64,000 nt of DNA from an uncultured Opitutia bacterium (GTDB lineage Bacteria > Verrucomicrobiota > Verrucomicrobiia > Opitutales > Opitutaceae). The DNA is taken from the NCBI GenBank assembly GCA_903825285.1, contig CAIJZY010000046.1, positions 1-64,000 of the forward strand, given 5' to 3'. A program made the translations under genes and the position numbers. The notes under the pieces are model-generated. The model did not search any database, was not told the origin of the DNA, and saw only the letters and a list, made by a program, of their open reading frames with translations. This document shows, in pieces, positions 1-64,000 of the stretch. The stretch's first letter is position 1. Each line of letters opens with the position of its first letter.

Positions 1-67
1 CTGCCGACCCCGCCTTCGTTCGAGAGACCAGGCGGGCGATGAGGCGGGGTCGGCGACCCCGCCCTAC
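1..67. repeat. GC-rich palindromic intergenic repeat, copy 1
   Basis: The stretch carries GCCGACCCCGCCT near position 3 and its complement at 41-53, followed directly by GACCCCGCCCTAC, so it is an inverted pair around a spacer of about 25 bases. The inner unit AGGCGGGGTCGGCGACCCC is itself nearly self-complementary. The same architecture with a different spacer recurs at 58463-58536. It may be cut by the window start. A REP-like dispersed element is the best description; a terminator role is possible. Confidence 0.7.
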
Positions 68-85
68 ATTGTTGAGAGCGGAAGA

Positions 86-2104
86 ATGTTCGGGCAGTTT
101 CGGGTGGACGCGCCGCGCCGGTCCGCAACCATGCGCGCAACCCCCTTGCCCATGCCCCATCGCATCGTGCCTCCGTTGATGGCCCTGTCGGCGCTGAGCG
201 TGCCGGCCGTGGCCCAGGACTACCCGGTGCAGCCCGTGCCGTTCACCGCCGTGCGCGTCACGGGCGGCTTCTGGCAGGTGCGGCAGGAGGTCAACCGCAC
301 CGTGACCGTGCCCTTCGGGCTCCAGCAGTGCGAGGAGACCTTCCGCCTGCGCAACTTCGACCTCGCGGCCGAGACCATGCGCCGGCGCGCGGCGGGCGAG
401 AAGACGTTCCAGAACAAGCCGGCGACGATCTACCCGTTCGACGACTCCGACGTCTACAAGGTGATCGAGGGCGCGGCCTACACCCTCAGCACCACGCCGG
501 ACGCAGCGCTTGAGGCGAAGGTGGACGCGTGCATCGCGCGCATCGCCGCGGCGCAGGAGCCCGACGGCTACCTCTACACCTTCCGCACGATGCACCCGGA
601 CACGCCGGCGCACGAGTGGATCAACCAGAAGCGCTGGCTGAACGACCCGGGCCTGAGCCACGAGCTCTACGACCTCGGCCACATGTACGAGGCGGGCGTC
701 GCCTACTACCAGGCGACGGGCAAGCGCGCGTTCCTCGACGTCTGCCTGCGCAGCGCCGAGCTCGTCTGGAAGGATTTCGGCGACCGCAAGCTGCGCATTG
801 CGCCGGGCCACCAGGTCATCGAGATGGGCCTCGCGAAGCTCTACCGCGTGACCGGCGACGCGCGCTGGCTCCAGCTGGCGCAGATCTTCCTCGAGGCGCG
901 CGGGCCGGGCGGCAAGGCCTACAGCCAGCAGCATGAGCTGGTGGTCAACCAGACCGAGGCGGTCGGCCACGCCGTGCGGGCCAACTACATGTACGCGGGC
1001 ATGGCGGACGTCGCGGCCCTGACCGGCGACGCCCGCTACGTCCACGCGATCACGAAGATCTGGGAGAGCGCCGCCAACCGGAAGCTGTATCTCACCGGCG
1101 GCGTCGGCGCGAAGCGCGACGGCGAGGCCTACGGGGCGGACTACGAGCTCCCGAACGACGGCTACAACGAGACCTGCGCGGCGATCGCGTTCATGATGTG
1201 GAACCACCGGATGTTCCTGCTGACGGGCGACGCCAAGTACCTCGATGTGCTGGAACGCACCTGCTTCAACGGCTTCATCAGCGGCGCTTCGCTCACCGGT
1301 GACCGGTTCTTCTACCCGAACCCGCTGGCCTACGACGGCGCGGCCAAGTTCAACCACGGCTACGCGGGACGCGCGCCCTGGTTCGGTTGCGCCTGCTGCC
1401 CGCCGAACCTGATGCGGACCACCGCGGCGCTCACGGGCTATTTCTACGCCGTGCGCGACCGGTCGCTCTTCGTGAACTTCTTCGCGCAGAGCGAGGGCAC
1501 GGTGACGATCGCGGGCCAGCCGGTGAAGCTGCGGCAGGAGACGGACTATCCCTGGCAGGGCCGCGTGCGCCTGACGGTGAGCCCGGCCGCGCCGGCGACC
1601 TTCGCGCTCCGCGTGCGGATCCCGGGCTGGGTGCGCGGGCAGCCGGTGCCGTCGGACCTCTATGCCTACGATGACCCCGCGCCGGCGGCGTGGACCCTGC
1701 GCGTGGCCGGCCAGCCGGTGACGCCGGTGCTGGAGCAGGGCTTTGCCGTGATCAGCCGCGAATGGAAGGCCGGCGACGTGGTCGAGCTGGACCTGCCGAT
1801 GCCCGTGCGGCGCGTGCACGGCAACGCGAAGATCGCGGCCGTGCGGGGCGACGTCGCCCTCGAGCGCGGGCCGGTGCTCTACTGCGTGGAGGGCGTGGAC
1901 AGCAACACCGCGCCGGGCGTGATTACACTCTCGGCCGGGGCCAAGATCGAGGCCCATGCCGAGCCCAAGCTGCTTGGCGGCGTGACGACTTTGACGGTCT
2001 CCGACGGACCGAAGGAGAAATTCACCGCCATCCCGTATTACGCCTGGGACAACCGCGGCCTCACGCCGATGGCGGTGTGGTTCAAGCGCGCGGAGCAGCA
2101 GTAG
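86..2104 (+). CDS. GH127 beta-L-arabinofuranosidase-like glycoside hydrolase, secreted
   Basis: Glycoside hydrolase of the GH127 (DUF1680) family, whose characterised members remove terminal beta-L-arabinofuranose from plant-type glycans. The family's zinc/nucleophile residues are visible: Glu362-Thr-Cys364 and the Cys437-Cys438 pair in the motif CACCPPN. In GH127 the first cysteine of such a pair is the nucleophile. A hydrophobic stretch ending in PAVAQ near residue 44 looks like a signal peptide. The first ATG (86) leaves a long N-region; ATG at 131 or 152 would give a more normal signal and may be the true start. The gene stands alone, convergent with recQ, and is followed by a long inverted repeat. 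Confidence 0.85.
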   Translation: MFGQFRVDAPRRSATMRATPLPMPHRIVPPLMALSALSVPAVAQDYPVQPVPFTAVRVTGGFWQVRQEVNRTVTVPFGLQQCEETFRLRNFDLAAETMRRRAAGEKTFQNKPATIYPFDDSDVYKVIEGAAYTLSTTPDAALEAKVDACIARIAAAQEPDGYLYTFRTMHPDTPAHEWINQKRWLNDPGLSHELYDLGHMYEAGVAYYQATGKRAFLDVCLRSAELVWKDFGDRKLRIAPGHQVIEMGLAKLYRVTGDARWLQLAQIFLEARGPGGKAYSQQHELVVNQTEAVGHAVRANYMYAGMADVAALTGDARYVHAITKIWESAANRKLYLTGGVGAKRDGEAYGADYELPNDGYNETCAAIAFMMWNHRMFLLTGDAKYLDVLERTCFNGFISGASLTGDRFFYPNPLAYDGAAKFNHGYAGRAPWFGCACCPPNLMRTTAALTGYFYAVRDRSLFVNFFAQSEGTVTIAGQPVKLRQETDYPWQGRVRLTVSPAAPATFALRVRIPGWVRGQPVPSDLYAYDDPAPAAWTLRVAGQPVTPVLEQGFAVISREWKAGDVVELDLPMPVRRVHGNAKIAAVRGDVALERGPVLYCVEGVDSNTAPGVITLSAGAKIEAHAEPKLLGGVTTLTVSDGPKEKFTAIPYYAWDNRGLTPMAVWFKRAEQQ

Positions 2105-2113
2105 CGTAGCTCA

Positions 2114-2275
2114 CCACGAAGCGCACGAAGGTCACGAAGCCCAGGCTTCGCGTGCTTAGCGGGCTTCGCGAAAATCCGGATCGGCTGCCAATCCAGTTTC
2201 ACCGCCAAGATCGCCAAGACCGCTAAGCCCAAGCAGCTGAAGGCTCGGGCTTCGTGGCCTTCGTGTGCTTCGTGG
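2114..2275. repeat. Long inverted repeat (CACGAAG family) between convergent genes
   Basis: The arms 2114-2142 and 2247-2275 are 29 bases each and complementary except at two positions; both are built from CACGAAG-type heptamers. Inside lies a small hairpin at 2135-2150 and a GCCAAG-rich segment. It sits between the GH127 stop and the recQ stop, so it could work as a bidirectional terminator, or be a non-coding mobile repeat. Confidence 0.75.
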
Positions 2276-2294
2276 TAAAACTAATCCGTCCGCT

Positions 2295-4130
2295 CTACGC
2301 GAACGCCTGCCGCGAGTTTGTCGCCAGGTAGAGGGCGATCTCGGTTGCGAAGGCCTCGCCGAACTCGGCGCGCTTCTTCTCGCCCATGCCCGGGATGCCC
2401 TCCATCGCGTCGGCCGTGGCCGGGTAGTACCGGGCCATGGCCCTGAGCGTGGTGTCGCCGAAGACGATGTAGGCCGGCACGCGGCGCTCGTCGGCGAGCC
2501 GCTTGCGCAGCGCGCGCAGGCGCTCGAAGAGGATCTCGTCGCACTCGATGTCGCCCTCGCGGCGGGCCACGCGCCGGGCCTTGGGCAGGGCCATCGGCTT
2601 GGTGAGCGTGACCGCCGTGCGGTCCTTGAGCAGCGCGGCGCCCTCGGGCGTGAGCTCGAGCGTGGCGAACTCGCCCTCGGCCACGGCGACGTAGCCCAGG
2701 CGCATCAGCTCGCGGCCGATCGCGGCCCACTGCGGGCGCGTGAACTCGCGGCCGATGCCGTAGGTCGAGAGCCGGTCATGGCCCCAGCGGCGCACCTTCT
2801 CGGTCTCCGCGCCGGTGAGGACCTCGATGAGGTGGTTGAGGCCGACGCTGAAGCCGCTGTGCCGGGTGACGCGGTAGACGCAGGAGAGGAACTTCTGTGC
2901 CGCGACCGTGCCGTCGTAGGTCTCGCGCGGCTCGAGGCAGTTGTCGCACGCCCCGCAGTTGTCCAGCGGGAACGTCTCGCCGAAGTACGCCAGCAGCTCG
3001 GCGCGGCGGCACCCGGCGCTCTCGGCGTAGTGGACGATCTGCCGGAGCTGCGCGCGGGCGACCTGCTGCTCCTGCTCGTCCGTGATCTCGTCGAGGAAGT
3101 GGGTCTGCTTCGCGATGTCCCCGGCGCTGAACAGCAGCAGGCAGTCGCCCGGCAGCCCGTCGCGGCCGGCGCGGCCGGTCTCCTGGTAATAGCCCTCGAT
3201 GTTCTTGGGCAGGTCGTGGTGGATGATCCACCGGACGTTGGGCTTGTTGATGCCCATGCCGAAGGCGATCGTGGCGCAGATGATGCGGACGTCGTCGCGG
3301 AGGAAGGCCTCCTGGTTGGCGGCGCGCTCCTCGCCGGTGAGGCCGGCGTGGTAGGGCCGCGCCGCGAAGCCCCGGCCGGCCAGCGTCTCGGCGACGCGCT
3401 CGGCGGTCGCGCGGCTGGCGCAGTAGATGATGCCGCTCTCATGCTCGCGCAGGCGGACGAACGCGATGATCTGCTTCAGGGGCTCGTCCTTGGGGACGAC
3501 CCGGTAGGTGAGGTTCGGCCGGTTGAAGCTCGCGACGAAGGTGGCGGGTTCGCGGAGCTGGAGGTGGGTGATGATGTCGCCGCGGACGCGCCCGGTGGCG
3601 GTCGCGGTGAGGGCCATGAGGGGGACGCCGGGCAGCGCGGCCCGGAGCTGGGCGAGCTGGCGGTACTCGGGACGGAAATCGTGGCCCCACTCGGAGACGC
3701 AGTGGGCCTCGTCGATCGCGAGGCAGGCGACGTTCCAGGCCTTCAGGTTCTCGCTCCAGCCCTCGAGCATGAGCCGCTCCGGCGCGGCGTAGAGGAGCTT
3801 GTACTCGCCGCGGTGCAGCCCGCGCAGGCGCGCGCGCGACTCGTCGGCGCCGAGCGTGGAGTTGAGGAACGTGGCGGCGACACCGCTGGCCTGCAGGGCG
3901 TCCACCTGGTCCTTCATCAGGGCGATCAGCGGCGACACGACCACGGTGAGCCCGGGGCGGGCCAGGGCGGGCAGCTGGAAGCAGAGGGACTTGCCGCCGC
4001 CCGTGGGGAGCAGCGCGAAGACATCCTGCCCGGCGAGGGTGGCCGCGATGATCTCGCGCTGGAGCGGGCGGAACGTGGTGTAGCCGAACGTGCGTTTCAG
4101 CAGAACGGAAAGATCGGGCGCGTCGGGCAT
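2295..4130 (-). CDS. recQ: ATP-dependent DNA helicase RecQ
   Basis: Superfamily 2 3'-5' DNA helicase acting in recombination and restart of stalled forks. The 611-residue protein has every expected part: Walker A TGGGKS at residues 43-48, DEAH at 140-143, helicase motif VI around QETGRAGRDG (316-325), the RQC zinc site Cys374/Cys392/Cys395/Cys398, a winged helix, and a C-terminal HRDC domain from about residue 525. Length and order match bacterial RecQ. The next gene upstream on the same strand (membrane protein, stop at 4206) is 75 bases away, so cotranscription is possible but not shown. Confidence 0.97.
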   Translation of the reverse strand: MPDAPDLSVLLKRTFGYTTFRPLQREIIAATLAGQDVFALLPTGGGKSLCFQLPALARPGLTVVVSPLIALMKDQVDALQASGVAATFLNSTLGADESRARLRGLHRGEYKLLYAAPERLMLEGWSENLKAWNVACLAIDEAHCVSEWGHDFRPEYRQLAQLRAALPGVPLMALTATATGRVRGDIITHLQLREPATFVASFNRPNLTYRVVPKDEPLKQIIAFVRLREHESGIIYCASRATAERVAETLAGRGFAARPYHAGLTGEERAANQEAFLRDDVRIICATIAFGMGINKPNVRWIIHHDLPKNIEGYYQETGRAGRDGLPGDCLLLFSAGDIAKQTHFLDEITDEQEQQVARAQLRQIVHYAESAGCRRAELLAYFGETFPLDNCGACDNCLEPRETYDGTVAAQKFLSCVYRVTRHSGFSVGLNHLIEVLTGAETEKVRRWGHDRLSTYGIGREFTRPQWAAIGRELMRLGYVAVAEGEFATLELTPEGAALLKDRTAVTLTKPMALPKARRVARREGDIECDEILFERLRALRKRLADERRVPAYIVFGDTTLRAMARYYPATADAMEGIPGMGEKKRAEFGEAFATEIALYLATNSRQAFA

Positions 4131-4205
4131 GAAGGCGCTCGATTACGCGCGACGCGCGTCCGGGTGCACGGAAAAACGGCGGTGGTGAGCAAGAAACCGC
4201 GCGGC

Positions 4206-5816
4206 TCAGCTGCCGTCGGGCCGCGCCCGGGCCGACGGCGCGTCGGGGAACGGCTCGCGTCCGCGGACCGCCTCCGGCCCGCCGCGCACCGGCCGGGCGA
4301 GGCCGGCCGGCGCCAGCCCGGCGGTGCGCACCAGAACCGAGGCGAGCGGATCGGTGTAGACGAGGGTCCAGCCGGCCGCGCGGAGGCGGGGCACGGCGGC
4401 ACCGCTGGTGGGCAGCAGCGCAACCTCGGCGCGGGCGAGGTCGAGCACGGCCGGATCGACCGGCTCGCCCCGATAAAACCGCCAGTGCGCGTCGATCAGC
4501 GCGCGCGAATAGACCGTGTCGAGGCGGCCGTCGAACGAGACGGGGTTGCGCGGCAGTGCCCACAGCGCCTGCTGGCCCCAGTCGAAGAACACGAGCAGGT
4601 TGCCGTCCACCGGATGCTCCTCGAGAAACCGCAGCGCGGCGCAGGGAAACTGGTCACGCTCCACCTCGATGGACCATGGACGCTCCCGCGGCGCGCGCAC
4701 GCTGGCGCCGAGCGCGGCCGCGGCGCCGGCCAGCAGCAGCACGGAGAGGACCACGCGCCCCGCGGCGGACTCGGCGGCGGCGACCAGGCCGGCGGCGTGC
4801 GGCCGGAGCCGGCGCAGCAGGTCGAGCAGGTGCGGGGGGGTGAGGACGAGGTTGGCCAGGCCGAACAGCGGGAGGTGGCGCTGGTGCCGGGCGGCCATCA
4901 CGAGCAGGACCGCCAGCACGGCGGCCTCCCAGGCGGGACGCTCGCGCCGGCTCAGGAACCAGGCGACGACGCTGACTGCTGCCGTGAACCAGAAGAGCGC
5001 GTGGGCCGGATCGAGCGGCGTGGGCCGCCATTCCGTGATCTCCGGCCGCAGGTAGCCGACGGAGGCGACGAGCCAGCGCAGGCTCGCCGCCCCCCACGGC
5101 GTAACCAAGGCGGCGGCCGCGCAGAGGACGAGGGCGGCCGCGAACCACGCGGCGGCGCGGCGCGGCGCGGCGGAAACAAGCAGGCGGGTGAGTCCGCGGG
5201 GCAGCGCGCGCTGGAGCAGCGTCGCGACCGCGGCGACGGCGAGCAGCAGGAGCCCGGCGAGGACGCCGCCGTGCGTGTTGATCCAGACGAGGCTCAGGGC
5301 CGGCAGGGCGAGCAGCGGCCAGCGTCGTCCCGCGTAGAGCCGGCGCATGAGCCCCAGCTGCACGACCAGCGCGAACATCGTGAACAGCTGCGGCCGCGCG
5401 GAAAACCCGAGGGCGATGGCGTTGGTGGACACGGCCAGCAGCGCCGCGGCGGCCGCGCCGGCGCCGGGCTCGTGGACGACCCGGCGCGCCTCGCGCAGCG
5501 CGAGGCCGAGGGTGGCGGCGGCCGCGCCCACGGCGAGCAGCCAGAGGCCGGTGCCGCCCGCGATCCGGTGGGCTGCGCCCAGCGCGGCCTCGGCCAGCAC
5601 CTCGTGGTTGAGCCAGGGCGCGCCACCGGCGGTCCAGCTGAACGGATCGGATTTCTCCACGTGGCCGAGGGCGAGCATCCGCTGGCCGTACAGCACGTGG
5701 CCCCAGAGGTCGTTGTCCGCGGTGTTATCGGAGACCCGCCACCAGGCGAATGCGCCGACCGCGAGGAAGAATGCCAGCGGCAGCAGGCGTGGAAACGGTT
5801 TGGCCACGGACGTCAC
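4206..5816 (-). CDS. Polytopic membrane protein of unknown function
   Basis: A 536-residue protein with a hydrophobic N-terminus and about ten or more predicted membrane segments, very rich in Ala and Leu. Near residues 32-40 it has DNDLWGHVLYG, followed by a DPFSW element and a WLNHE element. This acidic/aromatic loop recalls the first extracytoplasmic loop of GT-C type glycosyltransferases and of related uncharacterised proteins. The C-terminal 150 residues are soluble-looking (DWGQQALWALPRNPVSFDGR). I do not recognise a characterised homologue; a lipid- or polysaccharide-linked role is only an inference from the loop. Confidence 0.7.
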   Translation of the reverse strand: MTSVAKPFPRLLPLAFFLAVGAFAWWRVSDNTADNDLWGHVLYGQRMLALGHVEKSDPFSWTAGGAPWLNHEVLAEAALGAAHRIAGGTGLWLLAVGAAAATLGLALREARRVVHEPGAGAAAAALLAVSTNAIALGFSARPQLFTMFALVVQLGLMRRLYAGRRWPLLALPALSLVWINTHGGVLAGLLLLAVAAVATLLQRALPRGLTRLLVSAAPRRAAAWFAAALVLCAAAALVTPWGAASLRWLVASVGYLRPEITEWRPTPLDPAHALFWFTAAVSVVAWFLSRRERPAWEAAVLAVLLVMAARHQRHLPLFGLANLVLTPPHLLDLLRRLRPHAAGLVAAAESAAGRVVLSVLLLAGAAAALGASVRAPRERPWSIEVERDQFPCAALRFLEEHPVDGNLLVFFDWGQQALWALPRNPVSFDGRLDTVYSRALIDAHWRFYRGEPVDPAVLDLARAEVALLPTSGAAVPRLRAAGWTLVYTDPLASVLVRTAGLAPAGLARPVRGGPEAVRGREPFPDAPSARARPDGS

Positions 5817-5858
5817 GGTGAAGGGGATAGCCCCGGGATCACGAGCGTGACGCCAGCC

Positions 5859-6986
5859 TCACGGTTTCCGCAATCCCAAGAACCGGGCCAGGGCCTCGAC
5901 CGCCGGGGCCGTGCGGTGGCCGCGCCGGGCGCTGCGCGAGACGACGGCCAGCCGGCGGCGGTCGCGGTCGGCCTTGGGGTCGACATAGCCGACCAGCTCG
6001 GTGCCGGCGAGGAGCGGGAGCGCATAGTAGCCGCGGACGCGCTTGGCGGGCGGCGTGTAGACCTCCCAGATGTAGTCATAGTCCCACAGCGCGAGGGTCA
6101 GGCGCCGGTCGTAGATCAGCGGGTCCAGGGGCGCGAGCAAGGTCGCGCCGGAGCTGGAAGATTGGAGATCGGAGCTGGCCGATTCGGCGGCATGCAAGAG
6201 CGGAAGGTCGGCCTTGAGCATGTGTAGCGGCGGGCAGCCCTCGATGCGCACGGCCTGGACCTCGTCGGCGACGAGGCCGAGCTCGTCGCGCCGGAGCGTC
6301 GCGAGGCGGCGCTGGCGGAGCTTGCCGAGGGCGATCCAGCGGGCGGTCTCCCGGGCCGACGGCGCGGGCCGGGCGAGCGTGGCGGCGGGCAGGACGCGCT
6401 CCGGCAGGTCGTAGAGCCGGCGGTTCTGGTCGCGGCCGGCGATGAGCACGCGGCCGTGGAAGAACATTTTCTGGAGCGTGGACTTGGCGAGCGTCATGGA
6501 GCCCCAGACGCGCCGGGCCTGGCGGCCGTCGTGGAAGTCCTCGGAGCCAAGCGGCCCGCGGGCCGCGAGCTCGGCGAGAATGTGCGGCGCGAGCGCGCGC
6601 TCGCGCGGCGTGAGCCGGCCGGACCAGGCGCCGGTCCGCTTCGTCCGGGCGTGCATGGCGGCGAGCAGGTGGGGCCAGGCGTCCAGCGGAAACGCCACGA
6701 GGACGTGCGTGTGCGGCAGGTGGTGCTCGAACGCGGTGCGCCGGGCGGCGGGCAGCGGCTTCGCGTCGCCGTGGAGATGGCGCATCAGGTCGCCCTCGCG
6801 GTAGCCGGCGACACGGGGGCGGAGGATGAGGTCGTGCATCCGGCCGCAGACGTTGATCGGGTCGATCTGGACGTAGCCGTGGTGGGCGAGGGCCGCGACG
6901 ACGTCGGGCACGGGCGCATCGAGCAGCAGCGCGCGGCGCAGGAAGCGGCGGGCGACGGGCGGCGGGACGGTCACGGCGGCGTTCAC
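5859..6986 (-). CDS. YcaQ/AlkZ-family winged-helix DNA glycosylase
   Basis: Member of the HTH_42 winged-helix family (YcaQ, AlkX, AlkZ), which unhooks or excises bulky and interstrand-crosslinked alkylated bases. The segment HHGYVQIDPINV (residues 35-46) contains the QID tripeptide at 40-42, equivalent to the Q-x-D catalytic motif of the YcaQ branch, whereas AlkZ has Q-x-Q. Later WDYDYIWEVYTP and RGYYALP are typical of the family's C-terminal part. Length 375 residues is normal. ATG at 6986 is preceded by a 190-base repeat-bearing gap. It is probably a lone DNA-repair gene. Confidence 0.88.
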   Translation of the reverse strand: MNAAVTVPPPVARRFLRRALLLDAPVPDVVAALAHHGYVQIDPINVCGRMHDLILRPRVAGYREGDLMRHLHGDAKPLPAARRTAFEHHLPHTHVLVAFPLDAWPHLLAAMHARTKRTGAWSGRLTPRERALAPHILAELAARGPLGSEDFHDGRQARRVWGSMTLAKSTLQKMFFHGRVLIAGRDQNRRLYDLPERVLPAATLARPAPSARETARWIALGKLRQRRLATLRRDELGLVADEVQAVRIEGCPPLHMLKADLPLLHAAESASSDLQSSSSGATLLAPLDPLIYDRRLTLALWDYDYIWEVYTPPAKRVRGYYALPLLAGTELVGYVDPKADRDRRRLAVVSRSARRGHRTAPAVEALARFLGLRKP

Positions 6987-7030
6987 GGCCGCCGATTGAG
7001 GCGAACGCCGCCGCCGGAGGGAAGAGGGAA

Positions 7031-7160
7031 AAACTGCGGGGGTTCGGATGAACGCCGTACGCCGAACGCCGAACGCCGAGGGATTGTCCTGCGGCGCAGC
7101 CGCGAGGTGAAATTGCCTTCGGCGTTGGGCGTTGGGCGTTCGAGGTTCGGCGTTCGCCCG
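7031..7160. repeat. Inverted repeat of CGAACGCC units
   Basis: Left arm at about 7046-7082 consists of tandem GAACGCC/GCCGAACGCCG units, and the right arm at about 7117-7157 carries the complementary GGCGTT/GGCGTTCG units. The spacer has a short GCGGCGCAGCCGC palindrome. It lies between the ycaQ-like start and the sigma factor stop. A related single-arm copy (CTCAACGCCGAACGCTCAACGCC) is found near 50890-50920. Confidence 0.6.
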
Positions 7161-7175
7161 GCTTTCGCGTGCGGC

Positions 7176-7931
7176 TCAGCACGCGGCGATGGCCGGGCGA
7201 CCGTAGCCCGGCCGCGCGAAGAGGAACCAGTCGGAGGGGGCGGCCTCGGGCGAGAACTCGGGGCAGGACTCGGCGAGGTGGGCGCGGAGGCTCTCGCGGG
7301 CGCGGGCGATGCGGCTCTTCACGGTGCCGACGTTGATGCCCAGCTCCTGGGCGATCTCCTCGTAGGAATGGTTGAGGAGGTTGCGCAGCGTCAGGATCTC
7401 GCGGTGCCGCGCATCGAGCTGCGCCATGCACGCCTCGATCAGCTGCGCGAACTCGCCGCTGGCGGCCTCCTGCGCGGGATCCTGGCCGACATCGGCCACG
7501 AGGTCGGCGAACGTGCCGCCGCCGTCGTCGCCCAGCGCGCAGTCCAGCGAGAGGGAGTCCTGGCGGCGGCGGCGGAAGAAATACCAGTAGCGGTTGCGCG
7601 CGAGGTTGACCGCGATGCGGTAGAGCCAGGTGGCGAGGGAGGAGTCGCCGCGGAAGCGGCCGAGCCCGCGGTGGGCGCGGATGAAGGTGTCCTGGGTGAT
7701 CTCCTCGGCGTCGGCGTGGTTGCGCAGCAGCCCGAGCGTGACGGTGAAGATCTTGGCGCGGTACCGCTCCATGATCGTGACGAAGACGGACTCGTCGCCG
7801 GCGTTGAAGCGCCGCACGAGCTCCGCGTCGATCACGGCCTCAGCGGCGGAGGCGGCGGGCTTGTCGGACGGCCGGGTGGCGGGACGGGTGGGCTTGCGGG
7901 ACGGACCGACGGGGGCGGAGGTGGTGGGCAT
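7176..7931 (-). CDS. RNA polymerase sigma factor, ECF type
   Basis: Sigma-70 family factor of the extracytoplasmic-function group. Region 2 is seen in the segment from VRRFNAGDESVF to ITQDTFIRAHRGLGRF and the WLYRIAVNLARNRYWYF motif, and region 4 in HREILTLRNLLNHSYEEIA followed by the recognition helix VGTVKSRIARARESLR. I chose ATG 7931 over 7979, because the Ala/Pro/Thr-rich leader is already long from there. A 25-residue tail follows region 4. No anti-sigma gene is adjacent, so its control is not visible. Confidence 0.9.
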   Translation of the reverse strand: MPTTSAPVGPSRKPTRPATRPSDKPAASAAEAVIDAELVRRFNAGDESVFVTIMERYRAKIFTVTLGLLRNHADAEEITQDTFIRAHRGLGRFRGDSSLATWLYRIAVNLARNRYWYFFRRRRQDSLSLDCALGDDGGGTFADLVADVGQDPAQEAASGEFAQLIEACMAQLDARHREILTLRNLLNHSYEEIAQELGINVGTVKSRIARARESLRAHLAESCPEFSPEAAPSDWFLFARPGYGRPAIAAC

Positions 7932-8254
7932 GGCGGGCGTCGAGGTTGAGGTGGCGGGACTGGCCCGCCGGTACCTCAATCCGTGCCACGCCCCCGCCTC
8001 ACCCGGGCAACCCGTTCGCCCGAGGCCGCTTAAAAATTATCCGACCGGCGATGTGAATTCGACGGGGCGTCTCGATCGTGCAAAACGAGCGACAGCGCTA
8101 CGGCCATCCGTGCAGAACGCGGTTCGTGGCGATGCCGGATTAGGCGCGAAGGCGCGAGGTCGCGAAGGTCGCGCAAAGACGGATTATCAGAACGCGGAGC
8201 CCTTTGCTCCGATCTTCGCGACCTCGCGCCTTCGCGCTTAATCCGAAGATTGGC
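7932..8254. other. Intergenic region with long inverted repeat
   Basis: This 323-base gap should contain the promoter of the sigma factor (the AT-rich GCTTAAAAATTATCC near 8030 is a candidate element). It also holds a strong inverted repeat whose arms are 8137-8177 and 8203-8244. The arms are complementary over about 40 bases with about four mismatches and contain GCGCGAAGGCGCGAGGTCG. The repeat ends 10 bases after the stop of the leftward permease gene, which suits a terminator for it. Confidence 0.7.
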
Positions 8255-9100
8255 TCAGCCCTTGATCGCGCCGGCGGAGAGGCCGCGGACGAAGAGGCGC
8301 ATCGTGAAGAGGAACACGATGATGAGCGGGATGGAGGCGACGAAGTAGGCGGCCATGATCTGGCCCCACTGCTTCACGTATTCGCCGTCGAGGTAGATGA
8401 GGCCGACGCCGAGGGTGAAGAGGTCCTGGTCGCGCAGCACGATCAGCGGCAGCAGGAAGTCGTTCCACATCCCGAGGAACGAGAGGATGGCGAGGGTGCC
8501 GATGATCGGGCCGGACATCGGGATGACGATGTTGATCACCTGCTGGAGGTGGGAGGCGCCGTCCATCTCGGCGGCCTCGAAGAGGTCGCGGGGCAGGTCC
8601 TCGATGAAGTTCCGCAGCACGAAAATGTTGAAGACCTGGCCGCCGGCGATGCCGACGAGGACGAGGGCCCAGAGCGTGTTGAGCAGCTTGAGGGACTTCA
8701 GGAGCATGAACAGCGGCGTGATGTTGACCACGCTGGGCATGAGCATGAGGGCGAGGAAGGCGGCCCAGAGCAGGCCGCTGAACGGCAGCTTGTGGCGGGC
8801 GAAGAAGTAGGCGCCGAGGATGGCGAGGAAGAGCGAGCAGACGGTGCCGGTGACGGCGACGAAGACCGTGTTGGCGATGTACGGGAGGATGAGGTGGAAG
8901 GCGAAGGACCAGTTCTCCCAGTGCCAGGCCAGCGGGTTGATCGGCAGCCAGGGCTGGCGGATGAAGGTGGCGTTGTCCTTGAACGACACCTGGAACATCA
9001 TGTAGAGCGGAAACAGCTCGATGCTGATGAAGCAGAGGATGAAGATGTGCTTCGACCAGTCGCGGCGCCAGGCGGAGGTGAGGGTGGGGGCGGTGCTCAT
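8255..9100 (-). CDS. ABC sugar transporter permease, MalG/UgpE type
   Basis: Inner-membrane permease of a carbohydrate-uptake ABC transporter (CUT1). It has six predicted membrane segments in 281 residues and the ATPase-contacting EAA loop seen as EAAEMDGASHLQQVINIVIP. The start overlaps the stop of the MalF-type permease by four bases (ATGA), so the two are translationally coupled. No solute-binding protein or ATPase gene lies beside them, so the other components must be encoded elsewhere. Confidence 0.93.
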   Translation of the reverse strand: MSTAPTLTSAWRRDWSKHIFILCFISIELFPLYMMFQVSFKDNATFIRQPWLPINPLAWHWENWSFAFHLILPYIANTVFVAVTGTVCSLFLAILGAYFFARHKLPFSGLLWAAFLALMLMPSVVNITPLFMLLKSLKLLNTLWALVLVGIAGGQVFNIFVLRNFIEDLPRDLFEAAEMDGASHLQQVINIVIPMSGPIIGTLAILSFLGMWNDFLLPLIVLRDQDLFTLGVGLIYLDGEYVKQWGQIMAAYFVASIPLIIVFLFTMRLFVRGLSAGAIKG

Positions 9101-10044
9101 TTGTCGATCCGGACGTACCGGTTGTTGATGAAGGTGAGCACGAGGATGAAGGCGAAGAGGATCATGCCGATGGCGCAGGCGTAGCCGAACTCACCCGCGT
9201 AGAACGCGCGGTTGTACATCCACAGGCCCGGCACCATGCCGCGGCCGCCGGGGCCGCCGTACTCGTTGAGCAGCTGGAGCTGCAGGCCGTACCCGCCGAG
9301 CGTCGCGACGATCAGCAGCACGAGCATCAGCCGCACCTGCGTCAGGATCAGCGGCAGCTCGATGTAGAGGAACTTCCCGATCGGGCCCACGCCGTCGAGC
9401 TCCGCCGCCTCATAGACCTCCGCGCCGATGGACTGCAGGCCGGCGAGGAAGATGAGCACGCCCACGGCGCCGATCCACGGGAAGCCCCAGAGGAACAGCG
9501 AGGGCAGGATCAGCTCGGGCTGCGAGAGCCAGCCGATCGGCACGTTGGCGTAGAACACGCCCCAGCCGAACACGTGGTCGAGCCAGACCAGCGCGCCCTT
9601 CAGCCCGGTGAAGTCGAGCAGGCCGTTGAGCACGCCGAGGTTCGGGTCGAAGAAGAACTTCCAGATGAACAGCGTGACGAGCCCGGGCACGATCATCGGC
9701 ACGACCAGCAGCACGCGGTAGAGGTACTGCCAGCGGTCGCTGCGCAGCCGGTGGATGAGCACCGCGAGCAGGATCGACGGGATCATCTTGAAGAGGTTGA
9801 AGACGATCAGGACGCTGACGGTGAGGAAGGAGTCGATCAGGACCTGGTCGTGGAACGCGCGGCGGAAGTTGTCGAGGCCGATGAGCTGCTTGGTGTCGCC
9901 GCCGGCCCATTCGAAGAAGCTGTGGTAGACCGCGCTCGTGGCCGGGAAGTACGAGAACACCAGCACCAGGGCGAGCGACGGCAGCACGAAGAAATAAAGC
10001 TTCCACTCGCGCAGAAGTTTTTGCCGGGAAAGCGGTGCAGCCAT
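9097..10044 (-). CDS. ABC sugar transporter permease, MalF/UgpA type
   Basis: Partner permease of the preceding gene. From ATG 10044 the protein is 315 residues with a short basic N-terminus (SRQKLLREWK) before the first membrane helix, as usual for MalF/UgpA proteins without the large periplasmic P2 loop. The EAA loop reads EVYEAAELDGVGPIGKFLYI. A longer frame reaches 10248, but its extra residues are Arg/Pro-rich and overlap the divergent neighbour, so I rejected it. The 202-base divergent gap to the next gene probably carries both promoters. Confidence 0.92.
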   Translation of the reverse strand: MAAPLSRQKLLREWKLYFFVLPSLALVLVFSYFPATSAVYHSFFEWAGGDTKQLIGLDNFRRAFHDQVLIDSFLTVSVLIVFNLFKMIPSILLAVLIHRLRSDRWQYLYRVLLVVPMIVPGLVTLFIWKFFFDPNLGVLNGLLDFTGLKGALVWLDHVFGWGVFYANVPIGWLSQPELILPSLFLWGFPWIGAVGVLIFLAGLQSIGAEVYEAAELDGVGPIGKFLYIELPLILTQVRLMLVLLIVATLGGYGLQLQLLNEYGGPGGRGMVPGLWMYNRAFYAGEFGYACAIGMILFAFILVLTFINNRYVRIDK

Positions 10045-10246
10045 GCGGGGTGGGGGTGGACGCGGCCGCGCTGCGCGGTCCCGTCGGGGCCTGATCTCAC
10101 TTGCCCGCCGCGTGCAGCGCAAGCCGCGAAGCACGGGCCGCGCTGAAAAAACAAATCCGGCCCGCGGCCCGCGCCGGCGGCCGGGTCCGCGGCGCGACGC
10201 TTCGCGGTTGACGCTTTTCCCCGGGCGGGGCGAGCTTGGGGCCCAC

Positions 10247-11969
<1,723 letters not shown>

Positions 11970-12002
11970 GTCCAGCTGGCGCGACCGATGTCAGCCAAGC
12001 GG

Positions 12003-12278
12003 TCAGCCCTCGGCGGTCGTCGGGTCAATGACCCCTTTGACCTCGGACACGCGATTGGCGGGAAATCCCCCTTGCTTCGCATGTTCCCGCACCAGCGCTT
12101 CATTCGGCGCAATGTACACGCAGTAGACCTTGTCCGCGGTCACGTAGCTCTGGATCCATTGAATCTGCGGACCCAGTTTCGACAGCACACCGCATGATTT
12201 CTGGGAGATGCCTTGCAGCTGATCCGCCGTCAGATTGCCGGCGCCGGGAATATCGCGTTCGATGATGTATTTGGGCAT
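12003..12278 (-). CDS. DUF4242 family protein (SCO4226-like)
   Basis: A 91-residue protein opening with MPKYIIERDIPGAG, the hallmark start of the DUF4242 family. A Streptomyces member of this family is a nickel-binding ferredoxin-like fold protein. The central segment WIQSYVTADKVYCVYIAP also fits. No partner gene is evident. The stop lies 34 bases from the stop of the convergent deaminase gene. Confidence 0.8.
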   Translation of the reverse strand: MPKYIIERDIPGAGNLTADQLQGISQKSCGVLSKLGPQIQWIQSYVTADKVYCVYIAPNEALVREHAKQGGFPANRVSEVKGVIDPTTAEG

Positions 12279-12523
12279 GGTGGAGTTGGTTTGGGTTGAG
12301 CAGAAAACGAGCCGGAGGGTAGCCGACTGAGTGAGCCGGCCGGGGCATTCGCGGAGGCAGTGGGACCGGTGGGCCGGGGTTCGTCGACAATCAAATTCAC
12401 CGGCCGGAATGGCGGATGGGGATATTCCCCCAATCTTGGACGGCGGCGCGGGAAAGCATTGAATTTCCTTTCCGTGGTTGCGATGACACCGGTGGCCGCG
12501 GCGACGCGCGGCGGTCTCCCCCG

Positions 12524-12907
12524 ATGCCGTTTCAGATTTCGAAGGAATCAGACCTGCTGCACATCACGCTGAGCGGCAGCATCTCCACCGCCGACCTCCA
12601 GGCGGCGCTGCGCGAGCTCGAGGTGACGGAGAGCCGGCAAACGCGGATTCCCGACCGGCTGATCGACCTGTCGGCCGTGACGCAGAGTCTGATCAGGGGC
12701 GATGATGTCTATTTCACGGCCACCCGGCGCCGCGAAGGCAAGTATCCCAATCCTTTCCGGTCGGCGATCGTCGCGGTGCAGCCCATCCAGATAGGCTTCG
12801 CGCGGATGTTTCAGTCGTACAACGTCCATCCGGACATCACGATTCAGGTGTTCCCCGACGGCGCCTCGGCACTGGCTTGGCTGGGGCTGCCGCCGGCAGC
12901 GGTCTGA
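12524..12907 (+). CDS. SpoIIAA/STAS-like small protein
   Basis: A 127-residue protein beginning MPFQISKESDLLHITLSGS, with alternating strands and helices (ADLQAALREL, DRLIDLSAVT, FRSAIVAVQP). This pattern resembles SpoIIAA-like/STAS folds used as regulatory or lipid-binding domains. No phosphorylatable serine motif is obvious. The last 64 bases overlap the 3' end of the convergent chloride-channel gene, a clear tail-to-tail overlap. Confidence 0.6.
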   Translation: MPFQISKESDLLHITLSGSISTADLQAALRELEVTESRQTRIPDRLIDLSAVTQSLIRGDDVYFTATRRREGKYPNPFRSAIVAVQPIQIGFARMFQSYNVHPDITIQVFPDGASALAWLGLPPAAV

Positions 12908-14199
12908 CGCTTGGCCCGCTCGCGCAACGCCTCGTAGATGGGCGGTTCCTGCAGGACCTCGGCGATGCCGTAGGCCACGAGGCTGCAGGCCAGCAGCGGC
13001 AGCATGAACTCGTACTGACCGGTGAGCTCGATCATCAGGACGATGCCGGTGAGGGGCGCGCGGACGATGGCCGTCAGCAGCCCGCCCATGCCGATGACCG
13101 CGAACACTTCGGGCTGGGGCGCGAACGCCGGCAGCGCGAAATTTGCCGCGTGGCCGAAGGCCAGGCCGCCGATGGCGCCAAGCACGAGCAGGGGGGCAAA
13201 GATGCCACCGGCCGCGCCCGTGCCGTAGCTGGCCATGGTCAGCACGAACCGCGCGAGGAACAGCACCGCCAGCCAGCGCACGGCGATCTCACCCGTCAGC
13301 GCGCGCTCGGCCAGCAGCCCGCCGGTGCCGGCCACGCCCGGGTAGATCGCGCCGGCCAGGCCCACGGCGGCGCCCGCCAGGGCGCCCATGGCCCAGCCGG
13401 GCCAGCGCAGCCGGTCGTAGAGGTCGAGGCTCTTGAGGAGGCAGCGGTTGAACAGCACGCCGATCAGCCCGCAGGCCACGCCCAGCAGCAGCGCCGCCGG
13501 CAGCGCCCGCACGGTGGGGGCGGGCATGGCGTGCAGCTGGAACACCGGCATTTCGCCCGTCAGCACGCGGCCGACGATGTCGGCGGACACCGAGGCGAGG
13601 AAGGCGGCCACCAACACGACCGGCGTGAAGTTGCCCGCGAGTTCCTCGAGCACGAACATGACGCCGGCCAGCGGGGCGTTGAACGCCGCGGCCAGGCCCG
13701 CGCCGGCTCCGGCCGCGATCAGGGCCTTGCGCTCGCCCTCGCCGGGCTTCACCCGGAACCACTCGGAAACCATGAGCCCGGTCGACCCGCCCATCTGGAT
13801 CGTCGGTCCCTCGCGACCCAGCGCGAGCCCGCCGCCGATGCCGGCGAGCCCCGCGAGGAATTTCACCGGCAGGAGCCGGCGCCACTCGATGCCGCGTTCG
13901 CCCAGCACGAAGCCCTTGATCTGGGGAATGCCGCTGCCGCCGGCGTCCGGCGCGAACCGCCGCACCGCCCACACGCCGAGCGCGCCACCGGCGACGCCGA
14001 TCGCCACCGCCACGGGCACACGTTCCGCGAACGGCAGGCCGGCCAGCAGCCCGATGCGCCCGCGTTCCGCCATGATCAGGACGATCCGGAACGCCGAGGC
14101 CAGCAGGCCCGCGACGACGCCCACCAGCAGCGCCTTGGGCAGGATGTGGCGGCGCTTGACCTCCTGCATGCTCAGTCCAAAGCCGGCGTCGGGTTGCAT
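12844..14199 (-). CDS. ClC-family chloride/proton antiporter
   Basis: Polytopic anion transporter (451 residues). All selectivity motifs are present: GSGIP at 88-92, GREGP at 128-132 with the gating glutamate Glu130, and GGIFAP at 330-335. The pair Glu184-Glu185 in FVLEELAGNF aligns with the internal proton glutamate of the E. coli exchanger, so proton-coupled antiport is more likely than a passive channel. No CBS domain follows. A palindrome lies about 90 bases upstream of the start. Confidence 0.93.
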   Translation of the reverse strand: MQPDAGFGLSMQEVKRRHILPKALLVGVVAGLLASAFRIVLIMAERGRIGLLAGLPFAERVPVAVAIGVAGGALGVWAVRRFAPDAGGSGIPQIKGFVLGERGIEWRRLLPVKFLAGLAGIGGGLALGREGPTIQMGGSTGLMVSEWFRVKPGEGERKALIAAGAGAGLAAAFNAPLAGVMFVLEELAGNFTPVVLVAAFLASVSADIVGRVLTGEMPVFQLHAMPAPTVRALPAALLLGVACGLIGVLFNRCLLKSLDLYDRLRWPGWAMGALAGAAVGLAGAIYPGVAGTGGLLAERALTGEIAVRWLAVLFLARFVLTMASYGTGAAGGIFAPLLVLGAIGGLAFGHAANFALPAFAPQPEVFAVIGMGGLLTAIVRAPLTGIVLMIELTGQYEFMLPLLACSLVAYGIAEVLQEPPIYEALRERAKRQTAAGGSPSQASAEAPSGNT

Positions 14200-14287
14200 C
14201 GGTAAATTGATCCGGGTGGATCAGGGAAAGGCAAGCGAACGGCGAGGTTTCAGCATCCACCAAAGGCGAGCCTGGCCAACAATGTGT

Positions 14288-14305
14288 GAGCGAGCTTGCT
14301 CGCTC
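14288..14305. repeat. Perfect REP-like palindrome GAGCGAGC-TT-GCTCGCTC
   Basis: An 8-2-8 perfect inverted repeat with flanking TGTG and CCCACA, ending 40 bases from the stop of the leftward DUF2157-like gene. It could fold into a stable hairpin and end that transcript. Its core resembles the extragenic palindromes familiar from Pseudomonas genomes. Confidence 0.6.
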
Positions 14306-14345
14306 CCACATCGCTCTCGCACTCCTGCGGTCCGCGGCCAAGGCC

Positions 14346-15434
14346 TCAGCTGGGTTCCTTGGACTGCGTTCTGGACAGCTTCATTGTCCACATGGCCTCG
14401 GCTTTCCGGCCGACCAGCCAGAAGCTCACGCCTAGAATGGCGAAGAAGACCGCCTTGTGCAGGCCGTTCCAGAAGTACTCGAAAAACTTCGTGTACAGCT
14501 CGATGAAGAAAAACGTCAGGCCGAAGCCGCGCAGCACGCTGTCATCCTTGAAGAGGCCCCACACCACGGTCGCCACGGCGACGGCGCCGAACGCTAGCGA
14601 CCACCACATCAGGTCCGTGCGGAAATTCACCGCGGGATGATAGTCCCAGTCGGATCCCCAGAGGGACAGGATCCACAGCGACATGAAGAGATGCAACAGG
14701 CCAAACACCCGCGTCACGCCGAAGAGCAGGTCCACGCGCCGCTTCAGCGCGGTGAGGCTCGCGTTGATCGCATAGGCCGCCAGTGTCGCCCCGCCGAGCA
14801 GGACGGCGCCGAGCACCACGGTCCGCAGCGGGTAGTTCATGCCGAGGCTGTAGCAGCCCCAGCCGTAATCCACGTCGGCACCCAGCGCGCTCGAGACGGT
14901 TAGGATGCCGTACGCCCAGATCAGCTTGGATTCCAGGGCGAGCCCCAGGAAAAAATACAGCAGCGACGACGTCAGCAGGACCAGATGGGCGTCCACGACG
15001 TTGATCGACCGGCAGAAGAGATAGATCGAACACGCGAACCCCGCCGCCCCGATCGTGAACACGGCCTCGTTCGAGTAGATCTTGTCCGGGTGCGTCGCCC
15101 GCCGCTTGAGCCCCAGCCAGATCACGAGCGCGGAGGCGGCCGCCACGCCGACACTGCGCACAATCGGTGGCATCCGCAGGAACTGCCGGATGAAGGCCCA
15201 GGCCCGGTTCAGGAGCTCGATGACGTACTCGTCGCAAAACGTCGCCACCAGCGCGATGACGATGCAGCAGAGGGCCGCGATGAAGGAATACCTCGCCAGC
15301 CGTCGCCAATCGAAGCCCATCGGCTCCACGTTTGCCCGGATGGCGGACGCCACCTCCGGGGCGATGATGCGGTCCGACTCCAGCGTCGCGACCGTTTCGA
15401 GGACAACCTTCGCCTTTTTCTTCGGGAGTTTCAT
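14346..15434 (-). CDS. Multi-pass membrane protein, DUF2157-like
   Basis: A 362-residue protein with a soluble lysine-rich N-terminus (MKLPKKKAKVVLETVATLE), a short helical region, then about nine hydrophobic segments from residue 50. The N-terminal helix-loop before the membrane part and the paired short helices are like DUF2157 proteins, whose role is unknown. No catalytic motif is seen. It is followed by the palindrome at 14288. Confidence 0.6.
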   Translation of the reverse strand: MKLPKKKAKVVLETVATLESDRIIAPEVASAIRANVEPMGFDWRRLARYSFIAALCCIVIALVATFCDEYVIELLNRAWAFIRQFLRMPPIVRSVGVAAASALVIWLGLKRRATHPDKIYSNEAVFTIGAAGFACSIYLFCRSINVVDAHLVLLTSSLLYFFLGLALESKLIWAYGILTVSSALGADVDYGWGCYSLGMNYPLRTVVLGAVLLGGATLAAYAINASLTALKRRVDLLFGVTRVFGLLHLFMSLWILSLWGSDWDYHPAVNFRTDLMWWSLAFGAVAVATVVWGLFKDDSVLRGFGLTFFFIELYTKFFEYFWNGLHKAVFFAILGVSFWLVGRKAEAMWTMKLSRTQSKEPS

Positions 15435-15534
15435 AGGCTGATGGGCCCTTGGTAACGGATCACCTCACCAAAAGGGCCGTGGCTTGCCAACGCTGATCTG
15501 AACCCAAGAGGGGCCGTCAACGAAGTCCCTCTCC

Positions 15535-15693
15535 CTCGTCATCCTGAGCGAAGGCGAAGGATCGCTGTGATCCTTCCCCTCGAGCCAACTCATGATTCCA
15601 GACACTCAAGCGACATAGCCAGAGTGTCAGGAGCACATCGCGGACTGACGGTACTATTAAAAGTGATCCTTCGCATTCGCTCAGGATGACGAG
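15535..15693. repeat. Inverted repeat of the GTCATCCTGAGCGAA family
   Basis: Arms 15535-15563 and 15665-15693 are 29 bases and complementary except at one position, separated by about 100 bases. The motif CGTCATCCTGAGCGAAGGCG is of a kind I recognise as recurring in intergenic DNA of diverse soil bacteria. It occupies the gap between two leftward genes and begins about 40 bases beyond the TonB-family stop. Confidence 0.75.
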
Positions 15694-15731
15694 CCTGCGA
15701 TTGGAGGCCTGGGCAGAAATCCCAGATGCCC

Positions 15732-17099
15732 TCAATGACTCGCGGCCGGAGCCTTGGCCGGGCTCGCCGGCGGACGCGGCGCCGATAGCGGCACTGCCAC
15801 CAGTTTCATCGGGACGGTGAGGATCGAATTTTCCGTCAGCACCCAGCAGACGAGTTTGGCGCCGGCGGGGAGCGGGCCCCGCAGGTCGTAGGCGTCGAGG
15901 CCATTGGGCTGGTAGCCGAGTTCGCTGTGATAATGACCCTTGTGGTCATAGGTCAGCGGGCTCCCGTCGGCGGCCTGGAATTCCATGCCGACAATCCGGT
16001 GGGCGGGATCGCGCCAGCCGACCGCGATGTCGTGCTCGCCCATCACGTTCATTTTTCTCATGCGCTCGGCGAACTCGGTTCCGGGCTTCGCCGTGCTCGT
16101 GGTGATGCTCTGGCGCGAGACCTTGATCGCCTGCGCCGCGGCCGGCGGCAGGCTCGGGTCAACATTGTCGGATCCGAAAAACGGACCGCCGTCGTACTCC
16201 TGCGGTCCAGCCGGAGCCTTCGCGGTGGCCATCTTCACCGCGGTGGGCTGATCGTAGACGACGAGGGTCACGTCGGCCTTTTTCAGGGCCGGATCCTCGA
16301 GGGGCACCCCGAACTTGGCCGGTACGTCGCCGATCGTGGCGGTGGCCGCGGGATCCTGGGCGGGCACGTAGAGCTCCAGCTTGCCCTCGACGAGGGGGAG
16401 CGCCTTGGCGTCCTTCGCGAGTCCCATCAGGGTGAAGGCAATGGGCTCGCGCGTGGTGCTCGACGAGGCGCCGCCGACCGAGGCGTGGTGAAAGGCCGGC
16501 GTGCCATCCTGCTTCAGCTCCGCGCCGGTGTCGTCCTGCGCCTTCGCGAGAATGAAGCGACCGGCGTGGACGAGGACCGCGGAAGGCCCCGTCGGGTTCA
16601 CATGGATGATGAGGCCACGCTCGCCCGTGCGCAGATTCCCCGTCATTTCCAGCGGACCGATCGCGAGGCTGATCGGCACCGGCTCGGTCCCGGACAGCGC
16701 GAAGATGATGGGGACCCGCAGGTGCACGGCCACGGGCTGGCCATTCTTGGTCGCGGGCTTGAACGTCCACTGGCTGACGGCGGCGACCGCCGCGGCGGCA
16801 AACTCCGGCTCGGCGTTTTCGGGCGCATGGGCGGACTTCACGGAGCCGTCGGGCAGCACGATGAAATCGACCAGGATCTTGCCCTCGATCCGCTTCGCCC
16901 GGAGGGCCATGGGGTAGGTCGGCTTCGCCTGGGTCAGGGGCACGGGCGGCGTGTCGACCTTGCCGGCCGGAATCCCCGGACCGGCCGCGTCGCCGGCGCC
17001 GCGGGCCGACAACCCGCCCCCGAGTGCAAGCAGCACGGCCGCGAGGACGGGCAGGCCAAGGCGCGTGATCAGGGCAGGGCGGGGGGGCGCGAGGTGGGG
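15732..17099 (-). CDS. TonB-family (energy transducer C-terminal domain) exported protein
   Basis: From ATG 17099 the protein is 455 residues with a signal-peptide-like N-terminus (LGLPVLAAVLLALGGGLSA). The TonB C-terminal fold lies at about residues 60-140: TYPMALRAKRIEGKILVDFI, LPDGSVKSA, and WTFKPATKNGQPV. Unlike true TonB it has no proline-rich spacer and the domain is N-terminal, followed by about 300 residues that look like an extracytoplasmic beta-rich region. A role in energy transduction is therefore doubtful; an envelope protein that borrows the fold is likelier. Confidence 0.75.
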   Translation of the reverse strand, partial: PHLAPPRPALITRLGLPVLAAVLLALGGGLSARGAGDAAGPGIPAGKVDTPPVPLTQAKPTYPMALRAKRIEGKILVDFIVLPDGSVKSAHAPENAEPEFAAAAVAAVSQWTFKPATKNGQPVAVHLRVPIIFALSGTEPVPISLAIGPLEMTGNLRTGERGLIIHVNPTGPSAVLVHAGRFILAKAQDDTGAELKQDGTPAFHHASVGGASSSTTREPIAFTLMGLAKDAKALPLVEGKLELYVPAQDPAATATIGDVPAKFGVPLEDPALKKADVTLVVYDQPTAVKMATAKAPAGPQEYDGGPFFGSDNVDPSLPPAAAQAIKVSRQSITTSTAKPGTEFAERMRKMNVMGEHDIAVGWRDPAHRIVGMEFQAADGSPLTYDHKGHYHSELGYQPNGLDAYDLRGPLPAGAKLVCWVLTENSILTVPMKLVAVPLSAPRPPASPAKAPAASH

Positions 17100-17305
17100 C
17101 ATGGGGTATAGGCGCACGTTTCGGCGAACCACGCTTGGCGCCGGTTTCGGGGAGTGGATAGCAATTCCTGATTCGTGTCAGGTCGCGAGTTTTTGGACGG
17201 GCTGGGGCCGCAAAGAAGCGTTTAAGGAGTTGTGGCCGGACGGCTTGGCTTTGGTGCGGGAATAATTTCTCCGTTTCCCGGATGTTCTGTGGTTAATTCC
17301 GCGCC

Positions 17306-17701
17306 ATGAAAAAATCACGCGTCACCGGACTGGGAGGGATCTTTTTCAAGGCCAGGAATCCGTCCAAGTTGGGCGCGTGGTACCAGCAGCACCTCGGCCT
17401 GCCGATCGAGCCGTGGGGCGGGTTCGCGTTTCGGTGGCGCGACGCCAAGAACCCGAAGAAAAAGGGCTCGACCGCGTGGAGCACGTTCGCGGCCGACACG
17501 AAATATTTCGGCCCGGGCAAGCAGGCCCTCATGATCAACTATCGCGTCGCGAACCTGAAGCAGGTGATCGCCGCGCTGAAGAAAGAGGGCGTCTGGATCG
17601 ACCCGAAGGGCATCGAGGCCTCCGATTTCGGAAAATTCGCGTGGGTCAAGGACGGCGAGGGCAACCGCATCGAGCTCTGGGAGCCGCCGAAGGGGTGCTA
17701 G
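17306..17701 (+). CDS. VOC superfamily (glyoxalase/bleomycin-resistance-like) protein
   Basis: A 131-residue single VOC domain pair: the first beta-alpha-beta unit is GLGGIFFKARNPSKLGAWY, and the closing WVKDGEGNRIELWEPP is the characteristic end with the metal-ligand glutamate position. Family members isomerise, cleave or sequester small substrates, and the substrate cannot be read from sequence. Upstream 17133-17305 is a divergent AT-richer gap likely to hold promoters. Confidence 0.85.
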   Translation: MKKSRVTGLGGIFFKARNPSKLGAWYQQHLGLPIEPWGGFAFRWRDAKNPKKKGSTAWSTFAADTKYFGPGKQALMINYRVANLKQVIAALKKEGVWIDPKGIEASDFGKFAWVKDGEGNRIELWEPPKGC

Positions 17702-17730
17702 GGCCGGGCGAGAAACGCCTTCGTGGGCCG

Positions 17731-18714
17731 CTACACCTCGACAATCAGCGTTCCCGCCGCGATGCGCTGACGATGTTCCTCCATGAGGCGGGCCTGCAGC
17801 GGCGTCAGGCTCGCACGGTCGAGTTGCTTGCACGCCACAGTGTAGATCAGGACATCGCGCAGGCGCAGAAAATCGCCCAGCCGGGCCAGTTCGCTCGCCG
17901 GCAGGTGATGCTCGGATTCATGGCCGGCAAGGAAGGCTTCAAGAAACTCGCGCGCGAACCGCGGACGCAGCGCGTAGTCCCGCACGCGCCAGAGCGAGGC
18001 GTACAATGCCACCGCGACATCGCTGATCAGCCAGCCGTACTCGCAGTTGTCGAAATCATACAGCTCGAGCTCGCCGTCCGGCAGCAGGCGCAGGTTCTCC
18101 TGGTAGACATCCCCGTGAATCAGCCCGTAACAGCCAGGGTCGGGGACGCTCGCCCGTAGCCGGGCGATGATCGCACGCGCCTTTTCCTTCACCACCGGCT
18201 CGCTGTCGGGGATGTAGCGCTCGATGTTCAGGAAGTCCGACTCGTGCCACGCCGGGCGCCGATGGGCGGGCAGGTTCCGGACCGAATGCCGATGGAGGCG
18301 TCCCACCAGCCGGCCCCATTGCTGGAACAGCGGCGGCCGCCAGTCCTCCGGCCCGATTTCGCGTCCCTGCAGCAGCGAGAACGCCGCCGCCGAAAACTCG
18401 TCGTCCGCCGGCAACGCTTCGACGTAGTTCCCACGCACCGAGCGCAGCGGCGCCGGGACCTTGAAACCGGCCGCGCTGAGTTCGCGCATCCAGGCCAGCT
18501 CGGCCTCCACGTGCGTGCGGCTCCGGTGCGCGCGATGCGACAACCGCAGCACGAATTTACCCTGCGGACCCTCGCATGCATACGTCTCCGCGTGCCAATC
18601 CGAGAGCAGCTTCCCAGCGGAGGTCCCGAACGCCGCCTGCAGCTGCGCGACCACCTCGGGCGTGTAGCGGGACTTCAACTCGGGACGCACGCCCGCACGC
18701 TCAGTGACCGCCAT
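17731..18714 (-). CDS. APH/choline kinase-like phosphotransferase
   Basis: Protein-kinase-like fold of the aminoglycoside phosphotransferase family (327 residues). The catalytic Brenner motif is IHGDVYQENL and the metal-binding motif YDFDNCEYGW. The N-terminal part has AELAWMRELSAAGFKVPAPL, as in the homoserine/choline kinase branch (SrkA, ThrB type II). A substrate cannot be assigned; resistance to an antibiotic is not implied. Confidence 0.85.
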   Translation of the reverse strand: MAVTERAGVRPELKSRYTPEVVAQLQAAFGTSAGKLLSDWHAETYACEGPQGKFVLRLSHRAHRSRTHVEAELAWMRELSAAGFKVPAPLRSVRGNYVEALPADDEFSAAAFSLLQGREIGPEDWRPPLFQQWGRLVGRLHRHSVRNLPAHRRPAWHESDFLNIERYIPDSEPVVKEKARAIIARLRASVPDPGCYGLIHGDVYQENLRLLPDGELELYDFDNCEYGWLISDVAVALYASLWRVRDYALRPRFAREFLEAFLAGHESEHHLPASELARLGDFLRLRDVLIYTVACKQLDRASLTPLQARLMEEHRQRIAAGTLIVEV

Positions 18715-18875
18715 GACCTTGGCAAACCGGATCTGCCGCCGGCCGGATGAGATTTAGCCTCTCTGCAATTCACCGTGGGTGTTGGCTCTCACGCGGCACC
18801 GCTCCCCGCGCATTTCGCCCGGCCCACTGGTTCTCGACAATCGCGCGGGGCTGGGATGCATTGTCCGTGTTGCTT

Positions 18876-20315
18876 ATGAGGATACCGGTCTCCCTTCGCC
18901 TTGCCTGGATTTCCGTGGGCGTGATCACGGCGGCCATTTCGCTGCGCGCCGATCCGGTGGACGAGGTCATCGCGAAGGAAATGGCGAAGCATCACATCCC
19001 CGGTTTGTCCCTCGCCATCATTCAGGACGGGAAAATCGTGAAGGCCCAGGGCTACGGCGTGATTGAGGCCGGCCGGCCGGAACGGGTCACGGTCGACACG
19101 CTGTTCCAGGCGGGTTCGGTCAGCAAGTCCGTGACCGCACTCGGGGTCCTGTCGCTCGTCGAGTCCGGGAAGCTGTCCCTCGATGCCGACGTGAACGGCG
19201 CCCTGAAGTCGTGGCACGTGCCCGAGAACGAATTCACCAAGGTGGAAAAGGTGACCTTGCGCCGCCTCTTGAGCCACAGCGCTGGCCTGACGGTGCACGG
19301 CTTTCCAGGCTATGCGGTCGATGCCGCCACGCCGTCGCTGGTGCAGGTGCTCAACGGCGAGCCGCCGGCGAACACGCCGGCGATCCGGGTGGATTTCATG
19401 CCGGGCAGCCAGTGGCGCTATTCCGGCGGCGGCTACACGATCATGCAGCAGCTGGTGATCGACACCACCGGGCAGACGTTCCCGGAATTCATGCGACAGG
19501 CGGTGCTCAAGCCGCTGCTGATGGACGCCAGCGGTTTCGACCAGCCGCTCCCGGCGGCGCGGGCGGCGCTCACGGCCACCGGGCACTTGGGCGGTGGCAA
19601 GGTCGTGCCCGGCCGCTGGCATATTTACCCGGAGATGGCCGCGGCCGGCCTGTGGACCACGGCCTCGGATCTCGCGCGGTTTGCCATCGCGCTGCAGGAG
19701 TCACTCGCAGGGCGGGCTCACCCGGTGATCTCACCGGCCATGACCCAGGTCATGCTCACGCCCCAAAAACAGGACGACGGTCTCGGCGTGTTCCTTGCCG
19801 GCAAGGAGAAGGGGCTGCGCTTCTGGCACAACGGCCGGGATGAGGGCTTCGACGCCCTGATGACCGCCTACGTTCACTCCGGCCAGGGCGCGGTGGTCAT
19901 GATCAACAAGAACGAGGATTCCAGCGCCGTGCCCCGCATCATGAGCGCGATCGCCGCCGCCTACGGCTGGCCGGATTACCCGGTTTATCATCCGCCCAAG
20001 CCGATCGCGGACAAGGAGCCGGAGGTCACGGCAACGGTGAAGACCATCTTTGCCGAGGCGCAGCAGGGCCGGTACGACGCGTCTCTTTACACCCCGGAAC
20101 TTGGGGCGATCATTGCCAAAGGGGTGCCGGGGACGTTCACCCAGCAACTGCAGGCCTTCGGCAAACTTCAGGCCATCGAGCTGACGGGACACCGCACCCC
20201 CAAGGACGCCCGGATCTACCGCTATCGGCTCACCTACGAAAATGAGACGGTCACGGTGGACTGCGTGTACAACGCCGCCGGCCAGATCGCCGGTCTGCGG
20301 TTTTCCCCGGAGTAG
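18876..20315 (+). CDS. Secreted serine hydrolase, class C beta-lactamase-like
   Basis: Penicillin-binding-protein-like hydrolase of the beta-lactamase/esterase family. From ATG 18876 it is 479 residues with a signal peptide ending near ISLRA. The nucleophile motif S-x-x-K is SVSK in QAGSVSKSVTA, the second motif is around YSGGGYT, and HNGRDEGF supplies the HxG-like third motif. About 110 residues after the hydrolase domain form an extra C-terminal region (KTIFAEAQQGRYDASLY). The family includes D-aminopeptidases and esterases, so antibiotic hydrolysis is not implied. Confidence 0.87.
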   Translation: MRIPVSLRLAWISVGVITAAISLRADPVDEVIAKEMAKHHIPGLSLAIIQDGKIVKAQGYGVIEAGRPERVTVDTLFQAGSVSKSVTALGVLSLVESGKLSLDADVNGALKSWHVPENEFTKVEKVTLRRLLSHSAGLTVHGFPGYAVDAATPSLVQVLNGEPPANTPAIRVDFMPGSQWRYSGGGYTIMQQLVIDTTGQTFPEFMRQAVLKPLLMDASGFDQPLPAARAALTATGHLGGGKVVPGRWHIYPEMAAAGLWTTASDLARFAIALQESLAGRAHPVISPAMTQVMLTPQKQDDGLGVFLAGKEKGLRFWHNGRDEGFDALMTAYVHSGQGAVVMINKNEDSSAVPRIMSAIAAAYGWPDYPVYHPPKPIADKEPEVTATVKTIFAEAQQGRYDASLYTPELGAIIAKGVPGTFTQQLQAFGKLQAIELTGHRTPKDARIYRYRLTYENETVTVDCVYNAAGQIAGLRFSPE

Positions 20316-20350
20316 GCGCGAAGGCGAAGCGACGTGGCGGGTGGCCTACA

Positions 20351-20848
20351 TCACTTCGCTGAGTCGGCATCCAGGCGCAGCAGGTATTCTTCCGTCTCGG
20401 CGCCGCGGCCCTGGGCGAATCCCTTGTCCGATCCGATGATCTTGAACCCGCATTTCTGCAGCACCCGGAGCGAACCAAAGTTGTCCGTCGCGACCCGGGC
20501 GGTGACCGGACGCTGCACCACCAGTTGGAGCATCTGCTTGAGCGCCGCAGTCGCGATGCCCCGGCCCCAGAACTCCCGCCCGAGCCAATAGGTGGCCTCG
20601 GGGTTTCCCTCGTTCGGATAGCATGAGATGTGGCCGGCCACCTGGCCGTCGGCCACGATCGTGCGATTGGTGTTCAGGGGCGACTTCAGGATTTTCTCCC
20701 AATGGGCGTTGAACACCGCCCGGTCCTTCCGGTCGTCACTCGTGAACGCGGCCAGCCGGATCGCCTCCGGGTCGAGCGCCTGCACGAAAAAGAGGTCGAG
20801 ATCGGCCGGCTCGACTTCCCGGAGCGTGATGGGCGCGACGTTGTTCAT
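20351..20848 (-). CDS. GNAT-family N-acetyltransferase
   Basis: A 165-residue acetyltransferase of the RimJ/RimL-like type. The acetyl-CoA motif region is WLGREFWGRGIATAALKQM with RGIATAA in place of the classical Q/RxxGxG/A, followed by VLQKCGFKIIG near the C-terminus. Such proteins acetylate N-termini or small amines. The neighbour on the same strand (stop at 20888) is 40 bases away. Confidence 0.88.
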   Translation of the reverse strand: MNNVAPITLREVEPADLDLFFVQALDPEAIRLAAFTSDDRKDRAVFNAHWEKILKSPLNTNRTIVADGQVAGHISCYPNEGNPEATYWLGREFWGRGIATAALKQMLQLVVQRPVTARVATDNFGSLRVLQKCGFKIIGSDKGFAQGRGAETEEYLLRLDADSAK

Positions 20849-20887
20849 GGGCGGCTTGATCTCCTAAATTATCACGAAATCAAACGG

Positions 20888-21574
20888 TCACCGCAAGAGA
20901 CCGGTGGCAATTTCCACCCACCAGGCCGTGGATCGCACCCATTCGGTGGCCGCCTGTCCCGCGATCAGGAGCGGGAACCCGACCAGGTAAACGCGATGCA
21001 CCCGTCCGTCGACCACGAGGTCACGCCCGAGTGCCAGGAGGATGAGCAGGTCGCAGGCGATGTTGAAGTGACCGCCCGGCACGATGGACCGGGGGAAGCG
21101 TGCAAAGGCGGCGACCGTGAGGCTGACGGAGGCCAGCAGCATCAGCCGGCGGTGCAGTTCCGGACGTTTCCGCCACCACAGGCCCAGCCCGAAGAGGACC
21201 GCGAAGAACAGCATGTCGGAGAACGGCACGAGCAGGAACGATTCCCCTGCCGGCTCGCCGCGGAGCAGTTTCTCGTGGCCCGTGCTGATGGCCACCCACA
21301 CGCCCACCAGCGGCAGCACCACGCCGAGGACGGCGCTGGTCATCCCGAGCGTGCGATGCAGGGCCACCCGGCCGGCCTGGACCAGGCCGGTCTGCACGAG
21401 GAGGAGGATCACCCAGCCCGAAAACACCACGGTATGAACCCAGAGCGAGACTGGCACCGGATGCGGCGCGTGCAGCATTCTCGCGCCGAACTTCGGGACA
21501 AACCCAATGACGACCACCACGGCGGTCAGCACGGCCATCGCGAAGTAAAACCGGCGTTGGAGAAAGGTCTTCAT
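20888..21574 (-). CDS. Six-helix membrane protein of unknown function
   Basis: A 228-residue protein with about six hydrophobic segments. HPVPVSLWVHTVVFSGW and GRVALHRTLGM place histidines at helix ends, and RRLMLLASVS follows; this pattern is seen in DUF2306/haem-binding-like membrane proteins, but no haem ligation can be proven here. It may share a transcript with the GNAT gene. Confidence 0.65.
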   Translation of the reverse strand: MKTFLQRRFYFAMAVLTAVVVVIGFVPKFGARMLHAPHPVPVSLWVHTVVFSGWVILLLVQTGLVQAGRVALHRTLGMTSAVLGVVLPLVGVWVAISTGHEKLLRGEPAGESFLLVPFSDMLFFAVLFGLGLWWRKRPELHRRLMLLASVSLTVAAFARFPRSIVPGGHFNIACDLLILLALGRDLVVDGRVHRVYLVGFPLLIAGQAATEWVRSTAWWVEIATGLLR

Positions 21575-21747
21575 GGGTTCGATCGGCGCGCGCGCAAGGC
21601 TGGCGTGGGGTAGGAGCGCTGGCGGTTAAATGGCCTGTTTCTCCGAACTAAATCAAGAACTAGTGGCCAACTCCCTCTGCTTGGCAGGCTCGTGACCAAG
21701 GGGAAAGCGATTGAGCAATCGCCCGTCCCCGCCCATGGTCGCGCACC

Positions 21748-22344
21748 GTGAAGAAGCTGGTGCTGCTGCTGGGGGTCGTGACCTCGCTGGGGCTGTTCCT
21801 TGGACCCCGAGTCTCGGCCGCCGTGGCGGAGGCGAAGGGCGATGAGTTGCCGGAGATTCAAGGCATCCTCGGGACCAAGGAGGGCTTCGCGGTTTTCGCC
21901 ACAATTGCCGGGGGGAAAGCGCACTCGCTGACCGGCCTCGGGCAAACCCTCGGGCCCTATGAACTCGTGGCTGTGGATGTGGTGCAGTCCTTCGCCGACT
22001 TTCGAAAACCCGGTCGGGCCGCGGTGCGAATCTACATGCGGGAAGGCACGGCCCTACCGAGTGCGGGCACGGGAGAAAATCCCAACGACATCGAGATCCC
22101 GCGGTTGAGCGCATTCACCAAGTTCATCATCGCCGATCAGCTCCGGGGCGACCCGACCACGGAACAGAAAATCCGGTCGATCATCAACCGGGCGGTCAAC
22201 AATCCGCGCCTCACATTGGAAGAGCGCCGGGAGGTGCTGAACCGCTACCTATCGGGCGAGGTGGTTATGACCGTGGACGCCCCGTTTGAGGTGAGGATCT
22301 ATCCCAGGGGCTCGCCGGCGATGCCGGTGAAAAGCGGTCCGTAA
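21748..22344 (+). CDS. Exported hypothetical protein
   Basis: A 198-residue protein starting at GTG 21748 with a signal peptide (KKLVLLLGVVTSLGLFLGP, cleavage near VSA). The remainder is soluble, with an element RSIINRAVNNPRLTLEERREV. I recognise no family. The codon usage is consistent with its neighbours, which supports a real gene. Confidence 0.6.
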   Translation: MKKLVLLLGVVTSLGLFLGPRVSAAVAEAKGDELPEIQGILGTKEGFAVFATIAGGKAHSLTGLGQTLGPYELVAVDVVQSFADFRKPGRAAVRIYMREGTALPSAGTGENPNDIEIPRLSAFTKFIIADQLRGDPTTEQKIRSIINRAVNNPRLTLEERREVLNRYLSGEVVMTVDAPFEVRIYPRGSPAMPVKSGP

Positions 22345-22366
22345 TCGCGCCGGCCCTGCCTGATTC

Positions 22367-23032
22367 TCAGCGCGGAGCCGCGTGTCCCTGACGCCGCAGG
22401 ACGACGTGCGTGGCCTTCTCCGTGGCGACGAATTCGGCGCAGGTGTAGCCCAGCGCCCGCAAGTCGACCCCCTCGAACAGCCGTTCGCCGCCGCCGAGCA
22501 GGACGGGGGAGATCGCAAAGTGCAGTTCATCAATGAGGCCCTCGCGAAGATACTGCTGGATGGTGTTCGCCCCGCCGCCGATGCGCACGTCCTTCCCGCC
22601 GGCGGCCTCGCGGGCCCGTTGCAGCGCCTCGTGGATGCCGCCCGTGACGAAGTGGAACGTCGTGTGGCCCTCCATCTCAATGGAAGGACGCGCATGATGC
22701 GTCAGGATGAAGACCGGGACGTGATACGGCGGATTGTCGCCCCACCAGCCCTTCCAGCTCAGGTCCGCCCAGGGCCCACGATCGGGGCTGAACATGTTCC
22801 GCCCGAGAATCCAGGCCCCGACATTCTCAAAGCCGCGCGCGGCGAAGTCATCGTCCACCCCGGTCGTGCCGCCGTCCTTCCCGAACAAGCCCCGCTGGAA
22901 CGTGCGGGTGGGCAACAGCCACTGGTGCAGATCTGTCCCGCCCAGGCCGAGCGGATGGCTGAGGCTTTGACTCGGGCCCGCGCCGTAGCCGTCAAGCGAA
23001 AGGGTGAAGCACTGAACGCGAATTTGGGTCAT
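22367..23032 (-). CDS. RibD C-terminal/dihydrofolate reductase-like protein
   Basis: NADPH-binding reductase fold of the RibD C-terminal family (221 residues from ATG 23032). MTQIRVQCFTLSLDGYGAG is the typical first strand and loop, FENVGAWILGRNMF the following segment, and VRIGGGANTIQQYLREGLID with ELHFAISPVLLGGGERLF the nucleotide-binding end. Members outside riboflavin synthesis have unknown substrates. It is the last clear chromosomal gene before the island edge. Confidence 0.87.
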   Translation of the reverse strand: MTQIRVQCFTLSLDGYGAGPSQSLSHPLGLGGTDLHQWLLPTRTFQRGLFGKDGGTTGVDDDFAARGFENVGAWILGRNMFSPDRGPWADLSWKGWWGDNPPYHVPVFILTHHARPSIEMEGHTTFHFVTGGIHEALQRAREAAGGKDVRIGGGANTIQQYLREGLIDELHFAISPVLLGGGERLFEGVDLRALGYTCAEFVATEKATHVVLRRQGHAAPR

Positions 23033-23239
23033 GTAATGCCTTCGTTGGGGGCTGAGCGTCGGTAGAACAGATTTGGAATAGGGAAGGCCGCAACTGCATA
23101 AGGGGCCTGTGCAAAATTCCCCAATCAAGAACCTGCGGCCCGAAGCCTGAGCTACACGGCTCGGCTTCTCCAGGTGCGCGAAGAGGCGACTTGTCACCGG
23201 ACTAGCTTGGCGGCTGCTCTTTATTTTCGGTGCAGCAGC

Positions 23240-23521
23240 ATGCCGCAAAACATCGCACCGCCGAAAGGAATCGCGTGGGGACAGGATTCCTTCTCAGGAG
23301 GGAGGCATTCCACGAACTTCCTCTCAGGATTGATCACGGTGATTTTGCACTGCCTGCCGAGCGGACACGCTATCCAGCCTGCCTCGCTTCCGGACCCAGA
23401 CGGGCCCGCTTTGCCTCCTGAATGGGATTCATCAGGTGGGTTCACGGTAGCTGGCGCGGGATTCATCGTGGCCGGCGTCCTGTTGGTGTTCTATCGCAGT
23501 TCAAATCCACCTAATAAATGA
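23240..23521 (+). CDS. Possible small membrane protein
   Basis: A 93-residue frame from ATG 23240 with one convincing hydrophobic helix at the end (FTVAGAGFIVAGVLLVFYRSS). The rest is low-complexity and not recognised. It ends where the att-flank repeat begins, so it may be a fragment of an older insertion. Coding status is uncertain. Confidence 0.25.
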   Translation: MPQNIAPPKGIAWGQDSFSGGRHSTNFLSGLITVILHCLPSGHAIQPASLPDPDGPALPPEWDSSGGFTVAGAGFIVAGVLLVFYRSSNPPNK

Positions 23522-23638
23522 TGCACACAGAAAGCACACAAACTGGGGCCGCAACGGGTCGCCTCCTGACATTTCCAGTCGTAACGCCAAAAACCACTAA
23601 ATCTTGCAAGTACTCTGAACTGTCGTAACTAGTCACAA

Positions 23639-23668
23639 AAAACCGCATGACGTCCTCATCATGCGGTT
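23639..23668 (-). terminator. Rho-independent terminator hairpin
   Basis: AACCGCATGA (23641-23650), an eight-base loop, and TCATGCGGTT (23659-23668) form a perfect 10-bp stem, followed on the minus strand by a run of six T. It lies just past the displaced tRNA-Pro 3' end and has the form expected of the tRNA's original terminator. Confidence 0.8.
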
Positions 23669-23669
23669 G

Positions 23670-23702
23670 GGGGAAAATGGTCGGGCTGGTGAGATTCGAA
23701 CT
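23670..23702. other. Attachment site: distal copy of the tRNA-Pro 3' end
   Basis: These 33 bases are identical to 50711-50743, which covers the 3' end (CCA, acceptor, T-arm) of the intact tRNA-Pro. Only this end of the tRNA is present, so it marks the far boundary of the integrated island. Confidence 0.88.
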
Positions 23703-24458
23703 TCGTCACAACTAGTCGTAAGTGACGTTTCGATAATGGCCTATGCAAGGGCGAAATGTTGCGGCGCACAGAGAGGCGCATACGATTTACCCGTACCGAA
23801 TCGATAGGATTCATCTCCGGCCACCTCCACTTTCCTATCAACTTCCCTGCCCCTTGCGCTCGTGAGCAGCTTTACGCCGGGTCTCGTCGCGATCTCTTTG
23901 CTCAATCACAGCCGGCGCGCATACCAATGAATTTGTGTGCCAAGCCCTTTGATCCTTGCCGGCGCTAAAGCGAACCGGGAGAACGATGCCTGACATAGCT
24001 GGCATTAGTCACACGGCTCAGCGGCTTCGAGATGAACCTTGCTGCCTTGACTGTGTGCGAGGGGACTCCGGTTGGCCAGTGACAGCACTTTCACCGGCGG
24101 GAGTTTGTGTTGCCGCGTTCAGAGGGTAAATCGCATGCTGGTAATCCAGCCGCTGCGACGAGTAGCTCATCCCGGCGCAATTCGTAAAAGTAGCGCCACC
24201 GGCATGGGCCATTCACCGCTATGGGTTGCCGCAATTTCGGGTCGATTCCCTTCAGTACATCAAGACCAACTTGAGCTTTGAACTGGGCACTGTGCTGGCG
24301 TCGTTTCTTGGACATGAATCGCTGGATTCAGGTTTGGACTTAACGATCCGTCCTGTCCAACTTTCGGGCTTCACCTCAGCACGCGCCTTCTGGTCCGATT
24401 TGACCCGGCCGCACACCGCCGGTTAATTTTTATCTCTACTGCTTTTTGAAACAATCCC
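23703..24458. other. Degraded island edge
   Basis: About 750 bases without an intact gene. The only recognisable piece is a transposase N-terminus at 24244-24315 on the minus strand. The remainder has mixed base composition and no long frame with sensible residues, as expected of decayed insertion sequences and, possibly, a lost integrase. Confidence 0.6.
24244..24315 (-). pseudogene. Remnant of IS3-type transposase (OrfA N-terminus)
   Basis: The frame starting at 24315 reads MSKKRRQHSAQFKAQVGLDV, which matches the start of IS3-family OrfA helix-turn-helix proteins. After about 24 residues the match ends abruptly. It is a fragment, not a working transposase. Confidence 0.65.
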
Positions 24459-24809
24459 ATGAAACAAACACATGCGCTGCCCCCTGATGAAGCACTCTGC
24501 CTGATCGCCCGCCATTTTGCAGCGCTGGCCGATCCTCTGCGTTTGAAGATTGTGCATACTTTGATCGATGGGGAAAAAAACGTCAGCGGTTTGGTCAAGA
24601 CGACCGGCGGCTTGCAGGCCAATGTGTCCCGCCACCTGCACAAACTGACCGCGGCCGGCGTGCTCAACCGCCACAAGCAAGGCGCCCAGGTTTTCTATGC
24701 GATCGCCGACCCGTCGATCTACGACCTATGCGAACAGGTGTGCGGCAGCCTTGAAAAACGCCTCGTCAAGCAGACCAAGGCGATCGGGGCGGTTGCGAGC
24801 CGCCATTGA
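24459..24809 (+). CDS. ArsR/SmtB-family regulator, possibly sulfur-responsive
   Basis: A 116-residue winged-helix repressor: FAALADPLRLKIVHTLIDGE, then the recognition helix region LQANVSRHLHKLTAAGVLNR. The classical metal motif ELCVCDL is absent. Cysteines sit at residue 14 (ALCLIARHF) and in the C-terminal helix as LCEQVCGSL. Thiol pairs in comparable places serve as persulfide sensors in SqrR/BigR-type relatives, so sulfide or polysulfide sensing is a fair inference here given the genes that follow. A perfect palindrome 110 bases downstream, upstream of the porin, is the likely operator. Confidence 0.85.
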   Translation: MKQTHALPPDEALCLIARHFAALADPLRLKIVHTLIDGEKNVSGLVKTTGGLQANVSRHLHKLTAAGVLNRHKQGAQVFYAIADPSIYDLCEQVCGSLEKRLVKQTKAIGAVASRH

Positions 24810-24919
24810 GGTGCTCCGAAGCCGGTTCATAATAACTGGCGGTGAAGGTGGAAGGCCAGACCGCTGGTGCCAGCAATATTTAGACACGATTCACGCGCAG
24901 CACCGGTCGGCGCATAATT

Positions 24920-24946
24920 AGAATATCTTAACCTACAAGATATTCT
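24920..24946. promoter_or_regulatory. Perfect 10-7-10 inverted repeat, candidate operator
   Basis: AGAATATCTT at 24920-24929 and AAGATATTCT at 24937-24946 are exact complements. The site lies in an AT-rich 278-base gap between the ArsR gene and the porin/reductase operon, in an otherwise GC-rich region. ArsR-family repressors bind such AT-rich dyads. Binding is inferred. Confidence 0.6.
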
Positions 24947-25087
24947 ATCTTATCTTTAGCTAGTTATGAGCATAATGTGTTATTTGCATAGCTTATAGCA
25001 AAAGATGCGTAGCCGGATTTTTTCATTAGGCAGATAGTGGGGCCACGGATCGACCGCCAATTTCCGGCGTTCGCCCCGCACCCTGCC

Positions 25088-26533
25088 ATGTCAAAACCCA
25101 GAACCCTCCCCTCCTCCTTCGTGATTATTGCCGCGACGATTCTTGGTGTCGTCGCGCCCGCAACGTTGCATGCGACCAACGGCATGAACATGGAAGGGTA
25201 CGGCCCCGTCGCCACCGCGATGGGTGGCGCCTCCTTCGCCTATGACAACGGCACCGCCGGGTTGATCAACAATCCGGCAACGCTCGGGCTCATGACCGAG
25301 AACGCCCGACTCGATCTCGCCCTCGGCATCCTCGGACCGCACATCGATGTTACCAGTCCGTCCACGACACCGAATATCTTCGGCGTGCCGGCGAACCAGA
25401 AGGCCAGTTCCACCGCCAACGCATTCTTTATGCCGGCGGTGGGCTATGTGCGGCGCAGCGGCAATTTCGTTTATGGACTCGGCATGTTCGGCCAAGGGGG
25501 CATGGGTTGTGAATACGACGCCGACTCCTGGCGTGGTCTGGGCTTTGGCCTCAAGAACCGCACGGAAGTTTCCGTGGGGCGAGTGATCGTGCCGCTGGTC
25601 TATCAAGTGAACGACACCCTGCAGATCGGGGCGACGGCCGATTTTATGTGGGCGGGCATGGACCTGAAGATGGCCATGAGCGGCAACCAGTTTTTCGACC
25701 TCGTGATGCCCACCAGCCAGCGTTTTGGGCGCGCCTCTGGCGCCATCGTCCAGAGTTTCGGGCAGATTCTGGCCACCATGCCAGCCGGCACCTCGGTAGA
25801 CTATGCCTATTTCAATTTTTCCAACAGCAATCTGTTCACCGGCGAGGCCCGCAGCTACGGTTACGGCGGAAAAATCGGTCTCGTCTATACGCCGTCGAAA
25901 GACCTCAGCTTCGGTCTCACCTATCACACCCAGTCCGTGTTGTCCGACATGACGGCAAAGGGTGATACGCTCAGCTTCCAACTCAACGTCCCCGGCATGG
26001 GCCATATTCCGCAGTCGCTGACGGGCGACTTCCGCGTCCACAATTTTCAATGGCCCGCGATGCTCGGCGCCGGCCTCGCCTGGTATCCGGCTCCGCGCTG
26101 GATGATCGCCGCGGATGTGCGGGAGATCTTTTGGAAAAACGTGATGAAGGAATTTAACATGAGTTTCGTGGCCTCGGCCGCCGCGAGCAATGGCCCCTTT
26201 GCCGGCCAAGACCTCAACGCCGTTTTGTTCCAGTCCTGGAGCGACCAAACCGTGGTTCAACTCGGCGCAGCCTACCAAGCCACCGACAAACTCACGCTGC
26301 GCTTCGGCGGCAACTTCGGCAACAACCCGGTCCCGGACACCTACCTCAACTGTCTCTTCCCGGCCATCGTGAAGGACCACCTCACCGCCGGCTTCGGCTG
26401 GAAGTTCGATGCCCGGTCTTCCTTCGACGCGTCCTTCACCTATGGGTTCAAGGTCAACACGGTCAATGGCTCGGGCGCCAGCGTCAGCCACAGCCAGACG
26501 AACGTTCAGCTCATGTATAGCTACCACTTCTAG
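25088..26533 (+). CDS. FadL/TodX-family outer-membrane transporter
   Basis: Beta-barrel porin of the OmpP1/FadL family (481 residues from ATG 25088), which passes hydrophobic molecules through the outer membrane. The signal peptide ends at LHA, and the mature start TNGMNMEGYGPVATAMGGAS is the conserved N-terminal plug segment. INNPATLGLM and the closing LMYSYHF with C-terminal Phe are also typical. Sitting first in the sulfur operon, it might admit elemental sulfur or hydrophobic polysulfides. That role is inference from position. Confidence 0.9.
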   Translation: MSKPRTLPSSFVIIAATILGVVAPATLHATNGMNMEGYGPVATAMGGASFAYDNGTAGLINNPATLGLMTENARLDLALGILGPHIDVTSPSTTPNIFGVPANQKASSTANAFFMPAVGYVRRSGNFVYGLGMFGQGGMGCEYDADSWRGLGFGLKNRTEVSVGRVIVPLVYQVNDTLQIGATADFMWAGMDLKMAMSGNQFFDLVMPTSQRFGRASGAIVQSFGQILATMPAGTSVDYAYFNFSNSNLFTGEARSYGYGGKIGLVYTPSKDLSFGLTYHTQSVLSDMTAKGDTLSFQLNVPGMGHIPQSLTGDFRVHNFQWPAMLGAGLAWYPAPRWMIAADVREIFWKNVMKEFNMSFVASAAASNGPFAGQDLNAVLFQSWSDQTVVQLGAAYQATDKLTLRFGGNFGNNPVPDTYLNCLFPAIVKDHLTAGFGWKFDARSSFDASFTYGFKVNTVNGSGASVSHSQTNVQLMYSYHF

Positions 26534-26561
26534 ACGGCACCGTTAGTTCGTGTTCATCGTT

Positions 26562-28757
26562 ATGAATTCTCTCTCGCGCCGCCGTTTCCTGAAAATAGCC
26601 ACCACCACGATTTTGGCGGCAGGAGTAGCCGGTCGGGCCACACGCGCCTTGGCCGCCGCCGCGGCGGCGAACGGTGGCCCCTCTGGCACCCGCCGGGTGC
26701 CGACTTATTGCGACATCTGCTTCTGGAAGTGCGGGGCGATTGCCAGCGTGCGCAACGGAGAACTTTGGAAAATCGAGGGGAACCCCTCCGACCCGCTTTG
26801 CCGGGGCCGCCTCTGCCCTCGCGGCACGGGTGGGATCGGCGCCCACACCGACCCCGACCGCCTCCGGGCCCCACTGATTCGCACCAACCAGCGGGGTGAG
26901 GAGAAATGGGAGGAGGTCACGTGGGACGAGGCGCTGGAATACATCGCCACGCGCATGAAGAAAATCGCCTCGGACCATGGGCCTGAGTCGATGGCCCTGT
27001 TTGCGCATGGGGTTGGCGGGACTTTCCTCAAGCACACGCTCAAGGCCTACGGGGTGAACAATATCGCCGCGCCTTCGTTCGCGCAGTGCCGTGGTCCGCG
27101 TGACGTGGGATTTCGGCTGACCTTCGGGGACGACGTGGGTTCACCGGAGCGCACGGATATCGAGAATGCCGGCTGCCTCGTTCTCATCGGATCGCACCTC
27201 GGCGAGAACATGCACAACACGCAGGTGCAGGAATTCGCCACGGCGGTGGGTCGCGGGGCGAGCCTAATTGTCGTTGATCCGCGCTTCTCCGTCGCCGCCA
27301 GCAAGGCAAAATTCTTCCTGCCGATCAAACCCGGCACCGACCTGGCGCTGCTGCTGGCCTGGATGCACGTCCTCGTTGCCGAGAAACTCTACGATGCCGA
27401 CTACGTGGCGAAATACGGCTTTGGTTTCGAGCAATTTGCCGCTTCGTTGACCAGTTATACTCCGGAGTGGGCCTTTGTTGAAACCGGCATCGAGCCCGGG
27501 GTTATTCGCGCCACGGCCCGAGAAATGGCTCGTTACCATCCGGCTACACTGGTCCATCCCGGCCGCCACGTAAACTGGTATGGTGACGATGCTCAGCGCA
27601 GTCGCGCCGTCGCCCTGCTCAACGCCCTGCTTGGCAGCTGGGGTCGTAAGGGGGGCTTTTATCAGCCCTCGAGCATGGACATACCGGCCTACCCGTATCC
27701 GCACTATCCGAAGGCAAGCCGGCCCACGGTAGACAATCCCGGACGCAAATTCCCGTTCGCGCACGAGGCCATATCCACCGGCATCCGCGACGCCACCCTC
27801 ACGGGCCAGCCCTATCCCATCAAAGGCTGGATGGTTTATGCGACCAACCTGCTCAATGCGCTGCCAAACCAGGCTGAAACCATCCGCGCCATCCAGCAAC
27901 TCGACCTCCTGGTGGTCGTCGATGTCATTCCCAGTGAAATCGCGGGCTGGGCTGACGTCGTGCTGCCCGAGTCCATCTATCTTGAGCGCTTCGATGAGCT
28001 GAACCCCGAGTATTTCAAGGAACCCTTCCTCGCCTTGCGCCAGCCGGTCGTCGAATCGCCGAATGACCAGAAACCCAATTGGTGGATTGCGCGGAGTCTG
28101 GCGCAAAAGCTCGGCCTGGGAGCTTATTACCCGTGGAAGGACATCGAGGAATATTTGGAGTATCGCGTCACGGCGGCCGGCTTGAGTTACCCGGAGCTGA
28201 AACAAAAGGGGATTCTCCACGGCCCGCGACAGCCGCTCTATTTTGACGAAGGCGCCCCCGCGGAATTCGACACCCCGTCGAAGAAAATCGAGTTCTATTC
28301 ACTCCAGCTGGAAAAGGCCGGGTTTGATCCGGTGCCGCGCTACACGCCGCCCCCACCTGGTCCCGCCGGCTCCTTCCGCCTGCTCTTCGGGCGGGCCCCG
28401 ATGCACTCGTTCAGCCGCACCCAGAGCAATCGGCTCCTGTCCGATTTGATGAGCGAGAACGTCGTCTGGATCAATCACACCGCCGCTTCCCGCCTCGGCC
28501 TCAAGACCGATGACTACGTCCGGCTGCGCAACCAGGACGGCGTGGTGAGCAACCGCATCAAGGTGAAGGCCACGGAACGGATCCGGCCCGAATGCGTTTA
28601 TCTGGTCCACGGCTTCGGACATACCTCGCGGGGCCTGCGCCATGCCTTCGGCAAGGGCGCCAGCGACAGCCAGCTCATCACGCGTTATCGGACCGATCCG
28701 CTCATGGGGGGCACGGGCATGAACATCAACTTCGTCACGGTCGAACCGGAGGCCTGA
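26562..28757 (+). CDS. psrA: Molybdopterin oxidoreductase, polysulfide/thiosulfate reductase catalytic subunit
   Basis: Catalytic subunit of the PsrA/PhsA type within the DMSO reductase superfamily. From ATG 26562 it is 731 residues. A twin-arginine signal (SRRRFLK) exports the folded protein. A [4Fe-4S] site follows: Cys50, Cys53, Cys57 and Cys85. The segment APSFAQCRGPRD carries Cys176, the probable molybdenum ligand, as in polysulfide and thiosulfate reductases rather than Asp/Ser relatives. The C-terminal molybdopterin-binding domain includes VWINHTAASRLGL and GFGHTSRGLRHAFG. Fe-S and membrane subunits follow at 3 and 13 bases. Tetrathionate or arsenate reductase is less likely but not excluded. 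Confidence 0.88.
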   Translation: MNSLSRRRFLKIATTTILAAGVAGRATRALAAAAAANGGPSGTRRVPTYCDICFWKCGAIASVRNGELWKIEGNPSDPLCRGRLCPRGTGGIGAHTDPDRLRAPLIRTNQRGEEKWEEVTWDEALEYIATRMKKIASDHGPESMALFAHGVGGTFLKHTLKAYGVNNIAAPSFAQCRGPRDVGFRLTFGDDVGSPERTDIENAGCLVLIGSHLGENMHNTQVQEFATAVGRGASLIVVDPRFSVAASKAKFFLPIKPGTDLALLLAWMHVLVAEKLYDADYVAKYGFGFEQFAASLTSYTPEWAFVETGIEPGVIRATAREMARYHPATLVHPGRHVNWYGDDAQRSRAVALLNALLGSWGRKGGFYQPSSMDIPAYPYPHYPKASRPTVDNPGRKFPFAHEAISTGIRDATLTGQPYPIKGWMVYATNLLNALPNQAETIRAIQQLDLLVVVDVIPSEIAGWADVVLPESIYLERFDELNPEYFKEPFLALRQPVVESPNDQKPNWWIARSLAQKLGLGAYYPWKDIEEYLEYRVTAAGLSYPELKQKGILHGPRQPLYFDEGAPAEFDTPSKKIEFYSLQLEKAGFDPVPRYTPPPPGPAGSFRLLFGRAPMHSFSRTQSNRLLSDLMSENVVWINHTAASRLGLKTDDYVRLRNQDGVVSNRIKVKATERIRPECVYLVHGFGHTSRGLRHAFGKGASDSQLITRYRTDPLMGGTGMNINFVTVEPEA

Positions 28758-28760
28758 ACC

Positions 28761-29300
28761 ATGGCGCGCTACATTATGGTCATCGACACCCGGCGCTGCG
28801 TCGGCTGCATGGATTGCGTGGTGGCGTGCAAGACGGAGAACAACATCCCGGAAGGCTATACCCGTGATTGGATCACTGAGACGGTGTGCGGCGAGTTCCC
28901 GACAGTCGGGCTGGAGATCCGCACCGAGCGCTGCAACCAGTGCGCAAATCCACCATGCGTTTCCTGCTGTCCGACCGGCGCCAGCCATGTCCACGAGCGT
29001 GGTGGAGTAGTGCTGGTCAACAAGGACGAGTGCATCGGGTGCAAGGCCTGCCTGGCGGCTTGCCCCTATGACGCCCGTTTCATCCATCCCGACGGCTATG
29101 CCGACAAGTGCACCTTCTGCATTCATCGCGTGGAAAAAGGCCTGGACCCGGCTTGTGTCTCAGTCTGCCCCACCCATTGCATGCATTTTGGTGATGCGGA
29201 CGATCCGTTGAGCGAAGTGAGCCGGCTGCTGACCTCCCGCCCGCAACACACGCTCCTGCCCGAGGCCGGGACCAAGCCGCGCATTTACTACCTCACGTGA
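28761..29300 (+). CDS. psrB: Four-cluster ferredoxin subunit, PsrB type
   Basis: Electron-transfer subunit of the reductase (179 residues). Four cysteine groups for [4Fe-4S] clusters are seen: CVGCMDCVVAC, CNQCANPPCVSCCP, CIGCKACLAACP, and CTFCIHRVEKG with CVSVCP. It passes electrons from the membrane subunit to the Mo subunit. It has no signal of its own, consistent with hitchhiker export on the Tat-bearing partner. Confidence 0.92.
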   Translation: MARYIMVIDTRRCVGCMDCVVACKTENNIPEGYTRDWITETVCGEFPTVGLEIRTERCNQCANPPCVSCCPTGASHVHERGGVVLVNKDECIGCKACLAACPYDARFIHPDGYADKCTFCIHRVEKGLDPACVSVCPTHCMHFGDADDPLSEVSRLLTSRPQHTLLPEAGTKPRIYYLT

Positions 29301-29313
29301 ACCCCTCACGCCC

Positions 29314-30357
29314 ATGACCGAGTTCACCCTTTATCGCCACAACCCATTGCTGGACCCCGCGGTGCATGTCTGGGGCTGGGAAATACCGGTCTATCTTTTC
29401 CTCGGCGGCCTCGTTGCCGGCCTGATGATCATCGCCGGCGTCCGCCTCCTCATCATGCGCCCAACGGCCCGGCAGGCCCTCGTCTGCTGCACGGTTGGAC
29501 CCCTGATCGGCCTCGTGTTGCTCAGCGCGGGCATGTTCGCGCTGTTTCTGGACCTCAGCCATAAATTCTACGTTTGGCGCCTCTACCTCGCCTTTGAACC
29601 GACTTCGCCCATGTCGTGGGGCGCGTGGATTCTGCTATTCGTTTACCCGGCACTGCTGGCCAACGCCTTGACCCATCTGCCTGAGGCCATCCCCGCGCTG
29701 GCCAAGCGCGTTCCCGTGTTGGTGACCATCAGTGACTACATCCTGGCCCGGCCGCGCATCGTCGTGGGCATTGGCCTGGCCAACATGGCCATCGGCGTCG
29801 CCCTGGGCATCTACACGGGGGTGCTCCTCGGCGCGATGGGCGCCCGGCCGCTCTGGAACAGCGCGGTGCTCGGCCCGCTGTTTCTGTTTTCCGGGTTGTC
29901 CACAGCGGCGGCCTTGTTGCACGGGATCCTGGTTCTCACGACGCCGGATGACGAGCGCCCGCAATTTGCCGACTTCCTGCTTTCGATGGTGGCGCGCTGG
30001 TCCCAAGCGCGCCCGCTCGACACCCGCATCGCGCCCACGCTGGCCCAGGCCGACAACAGCTTTCTGACGATTGAACTCGGGTTGCTCGGTTTCCTGCTGA
30101 TCGGTCATCTGACCTCGACCGCAGTCCATCAACAGGCCGCCGGGCTCCTGCTGACCGGACCTTACGCCGCCGTGTTCTGGGTGTTCGTCGTTGGCCTGGG
30201 CATTCTCGTCCCCTTGGTCATCCAGCACCTCGAACTGTTGCACCGCATCCGGCACACCATCGCACCGTCCCTCCTCGTGCTCAGCGGCGGCCTGGTGCTG
30301 CGCTTCGTGCTGGTGGCCGCCGGCCAGGCCAGCCACTGGGCCACCGCGTTGCCCTGA
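29314..30357 (+). CDS. psrC: NrfD/PsrC-family membrane subunit
   Basis: Quinol-oxidising membrane anchor of the complex (347 residues), with about eight to nine hydrophobic helices. It begins EFTLYRHNPLLDPAVHVWGW and continues IPVYLFLGGLVAGLMII, which is typical of NrfD proteins (a W-G-W-x-I-P-x-Y-L-F element). It starts 13 bases after psrB. Together with the two preceding genes it forms a complete menaquinol:polysulfide (or thiosulfate) reductase. Confidence 0.92.
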   Translation: MTEFTLYRHNPLLDPAVHVWGWEIPVYLFLGGLVAGLMIIAGVRLLIMRPTARQALVCCTVGPLIGLVLLSAGMFALFLDLSHKFYVWRLYLAFEPTSPMSWGAWILLFVYPALLANALTHLPEAIPALAKRVPVLVTISDYILARPRIVVGIGLANMAIGVALGIYTGVLLGAMGARPLWNSAVLGPLFLFSGLSTAAALLHGILVLTTPDDERPQFADFLLSMVARWSQARPLDTRIAPTLAQADNSFLTIELGLLGFLLIGHLTSTAVHQQAAGLLLTGPYAAVFWVFVVGLGILVPLVIQHLELLHRIRHTIAPSLLVLSGGLVLRFVLVAAGQASHWATALP

Positions 30358-30378
30358 AATAATTTAACCCGTCCAACC

Positions 30379-30918
30379 ATGTCATCCTCCACCGAAATTT
30401 CCCCCGCGGAGCAGCCGCACATGAATCCCTATTGGGCCGGCTTCGGCCTCGGACTCGTGCTTCTGGCCTCCTTCGTCATCATGGGCCGTGGCCTGGGCGC
30501 CTCCGGCGCCTTCACCACCGCCGTGGCCACCACCGTCCACGCCATCGCACCCGCCCACGCCGAGGGCAACGCCTTTTACGCCGAGTATCTGGGTGACGGC
30601 GCCACCAGCCCGCTCAAGGACTGGCTCGTCTTCGAGGTGCTGGGGGTGTTTCTCGGCGGCTTTCTCTCCGGGGCTTTGGCCAACCGGCTCAAGTTCACGA
30701 TCGAAAAGGGGCCGCGCATCACCAACCCGCGTCGCCTTTTGCTCGCCGCGATCGGGGGGGCCCTCATGGGCATCGGCGCCAAGCTCGCGTTGGGCTGCAC
30801 CAGTGGCCAGGCCTTGACCGGAGGGGCGCTGCTCAACCTGGGCAGCTGGGCCTTCATGATGTGCGTGTTTGGCGGGGCCTATGGCCTCGCCTGGTTCCTG
30901 CGGAGGGCCTGGCTATGA
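30379..30918 (+). CDS. YeeE/YedE-family transporter, half 1
   Basis: A 179-residue membrane protein of the YeeE/YedE (TsuA-like) family, characterised members of which take up thiosulfate. It contains the family cysteine motif LALGCTSGQALTGGALL, equivalent to the substrate-relaying cysteines. Short N-terminal residues precede about four helices. It overlaps the next gene by four bases (ATGA), so the two halves are made together and probably pair into one transporter. Confidence 0.87.
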   Translation: MSSSTEISPAEQPHMNPYWAGFGLGLVLLASFVIMGRGLGASGAFTTAVATTVHAIAPAHAEGNAFYAEYLGDGATSPLKDWLVFEVLGVFLGGFLSGALANRLKFTIEKGPRITNPRRLLLAAIGGALMGIGAKLALGCTSGQALTGGALLNLGSWAFMMCVFGGAYGLAWFLRRAWL

Positions 30919-32186
30919 ACGCACCTTTCTTCAAGTATGCCTTGTTCGGCGATGAAATGTCGCTCGTCGTGGCGTTTGTCATCGGCATCGGTTTCGGCTT
31001 CTTCCTCGAGCGCGCCGGCTTCGGCAACGCCCGGTTGCTCGCGGCCCAGTTCTACTTCCGCGACCTGCGCGTGTTGAAGGTCATGTTCACCGCCATCATC
31101 ACCGCCATGGTGGGCGCGTATCTGCTGGGGCGGTTGGGCTTGCTCGACCTTTCGCTCGTCTACCTGACCCCGACGTTCCTGGTGCCGCAGATTGCCGGGG
31201 GCTTGATCCTCGGAGCGGGCTTCATCATCGGAGGCTACTGTCCGGGGACCTCGTGCGTCTCGGCAGCCACGGGGCGCATCGACGGCATGGTCTACCTCGC
31301 CGGCATGATCGGCGGCCTCCTGGGCTTCGCCGAGGTCTATCCCTCGATCGAGCGCTTCACCAAGATCACCGCGATGGGCCAGATCACGCTCGCCCGGCAA
31401 TTCCACCTCTCCTATGGCTTCCTGGTTTTTGCGGTCGTGCTGATGGCCTTCGGCGCCTTTGTCATGGCCGAGCTGGCCGAGAAGTTTATCGGGGGCAAGG
31501 AACCCGGCCCGGGCGCCTTGCTGGAACCGGTGCGCACCTTCACCCCAGTCCGCCGCTTCGCCGTCGTGCTGACCGGCCTGGGCGTCGTCGCGCTCTTTGC
31601 CGGGAGCCCGTACCGCAGCGCTCTCGCCCAGGTCGACACCAAGCAACTCGCGCTCGACGCGCTCCGGGCCGCGGATCAAGTGACCGCCGACCAGTTGGCC
31701 GACTGGCTTGTCGAGGGGCGCAACGATTACCTGCTCGTTGATGTCCGCGATGCGCAGTCATTCGCCGCCTATCACATCCCCGGGGCCGTCAACCTTCCGC
31801 TGTCCGGCCTGAACCATGATTTCGCGCAGCGCAACGAACGGGTCGTGTTCTACAGCGACAACGCCATTCACACGGCCCAGGCTTGGTTCCTGATCCGCTC
31901 CCTTGGGTTTCCCTCGGTCTACATCCTCGCCGGGGGATTGGAAACGTGGCAGGAAGCGGTGTTGTATCCCCGGGCTCCTGCAGCCGGCGCAGCGCCCAAG
32001 GACCAGATCGACTTCGCCAAACGAATGGCGGTGGCCAAATTCTTTGGCGGCTCTGCCCGCGGCGCGACCAGTGAAGTTGCAAACCCGGTCGCCCCCGTCC
32101 TGCCGAAATTGGCGCCGCCAAGCCCGACGGCTCCCGCCCCCGACAACGCCCAGCCCGCCAAGAAAAAAAAGAAGGAGGGCTGCTGA
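30915..32186 (+). CDS. YeeE/YedE half 2 fused to a cysteine-less rhodanese domain with a Gly-Cys tail
   Basis: A 423-residue fusion. Residues 1-215 are a YeeE/YedE membrane domain with the motif GGYCPGTSCVSAATG and about six helices. After a linker and one more helix (near 215-235), residues 250-355 are a rhodanese-like domain (DYLLVDVRDAQSFAAYHIPG). Its active-site loop reads FYSDNAIHTAQ, with Ser314 where the sulfur-carrying cysteine should be. The last 60 residues are a Pro/Ala linker, a lysine run and a final Gly-Cys. I infer that the terminal Cys423 may carry sulfur on a flexible arm. Confidence 0.85.
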   Translation: MNAPFFKYALFGDEMSLVVAFVIGIGFGFFLERAGFGNARLLAAQFYFRDLRVLKVMFTAIITAMVGAYLLGRLGLLDLSLVYLTPTFLVPQIAGGLILGAGFIIGGYCPGTSCVSAATGRIDGMVYLAGMIGGLLGFAEVYPSIERFTKITAMGQITLARQFHLSYGFLVFAVVLMAFGAFVMAELAEKFIGGKEPGPGALLEPVRTFTPVRRFAVVLTGLGVVALFAGSPYRSALAQVDTKQLALDALRAADQVTADQLADWLVEGRNDYLLVDVRDAQSFAAYHIPGAVNLPLSGLNHDFAQRNERVVFYSDNAIHTAQAWFLIRSLGFPSVYILAGGLETWQEAVLYPRAPAAGAAPKDQIDFAKRMAVAKFFGGSARGATSEVANPVAPVLPKLAPPSPTAPAPDNAQPAKKKKKEGC

Positions 32187-32698
32187 TGCCTGCGAACGCC
32201 GAGACTCTGTGCGCACCCGCGGCCACCGCCGTGATTCACGGACTGTTCATATCACCCGGCCACAATTTCTTCGGCCGCCATGGCCAAGAGCCCGGGCAGC
32301 ATCCCACGCAGGCCGTCGACGCCCTCGAGTGTATCGCCGGCCGCGGGATAAAGGGCGACCGTTTCTTTGACTACGAACCGAACTATAAAGGGCAGATATC
32401 CTTCTTCTCGGCGGAAGTCTTTGATGCGCTGCGCCATGAACTCGGGCTATCGAACGCCCTTCCCGAACAAGCCAGGCGCAATGTCCTGGTTTCTGGGGTT
32501 GATCTCAATGAGCTCATCGGCGTCGAGTTCACCCTTCAAGGCATTCGTTTTCTCGGGACGGAGCAATGCCGGCCCTGCTACTGGATGGACCTCGCGGTTG
32601 GCCCCGGAGCAAATGTTTGGATGCGAGGGCGAGGCGGGCTGCGCGCCCGCATCCTGTCCGACGGCATCCTCCGTTGTTCAGGCCAGTCGAACTCCTAA
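32186..32698 (+). CDS. MOSC-domain protein
   Basis: A 170-residue MOSC (molybdenum cofactor sulfurase C-terminal) domain: GRGIKGDRFFDYEPNYKGQI and GTEQCRPCYWMDLAVGPG with Cys-Arg-Pro-Cys, followed by RGRGGLRARILSDG. MOSC proteins deliver sulfur to metal centres or bind Moco. It begins within the stop of the preceding gene, and maturation of the Mo reductase encoded upstream is a reasonable role. Confidence 0.85.
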   Translation: MPANAETLCAPAATAVIHGLFISPGHNFFGRHGQEPGQHPTQAVDALECIAGRGIKGDRFFDYEPNYKGQISFFSAEVFDALRHELGLSNALPEQARRNVLVSGVDLNELIGVEFTLQGIRFLGTEQCRPCYWMDLAVGPGANVWMRGRGGLRARILSDGILRCSGQSNS

Positions 32699-32704
32699 AG
32701 GAGG
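32697..32704 (+). promoter_or_regulatory. Strong ribosome-binding site fixing a TTG start
   Basis: AAAGGAGG lies six bases before TTG 32711. No ATG or GTG with a comparable site exists nearby in frame, so this decides the unusual start of the cytochrome gene. Confidence 0.7.
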
Positions 32705-32710
32705 CCAATC

Positions 32711-34621
32711 TTGGATCCGCCGCCCCACCGGTTATCTGCCGTGTGGGCGGAACTATATATCTGGATCGGCCTAATGCTGACGACCGTGGTCGCGGCCGTG
32801 GCCCTGCCCCTGTATCTTCGATCCGCGCAAACCCGTTCCTCGGGTTCGAGTCAACCCGAAGGCTGCCTGGATTGCCACGCTGGGATGATTGGCTTCGCGG
32901 CCGGACATGAACCGAGAGCCATAGGCTGTGCAGTGTGCCATATGGGCAACCGCAGCGCCCATACGGCCGAGGCTGCCCACGCCGGCATGACCCGCACTCC
33001 CGGCAATCTTTCGATTGTGCCCCAAACCTGCGCCTCCGCGGCATGTCATGAAGCCATTGGCGAACGTGTGCGCGGCTCGCCCATGAACACGATGAGCGGC
33101 GTGGTTGCGGTCGATAAATATGTGTTCGGTGAAAACCCCGACCTCGACCGGCCATTCGCCGTCTCTCAACTCGGCCACTCTCCTGCTGATTCACATCTGC
33201 GCACACTATGTGCCTCCTGCCATCTCGGCAACGACAAGGCCGCACCGGCCCCCATTGATGAAACATCGCGGGGCGGCGGTTGCTCGGCCTGCCACCTCGA
33301 CTACGGCTCAGGTGCTCGCGAAGAACTTGCCCGACGAGACCGGCCCGGTCTGACCCCTTTATCGCCCAGGGCCCACCCTCTAATCTCCGTTCGGATTCCC
33401 GACGAGGCGTGCTTCGGCTGCCACAGCCGTTCGGGTCGGATTGCAACCAACTACGAAGGCTGGCACGAAACTCCGCTCGATGAAGCACCTGCGCCGCAGA
33501 CCCCGGGGGCGAAGAACCAGTACCGTGTTTTGGCCGATGGTCGTGTTTTTGAACGAATGCCCGCCGATGTTCACTTCACCAAAGGGCTTTCCTGCACCGA
33601 CTGTCATTTGGCGTCCGAGGTGATGGGTGACGGACAGTTCCATCCACACGAGGAACAAGCGGTTGGCATTTCCTGCCAAGACTGCCATTCGGACCAGTCG
33701 CCCAAGACACGACCTTTTGCTGGGCTCGATCCGGAGACCCAGATGCTCGTTGCCCTGCGCGGACTGGCGGCACCAGACCGGCGCTATGTGGTCATTAGTT
33801 CAGGCCGGACGACTTTTCCCAATGTCTTCGTTGATGCCGCGGGGGTCACGCAGCTCATTCCTCAAAACACGGGCGTGGCGTTGCAGCCCAAGCCGCTCAC
33901 CGCTGCTTGCGGCCGCAACTCCGCCAGCCATGGTTCAATTGAGTGCCGGAGCTGCCACAGTGCTTGGGTATCGCAATGCACCTCCTGCCACACCCAATCC
34001 GAGCCTCATGTCCCGGGCTGGGACCACTTGGACGGGCGGATTGCCTCTGACTCGTGGCGCGAAAGCTCCGGAGGTTTCTTTGCTGATCCACCGACTCTCG
34101 GTGTGGTCGGAACCAGTAGCGGAGCGAATCACACGCGTGTGACAACGGTTGCGCCCGGCATGGTCCTCACTCTGAATCAAGCCGCGGCATCTGCCGGTCA
34201 GCCCGATGAGTTTCATCGCCTCTTCGCTCCAGCATCGCCTCACACCACTGGTCGCCGCGCCCGTGACTGCCGGTCATGTCATTCAAGCCCATCCGCGCTC
34301 GGGTATGGCCGAGGTGTGCTGAGCTACAAAGTGTCTGGCGCGACCGGGCGTTGGGGCTTCACCCCCGAGCAACCCACTCTGCGGAGTGACGGGCTTCCCG
34401 CCGACGCATGGATTGGGTTCCTGCAGTCCCGCAAAGGACATGTCTCTACCCGATATGACGTTCGACCGTTCACACTCGAAGAGCAGCAGCGCATCTTGCG
34501 GGTAGGCGCCTGTCTGACCTGTCACGCCGGCAATTCAGCATTGATGCAACAGGCTATGGACGATTTCTCCAAGGTCCTGACGCGCTGCAGTCCCAGATGT
34601 GCGCTTCCGCAGTGGCATTGA
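32711..34621 (+). CDS. Membrane-anchored multihaem cytochrome c (12 predicted haem sites)
   Basis: A 636-residue protein with one N-terminal membrane helix (LYIWIGLMLTTVVAAVALPL) and a large periplasmic part. I count eleven CxxCH motifs (CLDCH, CAVCH, CASCH, CSACH, CFGCH, CTDCH, CQDCH, CRSCH twice, CTSCH, CLTCH) and one CASAACH (Cx4CH). The spacing recalls octahaem and larger tetrathionate/nitrite-reductase-like cytochromes, but I recognise no exact family. It starts at TTG with a strong ribosome-binding site 12 bases after the MOSC gene. It may link quinol to an S-O compound, or carry electrons to or from the Mo reductase. Confidence 0.85.
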   Translation: MDPPPHRLSAVWAELYIWIGLMLTTVVAAVALPLYLRSAQTRSSGSSQPEGCLDCHAGMIGFAAGHEPRAIGCAVCHMGNRSAHTAEAAHAGMTRTPGNLSIVPQTCASAACHEAIGERVRGSPMNTMSGVVAVDKYVFGENPDLDRPFAVSQLGHSPADSHLRTLCASCHLGNDKAAPAPIDETSRGGGCSACHLDYGSGAREELARRDRPGLTPLSPRAHPLISVRIPDEACFGCHSRSGRIATNYEGWHETPLDEAPAPQTPGAKNQYRVLADGRVFERMPADVHFTKGLSCTDCHLASEVMGDGQFHPHEEQAVGISCQDCHSDQSPKTRPFAGLDPETQMLVALRGLAAPDRRYVVISSGRTTFPNVFVDAAGVTQLIPQNTGVALQPKPLTAACGRNSASHGSIECRSCHSAWVSQCTSCHTQSEPHVPGWDHLDGRIASDSWRESSGGFFADPPTLGVVGTSSGANHTRVTTVAPGMVLTLNQAAASAGQPDEFHRLFAPASPHTTGRRARDCRSCHSSPSALGYGRGVLSYKVSGATGRWGFTPEQPTLRSDGLPADAWIGFLQSRKGHVSTRYDVRPFTLEEQQRILRVGACLTCHAGNSALMQQAMDDFSKVLTRCSPRCALPQWH

Positions 34622-35000
34622 AACGGCAACTTGATGCAACCTCGCACGCGGCCCTTGAGGCCGGCCGGTTAACAGCCAGCTCCGCCACCTGGAGCGCATC
34701 CGTTGCCTACAACGCAGCGCCAAGCCCGCCATGCGGACCTTGGTTGGGCAACGACGCAGTCAGCGGAATTGTTTTGCGGGGCTCTACATGCAATTCCGAC
34801 CGCGCCCGCCGGCGCGCCGTCGCGTGCGGCGCGCATGCCTTTGCTACACGATGTTCAAAGGCACCATGGTGCTCGCCCGGTCCAGCGACGAGATCCACGA
34901 CCTCGTCATCGCCTGGGTGAAGCGACACGGCACCATCCCCCCGAGCCCACCGGGAACTGGCGCCTGCTGCCCTGACGGAGGGCCGGCGATTCACGGCAGC
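34622..35000. other. Non-coding or decayed stretch
   Basis: No recognisable gene in about 380 bases. One fragment from 34850 reads MFKGTMVLARSSDEIHDLVI and looks protein-like for some 40 residues, but it has no start context or family match I know. It is possibly a remnant. Confidence 0.5.
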
Positions 35001-35378
35001 CTACAGCAGCTGTTCAGCCCCGCTGAAAACCTGCTCCACCTTCAGGGCCGCGGCCGCGCGGCCGGGATGCTTCGCTGGATTCCAAGTCTTCATGTCGTCG
35101 AAAATCGCTCCCGCGGTGTGATAGGTGAAGCTCCCCTTGAACTGATATGATTTCCGCTCCTTGGTCAGGAACACCAGCGCGCCCTTGCTGCCCGCAAGAA
35201 TGTTGGCACGGGTCTTGTGGAAATAGTTGTCCGCCACGACCAGAGTGTCATCGCCAAATCCCCGGACGCTATTGACGTAAATCGCATTGGGCTGCCCATC
35301 GACACCGACGGTAGCCAGCACGGCCGGGCCCTCGCGGCTAGCCCAGGCGATCTGCACGGATTCAGGGAGGTTTTTCAT
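35001..35378 (-). CDS. Pyridoxamine-phosphate-oxidase-like FMN-binding protein
   Basis: A 125-residue split-barrel flavin protein from ATG 35378. AVLATVGVDGQPNAIYVNSV is the typical first hairpin, LVVADNYFHKTRANILAG the helix and strand, and ALVFLTKERKSYQFKGS the third strand. These small proteins bind FMN or F420 and reduce varied substrates. It and the two genes to its right face the cytochrome operon. Confidence 0.8.
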   Translation of the reverse strand: MKNLPESVQIAWASREGPAVLATVGVDGQPNAIYVNSVRGFGDDTLVVADNYFHKTRANILAGSKGALVFLTKERKSYQFKGSFTYHTAGAIFDDMKTWNPAKHPGRAAAALKVEQVFSGAEQLL

Positions 35379-35430
35379 AGGTTTAGCAGTTGATGGCGGT
35401 AGCGTGGGAAGCCGCAGGAACCCCGCATCT

Positions 35431-35880
35431 TCAGGAAGGACTGGCGACGGCTTGCATGAACTTCGCGCGCGCCTCGGCGCATAACGACGCGCCCTGCCGC
35501 AGCTCGGCTTCGAGCACGAAGAGCCTTCCCCCTTCGTTGGCGAGCTTGGCCCGCACGACAACCGGACTTCCGATGCAAACCGGGCTGCGATAGCGAATCC
35601 GTAATTCACCCGTTCGCGCCACCACGCCACGAGCAAAAAGCGAATGGACCATCGCGGCATCAAGCAGCGTCGCCACCACTCCACCGTGGACGATCCCCGG
35701 ATAGCTTTCGCCTCCGACGGGACATGTCCACCGGGCCGTCACGCCGCCATCCAGGTCCACATGAAAGTGCAGCCCCAGCCCCCCGTCCACTGGATCGCTG
35801 CACGCGAAGCAGTGCGGATGTTCCCGTCGGCACGTCGCGCGCAGACGTTCCTCAGTCGGCACTGTGGCAGCCGCATTCAT
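35431..35880 (-). CDS. PaaI-type hotdog thioesterase
   Basis: A hotdog-fold acyl-CoA thioesterase (149 residues). PGIVHGGVVATLLDAAMVHS is the catalytic helix with the HGG motif. Cysteines before it (HPHCFACSDP) follow the pattern of small hotdog proteins. ATG 35880 and 35904 are both possible; either overlaps the neighbouring NifX-like gene (stop 35852), so the two are probably one transcript. Confidence 0.8.
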   Translation of the reverse strand: MNAAATVPTEERLRATCRREHPHCFACSDPVDGGLGLHFHVDLDGGVTARWTCPVGGESYPGIVHGGVVATLLDAAMVHSLFARGVVARTGELRIRYRSPVCIGSPVVVRAKLANEGGRLFVLEAELRQGASLCAEARAKFMQAVASPS

Positions 35881-36265
35881 GATGGTGGCCTTCACCATGG
35901 CCATGGCTGTGCGCGTGCGAGTGGCTGCCGTCGCATTGGTTCTGCCCGGTCACCAGTGTTCCCGCCAGCCAAGCATCAACCAGCGCTTCAGGGGCGGCGG
36001 CCGTAACGCCCGCCAGCACTTCCACGCCGTGTTCGGCCATGTGTTGCCGTGCCCCACGCCCCATGCCTCCCGCTAACACCAGATCTACGCCCGCCGCATG
36101 CAGCAGCCTGGGCCACTGGCATGGCTCGGATCCCTGCGGGACAACCATTAGCTTGCGGCGCACCGTCCGCGTGGCCTCGTCCACGTCCATCACGACAAAC
36201 TTGGTCGCGGCACCGTAGTGTAGCGAGAATTCATTAGTTTCGGTCAGGGGCAGGGCGAGTTTCAT
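35852..36265 (-). CDS. NifX/NifB-associated (dinitrogenase FeMo-cofactor-like) metal-binding protein
   Basis: A 137-residue protein of the NifX/NafY-like fold: MKLALPLTETNEFSLHYGAA, the nucleotide/cofactor site GVDLVLAGGMGRGARQHM, and a C-terminal histidine-rich tail (SHSHAHSHGHGEGHHHE plus Cys). Outside nitrogen fixers such proteins are thought to handle metal clusters or Moco-like cofactors. It is divergent from the DUF134 gene, its usual partner. Confidence 0.85.
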   Translation of the reverse strand: MKLALPLTETNEFSLHYGAATKFVVMDVDEATRTVRRKLMVVPQGSEPCQWPRLLHAAGVDLVLAGGMGRGARQHMAEHGVEVLAGVTAAAPEALVDAWLAGTLVTGQNQCDGSHSHAHSHGHGEGHHHECGCHSAD

Positions 36266-36306
36266 GCGGAGATGCGGTGGCGGTAACGAAGTGATTTGGG
36301 TTGGTC

Positions 36307-36321
36307 GGAGCGAAGCGCTCC
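36307..36321. promoter_or_regulatory. Palindrome in the divergent promoter region
   Basis: GGAGCG-AAG-CGCTCC is a perfect inverted repeat in the 139-base gap between the NifX-like and DUF134 genes. It may be an operator for the DUF134 regulator. Confidence 0.4.
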
Positions 36322-36404
36322 CTCGCAGAACTTCGTGGTTGTCATCGCTGTTTATGAGCGTATGCCCATAACACAAGCTCGGCAAGGCTTCTTTATTCCG
36401 TTCC

Positions 36405-36737
36405 ATGTCCCGCCCCCTCTGTCCCCGCCGCATTTCCCACCATCCACCCTGCGGTTTTTTTAAACCAGCGGGTATCCCGCTTTACGAGCTCGAGGAGGTC
36501 GTTCTGGGCGCCGACGAGTTGGAGGCGCTCCGCCTGGCTGATGTCGAAGATCTCCTTCACACCGTTGCCGCCGCCCGCATGCGCGTGTCACGCCAGACCT
36601 TCGACCGGATCGTCCGCCGGGCTCGCATGAAGGTCGCCCGTGCCCTCGTGCTTGGCCATGCGCTCCGGATCATTAAACCCGCAGCCCCGGCCACGCCGGA
36701 TCGCAAGCCCTCTGCTCACCCGCGCCGCCGCGGTTAA
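36405..36737 (+). CDS. DUF134 family sigma-region-4-like DNA-binding protein
   Basis: A 110-residue protein opening SRPLCPRRISHHPPCGFFKP, with LGADELEALRLADVEDLLHT and a helix-turn-helix MRVSRQTFDRIVRRARMKVA. DUF134 proteins commonly accompany NifX-like genes, as here. A transcription factor for metal or redox functions is likely, with targets unknown. Confidence 0.88.
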   Translation: MSRPLCPRRISHHPPCGFFKPAGIPLYELEEVVLGADELEALRLADVEDLLHTVAAARMRVSRQTFDRIVRRARMKVARALVLGHALRIIKPAAPATPDRKPSAHPRRRG

Positions 36738-36821
36738 TAGCCTGCCTTCGCCCGCCCATTATGTCATCTTGAATGCAGGGCATGCCGTCGCTCAAACGCT
36801 GTGCACACATTCACTCCGGTC

Positions 36822-38192
36822 ATGACCACGGAACTTCTCGCCCGCCTCCAGTTCGCGCTCACGATTACGTTCCACTATCTTTACCCGCCGCTCAGTATCG
36901 GTCTTGGCGTGCTGCTGGTCGCAATCGAGGCAGCGTGGCTGAAGACCAAAAATCCGCTCTTCCACCAGATGGCGCGATTCTGGACCAAGGTTTTCGCGCT
37001 CACGTTCGCCATCGGTGTGGCTACTGGCATTGTGATGGAGTTCGAGTTCGGCACCAATTGGGCGACCTACTCGCGTTACGTCGGCGACGTGTTTGGCAGC
37101 GCGCTCGCAGCGGAGGGCATCTTTGCGTTCTTTCTGGAGTCAGGCTTTCTCGCGGTGTTGCTCTTCGGCTGGGACAAGGTCGGTCCGAAATTGCACTTCT
37201 TCGCCACCTGCATGGTGGCCCTCGGAGCGCATTTCAGCGCCATTTGGATCGTGGTGGCGAACTCGTGGATGCAAACGCCCGCGGGCTTTCACATCGTCGG
37301 CGATGGGCTGCACGCCCGGGCCGAGGTCACGGACTTCTGGGCGATGGTCTTCAACCCGTCCTCGATGGACCGGCTCACGCACACCGTCGTTGGGGCCTGG
37401 CAGGCCGGAGCCTGGCTGATGGTGAGCATCGGAGCCTGGTATCTCCTGAAGCAGAAGCACCGCGAGTTTGCGTGCCTCTCAGTGAAGCTCGGGCTCACGC
37501 TTTCGTTGATCGCTTCGGTGCTGACGCTTGCCACCGGTGATCGCAGCGCAAGCGGCGTGGCCCGCAACCAGCCCGCCAAATTTGCCGCGCTCGAAGGTCA
37601 CTGGCAGACTGGCCCGCAGGCACCGCTCCACGTGGTTGGCTGGGTCGACGCCCAAACTGAAACCACCCGCGGGCTCGCTCTCCCCGGCATGCTGAGCTGG
37701 CTTGCCTATGGCAGCGCGGCGCATCCCGTCACCGGCCTCCGCGACATTCCGCGCGATGAGCGCCCGCCGGTGAATTTCACGTTCCAGCTTTTCCACCTGA
37801 TGGTTGGCATCGGCTTCGCCATGATTGGCCTCGCACTCTGGGCGTCATGGGCGCTGTGGCGCAAGACACTGGAAAACTCCCGCACCCTCCTCTGGCTCCT
37901 CGTCATTTCGGTGCTTGGGCCGCAGATCGCCAACCAGGCCGGCTGGTGGGTGGCCGAGGTCGGCCGGCAGCCGTGGATTGTTTATAAATTGCTGCGCACC
38001 TCGCAGGGTCTTTCCGCGGTGGTACAGGCGAATCAGATTGTCGCATCCATGATCATGTTCACCGGAGTCTATCTGCTGCTTTTCGCCGCCTTCGTGTTTT
38101 TGCTCAACGAGAAGATCAAGCACGGCCCGGACGAAACCGACCTGCAACCCACCGGCAAGCTCGCGCTCGGTTTCAAGGGAGGTGCGGCGTGA
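36822..38192 (+). CDS. cydA: Cytochrome bd-type ubiquinol oxidase subunit I
   Basis: Quinol oxidase subunit carrying haems b558, b595 and d (456 residues from ATG 36822). Haem-site elements include [17 protein letters not shown] with the first His, the GRQPW motif in [10 protein letters not shown], and a methionine in [12 protein letters not shown]. The Q-loop is short, as in cyanide-insensitive (CIO) forms that tolerate sulfide and cyanide. That suits a respiratory chain working beside sulfide production. cydB follows with GTGA overlap. Confidence 0.95.
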
Positions 38193-39223
38193 ACTTCGGC
38201 GGCCTCGATCTCAACACGGTGTGGTTCGTCCTCGTCGGCGTCCTCTTCACCGGCTACGTCATACTCGACGGCTTCGACCTTGGCGTCGGCGTGCTGCACC
38301 TGTTCGTCGCGCGCCGCGACGAGGAGCGACGCGTGTTCCTCAACGCCATCGGCCCCGTCTGGGACGGCAACGAGGTCTGGCTGGTCACCGGCGGCGGTGC
38401 ACTGTTCGCTGCCTTCCCCGCCGTTTACGCCACCGTCTTCTCCGGTTTCTACCTGGCGTTCATGCTGCTGCTCTGCGCCCTGATCTTCCGGGCAGTGGCC
38501 ATCGAGTTCCGCAGCAAGCATCCCGCGCAGCAGTGGCGGTGCTTCTGGGACCGCAGTTTCGCGCTCGGCAGCTTCACTTCGACGCTCCTCATCGGCGTCG
38601 CGATGGGCAACATCGCCTGGGGTGTCCCGATCGACGCGCGCGGCGAATTCGCCGGCACCTTCCTCGGTCTGCTCCACCCCTACGCGCTGCTGATGGGCGT
38701 GACGACCGTCACGCTCTTCGCCATGCACGGCGCGATCTACCTTGCCCTGAAGACTGAGGGCGAACTGCAGGCGCGCGTGCGGGAGCGAATCAACCCGCTC
38801 ATCATCGCATTCATTCTCAGCTACGTGCTGCTGACGCTCGCCACGCTGCTCTACGTGCCGCACGTCACCGAGGCGTTCCGCCGCGAACCGTGGTTCTTCA
38901 CGCTCGTTGTGCCCGTCGTGCTCGCGATCGCCAACATTCCGCGCGAGGTGAACCGCGGTCGCGAGTTCTACGCGTTCCTCTCCTCGTGCGCCGCAATGGC
39001 CGGCCTCATGGCGATCTTCGGCGTCGGCAACTACCCCTATCTCGTCTACAGCCAGCCGTTTCCGGAGCACAGCCTCACCGCCTTTAACGCCGCGTCCTCG
39101 CCGAAGACACTGGGCATCATGCTGACCATTGCCCTCATCGGGCTGCCAGTTGTCCTCGCTTACAGCATCAGCATTTACTGGATTTTCCGCGGCAAAGTGC
39201 GGATCGACAAGATGAGCTACTGA
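38189..39223 (+). CDS. cydB: Cytochrome bd-type oxidase subunit II
   Basis: Membrane subunit of 344 residues starting at GTG 38189, overlapping cydA by four bases. NTVWFVLVGVLFTGYVILDG and GPVWDGNEVWLVTGGGALFA are conserved CydB segments. No CydX-type small subunit is seen after it within the 33-base gap to the next gene. Confidence 0.95.
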   Translation: MNFGGLDLNTVWFVLVGVLFTGYVILDGFDLGVGVLHLFVARRDEERRVFLNAIGPVWDGNEVWLVTGGGALFAAFPAVYATVFSGFYLAFMLLLCALIFRAVAIEFRSKHPAQQWRCFWDRSFALGSFTSTLLIGVAMGNIAWGVPIDARGEFAGTFLGLLHPYALLMGVTTVTLFAMHGAIYLALKTEGELQARVRERINPLIIAFILSYVLLTLATLLYVPHVTEAFRREPWFFTLVVPVVLAIANIPREVNRGREFYAFLSSCAAMAGLMAIFGVGNYPYLVYSQPFPEHSLTAFNAASSPKTLGIMLTIALIGLPVVLAYSISIYWIFRGKVRIDKMSY

Positions 39224-39256
39224 GCCACCCGTCCCTCCCCGTTTCTATACCTCCCT

Positions 39257-40930
39257 ATGCAAACTAAGAACCCCTTGCGCCTGGTCATCGTCGGCGGCGT
39301 GGCCGCCGGCGCCTCCGCGGCTGCCCGAGCCCGTCGCCTCAGCGAAGCGGCGTCGATCACACTCATCGAGCGTGGTCCCGATGTCTCCTTCGCCAACTGC
39401 GGTCTGCCGTATTTCATCGGCGGTGAGATCAAGCAGCGCGACGCCCTTGCCGTGCAGACCCCGCAGACGCTCAAGGCCATGCTTGCGATCGACGTGCGCA
39501 CCAGCACCGAGGTCACCGGCATTGACCGCGCCACAAAACACGTCCAAGTGCGCAATCTCGCCGCCGGCACCACCGAGTCGCTGCCCTACGACAAGCTGCT
39601 CCTCGCTCCCGGTGCCGTGCCGGTCCGTCCGTCGCTACCCGGCATCGACGATCCGCGAATCTGCACGCTGCGTTCGCTGCAGGACATGGACCGCATCAAG
39701 GCCGCCGCGGCTGGCGCGCAACACATCGCTGTGATCGGTGCGGGCTTCATCGGACTCGAAATGACCGAGCAGTTTGTGCGCCTCGGCAAACAGGTCTCGC
39801 TGGTCGAACTCACTGATCAAGTGCTGCCACCACTTGACGGGCTCATGACGAAGTTGCTCGAGGACGAGTTGCATAAGAATCACGTCAACCTCGTGCTGGG
39901 CGACAGCGTCGCAGCCTTTGAGGCGGGCAATGCGCTCATCTGTCGCCTCGCCTCCGGTCGCACCATCACCGCCGACCTCGTTGTCCTCAGCATCGGCGTG
40001 CGCCCCGACACCACGCTCGCCCGCAATGCCGGCCTCGCGCTTGGGAAACGCGGCCACATTCGGGTGAACGGTTTCATGCAGACAAACGATCCCGACATCT
40101 ACGCCGCCGGCGACGCCGTCGAAACCGAGGATTTCATCACCCACGAACCCGTCGCCGTTCCGCTTGGCGGTCCCGCGAACCGCCAGGGCCGCCTCGTCGC
40201 CGACCATATCTTCCACCCAACTGAAACCAAGCCCTACACCGGGGCGCTGGGCACCGCGATTGTGCGCGCGTTCGACGTTGCCGCCGGACTCACCGGCTGG
40301 ACCGAAAAACGCCTCCGCGCCGCCGGTCGCGATTTCCGCACTGTCACCGTCAACGACAATGACCACGCGGGTTACTTTCCGGGGGCCAAGCCGATTCTTC
40401 TCAAGCTCGTTTGGGACCCGGCCAACGGCCGGGTGCTCGGCGCTCAAGTCACCGGCCTCGGCGGGGTCGACAAGCGCCTCGACGTGATTGCGACAGCCAT
40501 TGCCGGGCGCCTCACCATTGACGATTTGGCGCAGCTGGAACTTGCCTATGCTCCGCCTTTTGGCGCCGCGAAAGACATCGTCAATCTGGCCGGATTTACG
40601 GCGTGCAACACGCGTGACAGCCTCGTCGTCCCCGTTGATTCGCTTCCGGATGATCCCGCCGCGCAGATCCTCGATGTTCGGCCTCCCCCACTGGTGCAGG
40701 CGCACCCACTCCCGCGGGCCGGGGTCATCAACATTCCGTTGGGCCAGCTCCGTGGCCGCCTGGGCGAACTTGATCGGGCGCGCCCAGTGGTCACGGTCTG
40801 TGCGCTCGGCAAGACGGCGTATTTCGCAGCGCGGATCCTCGCTCAAAACGGCTTCCGGGTATCGTCCCTTACCGGCGGCATCCGCGCTCATTTTGACCCC
40901 CGCAGTCCGGCCAAGTTGCCTACGCCGTGA
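39257..40930 (+). CDS. NAD(P)H-dependent polysulfide/CoA-disulfide reductase with rhodanese domain
   Basis: Flavoprotein disulfide reductase of the CoADR-rhodanese type (557 residues). The FAD motif is LVIVGGVAAGASAAARA, active Cys48 lies in SFANCGLPYFIGG, the NAD site is IAVIGAGFIGLEMTEQF, and the second FAD motif is DIYAAGDAV. The C-terminal rhodanese domain (about 470-557) keeps its cysteine, Cys515 in VTVCALGKTAYFA. Related enzymes reduce persulfides, polysulfides or CoA disulfides with NAD(P)H to sulfide. The stop overlaps the GTG of the next gene. Confidence 0.88.
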   Translation: MQTKNPLRLVIVGGVAAGASAAARARRLSEAASITLIERGPDVSFANCGLPYFIGGEIKQRDALAVQTPQTLKAMLAIDVRTSTEVTGIDRATKHVQVRNLAAGTTESLPYDKLLLAPGAVPVRPSLPGIDDPRICTLRSLQDMDRIKAAAAGAQHIAVIGAGFIGLEMTEQFVRLGKQVSLVELTDQVLPPLDGLMTKLLEDELHKNHVNLVLGDSVAAFEAGNALICRLASGRTITADLVVLSIGVRPDTTLARNAGLALGKRGHIRVNGFMQTNDPDIYAAGDAVETEDFITHEPVAVPLGGPANRQGRLVADHIFHPTETKPYTGALGTAIVRAFDVAAGLTGWTEKRLRAAGRDFRTVTVNDNDHAGYFPGAKPILLKLVWDPANGRVLGAQVTGLGGVDKRLDVIATAIAGRLTIDDLAQLELAYAPPFGAAKDIVNLAGFTACNTRDSLVVPVDSLPDDPAAQILDVRPPPLVQAHPLPRAGVINIPLGQLRGRLGELDRARPVVTVCALGKTAYFAARILAQNGFRVSSLTGGIRAHFDPRSPAKLPTP

Positions 40931-41922
40931 GTTTCGATTTTCGCACCCTTTGCGGAATTGAACCGGAACGGCCGGCCCATCGTGTCGCGGCGGTGCTCAT
41001 GCCACTCGGCGCAGTGGCCTCATTGCTGCCCTGGACGCCGCCGTGGGCCGCCTTGCTCGCGGGCGCGGGGCTAGCGCTCACCCTCGGCAATCCGTGTGCC
41101 GGTGCCGCTGGCCGGGCCGCGAAGTGGCTGCTGCAAATTGCCGTGGTTGGTCTCGGTGCCGGCGTAAATCTCGCCGTGGTCGCCCGGGTTGGAGGACAGG
41201 GCCTCGGCTACACGCTTGCGGGCCTGGTCGCGACCTTCGCGTTCGGCGCCTGGCTCGCCGGCCGGCTTGGTGTCGGCGCCAAGGTAGCGGCACTCGTTTG
41301 CGCAGGCACGGGGATCTGCGGGGGCAGCGCCATCGCCGCCGCGGCACCAGCCATCGGCGCCAAACCCGAGGAGACATCCGCCGCACTCGCCGTCGTGTTC
41401 CTGCTCAACGGAGTCGCGTTGCTCGCCTTTCCCGTCGTGGGCAGCTGGGCCGGCCTTAATGCCCACCAATTCGGGCTGTGGTGCGCACTGGCGATTCATG
41501 ACACGAGTTCCGTCACCGGCGCAGCCTTGACGCACGGCCGGGAAGCGCTGGCGATCGCAACCACGGTGAAACTCGCCCGGGCCTTGTGGATCGTGCCGGT
41601 CGCACTCGTTCTCGGTGCCTGGTTCCGACGCGGCGCCGGCCATGGGGTTAACCACAGCAGCGTACGCGTGCCGTGGTTCATCGCCGGATTCGTCGCCGTC
41701 TCGACTCTGTTCACCTTGGTGCCCGCCCTGCAACCGGCGGCAATGATCGTCGGCGCGATTTCCCGTGCACTGCTCACCCTCACCCTTTTCCTGATCGGCA
41801 CCGGCCTGAGTCGCGCGGGCGTCCGCACCATCGGCGCCCGCCCGCTGGTCCACGCGTTGCTGCTGTGGATCGCCATCGGCGGAGCCAGTCTCGCCGCCAT
41901 TCTCGCTGGCCTGATCCACTGA
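40927..41922 (+). CDS. YeiH/UPF0324 family putative sulfate exporter
   Basis: A 331-residue inner-membrane protein with about ten helices. The family-typical segments are AGTGICGGSAIAAAAPAI, ALAIHDTSSVTGAAL and TVKLARALWIVPVAL. It begins at GTG 40927, inside the stop of the reductase gene. YeiH relatives are linked to export of sulfur-containing anions such as sulfite or sulfate; the exact substrate is inferred from neighbours. Confidence 0.85.
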   Translation: MSFDFRTLCGIEPERPAHRVAAVLMPLGAVASLLPWTPPWAALLAGAGLALTLGNPCAGAAGRAAKWLLQIAVVGLGAGVNLAVVARVGGQGLGYTLAGLVATFAFGAWLAGRLGVGAKVAALVCAGTGICGGSAIAAAAPAIGAKPEETSAALAVVFLLNGVALLAFPVVGSWAGLNAHQFGLWCALAIHDTSSVTGAALTHGREALAIATTVKLARALWIVPVALVLGAWFRRGAGHGVNHSSVRVPWFIAGFVAVSTLFTLVPALQPAAMIVGAISRALLTLTLFLIGTGLSRAGVRTIGARPLVHALLLWIAIGGASLAAILAGLIH

Positions 41923-41926
41923 CCAG

Positions 41927-42586
41927 ATGAAGACCGCCTGGGACCAACGCTTCGCCGTTCCCGATTACGTTTACGGCACCGATCCGAACGTGTTTGTCGC
42001 GGCCCGGGCCGGGATGATTCCCGCCGGCCCGGTGCTCTGCCTCGCCGAGGGCGAGGGCCGCAACGCCGTTTACCTCGCGACGCTCGGCCACGCCGTGGCC
42101 GCCGTCGATCAATCGCCTGTCGGCCTTGCCAAGGCTGCCCGGCTAGCAGCGGTGCGTGGCGTGCCGCTCACGACCATCGTGGCCAACCTGGCGAACTTTG
42201 TGATCGAGCCGAATGCATGGTCGGGAATTGTCTCCATTTTTGCGCACCTCCCACCGCCGCTCCGCCGCGCCGTTCACGCCCAAGTCGTCGCTGGACTTCG
42301 GCCGGGCGGTGTTTTCATCCTCGAAGCCTACACGCCGGCACAACTCGCGCTCGGCACCGGCGGCCCGAAAGCGGCCGAGTTATGCATGACCCTCGCCGGT
42401 CTACGCGCCGAACTGGATGGGCTCGAATTCATCATTGCCCGCGAATGCGAGCGCGACGTGCTCGAAGGAACGGGGCACACGGGTCGGGGCGCCGTGGTGC
42501 AGGTGGTCGCCCGCCGGCCGGACCCTCCGGCGCATCGAATTCATAGCGCCACGTCTGAAGACGCCAGCCCGCCGACTGAACCGTGA
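41927..42586 (+). CDS. Class I SAM-dependent methyltransferase, TehB-like
   Basis: A 219-residue methyltransferase: WDQRFAVPDYVYGTDPN, motif I LCLAEGEGRNAVYLATLGH, and the acidic strand AVAAVDQSPVGLAKA. This arrangement matches TehB/thiopurine-type methyltransferases that methylate soft anions or thiols. Starting four bases after the exporter, it may detoxify sulfide, selenite or tellurite. The function is inferred. Confidence 0.8.
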   Translation: MKTAWDQRFAVPDYVYGTDPNVFVAARAGMIPAGPVLCLAEGEGRNAVYLATLGHAVAAVDQSPVGLAKAARLAAVRGVPLTTIVANLANFVIEPNAWSGIVSIFAHLPPPLRRAVHAQVVAGLRPGGVFILEAYTPAQLALGTGGPKAAELCMTLAGLRAELDGLEFIIARECERDVLEGTGHTGRGAVVQVVARRPDPPAHRIHSATSEDASPPTEP

Positions 42587-42651
42587 CCAGCAGGTGGGCA
42601 GCGCTGTTCCTCGTGAAGACTCCGGATGAATCAAGGGGGCAGATCCCGCGA

Positions 42652-43593
42652 TTATCGCACGTGCGAACTGGGTCCATGTTTTGCAATCTTGCGCTGATCG
42701 AGTGCTTTCAACCCACCTAGCATCTCTACGAAATTACGGGCCAGCGGCGAGCCCTCGCGGTTTCTCCATACCACAGAAATCTCAAAGACGAGGTCGTCGG
42801 TGGTTTCCTGCAGGGGAATCAACCTGATCCGCCCGGCCCCAGAAAGTGTGATGTGCTGCGGCATCAACGACACCCCCTCCCCACCGGCTATCATCGCCAG
42901 GAGCGACTCGAAGCCGGCCACGATTGTGATATGCTTGGGCTTGAGGCCGTGTGCGGCAAAGATGCGGCGAACCAGGTCGGCATGGGTTTGCGAATGCTGG
43001 CCGGCGAAACAGAGCTGGTTTTCACGCGCCATCTCAACCAGTGACAGGCGCCGAGACCTCGCCAACCGGTGCCCTGGTCCGACGACCGCACGCATGGCTG
43101 AATGCAGAACCGTTGTCCTGCACAGATAGGACGGCAGCGTTGGGTTTTTCTCCACCGTGAAAGCGATCTGGATTGAACCAGAGTCGAGCTCGGTGATCTG
43201 ATCGGCTGGTTCGATTTCCTTCAAAGTCACGGCGACATCCGGATATTGCATGCGGTATTTCGTCAGACAGGCCGGCATGAAGCTGGCCGTGATCGGTCCG
43301 ACATTGCCGATGGTCAAACACCCTCTGCGGCCGACTGCGGCCTCCCGGGCCAGCTCCGTTGCCCGTTCCACATGCGCCAATATCTGCCGGGCTTCCTCCA
43401 GGAAGATGCGCCCCGCATCGGTTAGCTGCACGCGGGTGGTGTCGCGGTCCAACAACCTGACCCGCATTTCCTCCTCCAGGTTCTTGATCTGTTTGCTCAA
43501 TGCCGGTTGGACGACGTGAAGCCGCTCCGCGGCTCGGCGGAAGTTCAGTTCTGAAGCCACTGCTTCAAAGTAACGCAGGTGCCGGAGTTCCAT
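42652..43593 (-). CDS. LysR-family transcriptional regulator
   Basis: A 313-residue LysR regulator from ATG 43593. The N-terminal helix-turn-helix is MELRHLRYFEAVASELNF followed by RRAAERLHVVQPALSKQI; the effector-binding domain follows. It is convergent with the methyltransferase gene, and its divergent side faces a decayed stretch. A 7-5-7 inverted repeat immediately upstream (43603-43621) is a likely autoregulatory site. Confidence 0.92.
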   Translation of the reverse strand: MELRHLRYFEAVASELNFRRAAERLHVVQPALSKQIKNLEEEMRVRLLDRDTTRVQLTDAGRIFLEEARQILAHVERATELAREAAVGRRGCLTIGNVGPITASFMPACLTKYRMQYPDVAVTLKEIEPADQITELDSGSIQIAFTVEKNPTLPSYLCRTTVLHSAMRAVVGPGHRLARSRRLSLVEMARENQLCFAGQHSQTHADLVRRIFAAHGLKPKHITIVAGFESLLAMIAGGEGVSLMPQHITLSGAGRIRLIPLQETTDDLVFEISVVWRNREGSPLARNFVEMLGGLKALDQRKIAKHGPSSHVR

Positions 43594-43602
43594 ATAATGC
43601 AC

Positions 43603-43621
43603 TGATAGCGGAGAGCTATCA
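43603..43621. promoter_or_regulatory. Inverted repeat upstream of the lysR-type gene
   Basis: TGATAGC-GGAGA-GCTATCA is a perfect 7-5-7 dyad nine bases before the start codon. It fits the T-N11-A form of LysR operators and would allow autoregulation. Confidence 0.6.
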
Positions 43622-44091
43622 GCACGCAAACATCAAAGTCATTCCGCTACGGGTGCAACGAGCGTAGGATCTATGCAACGAAGCGAAGCAACCCGCCTCA
43701 CCTTAAGACCACCCAAAGCGAACCCGTGAAAACCAAATGATAACCGCCGCCGCCGTTCTCGCCTCTCTCGTGCTCCTTGTTTTGTGGGATGGAGCTGAAG
43801 CCTGAGTCAATGCAGCTTGCCGAAGTTTCCGCGCAGCAGGAGAAAGCCCACTAGGTTTTGCAGCTTGGCTTCTAGCGCACACCGACTGCCTGGCAGAGGA
43901 GCCAAGGGGACCAATGACCAGCGCAGTCAAACGAAAATGAGAAGGAAGGAGCAGTGACATCTAAGGGTCAGGCCAGCAGAGACTCGAATGGCAGGGTTAC
44001 GGAAGGACCGGCGACGCGTGACCTGCCAGTTCTGCATTCGTATACAAATGAAAGCGGACAACTGCTGGTCGTGGTTCTCGCAGGGCAGCGT
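43622..44091. other. Decayed region opposite lysR
   Basis: About 470 bases with no intact gene. A 22-residue signal-peptide-like frame at 43737-43805 (MITAAAVLASLVLLVLWDGA) stops early, as if the divergent LysR target had been lost. Base composition is lower in GC than the neighbours. Confidence 0.5.
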
Positions 44092-44655
44092 TTAAATATC
44101 TCCTTGGTTTGAACGCAGTTCGTAGACCAGCTCAGCAACTCCAGATGCGATTGGTCTTCGCCGTTTGCGCGTTCCGATAGTCTCAAGCAGCTTGATCGCA
44201 GCCAAATTGCCCCAGAGCGTTTGAGCCCGGAACCGTGTGATGCCACGTTGAAGCGCATTATCGGCGAGTGTTCGGACGAGTGCGACCCCAACACCGCGCT
44301 TTTGCCAGTCATCCCGGGTCACAAACGCAACGTCAGCTGTCGTCGGCTCACTGGCATCGCGAATCCATCGGGCGACGGCAATCAATGGTCGATTGGCGGC
44401 GTCCGGAAGCTCTGCGACCATGGCGCACTGGGAAATGCCATCACAGTTGGTCAAAGTGCGGAGCTCATCTGAGGTGAACACCTTCTTTAAAAAGAAAAAT
44501 CTGTAGAAACGCGTATTCTCCGACAGGGCATGCAGGCCGGTCACGAGTTTGGGCGCGTCGCTCGGCGCGATCACCCTGATCCAGATCCTGCACCCATTAA
44601 CGTTTTGTTCAAACAAAGTGCCGGTCTTCTCAGCAGCCTCAGGTGATACTCGCAA
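44092..44655 (-). CDS. GNAT-family acetyltransferase
   Basis: A 187-residue protein with a GNAT core: VAFVTRDDWQKRGVGVALVR carries the R-x-x-G-x-G/A acetyl-CoA loop, and NLAAIKLLETIG is the final strand and helix. The N-terminus (IRVIAPSDAPKLVTGLHALS) resembles the acetyltransferase domain of protein acetyltransferase Pat. Codon use is more AT-rich than the core genome. Confidence 0.82.
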   Translation of the reverse strand: MRVSPEAAEKTGTLFEQNVNGCRIWIRVIAPSDAPKLVTGLHALSENTRFYRFFFLKKVFTSDELRTLTNCDGISQCAMVAELPDAANRPLIAVARWIRDASEPTTADVAFVTRDDWQKRGVGVALVRTLADNALQRGITRFRAQTLWGNLAAIKLLETIGTRKRRRPIASGVAELVYELRSNQGDI

Positions 44656-44670
44656 GACTGCAATAGGGCT

Positions 44671-45093
44671 TCAGCTTATCTCTCGTTCGCGAAAATCGCG
44701 TTCTACGAGGGAGAATCGACTCGGGTTGATTCCAGATAATTCAGGCAAATCACCTATGCAAATTAGCGAGTCCTCGGCTTGGACGCGGAGCGCCTCCTGC
44801 AGCCGGTTCTGTGCTTCCACTCTCGCACCAACCGCGGGCAATGCTCCCGTCAATGCGTTTCCATCATTCGTCCATATATCGGTATTCTGCCATGGGTATT
44901 GGACGCATTTCCTGTGACCCATAACACCAATTGGACACACAACAAGAGCTGCGTTATCGGCGCTACAGGAATCGCACTTGTGACCCCACTTGTGTGAAAC
45001 ACGTTCATCAACCTTCACTCCCTCGATTGATGCAGCCACACAGCCGGAAGCGAAAAATTCCGGAGGAAAAATGGTACACAGAATGGTGTACAC
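44671..45093 (-). CDS. Hypothetical cysteine-containing protein, uncertain
   Basis: A frame of up to 140 residues with cysteine pairs (HKCDSCSADNAALVVCPIG) and a plausible soluble C-terminal half (RLQEALRVQAEDSLICIGDL). I recognise no family, and the frame overlaps decayed DNA. An internal start is possible. Coding status is doubtful. Confidence 0.25.
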   Translation of the reverse strand: MYTILCTIFPPEFFASGCVAASIEGVKVDERVSHKWGHKCDSCSADNAALVVCPIGVMGHRKCVQYPWQNTDIWTNDGNALTGALPAVGARVEAQNRLQEALRVQAEDSLICIGDLPELSGINPSRFSLVERDFREREIS

Positions 45094-45202
45094 ATTTTGC
45101 AGGCGATGAACTGCCGCAGGCCGCGGATAATTTCTTCCGCATCCCGTAACTTGCTCTTAAACTGACCGTTAGGTCGGACACCCGAAACCGGCACTCTCAG
45201 AA

Positions 45203-45228
45203 AAACTCAGGGCCGGGGAGTTTTTTCT
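45203..45228. terminator. Possible bidirectional terminator
   Basis: AAAAACTC and GGAGTTTTTT flank a GC-rich loop (AGGGCCGG). The stem with A and T runs on either side could end transcripts in both directions, just before the internal att copy. Confidence 0.45.
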
Positions 45229-45264
45229 CACACGCCTTGCTCCGTAAGTAACTGAATATCATAT

Positions 45265-45290
45265 AAATGGTCGGGCTGGTGAGATTCGAA
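45265..45290. other. Internal attachment-site copy of the tRNA-Pro 3' end
   Basis: 26 bases identical to the tRNA-Pro end (AAATGGTCGGGCTGGTGAGA and onward to TTCGAA), in the same orientation as the copies at 23670 and 50711. It divides the island into a 21.6-kb respiratory part and a 5.4-kb toxin/defence part, so two elements seem to have landed in tandem. Confidence 0.8.
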
Positions 45291-45618
45291 ATCAGCCGGC
45301 CTGAGACCTTTCATCAGGAAGGCCAACGTGATGCAAAAGTTGGCCGCCGTGCAACACTCAAAAGCGCGCATCGGATTTTCGGTTGGCCCGCCTGAGGCGG
45401 ATTTTTCAGACACCGAGTGAAAAATCCGCCGCTCCCGCGCACCTGGTTCACGGTGAGTGAAACCATCGAGACAAATTCGGCAGACACCGACTGCCGAATC
45501 TTGGCGCCGGACCATCAGCCGGGCAGTGCAGCACGGCATCGCCTGCGGAAAACTATCGGTCGATGCCCTTGCCGTGCCCGATTTGCTCACTTCCCGTCGT
45601 ATGGGTCAGCCTGCCCGG

Positions 45619-45963
45619 TGAAACCTAAATACCAAAAAAAAGAAGCACCGAAAATGTGAGCACTGCGGCCGCCGCTTTTGCGTCGATCCACGCGTGCACA
45701 AGCGCCAGCGCTATTGCGCGCGACCGAGCTGCATCAAGGCCAGCCGGGGAGCGGCCCAGAAGAGATGGCTCCGCAAAGCCGAGAACCGGGACCAGTTCAA
45801 AGGGAGTGCAAACTTGGTTCGGGTGCAGGATTGGCGGACCATAAACCCCGGTTATTGGCGGAAGAAGACCCGTCTCGGCCGGTATATTCTGCGAGGCAAA
45901 CTCGCCGAGATGGTGCGGGACTTTGCGTTACAAGATATTTTCCACATGCGCGGTCAAAGTTGA
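45619..45963 (+). pseudogene. Zinc-ribbon mobile-element-associated protein, frame broken at a poly-A tract
   Basis: From 45634 one frame reads KKKKHRKCEHCGRRF and continues through KRQRYCARPSCIKASRGAAQ, RRVQ-like LVRVQDWRTINPGYWRKK and a short C-terminus to 45963. This is the Cys-rich start plus WR-x-x-NPGYW motif of small hypothetical proteins often found beside transposons. No start codon exists in that frame; GTG 45619 lies in another frame that meets it at a run of eight A (45634-45641). Either a frameshift has broken it, or slippage restores it. Confidence 0.55.
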
Positions 45964-45974
45964 CGGCGCACTTC

Positions 45975-46430
45975 ATGGAGCCGGGGGTAGATTTGATCGA
46001 CGCCAACGCATCGGTCGCGGAGGGCGCGGCCGAGGACGAGCTGCCGGGGCGCAACGTCGCCTTTCGCCGACGGGTCATTGAACTCTATGACTATCAATGC
46101 GTCGCTTGCGGTCTCAGGATCTGGTTGCCAGAGCACGAACTCACTTTCGTTGACGCAGCGCATCTCGTTCCGTTTTCCGAGACGCGGAATGACCACCCGA
46201 CCAACGGGCTGGCCTTGTGCAAGAATCACCATTGGGCCCTCGATCAGGGACTCATTGCGCCAGACTCAACACGAGTCTGGCACGTCTCGCGGCAGGTTGA
46301 GCCCCGCCGTTCTCGTGGTGAGGAAGAGCTGGCGCGGCTCGCCGGCCAACCGTTGCTTGCCCCCGTTGAATCAGCCTTCGCACCGGACCGACTTGGTTTG
46401 AAATGGCGGTTCGAAAGGCTTTTAAGCTAA
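45975..46430 (+). CDS. HNH endonuclease domain protein (restriction-type), possibly truncated
   Basis: A 151-residue HNH protein: FRRRVIELYDYQCVACGLRI supplies the first zinc pair, FVDAAHLVPFSETRNDHPTN the catalytic His and Asn, and GLALCKNHHWALDQGLI the final HNH part. Related restriction-like enzymes have 130 or more extra N-terminal residues, lacking here, so this is likely a remnant or a free nuclease domain. It starts 11 bases after the zinc-ribbon remnant. Confidence 0.8.
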   Translation: MEPGVDLIDANASVAEGAAEDELPGRNVAFRRRVIELYDYQCVACGLRIWLPEHELTFVDAAHLVPFSETRNDHPTNGLALCKNHHWALDQGLIAPDSTRVWHVSRQVEPRRSRGEEELARLAGQPLLAPVESAFAPDRLGLKWRFERLLS

Positions 46431-46674
46431 CAAACTCGCTGCTTTTTACGGGTCCGCTCTGCTCCAGCAGCTCTCGGCGGATCTGACCGCAAGGGTTGGT
46501 CGCGGATTCTCCGCCGACAATCTGGAATCCAGGCGACTCTTCTGCCAGGCTTTCCCGCCCGAGCAGATTTCCGAGGCGCTGTCTCGGATTTTAACCCCGG
46601 CGGCGCTGGCCGTAGCCTCCGGTCGCTGGTAGGGCGGGTGAAGGCTCAGTTGATGTCATCGCAACATATCAAAT
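46431..46674. other. Intergenic region before hipB
   Basis: No gene seen. The last 60 bases become AT-rich (CATATCAAATATGATTG), and with GTGATCATATGTTATCAC at 46707-46724 they form imperfect dyads that could bind the HipB-like repressor. Confidence 0.4.
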
Positions 46675-47037
46675 ATGATTGCTTATCGGCACAAGATTGG
46701 ATCTAGTGATCATATGTTATCACTTAAAACAGAGTCAGATGTGCTACGTGAGATCGCCGATTCGGTGCGTTCTCATCGGCTGGCTCTGGGCTGGCGCCAG
46801 GATGACTTGGCCCAACGCAGCGGGGTGGGCATCGCAACCTTGCGGCGGTTTGAGCGCTCCGGGCAAATCGGATTTCAGGGACTCGCCAAACTGCTGGTCA
46901 CGCTGGGCCTCGCCGATAATTTCCTGACTGCACTCAAGCGCCCGGCAGACACCCCGAAGAGTATCGCGGCATTTCTCGCCGTGAACGGGCCGGCCAAACC
47001 AAGGCGACGGGCACCCGCTGCCATCAAATCCCCTTAA
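46675..47037 (+). CDS. hipB: HipB-like XRE antitoxin
   Basis: A 120-residue DNA-binding antitoxin with an XRE helix-turn-helix: REIADSVRSHRLALGWRQDD, then SGVGIATLRRFERSG and a second helical segment. ATG 46714 is an alternative start; the 46707 dyad overlaps it. It is followed three bases later by hipA, the usual antitoxin-toxin order and spacing. Confidence 0.87.
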   Translation: MIAYRHKIGSSDHMLSLKTESDVLREIADSVRSHRLALGWRQDDLAQRSGVGIATLRRFERSGQIGFQGLAKLLVTLGLADNFLTALKRPADTPKSIAAFLAVNGPAKPRRRAPAAIKSP

Positions 47038-47040
47038 CTG

Positions 47041-48354
47041 ATGGCCGCGATCGAACCCAATCTGCTTCAGCTGAAATTTCTCGGCAGCCCGCTGGGCGTT
47101 CTCGCCTACCGGCCGGACGGACCCGTGCATGCGCTTGATCTTGACCGTTCTTTCCTGGCCAGCGGCCATGACCTGTCGCCGTTGAGCCTGCCGTTGGATT
47201 CGTTTGCGAACGGGCCGCGGCTCTTCCGGCCGGGTGACACTCCCTTTGCGGGTGGACTGCCAGGCCTGATCGCCGATTCCCTGCCCGACGCCTGGGGAGA
47301 GCGGATGCTGCGCCATGAGATGCCGGAAGTGCAGACGCTGCTCGGGAAACTTGCGGCCATCGGCCCGCGCGGGCCTGGGGCGATCACCTTTGAACCCGTG
47401 CTGGGTGCGGGGGCTGACCAAAATCCGACCGCCATCGATCTCGCCGCATTGGCCCACGATGCCGACCGGCTGCGGGCCACACCCGTACCGCTGACCGAGG
47501 AGCATGTGAATGCCGTTCTGGCCAAGGGTGGCAGCACACTGGGCGGGGCTTACCCCAAGGCGTCGGTTCATCTGCGCTTGGAAGGGGAATTCATCGAGCG
47601 CCACGAGATTCTCGTCGGGGGCGCTCCGCCTCCCGGTTATAGCCCCTGCATCCTGAAATTCGCCCGGTCCAGCGATGAAGCCGAGGGCGCGGTGGAATTT
47701 GCCTTCTGGCTGATGGCGAAGAACGCCGGCATCCGCCTGCCCCGGGCCTGTCTCGTCTACGACGGCGAGCGCCGGCATTTCGCGGTCGAACGTTTTGACC
47801 GTTACCGCCGGGCTGATGAGACCATCGGCCGGCGGCACGTGCATTCCCTCAGCGGCATGATGCACCGCAAGGCCGCCGATGGCGCCATTGATTACGAAGA
47901 TTTCATGCGCCTCAGCCGCCGGTTGGGCGGAGCACAGGAGGCGGTAGAATGCTACCGGCGCGCGGTATTCAACCTGCTCGCGACGAATCGCGATGACCAC
48001 GGCCGCAACCATGTTTTTCTCTACGACGAGCACGCGCGGACCTGGGCGCTGGCGCCCGCCTTCGATCTCAATCCCAGTATCTACAATGTCCTGATTGCGC
48101 TGCATTGGCTCGGCAGCGCACAGATACCCACCCAATTCGCTTCCCTGCTCCGTTTGGCGGAAATCGGCGGCATCTCCGCCAGGATGGCCCGCGAGATCTA
48201 CGGACAAGTCGAGGCGGCGACCCTCGGGGGTTGGCGGGCGGCGGCGACTCAGGCCGGTGTCCCTGCGGCGATGATCGCCTACTGGGAAAAAGAGATGATC
48301 CAGCAAACCCAGCCGTTGCGCGATAATGCGAAAGCCACGGGACGAAAAATTTAG
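47041..48354 (+). CDS. hipA: HipA-like serine/threonine kinase toxin
   Basis: A 437-residue HipA-family kinase. The N-terminal subdomain includes LPDAWGERMLRHEMPEVQTL; the ATP-loop region has GGSTLGGAYPKASVHLR; the catalytic segment NRDDHGRNHVFLYDE near residues 314-328 holds the base aspartate, and LAPAFDLNPSIY near 336-347 the metal aspartate. Classical HipA phosphorylates glutamyl-tRNA synthetase and induces dormancy. It is intact, so the pair may stabilise the island. Confidence 0.93.
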   Translation: MAAIEPNLLQLKFLGSPLGVLAYRPDGPVHALDLDRSFLASGHDLSPLSLPLDSFANGPRLFRPGDTPFAGGLPGLIADSLPDAWGERMLRHEMPEVQTLLGKLAAIGPRGPGAITFEPVLGAGADQNPTAIDLAALAHDADRLRATPVPLTEEHVNAVLAKGGSTLGGAYPKASVHLRLEGEFIERHEILVGGAPPPGYSPCILKFARSSDEAEGAVEFAFWLMAKNAGIRLPRACLVYDGERRHFAVERFDRYRRADETIGRRHVHSLSGMMHRKAADGAIDYEDFMRLSRRLGGAQEAVECYRRAVFNLLATNRDDHGRNHVFLYDEHARTWALAPAFDLNPSIYNVLIALHWLGSAQIPTQFASLLRLAEIGGISARMAREIYGQVEAATLGGWRAAATQAGVPAAMIAYWEKEMIQQTQPLRDNAKATGRKI

Positions 48355-48981
48355 CACCGCGCCACTGCATCACGGCCCTCTCTGCTGGTTGGAGCCTGTG
48401 TATCCGTCGTGGACCGGCAGCCGGAGACGCGCGGGACGGCGGGACTGCTCCGGCTCTGGCGGCCTCCGCAGCCGGCCATCCCGCCCGACTCCGGGCCGGC
48501 AATGGGCGAGGTGGCCCCGGTCGCAAGCCGGCTCAGCAAGTTCGCCCGCTTGCGACCTTCGCTCATGGCCATGCAAACCGTTGAGGTCTCATGCCTGAAA
48601 AGTAGGCCCATTGAACAGTTCACTTCACTCCATGAGGTAAATGACGCCAACCCACCCTCAGCCCGACATTCTATCGAAAAACAGGGCCGATCTAACCGCA
48701 CCAGAATCAACCCGGCATAAGGTCAACGTAGGACCAACCAACGAACGATTTGTCACCTACCCGGTGAACTTTCCACCTATAAAATCAAGGACACGCCACC
48801 CCTAACGTCCGTTAGCACAATCTCGCTCCACCACCACTCCGCCACCACCACTGTAAATGCGCAGGCAACATTGCCTGAAATGGAAACGAAAGAATGAGTG
48901 GCAACACCAAGGTCTAAGCCGCCTAGCTTAGAGCTCATGGCATGCGGGGGACCGATTCGTGCAGATGCTGCCGACGTTGGT
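48355..48981. other. Gene-poor stretch
   Basis: About 630 bases without a gene I can support. The first 200 bases are GC-rich and the rest is AT-richer. Short frames exist on both strands but resemble no family and have no convincing starts. Confidence 0.5.
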
Positions 48982-49425
48982 CTACATTCCCATCCTGGGT
49001 CCCTGCTTCGGCGGCGGAGGCCTTGGGGCCAGGTGATGAGCCTGTCGGATTTTCTCGGCCAATTCCTTTCGGCGCTCCTGCTCTTGGAGATATTTGACCA
49101 GTTCCCTGAGCATGGGCTTCAATTCTTCCTGCACGACATTCCAGACTATCTTGAAGTTTACGCTGCCATAATCGTGTGCAATGCGATTCCGCATCCCGCT
49201 GATATGGGTGAACGGGACCTTCGGCAATGCCGCCGCCGTTTCCGCCGTGATGTGCTTGGCCGCCTCGCCAATCACCTGCAATCGCATGGCCACCGCATCG
49301 CGAGTCTTCGGGTCGTCCCAGAAGTTTTCGTAAGTCTGACCACGAACATATGCGGTGGCTTTCTTGGCCGAGTCCACCATATCGCTCAGGTAGGCGTTTT
49401 GGTCCTTCGCCGGCCTAAGCGGCAT
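48982..49425 (-). CDS. hepT: HepT-like HEPN toxin (type VII toxin-antitoxin)
   Basis: A 147-residue HEPN (DUF86) protein from ATG 49425. The RNase motif is RNRIAHDYGSVNF, which combines R-x4-H with the tyrosine that MntA modifies in characterised pairs. The upstream helix VIGEAAKHITAETAAALP is typical. The Pro-rich lysine-bearing tail is unusual. It overlaps the MntA stop by 11 bases, so the two are coupled. Confidence 0.9.
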   Translation of the reverse strand: MPLRPAKDQNAYLSDMVDSAKKATAYVRGQTYENFWDDPKTRDAVAMRLQVIGEAAKHITAETAAALPKVPFTHISGMRNRIAHDYGSVNFKIVWNVVQEELKPMLRELVKYLQEQERRKELAEKIRQAHHLAPRPPPPKQGPRMGM

Positions 49426-49816
49426 AGATCGTCCTCCGATCACGCTGAATCGTCACCTTGCGGTAGGGGTTGGTCATCACCTCCACATCCTCCACGAGCA
49501 TCAAATCGACCGGAACACCGAGCAATCGGCCCATTTCCTTTTCCATGCTGAAATAGTGCAATCCCGGGATTTTGCGGAATGTGGCAATCAGGTCGACGTC
49601 GCTGCCCGGCCGTGCGTTACCGCGCGCCGAGGAACCGAAAAGCTCGAGCCGAATGATCCCGTGTTCGCGACAATACGGCTCCAGCCGGCGAACGATCTCA
49701 TTGACCGAGGGTGGCACCGGCTTCTGCTTGCGCGGTCCCGCTTTGGCGACCGGCAATACGCTGCCAGCGCGGCGGGCGCTCGAGCGAAGGTTAGTCTTGG
49801 TGGCGGTGCGCAACAT
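49415..49816 (-). CDS. mntA: MntA-like nucleotidyltransferase antitoxin
   Basis: A 133-residue minimal nucleotidyltransferase: GSSARGNARPGSDVDLIATF carries the GSxxRG and D-x-D motifs for AMP transfer. In HepT-MntA systems this enzyme AMPylates a tyrosine on HepT to silence it. The N-terminus is basic and extended (TKTNLRSSARRAGS). ATG 49816 is preferred; 49837 is also possible. Confidence 0.88.
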   Translation of the reverse strand: MLRTATKTNLRSSARRAGSVLPVAKAGPRKQKPVPPSVNEIVRRLEPYCREHGIIRLELFGSSARGNARPGSDVDLIATFRKIPGLHYFSMEKEMGRLLGVPVDLMLVEDVEVMTNPYRKVTIQRDRRTIYAA

Positions 49817-49818
49817 GA

Positions 49819-50550
49819 TTCCAAAGACTAGATGCATACCTTACGCTGCGCCCGAAATGGCTTAAGGTAGGCAAACTCGCCATCGCCCAATGCTTGGCGA
49901 AACTTGAAGCCACGGCTAAGCTGCTTCCACCGTACGCCCCCAAAGACCACTGGTTTGAGACGCTCTGGCAGAAGTTACGGAAGCCAACATGGAAAGAAGT
50001 CCAGAAGACAAAGCTTCGAATCGTTACGTTCAATTACGACAGATGCCTTGAAGGATACCTAGCAAAGCTAGCATCTAACCACTACGGAATTTCCGAAAAA
50101 GTGGCGTCGCGGTGGTTGAAGCAAGAACTGATTGCCCACGTTCACGGAACTCTGGGGCAATACGAGTACGGCAAGATGATTTGGCTAAGGCCTAAGAGGG
50201 TGCTCGAAGGAATAACCGGGCTTGGGAATTCCATCAGTTCGATCGTTGTTATTTCGGAAGCTCGTCCAAGAACCAAGGAATTCATTCGTGCGCGGAAGTG
50301 GATCAGTCATGCAAAAAGACTCGGGTTTCTTGGCTTTGGATTTCACAATGAGAATATGAAGCGACTCGGGATCGAACCGGGCGCCGAAAGTTTAGCTCAT
50401 GTGACATACCTAACGCATACGAGTAAGGGCCTCAGCCGTTACGACAGGGGTCGCATTTACATCAGCTATTTTCGGCCACACGACCTGCACGATTCGCATA
50501 AGGCGACCTCTATCTCGCAGCTTGTTCGCGAATTTGTCTATGCCTACTAG
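49819..50550 (+). pseudogene. 5'-truncated SIR2-like (STALD) defence protein
   Basis: The frame is open from 49819 with no good start. It contains RIVTFNYDRCLEGYLAKLAS and IAHVHGTLGQYEYGK, the FNYD and HxHG-type motifs of SIR2-like NADase domains in defence proteins, then GFLGFGFHNENMKRLG. The N-terminal GAG-A-S nucleotide loop that should come first is missing, replaced by DNA of the MntA gene's start. A short TTG start (49894) would give 218 residues. It looks like a remnant. Confidence 0.65.
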
Positions 50551-50679
50551 TGTCCAAGTTCTGCACACAGAATGCACACAAACAGGGGTCTTTTCAGGTC
50601 ATCGCCTGACTTGTCCTGTCGTTGGCCGACGCAGGCACAATATCTTGCAACTACTCTGATGTGTCGTCACTAGACACAA

Positions 50680-50710
50680 CGAGACGCACGGGGCCGTCAC
50701 CGTACGTCTC

Positions 50711-50711
<1 letters not shown>
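50680..50711 (-). terminator. Hairpin after tRNA-Pro
   Basis: CGAGACGCACGG (50680-50691), an eight-base loop, and CCGTACGTCTCG (50700-50711) form a 12-bp stem with one mismatch. It lies directly past the tRNA 3' end and corresponds in place, not in sequence, to the terminator at 23639. Its T run is weak. Confidence 0.6.
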
Positions 50712-50795
<84 letters not shown>

Positions 50796-50950
50796 AACAG
50801 AAGAGGGGTCACAAAGCGCCATCGGGTTGGCAGAGGCAAGTTGATTTTCGCGGGTCTTTTCGGGGCGGCGCCTGGGCGGGGCAGGGCACGCTCAACGCCG
50901 AACGCTCAACGCCCAAGTGGATTCCAGCGCGCGCCCAAACCGCGGATTGA

Positions 50951-53203
<2,253 letters not shown>

Positions 53204-53241
53204 GCCCGAGGCGAGGGGAGCCTCCCATCCACCTCCGGTTC

Positions 53242-53332
53242 GATGAGGAACTCAGGAAATCAGGTGGGTCAGGGCCAGGGCGCGGGTTTTCATCGGCCGG
53301 CATCATTGCCCTGATTTCCTGAGTTCCCCATC
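53242..53332. repeat. Inverted repeat, GGAACTCAGGAAATCAGG family, copy 1
   Basis: Arms 53242-53264 and 53310-53332 are complementary over 23 bases with one mismatch. A second copy with a shorter spacer is at 57735-57793. It lies in the gap after ligA and can fold into a large hairpin. Confidence 0.75.
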
Positions 53333-53433
53333 GGAATTTTCCCGAGAGTGCGGGTGAAAGGAGAGGTTTTGCCTAGTGATTCGGATGCTTGCCACCCCCC
53401 GGGTCGGGTCCATGCTGCCGGCTGATCCGCCCC

Positions 53434-54747
53434 ATGAGTTTTCGTTCCGGTCATTTCCTGCGGATGCTGACATCCGTTTCCTGCCTGGCCCTGGGCGGGC
53501 TGCGGGCACAGACGACCCCCTCGGACGCGACGCTGCAGGCCATCCTGGAGCAGAACCGCCTCCTGCAGGCGCAGGTGAAGGCGCAGCAGCAGACCATCGA
53601 CGCGCTGACGGCGCGGGTGGAGCGGCACGAGCGCGAGCTGCAGGGCCTGCAGGACCAGGCCGGCGGAACGGACCGCGGCGTCGCGGTGGAGCGCGACCGC
53701 GAGCATGAGATCCGGATCGGGGCGGAGTCGGCGCTGTCCTTCTTTAGCACCGGCTCGGCCGGCGCGTTTCCCAAGTCCGAGTTCCGGGTGGACGACACCA
53801 AGGTCACCCTTGAGGCGCCGGTGTGGCACAACGTCTATTTCTTCACGGAGCTCAACCTCCTGACCCGCGAGTCCAATGCGAACAACCTCCAGTTCGGCGA
53901 ACTGTACGTCGAGTTCGACGGCCCCGGCGGGCTGGGCCTGCGCGCCGGCAGCATCAACACGCCCTTCGGCGAGGAGTACCAGGTGCGCGGGCCGATGGCG
54001 AACCCGCTGATCTCGCACTCGCTCTCCGACCTGTGGGGCCCGGACGAGGGCGTGGAGGTGTTCGGCAAGGCCGGGCCGTTCCAGTATGTCCTCGCGATCC
54101 AGAACGGCGGCATCAGCCAGCTGCGCGACTACAACGCGGACAAGGCCCTGACCGCGCGGGTCGGCTGGGACCCGCTGCCCTGGCTGCATCTCAGCGCGAG
54201 CGGGCTGCGCACGGGGGAGATCGGCACGGTGTCGCCGACGACGTCCACGGGCGACAGCATGACGGCGCTGTGGTTCGCCAACGGCTTCTTCCGCGCGCTG
54301 GGCCCGGCGAGCCGCACGACCAACTTCTGGGCCAATCTCTACGAGGGCGACGCCGTCGCCAAGTGGACCGGCGGGCAGCTCGCGGCCGCGTTCGGCGGGG
54401 TGCGCTTCGACGACAACGACCCGCTTGTGGACAATTCGCGGCACCTGACCTACGGCTACGTCGAGGGCCGGCAGTCGATCACGGACGAGCTCTACGGCGC
54501 GGCGCGCTACTCCGAGATCCGGGCGCCGGGCGGCTATCCGCTCGCGGGCTGGGGCAATGTCGGCAACTACTTTTACCGTCCCTCGCTGACCGAGGAGCTG
54601 CGCCGGCTCAGCCTCGGCTTCGGCTACCGCTTCGGGCCGCCGCTGGTGCTCAAGCTCGAGTACACCTGGGAGGACGGCCGCATGATCAACGGCGCGCCGC
54701 GCGACCATGAGGACTTCTTCGGCGCCCAGGTCGGCATGAAATTCTAA
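53434..54747 (+). CDS. Outer-membrane porin with N-terminal coiled coil
   Basis: From ATG 53434, 437 residues. After a signal peptide ending near GGLRA, a coiled-coil stretch (AILEQNRLLQAQVKAQQQTI and AKVERHE-like continuation) precedes a barrel with repeated aromatic strands (ELYVEFDGPGGLGLRAGSIN, LGFGYRFGPPLVLKLEYTW) and a C-terminal Phe. This resembles phosphate-selective or OprO/P-like porins. It opens the operon with the cupredoxin and histidine kinase. Confidence 0.8.
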   Translation: MSFRSGHFLRMLTSVSCLALGGLRAQTTPSDATLQAILEQNRLLQAQVKAQQQTIDALTARVERHERELQGLQDQAGGTDRGVAVERDREHEIRIGAESALSFFSTGSAGAFPKSEFRVDDTKVTLEAPVWHNVYFFTELNLLTRESNANNLQFGELYVEFDGPGGLGLRAGSINTPFGEEYQVRGPMANPLISHSLSDLWGPDEGVEVFGKAGPFQYVLAIQNGGISQLRDYNADKALTARVGWDPLPWLHLSASGLRTGEIGTVSPTTSTGDSMTALWFANGFFRALGPASRTTNFWANLYEGDAVAKWTGGQLAAAFGGVRFDDNDPLVDNSRHLTYGYVEGRQSITDELYGAARYSEIRAPGGYPLAGWGNVGNYFYRPSLTEELRRLSLGFGYRFGPPLVLKLEYTWEDGRMINGAPRDHEDFFGAQVGMKF

Positions 54748-54766
54748 TCCCATCGTACCTCCGCCG

Positions 54767-55438
54767 ATGAAACGATCCCTTTTCCTGCTCCTCTGGCTGG
54801 CCGGCGCGCTCACCGCCCTGGCCGGCTCCATCACCGGCACCGTGCGCGGTGTCGCCCCGAAGTCGGGTGGCGGCGAGTCCGGCGGCGGCGGCTACGACAG
54901 CCGGCGGTACAAGTTCGCGGAGAAGCTCGACTACGACCACCTGCACGACTTCGTGGTCTACATCGACCAGGTGCTGCCCGGCCCGGTCACGCCGCAGCGC
55001 GCGGCGATCACGACGCAGAAGGACGCGAGCTTCGAGCCGCACGTGCTCGCCGTGGCGGTCGGCACGACGGTGCGGTGGCCCAACGAGGACGAGATCTTCC
55101 ACAACGTCTATTCCACCTCTGACGCCAAGCAGTTCGACCTCGGCTTCTACAAGCAGGAGCGCGTGCCCGAGCTGACCTTCGACCAGGTGGGCCGCGTGGA
55201 CGTGTACTGCGCGATCCACACCCGCATGCACTGCATCATCCTCGTGGTGCCGAACGCCTACTTCACCGTCGCCGACGCCAGGGGCCGGTTCACGCTCCGC
55301 AACGTGCCGGCCGGCACGTACCGCGTGCGCGCCTGGCACGAGCGGCTGCCCAGCCAGGTGCAGGAGGTGGTCGTGCCCGCGGACGGCGAGGCGACGGTGG
55401 ACTTCCGCCTCAGCCTCGGCGCGCTGCCCAAGTACTAG
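54767..55438 (+). CDS. Cupredoxin-like copper protein with carboxypeptidase-regulatory-like tail
   Basis: A 223-residue exported protein. In residues 85-155 the sequence HVLAVAVGTTVRWPNEDEIF then HNVYSTSD, followed by DVYCAIHTRMHC, gives the His, Cys, His, Met set expected of a type 1 copper site. The last 60 residues (ARGRFTLRNVPAGTYRVRAW) are a carboxypeptidase regulatory-like beta-sandwich. It starts 19 bases after the porin, and the kinase follows 12 bases later. Confidence 0.82.
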   Translation: MKRSLFLLLWLAGALTALAGSITGTVRGVAPKSGGGESGGGGYDSRRYKFAEKLDYDHLHDFVVYIDQVLPGPVTPQRAAITTQKDASFEPHVLAVAVGTTVRWPNEDEIFHNVYSTSDAKQFDLGFYKQERVPELTFDQVGRVDVYCAIHTRMHCIILVVPNAYFTVADARGRFTLRNVPAGTYRVRAWHERLPSQVQEVVVPADGEATVDFRLSLGALPKY

Positions 55439-55450
55439 TCCCGCGCCGCC

Positions 55451-57736
55451 ATGCCGAACTCCTCCCGCCCGCTGCGGACCAGCCTGCAGGCCAAGGTGCT
55501 CAGCGCGGTCCTCGCGCTGCTCGTGCTGCTGCCCGCGGCCATGCTCTGGGTGGTCAACCGCCAGATCACGCTCCAGACCCACGACGACGCCAGCCGGTCG
55601 CTCACGCTTGCGCGGGCGATGCTGCTCCAGTCGCTCAACAACCGCCGCGACAGCCTCGTGGCCGCGTACCGGAACGTGGAGAACGACACCCGGTTCCGGC
55701 GCGTGGTCAATATTGGCCACGCGCCCACCCTGCGCAGCATCCTGAACGATGTGCTGGAGGAGTTCGGCAACGAGACCAGCGTGCTGGCCTTCGTGACCGC
55801 GGATGAGCGGTGGAAGCGGCAGGACGCGGCGAACGCCATCGGACACCTGTTCTACATCGCCGGGAGCCACGGCCCGGCCGTACCGCAGGCGGAATTCGCC
55901 CGCGCCACGCTGCCGCTCGTGCGCGCGGCGCTCGACGGCGACCTCAGCTCGGCGATCTATCGCGTGGACGGGCACGAGCTCCTGGTCGTGGCCGTGCCGG
56001 TCAAGATCCCTGATCTTAAATTTCCCGCGGTGCTGCTGGCCGGGGCGGTGATTGACGAGGCCGTCCTGAACCAGCTCAAGCCGCCGGCCACGGAGTTGGC
56101 CGTGGTGGCTGACGACTCGGTTCTATTCTCAACCCTGTCGGGTCCCGACGTGGCCGCGACGCTGCGGCGGCTGCCGTCCGGCGCCGGCGAGGGCGTTCGC
56201 GAGGCGTTGCTCAACGATGAGCATTTCCTGGTGCTGGGCGGCGAGTACGGCCGCGAGGTGCCGACGCAGGGCTTCCGCTTCATGCTGATGTCCTCCTACG
56301 AGTCTCAGCTGGCGACCCTGCGCCGCACGCGGCTGACGCTGCTCGGCCTCAGCCTGGCGGGCATCGCGCTCAGCGCGGTGGTCGTGTGGGTGCTGGTCCG
56401 CCGGATCACGGCGCCGCTGCGGGCGCTGCGGGACAGCGCGGAGGCGGTCGGCCGGGGCGACTTCTCGCGGCGCATCGAGCGGTTCTCGAACGACGAGTGC
56501 GGCGAGCTGGCGGTGGCGTTCAACCAGATGACCACGAACCTGCAGACCTCGCGCGCGGAGCTGGAGCGGGCGATGCAGACGGTGAAGTCCACCCAGGAGC
56601 AGCTGATCCAGAGCGAGAAGCTGTCGGCGGTCGGCCAGTTCGTGGCCGGCGTGGCGCACGAGCTGAACAACCCCCTCACGGCGGTGATCGGGTTCTCCGA
56701 GCTGCTGCAGAGCAGCGAGACCGACGAGAAGACCAAGGGCCACCTCGACCGCATCGCGAAGAGCGCGCACCGCTGCCACAAGATCGTGCACAGCCTGCTC
56801 AGCTTCGCCCGCCAGCAGGCGCCGGAGCGGAAGCTGGTCGCGCTGCACACCATCCTTGAGGAGGTGCTGGAGATCATGGCCTACGACCTCCGCACGAGCA
56901 ACGTGACCATCGTGCGCGAGTTCGCGCCGAGCGTGCCGGCGATCATGGCGGACCCGCACCAGCTCCAGCAGGTCTTCGTGAACATCCTCGGCAACGCGCG
57001 GCAGGCGATCGAGCCGTTCCAGCGCGAGGGCCGCATCGTGATCCGCACGCAGGCGCGGGATGGCTGGGTGACGATCGAGTTCCAGGACAACGGCCCGGGC
57101 ATCCGGGCGGAGCACCTGGCGCGGATCTTCGACCCGTTCTTCACCACCAAGCCGGCAGGCAAGGGCACGGGCCTCGGCCTGAGCCTGTCCTACGGCCTCA
57201 TCCAGGAGCACGGCGGCCGCATCACGGCCCGCAGCGAGCTGGGCCACGGCGCGACCTTCCACATCGAGCTGCCGGTCGCCCCCGTGGCTGGGCCCGCGAC
57301 GCTGCGGCCGAGCGCCACGCCCTGGGCGGGCCCGGCCTCGTCCGGCCCGTCGGGCCAGCGCATCCTCGTGATCGACGACGAGGAGTGGATCCTCGACCTC
57401 GCCGGCGAGCTGCTGCGCAGCGAGGGCCACACCGTGGAGCTGGCGTCGAGCGGCCAGCGCGCGCTCGAGCTGCTGGCCCTGGGCGCGTTCGACGTGATTG
57501 TGTCGGACTGGAAGATGCCCGGCCTGAATGGCATCCGGCTCTACGAGCACCTGACCGCCACCAACCCGGCGGCGGCGAAGCGCATGCTCTTCATGACCGG
57601 CGACGTCGTCAGCGACACGTTCCAGTCCTTCCTCGAGCAGCACCAGCTGGCCTGCCTCTCAAAGCCCTTCGCGATCAGCGAATTTCGCGCCGCCGTCACC
57701 CGCATGCTGCGCGCGGTGAAGGCTGGATCGGGTTGA
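55451..57736 (+). CDS. Hybrid sensor histidine kinase with receiver domain
   Basis: A 761-residue membrane kinase. Two membrane helices (about 20-40 and 295-320) enclose a large sensor region; a HAMP domain follows ([20 protein letters not shown]), then the H-box [19 protein letters not shown] with His403, an HATPase with [20 protein letters not shown], and a C-terminal receiver with phospho-acceptor Asp686 in [12 protein letters not shown]. No separate output regulator is adjacent. Its operon partners (porin, cupredoxin) suggest metal or anion sensing, which is inference. Confidence 0.93.
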
Positions 57737-57793
57737 TGGGGAACTCAGAAAATCAGGATCCGGGGGACGTTCCTGATTTCCTGAGTTCCCCAT
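57735..57793. repeat. Inverted repeat, GGAACTCAGGAAATCAGG family, copy 2
   Basis: Arms 57735-57758 and 57771-57793 are complementary over 23 bases with one mismatch and enclose 12 bases. The left arm includes the kinase stop codon. It could end transcription of the porin-kinase operon. Confidence 0.75.
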
Positions 57794-57812
57794 TGGAACC
57801 GCCAGGAATGCG

Positions 57813-58346
57813 TCAATATCCGCGCTGCTGGAGCTGCTGGCTGAGCTGCTGGATGAAGGACTGGCCGTCGGCGGGGCTGGGGCGATAGCCGGGCTGGCTG
57901 ACCTGCGTGAAGCCGGGCCGGCCCTGGTTGTCGATGATCCACTTGGCGGTCACGCCGTCGGAGAAGGTCACGGAGCCGCTGGCGAGCGCGCCGGGCATGA
58001 GGGTGACCTTGTCCACGCTGAGGGTGACATTGGTGGCGCCCTCCGGCGGCAGGTCCTCGGGGAAGGCCTCCGCGTCCTCGCCCTCGGCGGCGGCCGGGGC
58101 GGCGGGCTGGCCGGGCGCGGGCCGGGCGGCGGCGGGCGGCGGGGCGATCTTGGTGACGTCGGAGGCGTCGATCTTGGGCGCGGCGTCCTTGAGCGTGAGC
58201 TCCAGGTCGTCGACCAGGAAGCGGACGTCGCGGTAGGTCAGCGAGACCTTGAACTGCTCAAGGAGCTTCTTCTGGACGGCCGACAGGTTGTCGCCAGCGG
58301 CGACCCAGCTGCTGACGGCCTGCTTTTGCTCGGGAGTGAGGCTCAT
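57813..58346 (-). CDS. Conserved hypothetical protein with two soluble parts
   Basis: A 177-residue cytoplasmic protein. N-terminal helices (MSLTPEQKQAVSSWVAAGDN, then SAVQKKLLEQFKVSLTYRDV) resemble a small HTH-like bundle; an Ala/Pro linker follows; the C-terminal part (NVTLSVDKVTLMPGALASGS, KWIIDNQGRPGF) looks like a beta domain. I recognise the general design from Verrucomicrobia-type proteins but know no function. It is the nearest gene to dnaA on its 3' side. Confidence 0.65.
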   Translation of the reverse strand: MSLTPEQKQAVSSWVAAGDNLSAVQKKLLEQFKVSLTYRDVRFLVDDLELTLKDAAPKIDASDVTKIAPPPAAARPAPGQPAAPAAAEGEDAEAFPEDLPPEGATNVTLSVDKVTLMPGALASGSVTFSDGVTAKWIIDNQGRPGFTQVSQPGYRPSPADGQSFIQQLSQQLQQRGY

Positions 58347-58355
58347 GGATGGGGG

Positions 58356-58449
58356 GAGTTGAAAGTTGAACGGTGAAAGTTGAAAGCCCGAAACCGAGCC
58401 CGGAGACCCGGCGGAGGACTTTCAACCAGCAACCTTCAACTTTCAACTC
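58356..58449. repeat. Inverted repeat of AAAGTTGAA units
   Basis: Left arm 58356-58386 and right arm 58419-58449 carry GAGTTGAAAGTTGAA and its complement. The inner parts match less well. It is placed between the hypothetical gene and the REP-like copy 2. Confidence 0.65.
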
Positions 58450-58462
58450 ACCGCTCCGTGGG

Positions 58463-58536
58463 TGTAGGGCGGGGTCGCTGACCCCGCCTGCGGTCATTGC
58501 CGCCCAATCGAGGCGGGGTCGGCGACCCCGCCCTAC
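58463..58536. repeat. GC-rich palindromic intergenic repeat, copy 2
   Basis: GTAGGGCGGGGTCG at the left end and CGACCCCGCCCTAC at the right end are complementary; inside are CTGACCCCGCCT and AGGCGGGGTCGG around a 20-base spacer. The whole unit is an inverted pair of the element also found at 1-67. It ends 14 bases before the dnaA stop. Confidence 0.8.
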
Positions 58537-58549
58537 AGCGCGCGGCGCG

Positions 58550-59938
58550 CTATTTCGAGAGCTGGGCCTTCAGGAACTCGACGCTGCCGCGGGTGGAGCT
58601 GTCCTGCTCCATCATGTTGTCCACGGCCTTGCAGGCGTGGATCACGGTGCCGTGGTCGCGGCCGCCGAAGGCGTCGCCGATTTCCTGGAGCGAGTGCTTG
58701 GTGAGCGTGCGCGTGAGGTACATCGCGATCTGGCGGGGGATGGCGATGTTGTTCGGCCGGCGCTTGCTGGTCATGTCGCTGTGCCGGATCTGGTAGTGGT
58801 CGGCCACGCGCTTCTGGATCGTCTCGATCGTGAGGATGTTCTGCGCCTGCTCCATCAGCACGTCCTGCAGCAGCATCTCCGTCGTCGCGAGGTCGAGCGG
58901 CTTGCTGGTGAGGGCGGAGTAGCTGGCGACCTTGATCAGGGCGCCCTCGAGGCGGCGGATGTTCTTCGAGATGTTCTGCGCGATGAAGTTCAGGATGGGC
59001 GCGGGCAGGTCGAACTTCAGGCTGGCCGCCTTGGTGCGGAGGATGGCGACGCGGGTCTCGAAGTCGGGCGCCTGGATGTCGGCGGGGAGGCCCCACTCGA
59101 ACCGGGAGACGAGGCGGGCCTCGAGCTTCTGGATCTCGCTGGCGCGGCGGTCGCTGGAGAGGACGACCTGCTTGCCGGACTCGAAGAGGTCGTTGAAGGT
59201 GTGGAAGAACTCCTCCTGGATACGCTCCTTGCCGGCGAGGAACTGCACGTCGTCGATCAGCAGCACGTCCACGTGGCGGTAGCGCTGGCGGAACTTGGTG
59301 AGGCTGTTCTCCTGCAGGGCCTGGATGAACTCGTTGGTGAACTTCTCCGTGGAGAGGTACGCGACGCGGGCATCGGGGTTGGCGCGGAGGATGGCGTGCC
59401 CGATGGCGTGCATCAGGTGGGTCTTACCGAGGCCGGTGTTCCCGTAGATGAAAAGGGGGTTGTAGGCCTGCGCGGGGGCCTGGGCGACGGCCAGGGCGGC
59501 GGCGTGGGCCATCTGGTTGTTCGAGCCGACGACGAAGGTCTCGAACGTGTTACGGGCGTTGAGCGAGCTGGCGGCGGGGCCGCGCTCGTCGTACCGGGTG
59601 CCCTTGCGGGCGGCGGGACGGCCCTTGGCGGAGCCGGCCTCGGTGCCGCGGTGGGCGGGGGCGGGCGAGGGCGCGCGGTTGGAATCGGCCTTCTTCAGCG
59701 TGACATTGACCAGGCGGCCCGCCGTGAGCCGCAGCCGCTGGGTGATGAGGTCCAGGTAGTTGTCGTGGATCCAGATCGCCGCAAAGTCATTCGGCACCCC
59801 CAGCGTGATCGCGTCCTCCGTCGTCTCCAGGCACGCCATGGGCTCGAACCACATCTGAAACACGTCTTCAGGAAACAGCTCCTTGAAGTCGCATTTGACG
59901 GTTTCCCAGAGGCTGGGGGACAGGGACACGGAAGGCAT
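58550..59938 (-). CDS. dnaA: Chromosomal replication initiator DnaA
   Basis: A 462-residue AAA+ initiator. Domain I occupies about residues 1-80, a variable linker follows, Walker A GNTGLGKT is at 166-173 and Walker B LLIDD at 226-230. The C-terminal DNA-binding domain has the signature FGGRDHGTVIHACKAVDNM. Length and order are normal. A DnaA-box match lies 22 bases upstream of its start. Confidence 0.97.
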   Translation of the reverse strand: MPSVSLSPSLWETVKCDFKELFPEDVFQMWFEPMACLETTEDAITLGVPNDFAAIWIHDNYLDLITQRLRLTAGRLVNVTLKKADSNRAPSPAPAHRGTEAGSAKGRPAARKGTRYDERGPAASSLNARNTFETFVVGSNNQMAHAAALAVAQAPAQAYNPLFIYGNTGLGKTHLMHAIGHAILRANPDARVAYLSTEKFTNEFIQALQENSLTKFRQRYRHVDVLLIDDVQFLAGKERIQEEFFHTFNDLFESGKQVVLSSDRRASEIQKLEARLVSRFEWGLPADIQAPDFETRVAILRTKAASLKFDLPAPILNFIAQNISKNIRRLEGALIKVASYSALTSKPLDLATTEMLLQDVLMEQAQNILTIETIQKRVADHYQIRHSDMTSKRRPNNIAIPRQIAMYLTRTLTKHSLQEIGDAFGGRDHGTVIHACKAVDNMMEQDSSTRGSVEFLKAQLSK

Positions 59939-60300
59939 GGGGGCTACGGAAGGGCGGCTTTATTCACACTGGCACCGCCGGGTGCTCCTTTCCACGTCTG
60001 GCTGGGCCTGTCTGGCGTCTCAGCCGGCAACCAAAAGTGATGTCTGATCGCCGGTAAAAATGGGAAAAGGTATGGGGAATGATAAGCGGTTGAGGATCAG
60101 AGGCTACCTGCGGCAGTTGCGGGCGGGCTCGGAGACGAGGCCAACGGGACGTGAGAAAGAACAAACGGTCGGGAGAAAGGTTCTGAACGAGGGCGCAGTA
60201 ACTGTGAACCAAAAAAGCATTTCAAGATGAACTTTCTGACAAGTTGTTCACATCGGGGCTGGGCATAACTTTTCGATTATTTTGTTGCCACGCCGCGCCA
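59939..60300. other. Candidate chromosomal origin (oriC)
   Basis: The 513-base gap between dnaA and ispG holds TTATTCACA at 59960-59968 (fits TTATNCACA), TTGTTCACA at 60244-60252 (one change), and TGTGAACCA at 60203-60211 (two changes, inverse orientation). AT-rich stretches are at 60209-60240 and 60264-60290, the latter a possible unwinding element. Origins often sit next to dnaA. The evidence is suggestive; 60301-60451 is GC-rich and shows nothing. Confidence 0.5.
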
Positions 60301-60451
60301 AAGTTAGCGCGGGAAAAACCCCGCCCGCCGCGGCCCGCTTGCGCCCGAGTTCATCGCCCTGCAGGTGGCTTTGGAAGCCTTCTGCAAGGTTACGAACCGG
60401 TGACGATCCGGTGACGGCGTGATGAGTTCGGAACTACGCGCGGCGCGCGCT

Positions 60452-62470
60452 TCATGCCGTGGCCGGCGCGGGCTCGAGCCACTTGCCGTGCTCCTTGATG
60501 AGCGCGACGAGCTTCGCGTCGGCCTCGGCCTGCGGGATGTTGTACTGCACGCAGCTCTTGCCGACGTAGAGGTTGATCTTCCCGGGCGCGCCGCCGACGT
60601 AGCCGAAGTCCGCGTCGGCCATCTCGCCCGGGCCGTTCACGATGCAGCCCATGATGGCGATCTTCACGCCCTTGAGGTGGCCGGTCTGGGCGCGGATGCG
60701 CTGGGTGGTGGTCTGGAGGTCGAACAGCGTCCGCCCGCAGCTGGGGCAGGCGACGAACTCAGTCTTGGAGACGCGGGCGCCGGCGCCCTGGAGGACGTTG
60801 TAGGCGAGCTGGGTGGCGCGGACCGGGTCGGACTCGGTCTCGAGGCTGACGAGGTCGCCGAGCCCGTCGCAGAGCAATCCGCCGGTGAGGAACGACGCCT
60901 CGAGCAGCCGGGACAGGAACGTGCCGTCCTCCCGCACCGCGGTCGCGGCGGTGTTGCGGATCCAGAGCGGCGCGCGCGAGCCGGCCGCGCGCAGGACGGC
61001 GGCGAGCTGGCGGTAGGCGCCGGTGGCGTGGCCGAGGCCGGAGGCTGGAAGCCGGCAACCAGAGAGGGTGAAAAGCAGGCGTTCGTCGCCCAGCTGGCGG
61101 AGCGCCGGGGCCAGGGCGGCGGCCGTGTCCGGGGCCAGGGCAACGGCGAGATTGAGCGAGCGGGCGCGAACGAAGGCGGCCCAGGCCGCGAGGGCCGCGG
61201 CGTCCCCCGCGCCGAACTCGCGGAGCAGGATCGTGCCGGGCGGGAGGTGGGCCGCGACGGGCTCGAGCCCTGCCACGGTGATCCCCGGCGCGAGCTCGAG
61301 GGCGTACGAGGAGGCGCCGGGATTGGGCAGCGCGGCGATCCGGGCGGCGTCGGCGATCGGCACCAGGATGATTTCCGGGGGCGTGTCCTTGAGCTTCCCG
61401 GCGGCCAGCTGGGCCAGCGTGGCCGCCACGTCCGAGCCCGAGCGGATCACTGCCCGCGGCGGCTGCTCGGGTCCGACCGTGATCCCCGGCCCGAGATTCA
61501 CCGTCGTGGTCTCGCGCTGCTCAAAGTGAAACGGGTCCGTCGGGTCGTCCGCCATCTCCGGTCCCCGGGGTCCGGTCTCCGGTGTCCACAACCGCATCGC
61601 CTTGTCCGCGATGGCGCGCGCGACCGGGATCTCGTAGACGCTGTCCTCGGTCAGCGAGACGCGGATCGTGTCGCCGAGCCCGTCGAGCAGCAGCGAGCCG
61701 ATGCCGATGGCGCTCTTGATGCGGCCGTCCTCGCCGTCGCCGGCCTCGGTCACGCCCAGGTGCAGCGGGTAGTGCATGGCCTCCTGGTCCATCCGCTGCA
61801 CGAGCAGGCGGTAGGCCTGGATCATGACCTTGGGGTTGGACGCCTTCATGGACAGGATGAGCTGGCGGAAGCCGTGGGCCTCGGCGATGCGGAGGAACTC
61901 GAGGGCGCTCTCGACCATGCCGAGCGGCGTGTCGCCGTAGCGGTTCATGATGCGGTCGCTGAGCGAGCCGTGGTTGGTGCCGATGCGCAGGGCGCGGCCC
62001 AGCTCGCGGCAGCGCTTCACCAGCGGCGTGAAGGCGTCGTGCAGCCGCTGCAGCTCGGACTCGTAGGCGGCGTCGGAGTACTCGCGGACGGCGAACTTCT
62101 TCTTGTCGGCGTAATTGCCGGGGTTCACCCGGACCTTCTCGACGTGCTCGACGGCCTCCATCGCGGCGCTGGGGAGGAAGTGGATGTCGGCGACCAGCGG
62201 GATGTGGCCGAAGCCGGCGGCGGTGAACTGCGCGCGGATGTCGCGCAGGCACTGCGCGGCGGCGACGTTGGGCGCGGTGATGCGGACGATCTCGCAGCCG
62301 ACCTCGGCGAGGGCGATGGACTGGCGGACGGTGGCGGCGACATCCTGTGTGTCGCTCGTGGTCATGGACTGCAGCCGGATCGGATGGGCGCCGCCGATCC
62401 CGACGGCGCCGACCATGACCTCCGTGGTGGGCCGGCGCACGGTGCGGAAGCGTGACGCGCAGTACGACAT
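60452..62470 (-). CDS. ispG: 4-hydroxy-3-methylbut-2-enyl diphosphate synthase, long form
   Basis: Isoprenoid (MEP pathway) enzyme that reduces MEcPP to HMBPP with a [4Fe-4S] cluster. From ATG 62470 the protein is 672 residues: an N-terminal TIM barrel (GGAHPIRLQSMTTSDT, VRVNPGNYADKKKF), an inserted middle domain of about 250 residues as in plants, Chlamydiae and Bacteroidetes, and the cluster domain with CPSCGRTLFD and IAIMGCIVNGPGEMADADFG. The upstream frame to 62572 is Arg/Pro-rich and rejected. It starts 11 bases from the rseP stop. Confidence 0.95.
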   Translation of the reverse strand: MSYCASRFRTVRRPTTEVMVGAVGIGGAHPIRLQSMTTSDTQDVAATVRQSIALAEVGCEIVRITAPNVAAAQCLRDIRAQFTAAGFGHIPLVADIHFLPSAAMEAVEHVEKVRVNPGNYADKKKFAVREYSDAAYESELQRLHDAFTPLVKRCRELGRALRIGTNHGSLSDRIMNRYGDTPLGMVESALEFLRIAEAHGFRQLILSMKASNPKVMIQAYRLLVQRMDQEAMHYPLHLGVTEAGDGEDGRIKSAIGIGSLLLDGLGDTIRVSLTEDSVYEIPVARAIADKAMRLWTPETGPRGPEMADDPTDPFHFEQRETTTVNLGPGITVGPEQPPRAVIRSGSDVAATLAQLAAGKLKDTPPEIILVPIADAARIAALPNPGASSYALELAPGITVAGLEPVAAHLPPGTILLREFGAGDAAALAAWAAFVRARSLNLAVALAPDTAAALAPALRQLGDERLLFTLSGCRLPASGLGHATGAYRQLAAVLRAAGSRAPLWIRNTAATAVREDGTFLSRLLEASFLTGGLLCDGLGDLVSLETESDPVRATQLAYNVLQGAGARVSKTEFVACPSCGRTLFDLQTTTQRIRAQTGHLKGVKIAIMGCIVNGPGEMADADFGYVGGAPGKINLYVGKSCVQYNIPQAEADAKLVALIKEHGKWLEPAPATA

Positions 62471-62480
62471 GCGGCGCGGG

Positions 62481-63938
62481 TCAGGGCTTGGCGGGCGCCG
62501 GGACGGCGGCCGGCGCGGCGGCGCGCGGGGCGGCCTCCGCGCGGTTCTCGCGGCGCATCCGGGCGACGTCAAAGAAGCTCACGTACAGGATCATCGAGAG
62601 CAGCAGCACCATGAAGATGCCCTGCGTGGTCGCGATGACGTTGACCGGCAGGGCGCGGCCACGGAGGCGGGCGAGCGTGGCGAACACGATCTGGCCGCCG
62701 TCGAGCACCGGGATCGGGAGCAGGTTGAAGATGGCCAGGTTGACATTGATCAGGATCGTGAACCACAGCAGCCGGCGGACGTCCCACTGCGCCTGCCGGT
62801 GCAGCTCGCGCGCGATGCCGATGGGGCCGGAGAGCTTGGAGGGGCCGATGTCCGAGCTGGGGCTCAGCAGCGCGCCCAGCGTGCGGAAGGTGCCGGTGAC
62901 ATTGTCGGCGATCTGGGCGAAGGGCGACGGGTGGATGATGATCGTGCTGTCGCGGTAGCGGATGCCGACGCGGGCGACCTTGGCGCCGGTGCGCTCGTCG
63001 ATCTCCAGCCGCGGCTGGATCGCGAGGCGGATCTCCTGGCCGTCGCGGCGCAGCCGGAACTCGGAGGCGCGGCCGGCATGCTGCGCGAGGTGCTCGCTCA
63101 GGGCCAGGCGCTGGAAGAGCAGCTCGCCGTCCACGGCGAGGATGTGGTCACCCGTCCGCACGCCGGCGGCCTCGGCGGGCGAGCCCGGCAGCACGGAATC
63201 GACGGAGAGGTCCTCGGCCGGCTCGATGCCCGCGCTCCGGACATTGTCCTCGCCGACCAGGCGGGGGTAGACGGTGAGCTGGAGCGTCCGGCCGCCGCGC
63301 TCGACCACGAACAGCGACTCGCGCCGGCCGTCGCCCGCCCGGGCGTGGCCCAGGAGGATGTTGGTGATGATGTCCTCGAAGTTCTGGACCGGGATGCCGT
63401 CGATGGCCCGGACGTAGTCGCCGGGCTGCAGGCCGGCGGCGAGCGCGGGGTTCGGGGCGGCGGTGCCGTCGGCCAGCCGGATGGTGGGGGCGAGGTGGCC
63501 GATCTGGGTGGTGTTCCACTCCGCGATGGTGGGCTGGCCGGCGACCCAGACGACGCAGGCGAGGCCGAAGGCGAAGAGGACGTTGAAGGCCGCGCCGGCG
63601 ACGAACACGAGGACCTTGCTGAGGTAGCCGATGGGGGGCAGGGCGGCGACGTCGAGCTCGCTCGCGCCCTCGACGGGCCCGAGGTCGGCGAGCTGGGGCA
63701 GCAGCACGTAGCCGCCGAGGGGGATCCAGGCCAGCCGGTACTCGACGCCGTCGCGGCCGGTCCAGGCGACGATCGCGGGCCCGAAGCCGATGGAGAACCG
63801 CTCGACCTTCACGCCCCGCCAGCGGGCCACGAGAAAATGGCCGAGCTCGTGGACGAAGATCGAGCTGCCGAAGAAGACGACGACAAGCAGGATGGACCAG
63901 AGGCTGGCCAGCAGGCTGGCGGACGAGTCAAGGGGCAT
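62481..63938 (-). CDS. rseP: Site-2 intramembrane zinc metalloprotease RseP
   Basis: A 485-residue membrane protease that cleaves anti-sigma factors and signal-peptide remnants. The zinc motif HELGH is at residues 30-34, with VVVFFGSSIFVHELGHFLVA in the first helix. Two PDZ-like regions follow (LAAGLQPGDYVRAIDGIPVQ and GVRTGDHILAVDGELLF), and the second active element is NLLPIPVLDGGQIVF. It is read together with ispG, a common arrangement. Confidence 0.94.
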   Translation of the reverse strand: MPLDSSASLLASLWSILLVVVFFGSSIFVHELGHFLVARWRGVKVERFSIGFGPAIVAWTGRDGVEYRLAWIPLGGYVLLPQLADLGPVEGASELDVAALPPIGYLSKVLVFVAGAAFNVLFAFGLACVVWVAGQPTIAEWNTTQIGHLAPTIRLADGTAAPNPALAAGLQPGDYVRAIDGIPVQNFEDIITNILLGHARAGDGRRESLFVVERGGRTLQLTVYPRLVGEDNVRSAGIEPAEDLSVDSVLPGSPAEAAGVRTGDHILAVDGELLFQRLALSEHLAQHAGRASEFRLRRDGQEIRLAIQPRLEIDERTGAKVARVGIRYRDSTIIIHPSPFAQIADNVTGTFRTLGALLSPSSDIGPSKLSGPIGIARELHRQAQWDVRRLLWFTILINVNLAIFNLLPIPVLDGGQIVFATLARLRGRALPVNVIATTQGIFMVLLLSMILYVSFFDVARMRRENRAEAAPRAAAPAAVPAPAKP

Positions 63939-63950
63939 GGCGGGTCGGGA

Positions 63951-64000
63951 TCACGCGCGCAGGCGCGCGGTGGCGGCGCGGCGGGCGCCGGCGTCGGCGT
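63951..64000 (-). CDS. C-terminal end of an upstream gene, possibly dxr
   Basis: The minus strand has an open end ADAGARRAATARLRA with stop at 63951-63953, 12 bases before rseP. DXP reductoisomerase genes often precede rseP and ispG, so this may be its tail, but 15 residues cannot prove it. Confidence 0.35.
   Translation of the reverse strand, partial: ADAGARRAATARLRA

Follow-up and report, generated by a model that had tools for sequence, protein, structure and literature searches.

In Cupriavidus, a pair of half-size YeeE proteins acts as a one-way importer of zero-valent sulfur, and each half contains an essential Cys (PMC10812762, in the part of the article consulted). The N-terminal half of YeeE has its counterpart in PmpB and the C-terminal half in PmpA; the excerpted text of the describing article characterizes both as four-helix proteins that are about 130 residues long and contain a single conserved Cys (PMC11582611). 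In the same excerpt, sulfane sulfur is said to reach YeeE-type pores 'by unknown means', a transfer from the SoxY Cys to the pore cysteines of SoxT is termed conceivable, and doubt is expressed about sulfur hopping between pore cysteines that are about 7 angstroms apart (PMC11582611). The Cys of the C-terminal GGCGG motif of SoxY is, according to the accessible portion of a further article, an established periplasmic sulfur carrier (PMC6067878). For Psr-type enzymes, the use of polysulfide versus thiosulfate cannot be inferred from sequence alone, as the consulted section of another report points out (PMC13047784). A Cys arm that is built into the pore protein and retained in six phyla allows the route of sulfane sulfur between periplasmic enzymes and YeeE-type pores to be tested directly by mutation. 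A literature search covering the titles and abstract starts of open-licence PMC articles returned no description of a terminal-Cys arm or a fused YeeE-rhodanese arm.

The window (the whole stretch of DNA analysed, 64,000 nucleotides) encodes a candidate arm of this kind at the C-terminus of a protein designated P0001. All eight window proteins compared matched a named contig at 99.8-100%, which identifies the host as an Opitutae MAG. The features of the locus are as follows:

26550-28757, + strand: PsrA-type molybdopterin subunit (best PDB sequence match 2vpw_A, E 1.1e-207)
28761-29300, + strand: PsrB-type 4Fe-4S subunit (PF13247; same order in relatives)
29314-30357, + strand: PsrC/NrfD-type membrane subunit (PF03916, E 5.8e-35)
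30379-30918, + strand: PmpA-like partner, C-terminal half of YeeE, with Cys140 (PF04143, profile positions 176-309)
30915-32186, + strand: P0001, PmpB-like half transporter, anchor, Cys-less rhodanese, linker and KKKKKEGC
30915-31610, + strand: Sulf_transp/PmpB-like membrane half of P0001 (PF04143), conserved pore Cys109 (codon 31239-31241)
31548-31604, + strand: last hydrophobic segment of P0001, residues 212-230, RR at the N-terminal edge (hydropathy scan)
31686-31958, + strand: rhodanese domain of P0001, residues 258-348 (PF00581, E 1e-18)
31854-31856, + strand: Ser314 codon (AGC), catalytic Cys position
32052-32159, + strand: Pro/Ala-rich linker, sequence and length variable among relatives
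32160-32183, + strand: C-terminal KKKKKEGC, Cys423 codon 32181-32183 (terminal Cys invariant in 48 rows)
32186-32698, + strand: MOSC-domain protein, start overlapping the P0001 stop (TGATG) (PF03473, E 3.6e-07)

P0001 comprises 423 residues from its ATG and ends in PAKKKKKEGC (translation of 30915-32186, + strand). The program-made open reading frame begins further upstream at GTG 30861, but ATG 30915 was taken as the start because relatives begin alike (MNAPFFKY and close variants). Pfam assigned residues 34-232 to Sulf_transp (PF04143, E 1.8e-15), and the probably exported part matched Rhodanese (PF00581, E 1e-18) above the curated cut-off, which identifies the fold. The rhodanese loop reads VVFYSDNAIHTAQAW with Ser at position 314, so that P0001 lacks the catalytic Cys by which an active rhodanese is recognized. 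Its only cysteines are 109, 114, and 423. Cys109, the pore Cys, was invariant in 18 aligned rows and, together with the Sulf_transp domain, marks the N-terminal part as a half transporter. The first-pass annotation had described a transporter fused to an apparently dead rhodanese with a lysine run and a final Gly-Cys; translation, Pfam, Ser314, and KKKKKEGC agree with it, and Ser314 in place of the persulfide Cys, the Pro/Ala linker, the lysines, and Cys423 are all present in the translation. Its transporter is indeed of the YeeE type, but had to be narrowed to half a YeeE, PmpB-like and accompanied by the PmpA-like neighbour at 30379-30918.

Judged by sequence, the three genes upstream of pmpA are assigned to the PsrABC type: the Mo subunit is near a solved Psr, and the B and C subunits are encoded alongside. 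The PsrC-type subunit gave no match at E 0.001 in a PDB sequence search. PsrA carries, by reading, the Tat-signal-like motif SRRRFLK. A segment matching the last hydrophobic segment of P0001 is N-terminal in six relatives in which transporter half and rhodanese are split, with one to three Lys/Arg among the first ten residues. From the RR at the segment edge of P0001 and the charge pattern of the split forms, rhodanese and arm are placed outside the cytoplasm, on the same side as PsrA; hydropathy and charge thus make an extracytoplasmic position of both probable.

Several further genes of the window were noted. A FadL/OmpP1-type outer-membrane protein, possibly a sulfur uptake porin, is encoded directly upstream of psrA (25037-26533), and homologues of it also border this operon in loci of several Opitutaceae and of the Ignavibacteriae/Bacteroidetes side. 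The MOSC ORF (32186-32698) contains a CRPC motif; its product is a possible cytoplasmic sulfur acceptor, and a homologue was found near the tail locus in 3 of 13 loci examined (L079, L080, L081). A multihaem cytochrome (32711-34621) resembles ExtM, which is associated with selenite/tellurite reduction, at 228 bits, under the curated cut-off of 800; ExtM-like cytochromes recur near psrA-tail loci in several phyla.

The first set of homologues consisted of 14 fused proteins (the window's own, Opitutaceae, one Bryobacterales, and one deltaproteobacterial MAG) and six split ones (Ignavibacteriae, Bacteroidetes, and one unplaced), and all 20 end in [KR]EGC. In the split forms, the transporter half stops and the rhodanese follows in a second ORF that brings an N-terminal hydrophobic segment of its own. 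A larger set was obtained by a profile search of 257 genomes and from the loci found earlier. Before alignment, L111 (broken reading frame), rows scoring under 60, and rows running off their locus were left out; from the 62 aligned rows, 13 sister-type rows and L160 were set aside, which left 48 rows, the window included. The many weaker matches of the early homologue searches are outside all counts given here. The tail rhodanese gene of L111/L166 is broken across two reading frames, by a frameshift or a sequencing error.

An alignment of the C-termini, as the first-pass annotation had proposed, kept the last Cys in 48 of 48 rows. The loop residue is Ser in 36 rows, Gly in seven, Ala in three, and Cys in two, so that the catalytic Cys is absent in 46 of the 48; homologues with the rhodanese Cys and without the terminal Cys, which would have spoken for a lone mutation, do not occur among these rows. 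Only five columns are invariant: D37, R39, G102, W106, and, corresponding to the terminal Cys, C184; the 47 relatives share 22-64% identity with the window segment. The tail residues drift while the Cys stays (KKKEGC, KPKREGC, KKAAGGC, LVRMGC, LRFQC, LRRRGC). In 39 of the 48 rows it is the sole Cys of rhodanese and tail segment. The linker following the FGG motif varies from 26 to 64 residues among relatives.

Twelve further members, with loop Ser in eight, Thr in three, and Gly in one, were obtained from 247 and 195 genomes of two more phyla; in four of them the Cys is second-last (AGGCG, SGSCG, GGGCG, GVGCS). From this set, L185 and L195 were dropped as duplicates, L190 and L196 as sister-type proteins without a tail, and L202 because it runs off its locus. 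Together with L163, tail members total 61, and the Cys is last or second-last in all 13 beyond the 48. Carriers with names belong to six phyla: Verrucomicrobiota, Acidobacteriota, Ignavibacteriota, Bacteroidota, Myxococcota, and Gemmatimonadota. A plasmid search added one useful relative, from Gemmatirosa. The live-Cys rhodaneses recovered by the same searches served as an unplanned control and lack the terminal Cys throughout (22 of 22 and 14 of 14 complete rows, and L160). The last 17 of the 47 matches of one phylum search comprised 14 complete live-Cys rows, one tail member (L242, ending in GAREGC, loop Thr), one sister-type protein without a tail (L241), and one match running off its contig (L244).

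The terminal-Cys arm with loss of the loop Cys hence recurs across relatives and is no lone mutation; an assembly error was likewise rejected, since the tail is present in independent genomes. A strict either/or of loop Cys and terminal Cys was also rejected, because L144 and L148 have both. The tree places both within a supported group of tail rows, and their loop Cys was therefore read as a regain. In this tree, which offers few columns and many open forks, the tail label needs three changes, of which the starred branches force two; the grouping of L163 with MBL (metallo-beta-lactamase) domains is flagged as a long-branch join. Since the tail proteins are mostly one kinship group, their counts are not independent.

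The tail was additionally searched for at the DNA level as KKKx[AEGD]GC-stop, with the reversed pattern as a control. The pattern was composed after the tail was known and is blind to the protein, not to the motif. It matched 22 times versus five times for the reversed pattern in 387 Verrucomicrobiota genomes, and 28 versus three times in 296 genomes of the phylum of L062. ORFs longer than 62 residues account for 27 of these 50 matches, and each of the 27 is the tail of a rhodanese-domain protein, several having been found earlier: 10 MBL-rhodanese proteins, 13 split rhodaneses, three PmpB-rhodanese fusions of the window type, and one more distant fusion (L122/L163, KKKSGGC). The remaining 23 comprise L087, the broken-off-looking tails L111, L116, and L123, and other short ORFs. 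L087, a secreted-looking, Cys-rich ORF of 62 residues ending in KKKGEGC, is the longest match outside rhodaneses. DNA chance as the origin of the tail was rejected by the reversed-pattern controls and the rhodanese context. A genome-wide host feature was rejected as well, the host genome containing a single KKEGC-stop match, P0001 itself. Two of 710 ORFs of 300 or more residues end in Cys, a count that excludes ORFs ending in AGC by design, includes non-coding frames, and is given no weight here.

Besides P0001 and its split counterparts, a second protein type, composed of an MBL fold and rhodaneses, ends in such a tail (KKKSAGC), again after a Cys-less rhodanese. L072, the only family-tested member, has a metallo-beta-lactamase domain and three rhodaneses, and L240 ends in KKRNAGC; L072, L074, and L240 start with signal-like segments (by reading). 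In all six MBL proteins read fully, the last rhodanese, beside the arm, is Cys-less (VDRDGSLA in five, IDRDGTVA in L074). The PmpB neighbour of the MBL proteins usually has three rhodaneses and no arm; its first rhodanese is Cys-less, and its last has an intact CRTGHQAS-type loop. This layout was found in 12 of 13 sister rows and in L190. A Cys-less rhodanese without a tail occurs in 16 sister-type rows (13 of the 62-row set, L190 and L196, and L241). In 13 of these 16 chains a live rhodanese follows. The other three, L043, L196, and L241, have neither tail nor live rhodanese, and the generalization that every exported chain ends in one reactive Cys was rejected. The adjoining MBL protein bears the tail in two cases, L074 (in a wider stretch of L043) and L240 (in a wider stretch of L196). 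Wherever it was read, in fused, split, and MBL proteins alike, the arm follows a Cys-less rhodanese, with the exceptions L144 and L148, which have the loop Cys too.

The gene order psrA-psrB-psrC-pmpA-pmpB/rhodanese is kept in all 11 named loci with enough flank and in most others. Partners were counted for the 52 distinct tail ORFs preceded by 5.5 kb or more of sequence, restricted to proteins with Cys in the last two residues and not including L242; within the fetched stretch, PsrA was matched in 44 and PmpA in 51 of them. All 40 EGC-ending tails, including divergent ones without the Lys run (L174, L232, L233), are accompanied by PsrA, compared with four of the 12 tails without this ending (L172, L173, L177, L226). 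Neither partner is obligatory: PsrA went unmatched in eight of the 52 loci, and PmpA in one (L226). The PsrA-less loci L170, L182, L175, L168, and partly L162 (all by Pfam), and L181 (by reading), have a rhodanese-domain sulfurtransferase upstream; L163 has a PF11783 cytochrome and a cytochrome b561, and similar-looking genes were read in L229 and L231. L226 combines a tail rhodanese ending in KLGVGCS with PsrA, PsrB, and a match to a sulfurtransferase, and has a cytochrome b-like gene (by reading) at the expected place of PsrC. The arm-bearing rhodanese and a sulfur or redox enzyme close by are the constant elements of the tail loci, and the pore is nearly constant. In the window, the PsrABC-type reductase encoded just upstream of pmpA and P0001, which the first-pass annotation leaves unmentioned, is the main partner of P0001.

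We consider it fairly probable that P0001 is a tethered persulfide arm that moves sulfane sulfur between a periplasmic sulfur enzyme and a PmpAB pore. The N-terminal half of P0001 and the PmpA-like protein (30379-30918) would form a split YeeE-type sulfur pore. The periplasmic remainder would provide a Cys-less rhodanese-fold platform, followed by about 40 flexible residues, which could reach across many tens of angstroms, the basic run, and the terminal Cys. Polysulfide or thiosulfate located at, or made by, the neighbouring enzyme, here PsrABC, would load this Cys with sulfane sulfur in persulfide form, and the loaded Cys would swing back and pass the sulfur to the PmpAB pore cysteines. By analogy with SoxY, the arm would act as a sulfur carrier tethered in cis; the Lys run, together with the EGC ending, probably adjusts how reactive the Cys is and how it docks to PsrA. 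The architecture, the invariant terminal Cys, the lost loop Cys, the gene partners, and the return of the tail on a second protein type were observed and speak for this explanation, as do the live-Cys rhodaneses without a terminal Cys and the varied codons of the tail. We infer the periplasmic side, the persulfide chemistry, the direction of flow, and the role of the dead domain. The first-pass annotation had let the transporter hand sulfur to the arm; its idea of a terminal-Cys arm is supported, but the direction has been revised. Its proposal that the rhodanese fold would only bind is one possible role of the dead domain, and L144 and L148 have a loop Cys besides the terminal one. An arm that feeds the pore is more likely than one that receives from it, because the half-YeeE pair imports and does not export zero-valent sulfur, as far as the consulted part of the article describes it (PMC10812762). 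Points against the persulfide arm are the loci lacking a PsrA or PmpA match, the loop Cys of L144 and L148, the 16 sister-type rows in which a Cys-less rhodanese has no tail, the kinship of the tail proteins, L172 and L173, which have PsrA yet no EGC ending, and the doubt about sulfur hopping over about 7 angstroms (PMC11582611).

A further-reaching version, possible but in our view doubtful, is that of a relocated active site. The rhodanese catalytic Cys would have left the loop for the end of a long flexible tail, where one Cys would serve in turn the empty rhodanese cradle, the Mo site of the reductase, and the PmpAB pore mouth. The tail, a basic run and x-Gly-Cys, would be an exchangeable 'sulfur arm' module found on at least two kinds of periplasmic protein, and its residues ahead of the Cys would fit the respective partner enzyme.

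Psr reduces polysulfide to sulfide and requires no import for this, so that the arm might serve PsrA instead. It would then work in reverse, collecting polysulfide sulfur for the Mo site of PsrA in the way the free rhodanese Sud delivers polysulfide sulfur to Wolinella Psr, and the PmpAB half would be only an anchor or an importer of by-products. The PsrA matches in 44 of 52 tail loci and with every EGC-ending tail are in line with this reading, as is L226, where PsrA, PsrB, and the tail rhodanese occur without a PmpA match. PmpA is nevertheless matched in 51 of 52 loci, and the eight loci without PsrA retain both the arm and PmpA; in most of those read, rhodanese-type sulfurtransferases or multihaem-like cytochromes lie alongside instead. 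Delivery to PsrA is, on this evidence, unlikely.

That the terminal Cys is a thiol-redox or disulfide group handling electrons and not sulfur, be it as a dimer link, a redox switch, or a reductant of a pore disulfide, is improbable. The single Cys in the rhodanese and tail segment of 39 of 48 rows speaks for it. Against it, most rows lack another thiol there, sulfur handling or electron transfer is the role of most neighbours that were family-tested, and the loss of the rhodanese Cys is left unexplained.

The occurrence of alike tails on two different exported protein types would also be expected of an attachment or sorting signal, in which the basic tail addresses a lipid, a glycan, or membrane phosphate and the Cys is the site of modification. 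P0001 and the split forms already possess a membrane segment, however, each of the 27 long-ORF pattern matches follows a rhodanese domain, and endings such as LVRMGC and LRFQC retain little besides the Cys. We regard such a signal as very improbable.

In the window, the last codons AAGAAGGAGGGCTGC, followed by TGATG, double as the ribosome-binding site of the MOSC ORF at 32186. Among the 36 EGC-ending members (window included), the Cys codons are divided between TGC (18) and TGT (18), all four Gly codons and both Glu codons are used, and an ATG lies within about 20 nt of the stop in nine members and in none of the other 27. Because of this synonymous variation, the overlap does not explain the tail, and the reading as a by-product of the ribosome-binding site of the MOSC gene, to which AAGAAGGAGG and the TGATG overlap had given rise, was rejected as having next to no probability, the codons varying freely and 27 of 36 members having no ATG near the stop.

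If the tethered persulfide arm is real, it represents a new use of the rhodanese fold, which would serve as a Cys-less platform while a tail bears the reactive Cys; the C-terminal signature of the arm would be recognizable in the annotation of sulfur-relay proteins.

Among the known systems, SoxY of the SoxYZ protein shares with P0001 the carriage of periplasmic sulfur, a role that for P0001 is proposed by comparison, on a C-terminal Cys with Gly beside it, and three relatives of the phylum of L064 have SoxY-like endings (AGGCG, SGSCG, GGGCG). P0001 itself has KKKKKEGC in place of a GGCGG ending, and unlike SoxY, its exported domain matches the rhodanese fold in Pfam, is tethered to half a pore, and has the Cys as the last residue after a Lys-rich EGC ending. 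PmpAB and YedE1E2 share the PmpB-like half with the conserved Cys109 and the PmpA-like neighbour; P0001 differs by the additional rhodanese and arm, of which the excerpted text makes no mention (PMC11582611). The combination of PsrABC with Sud is comparable to the window, as PsrA matches the Thermus Psr 2vpw_A, deposited as a thiosulfate reductase, and a rhodanese-fold protein is co-encoded. Sud uses a loop Cys; in P0001 this Cys is lost (Ser314), and the candidate reactive Cys is on the arm. DsrC and TusE have a flexible C-terminal arm with a conserved Cys, which is the feature they share with P0001, but differ from it in their fold, their cytoplasmic location, and the absence of a transporter. 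The arm of P0001 resembles those of swinging-arm sulfur carriers, and the protein is a member of neither the SoxY, the Sud, nor the active-rhodanese group.
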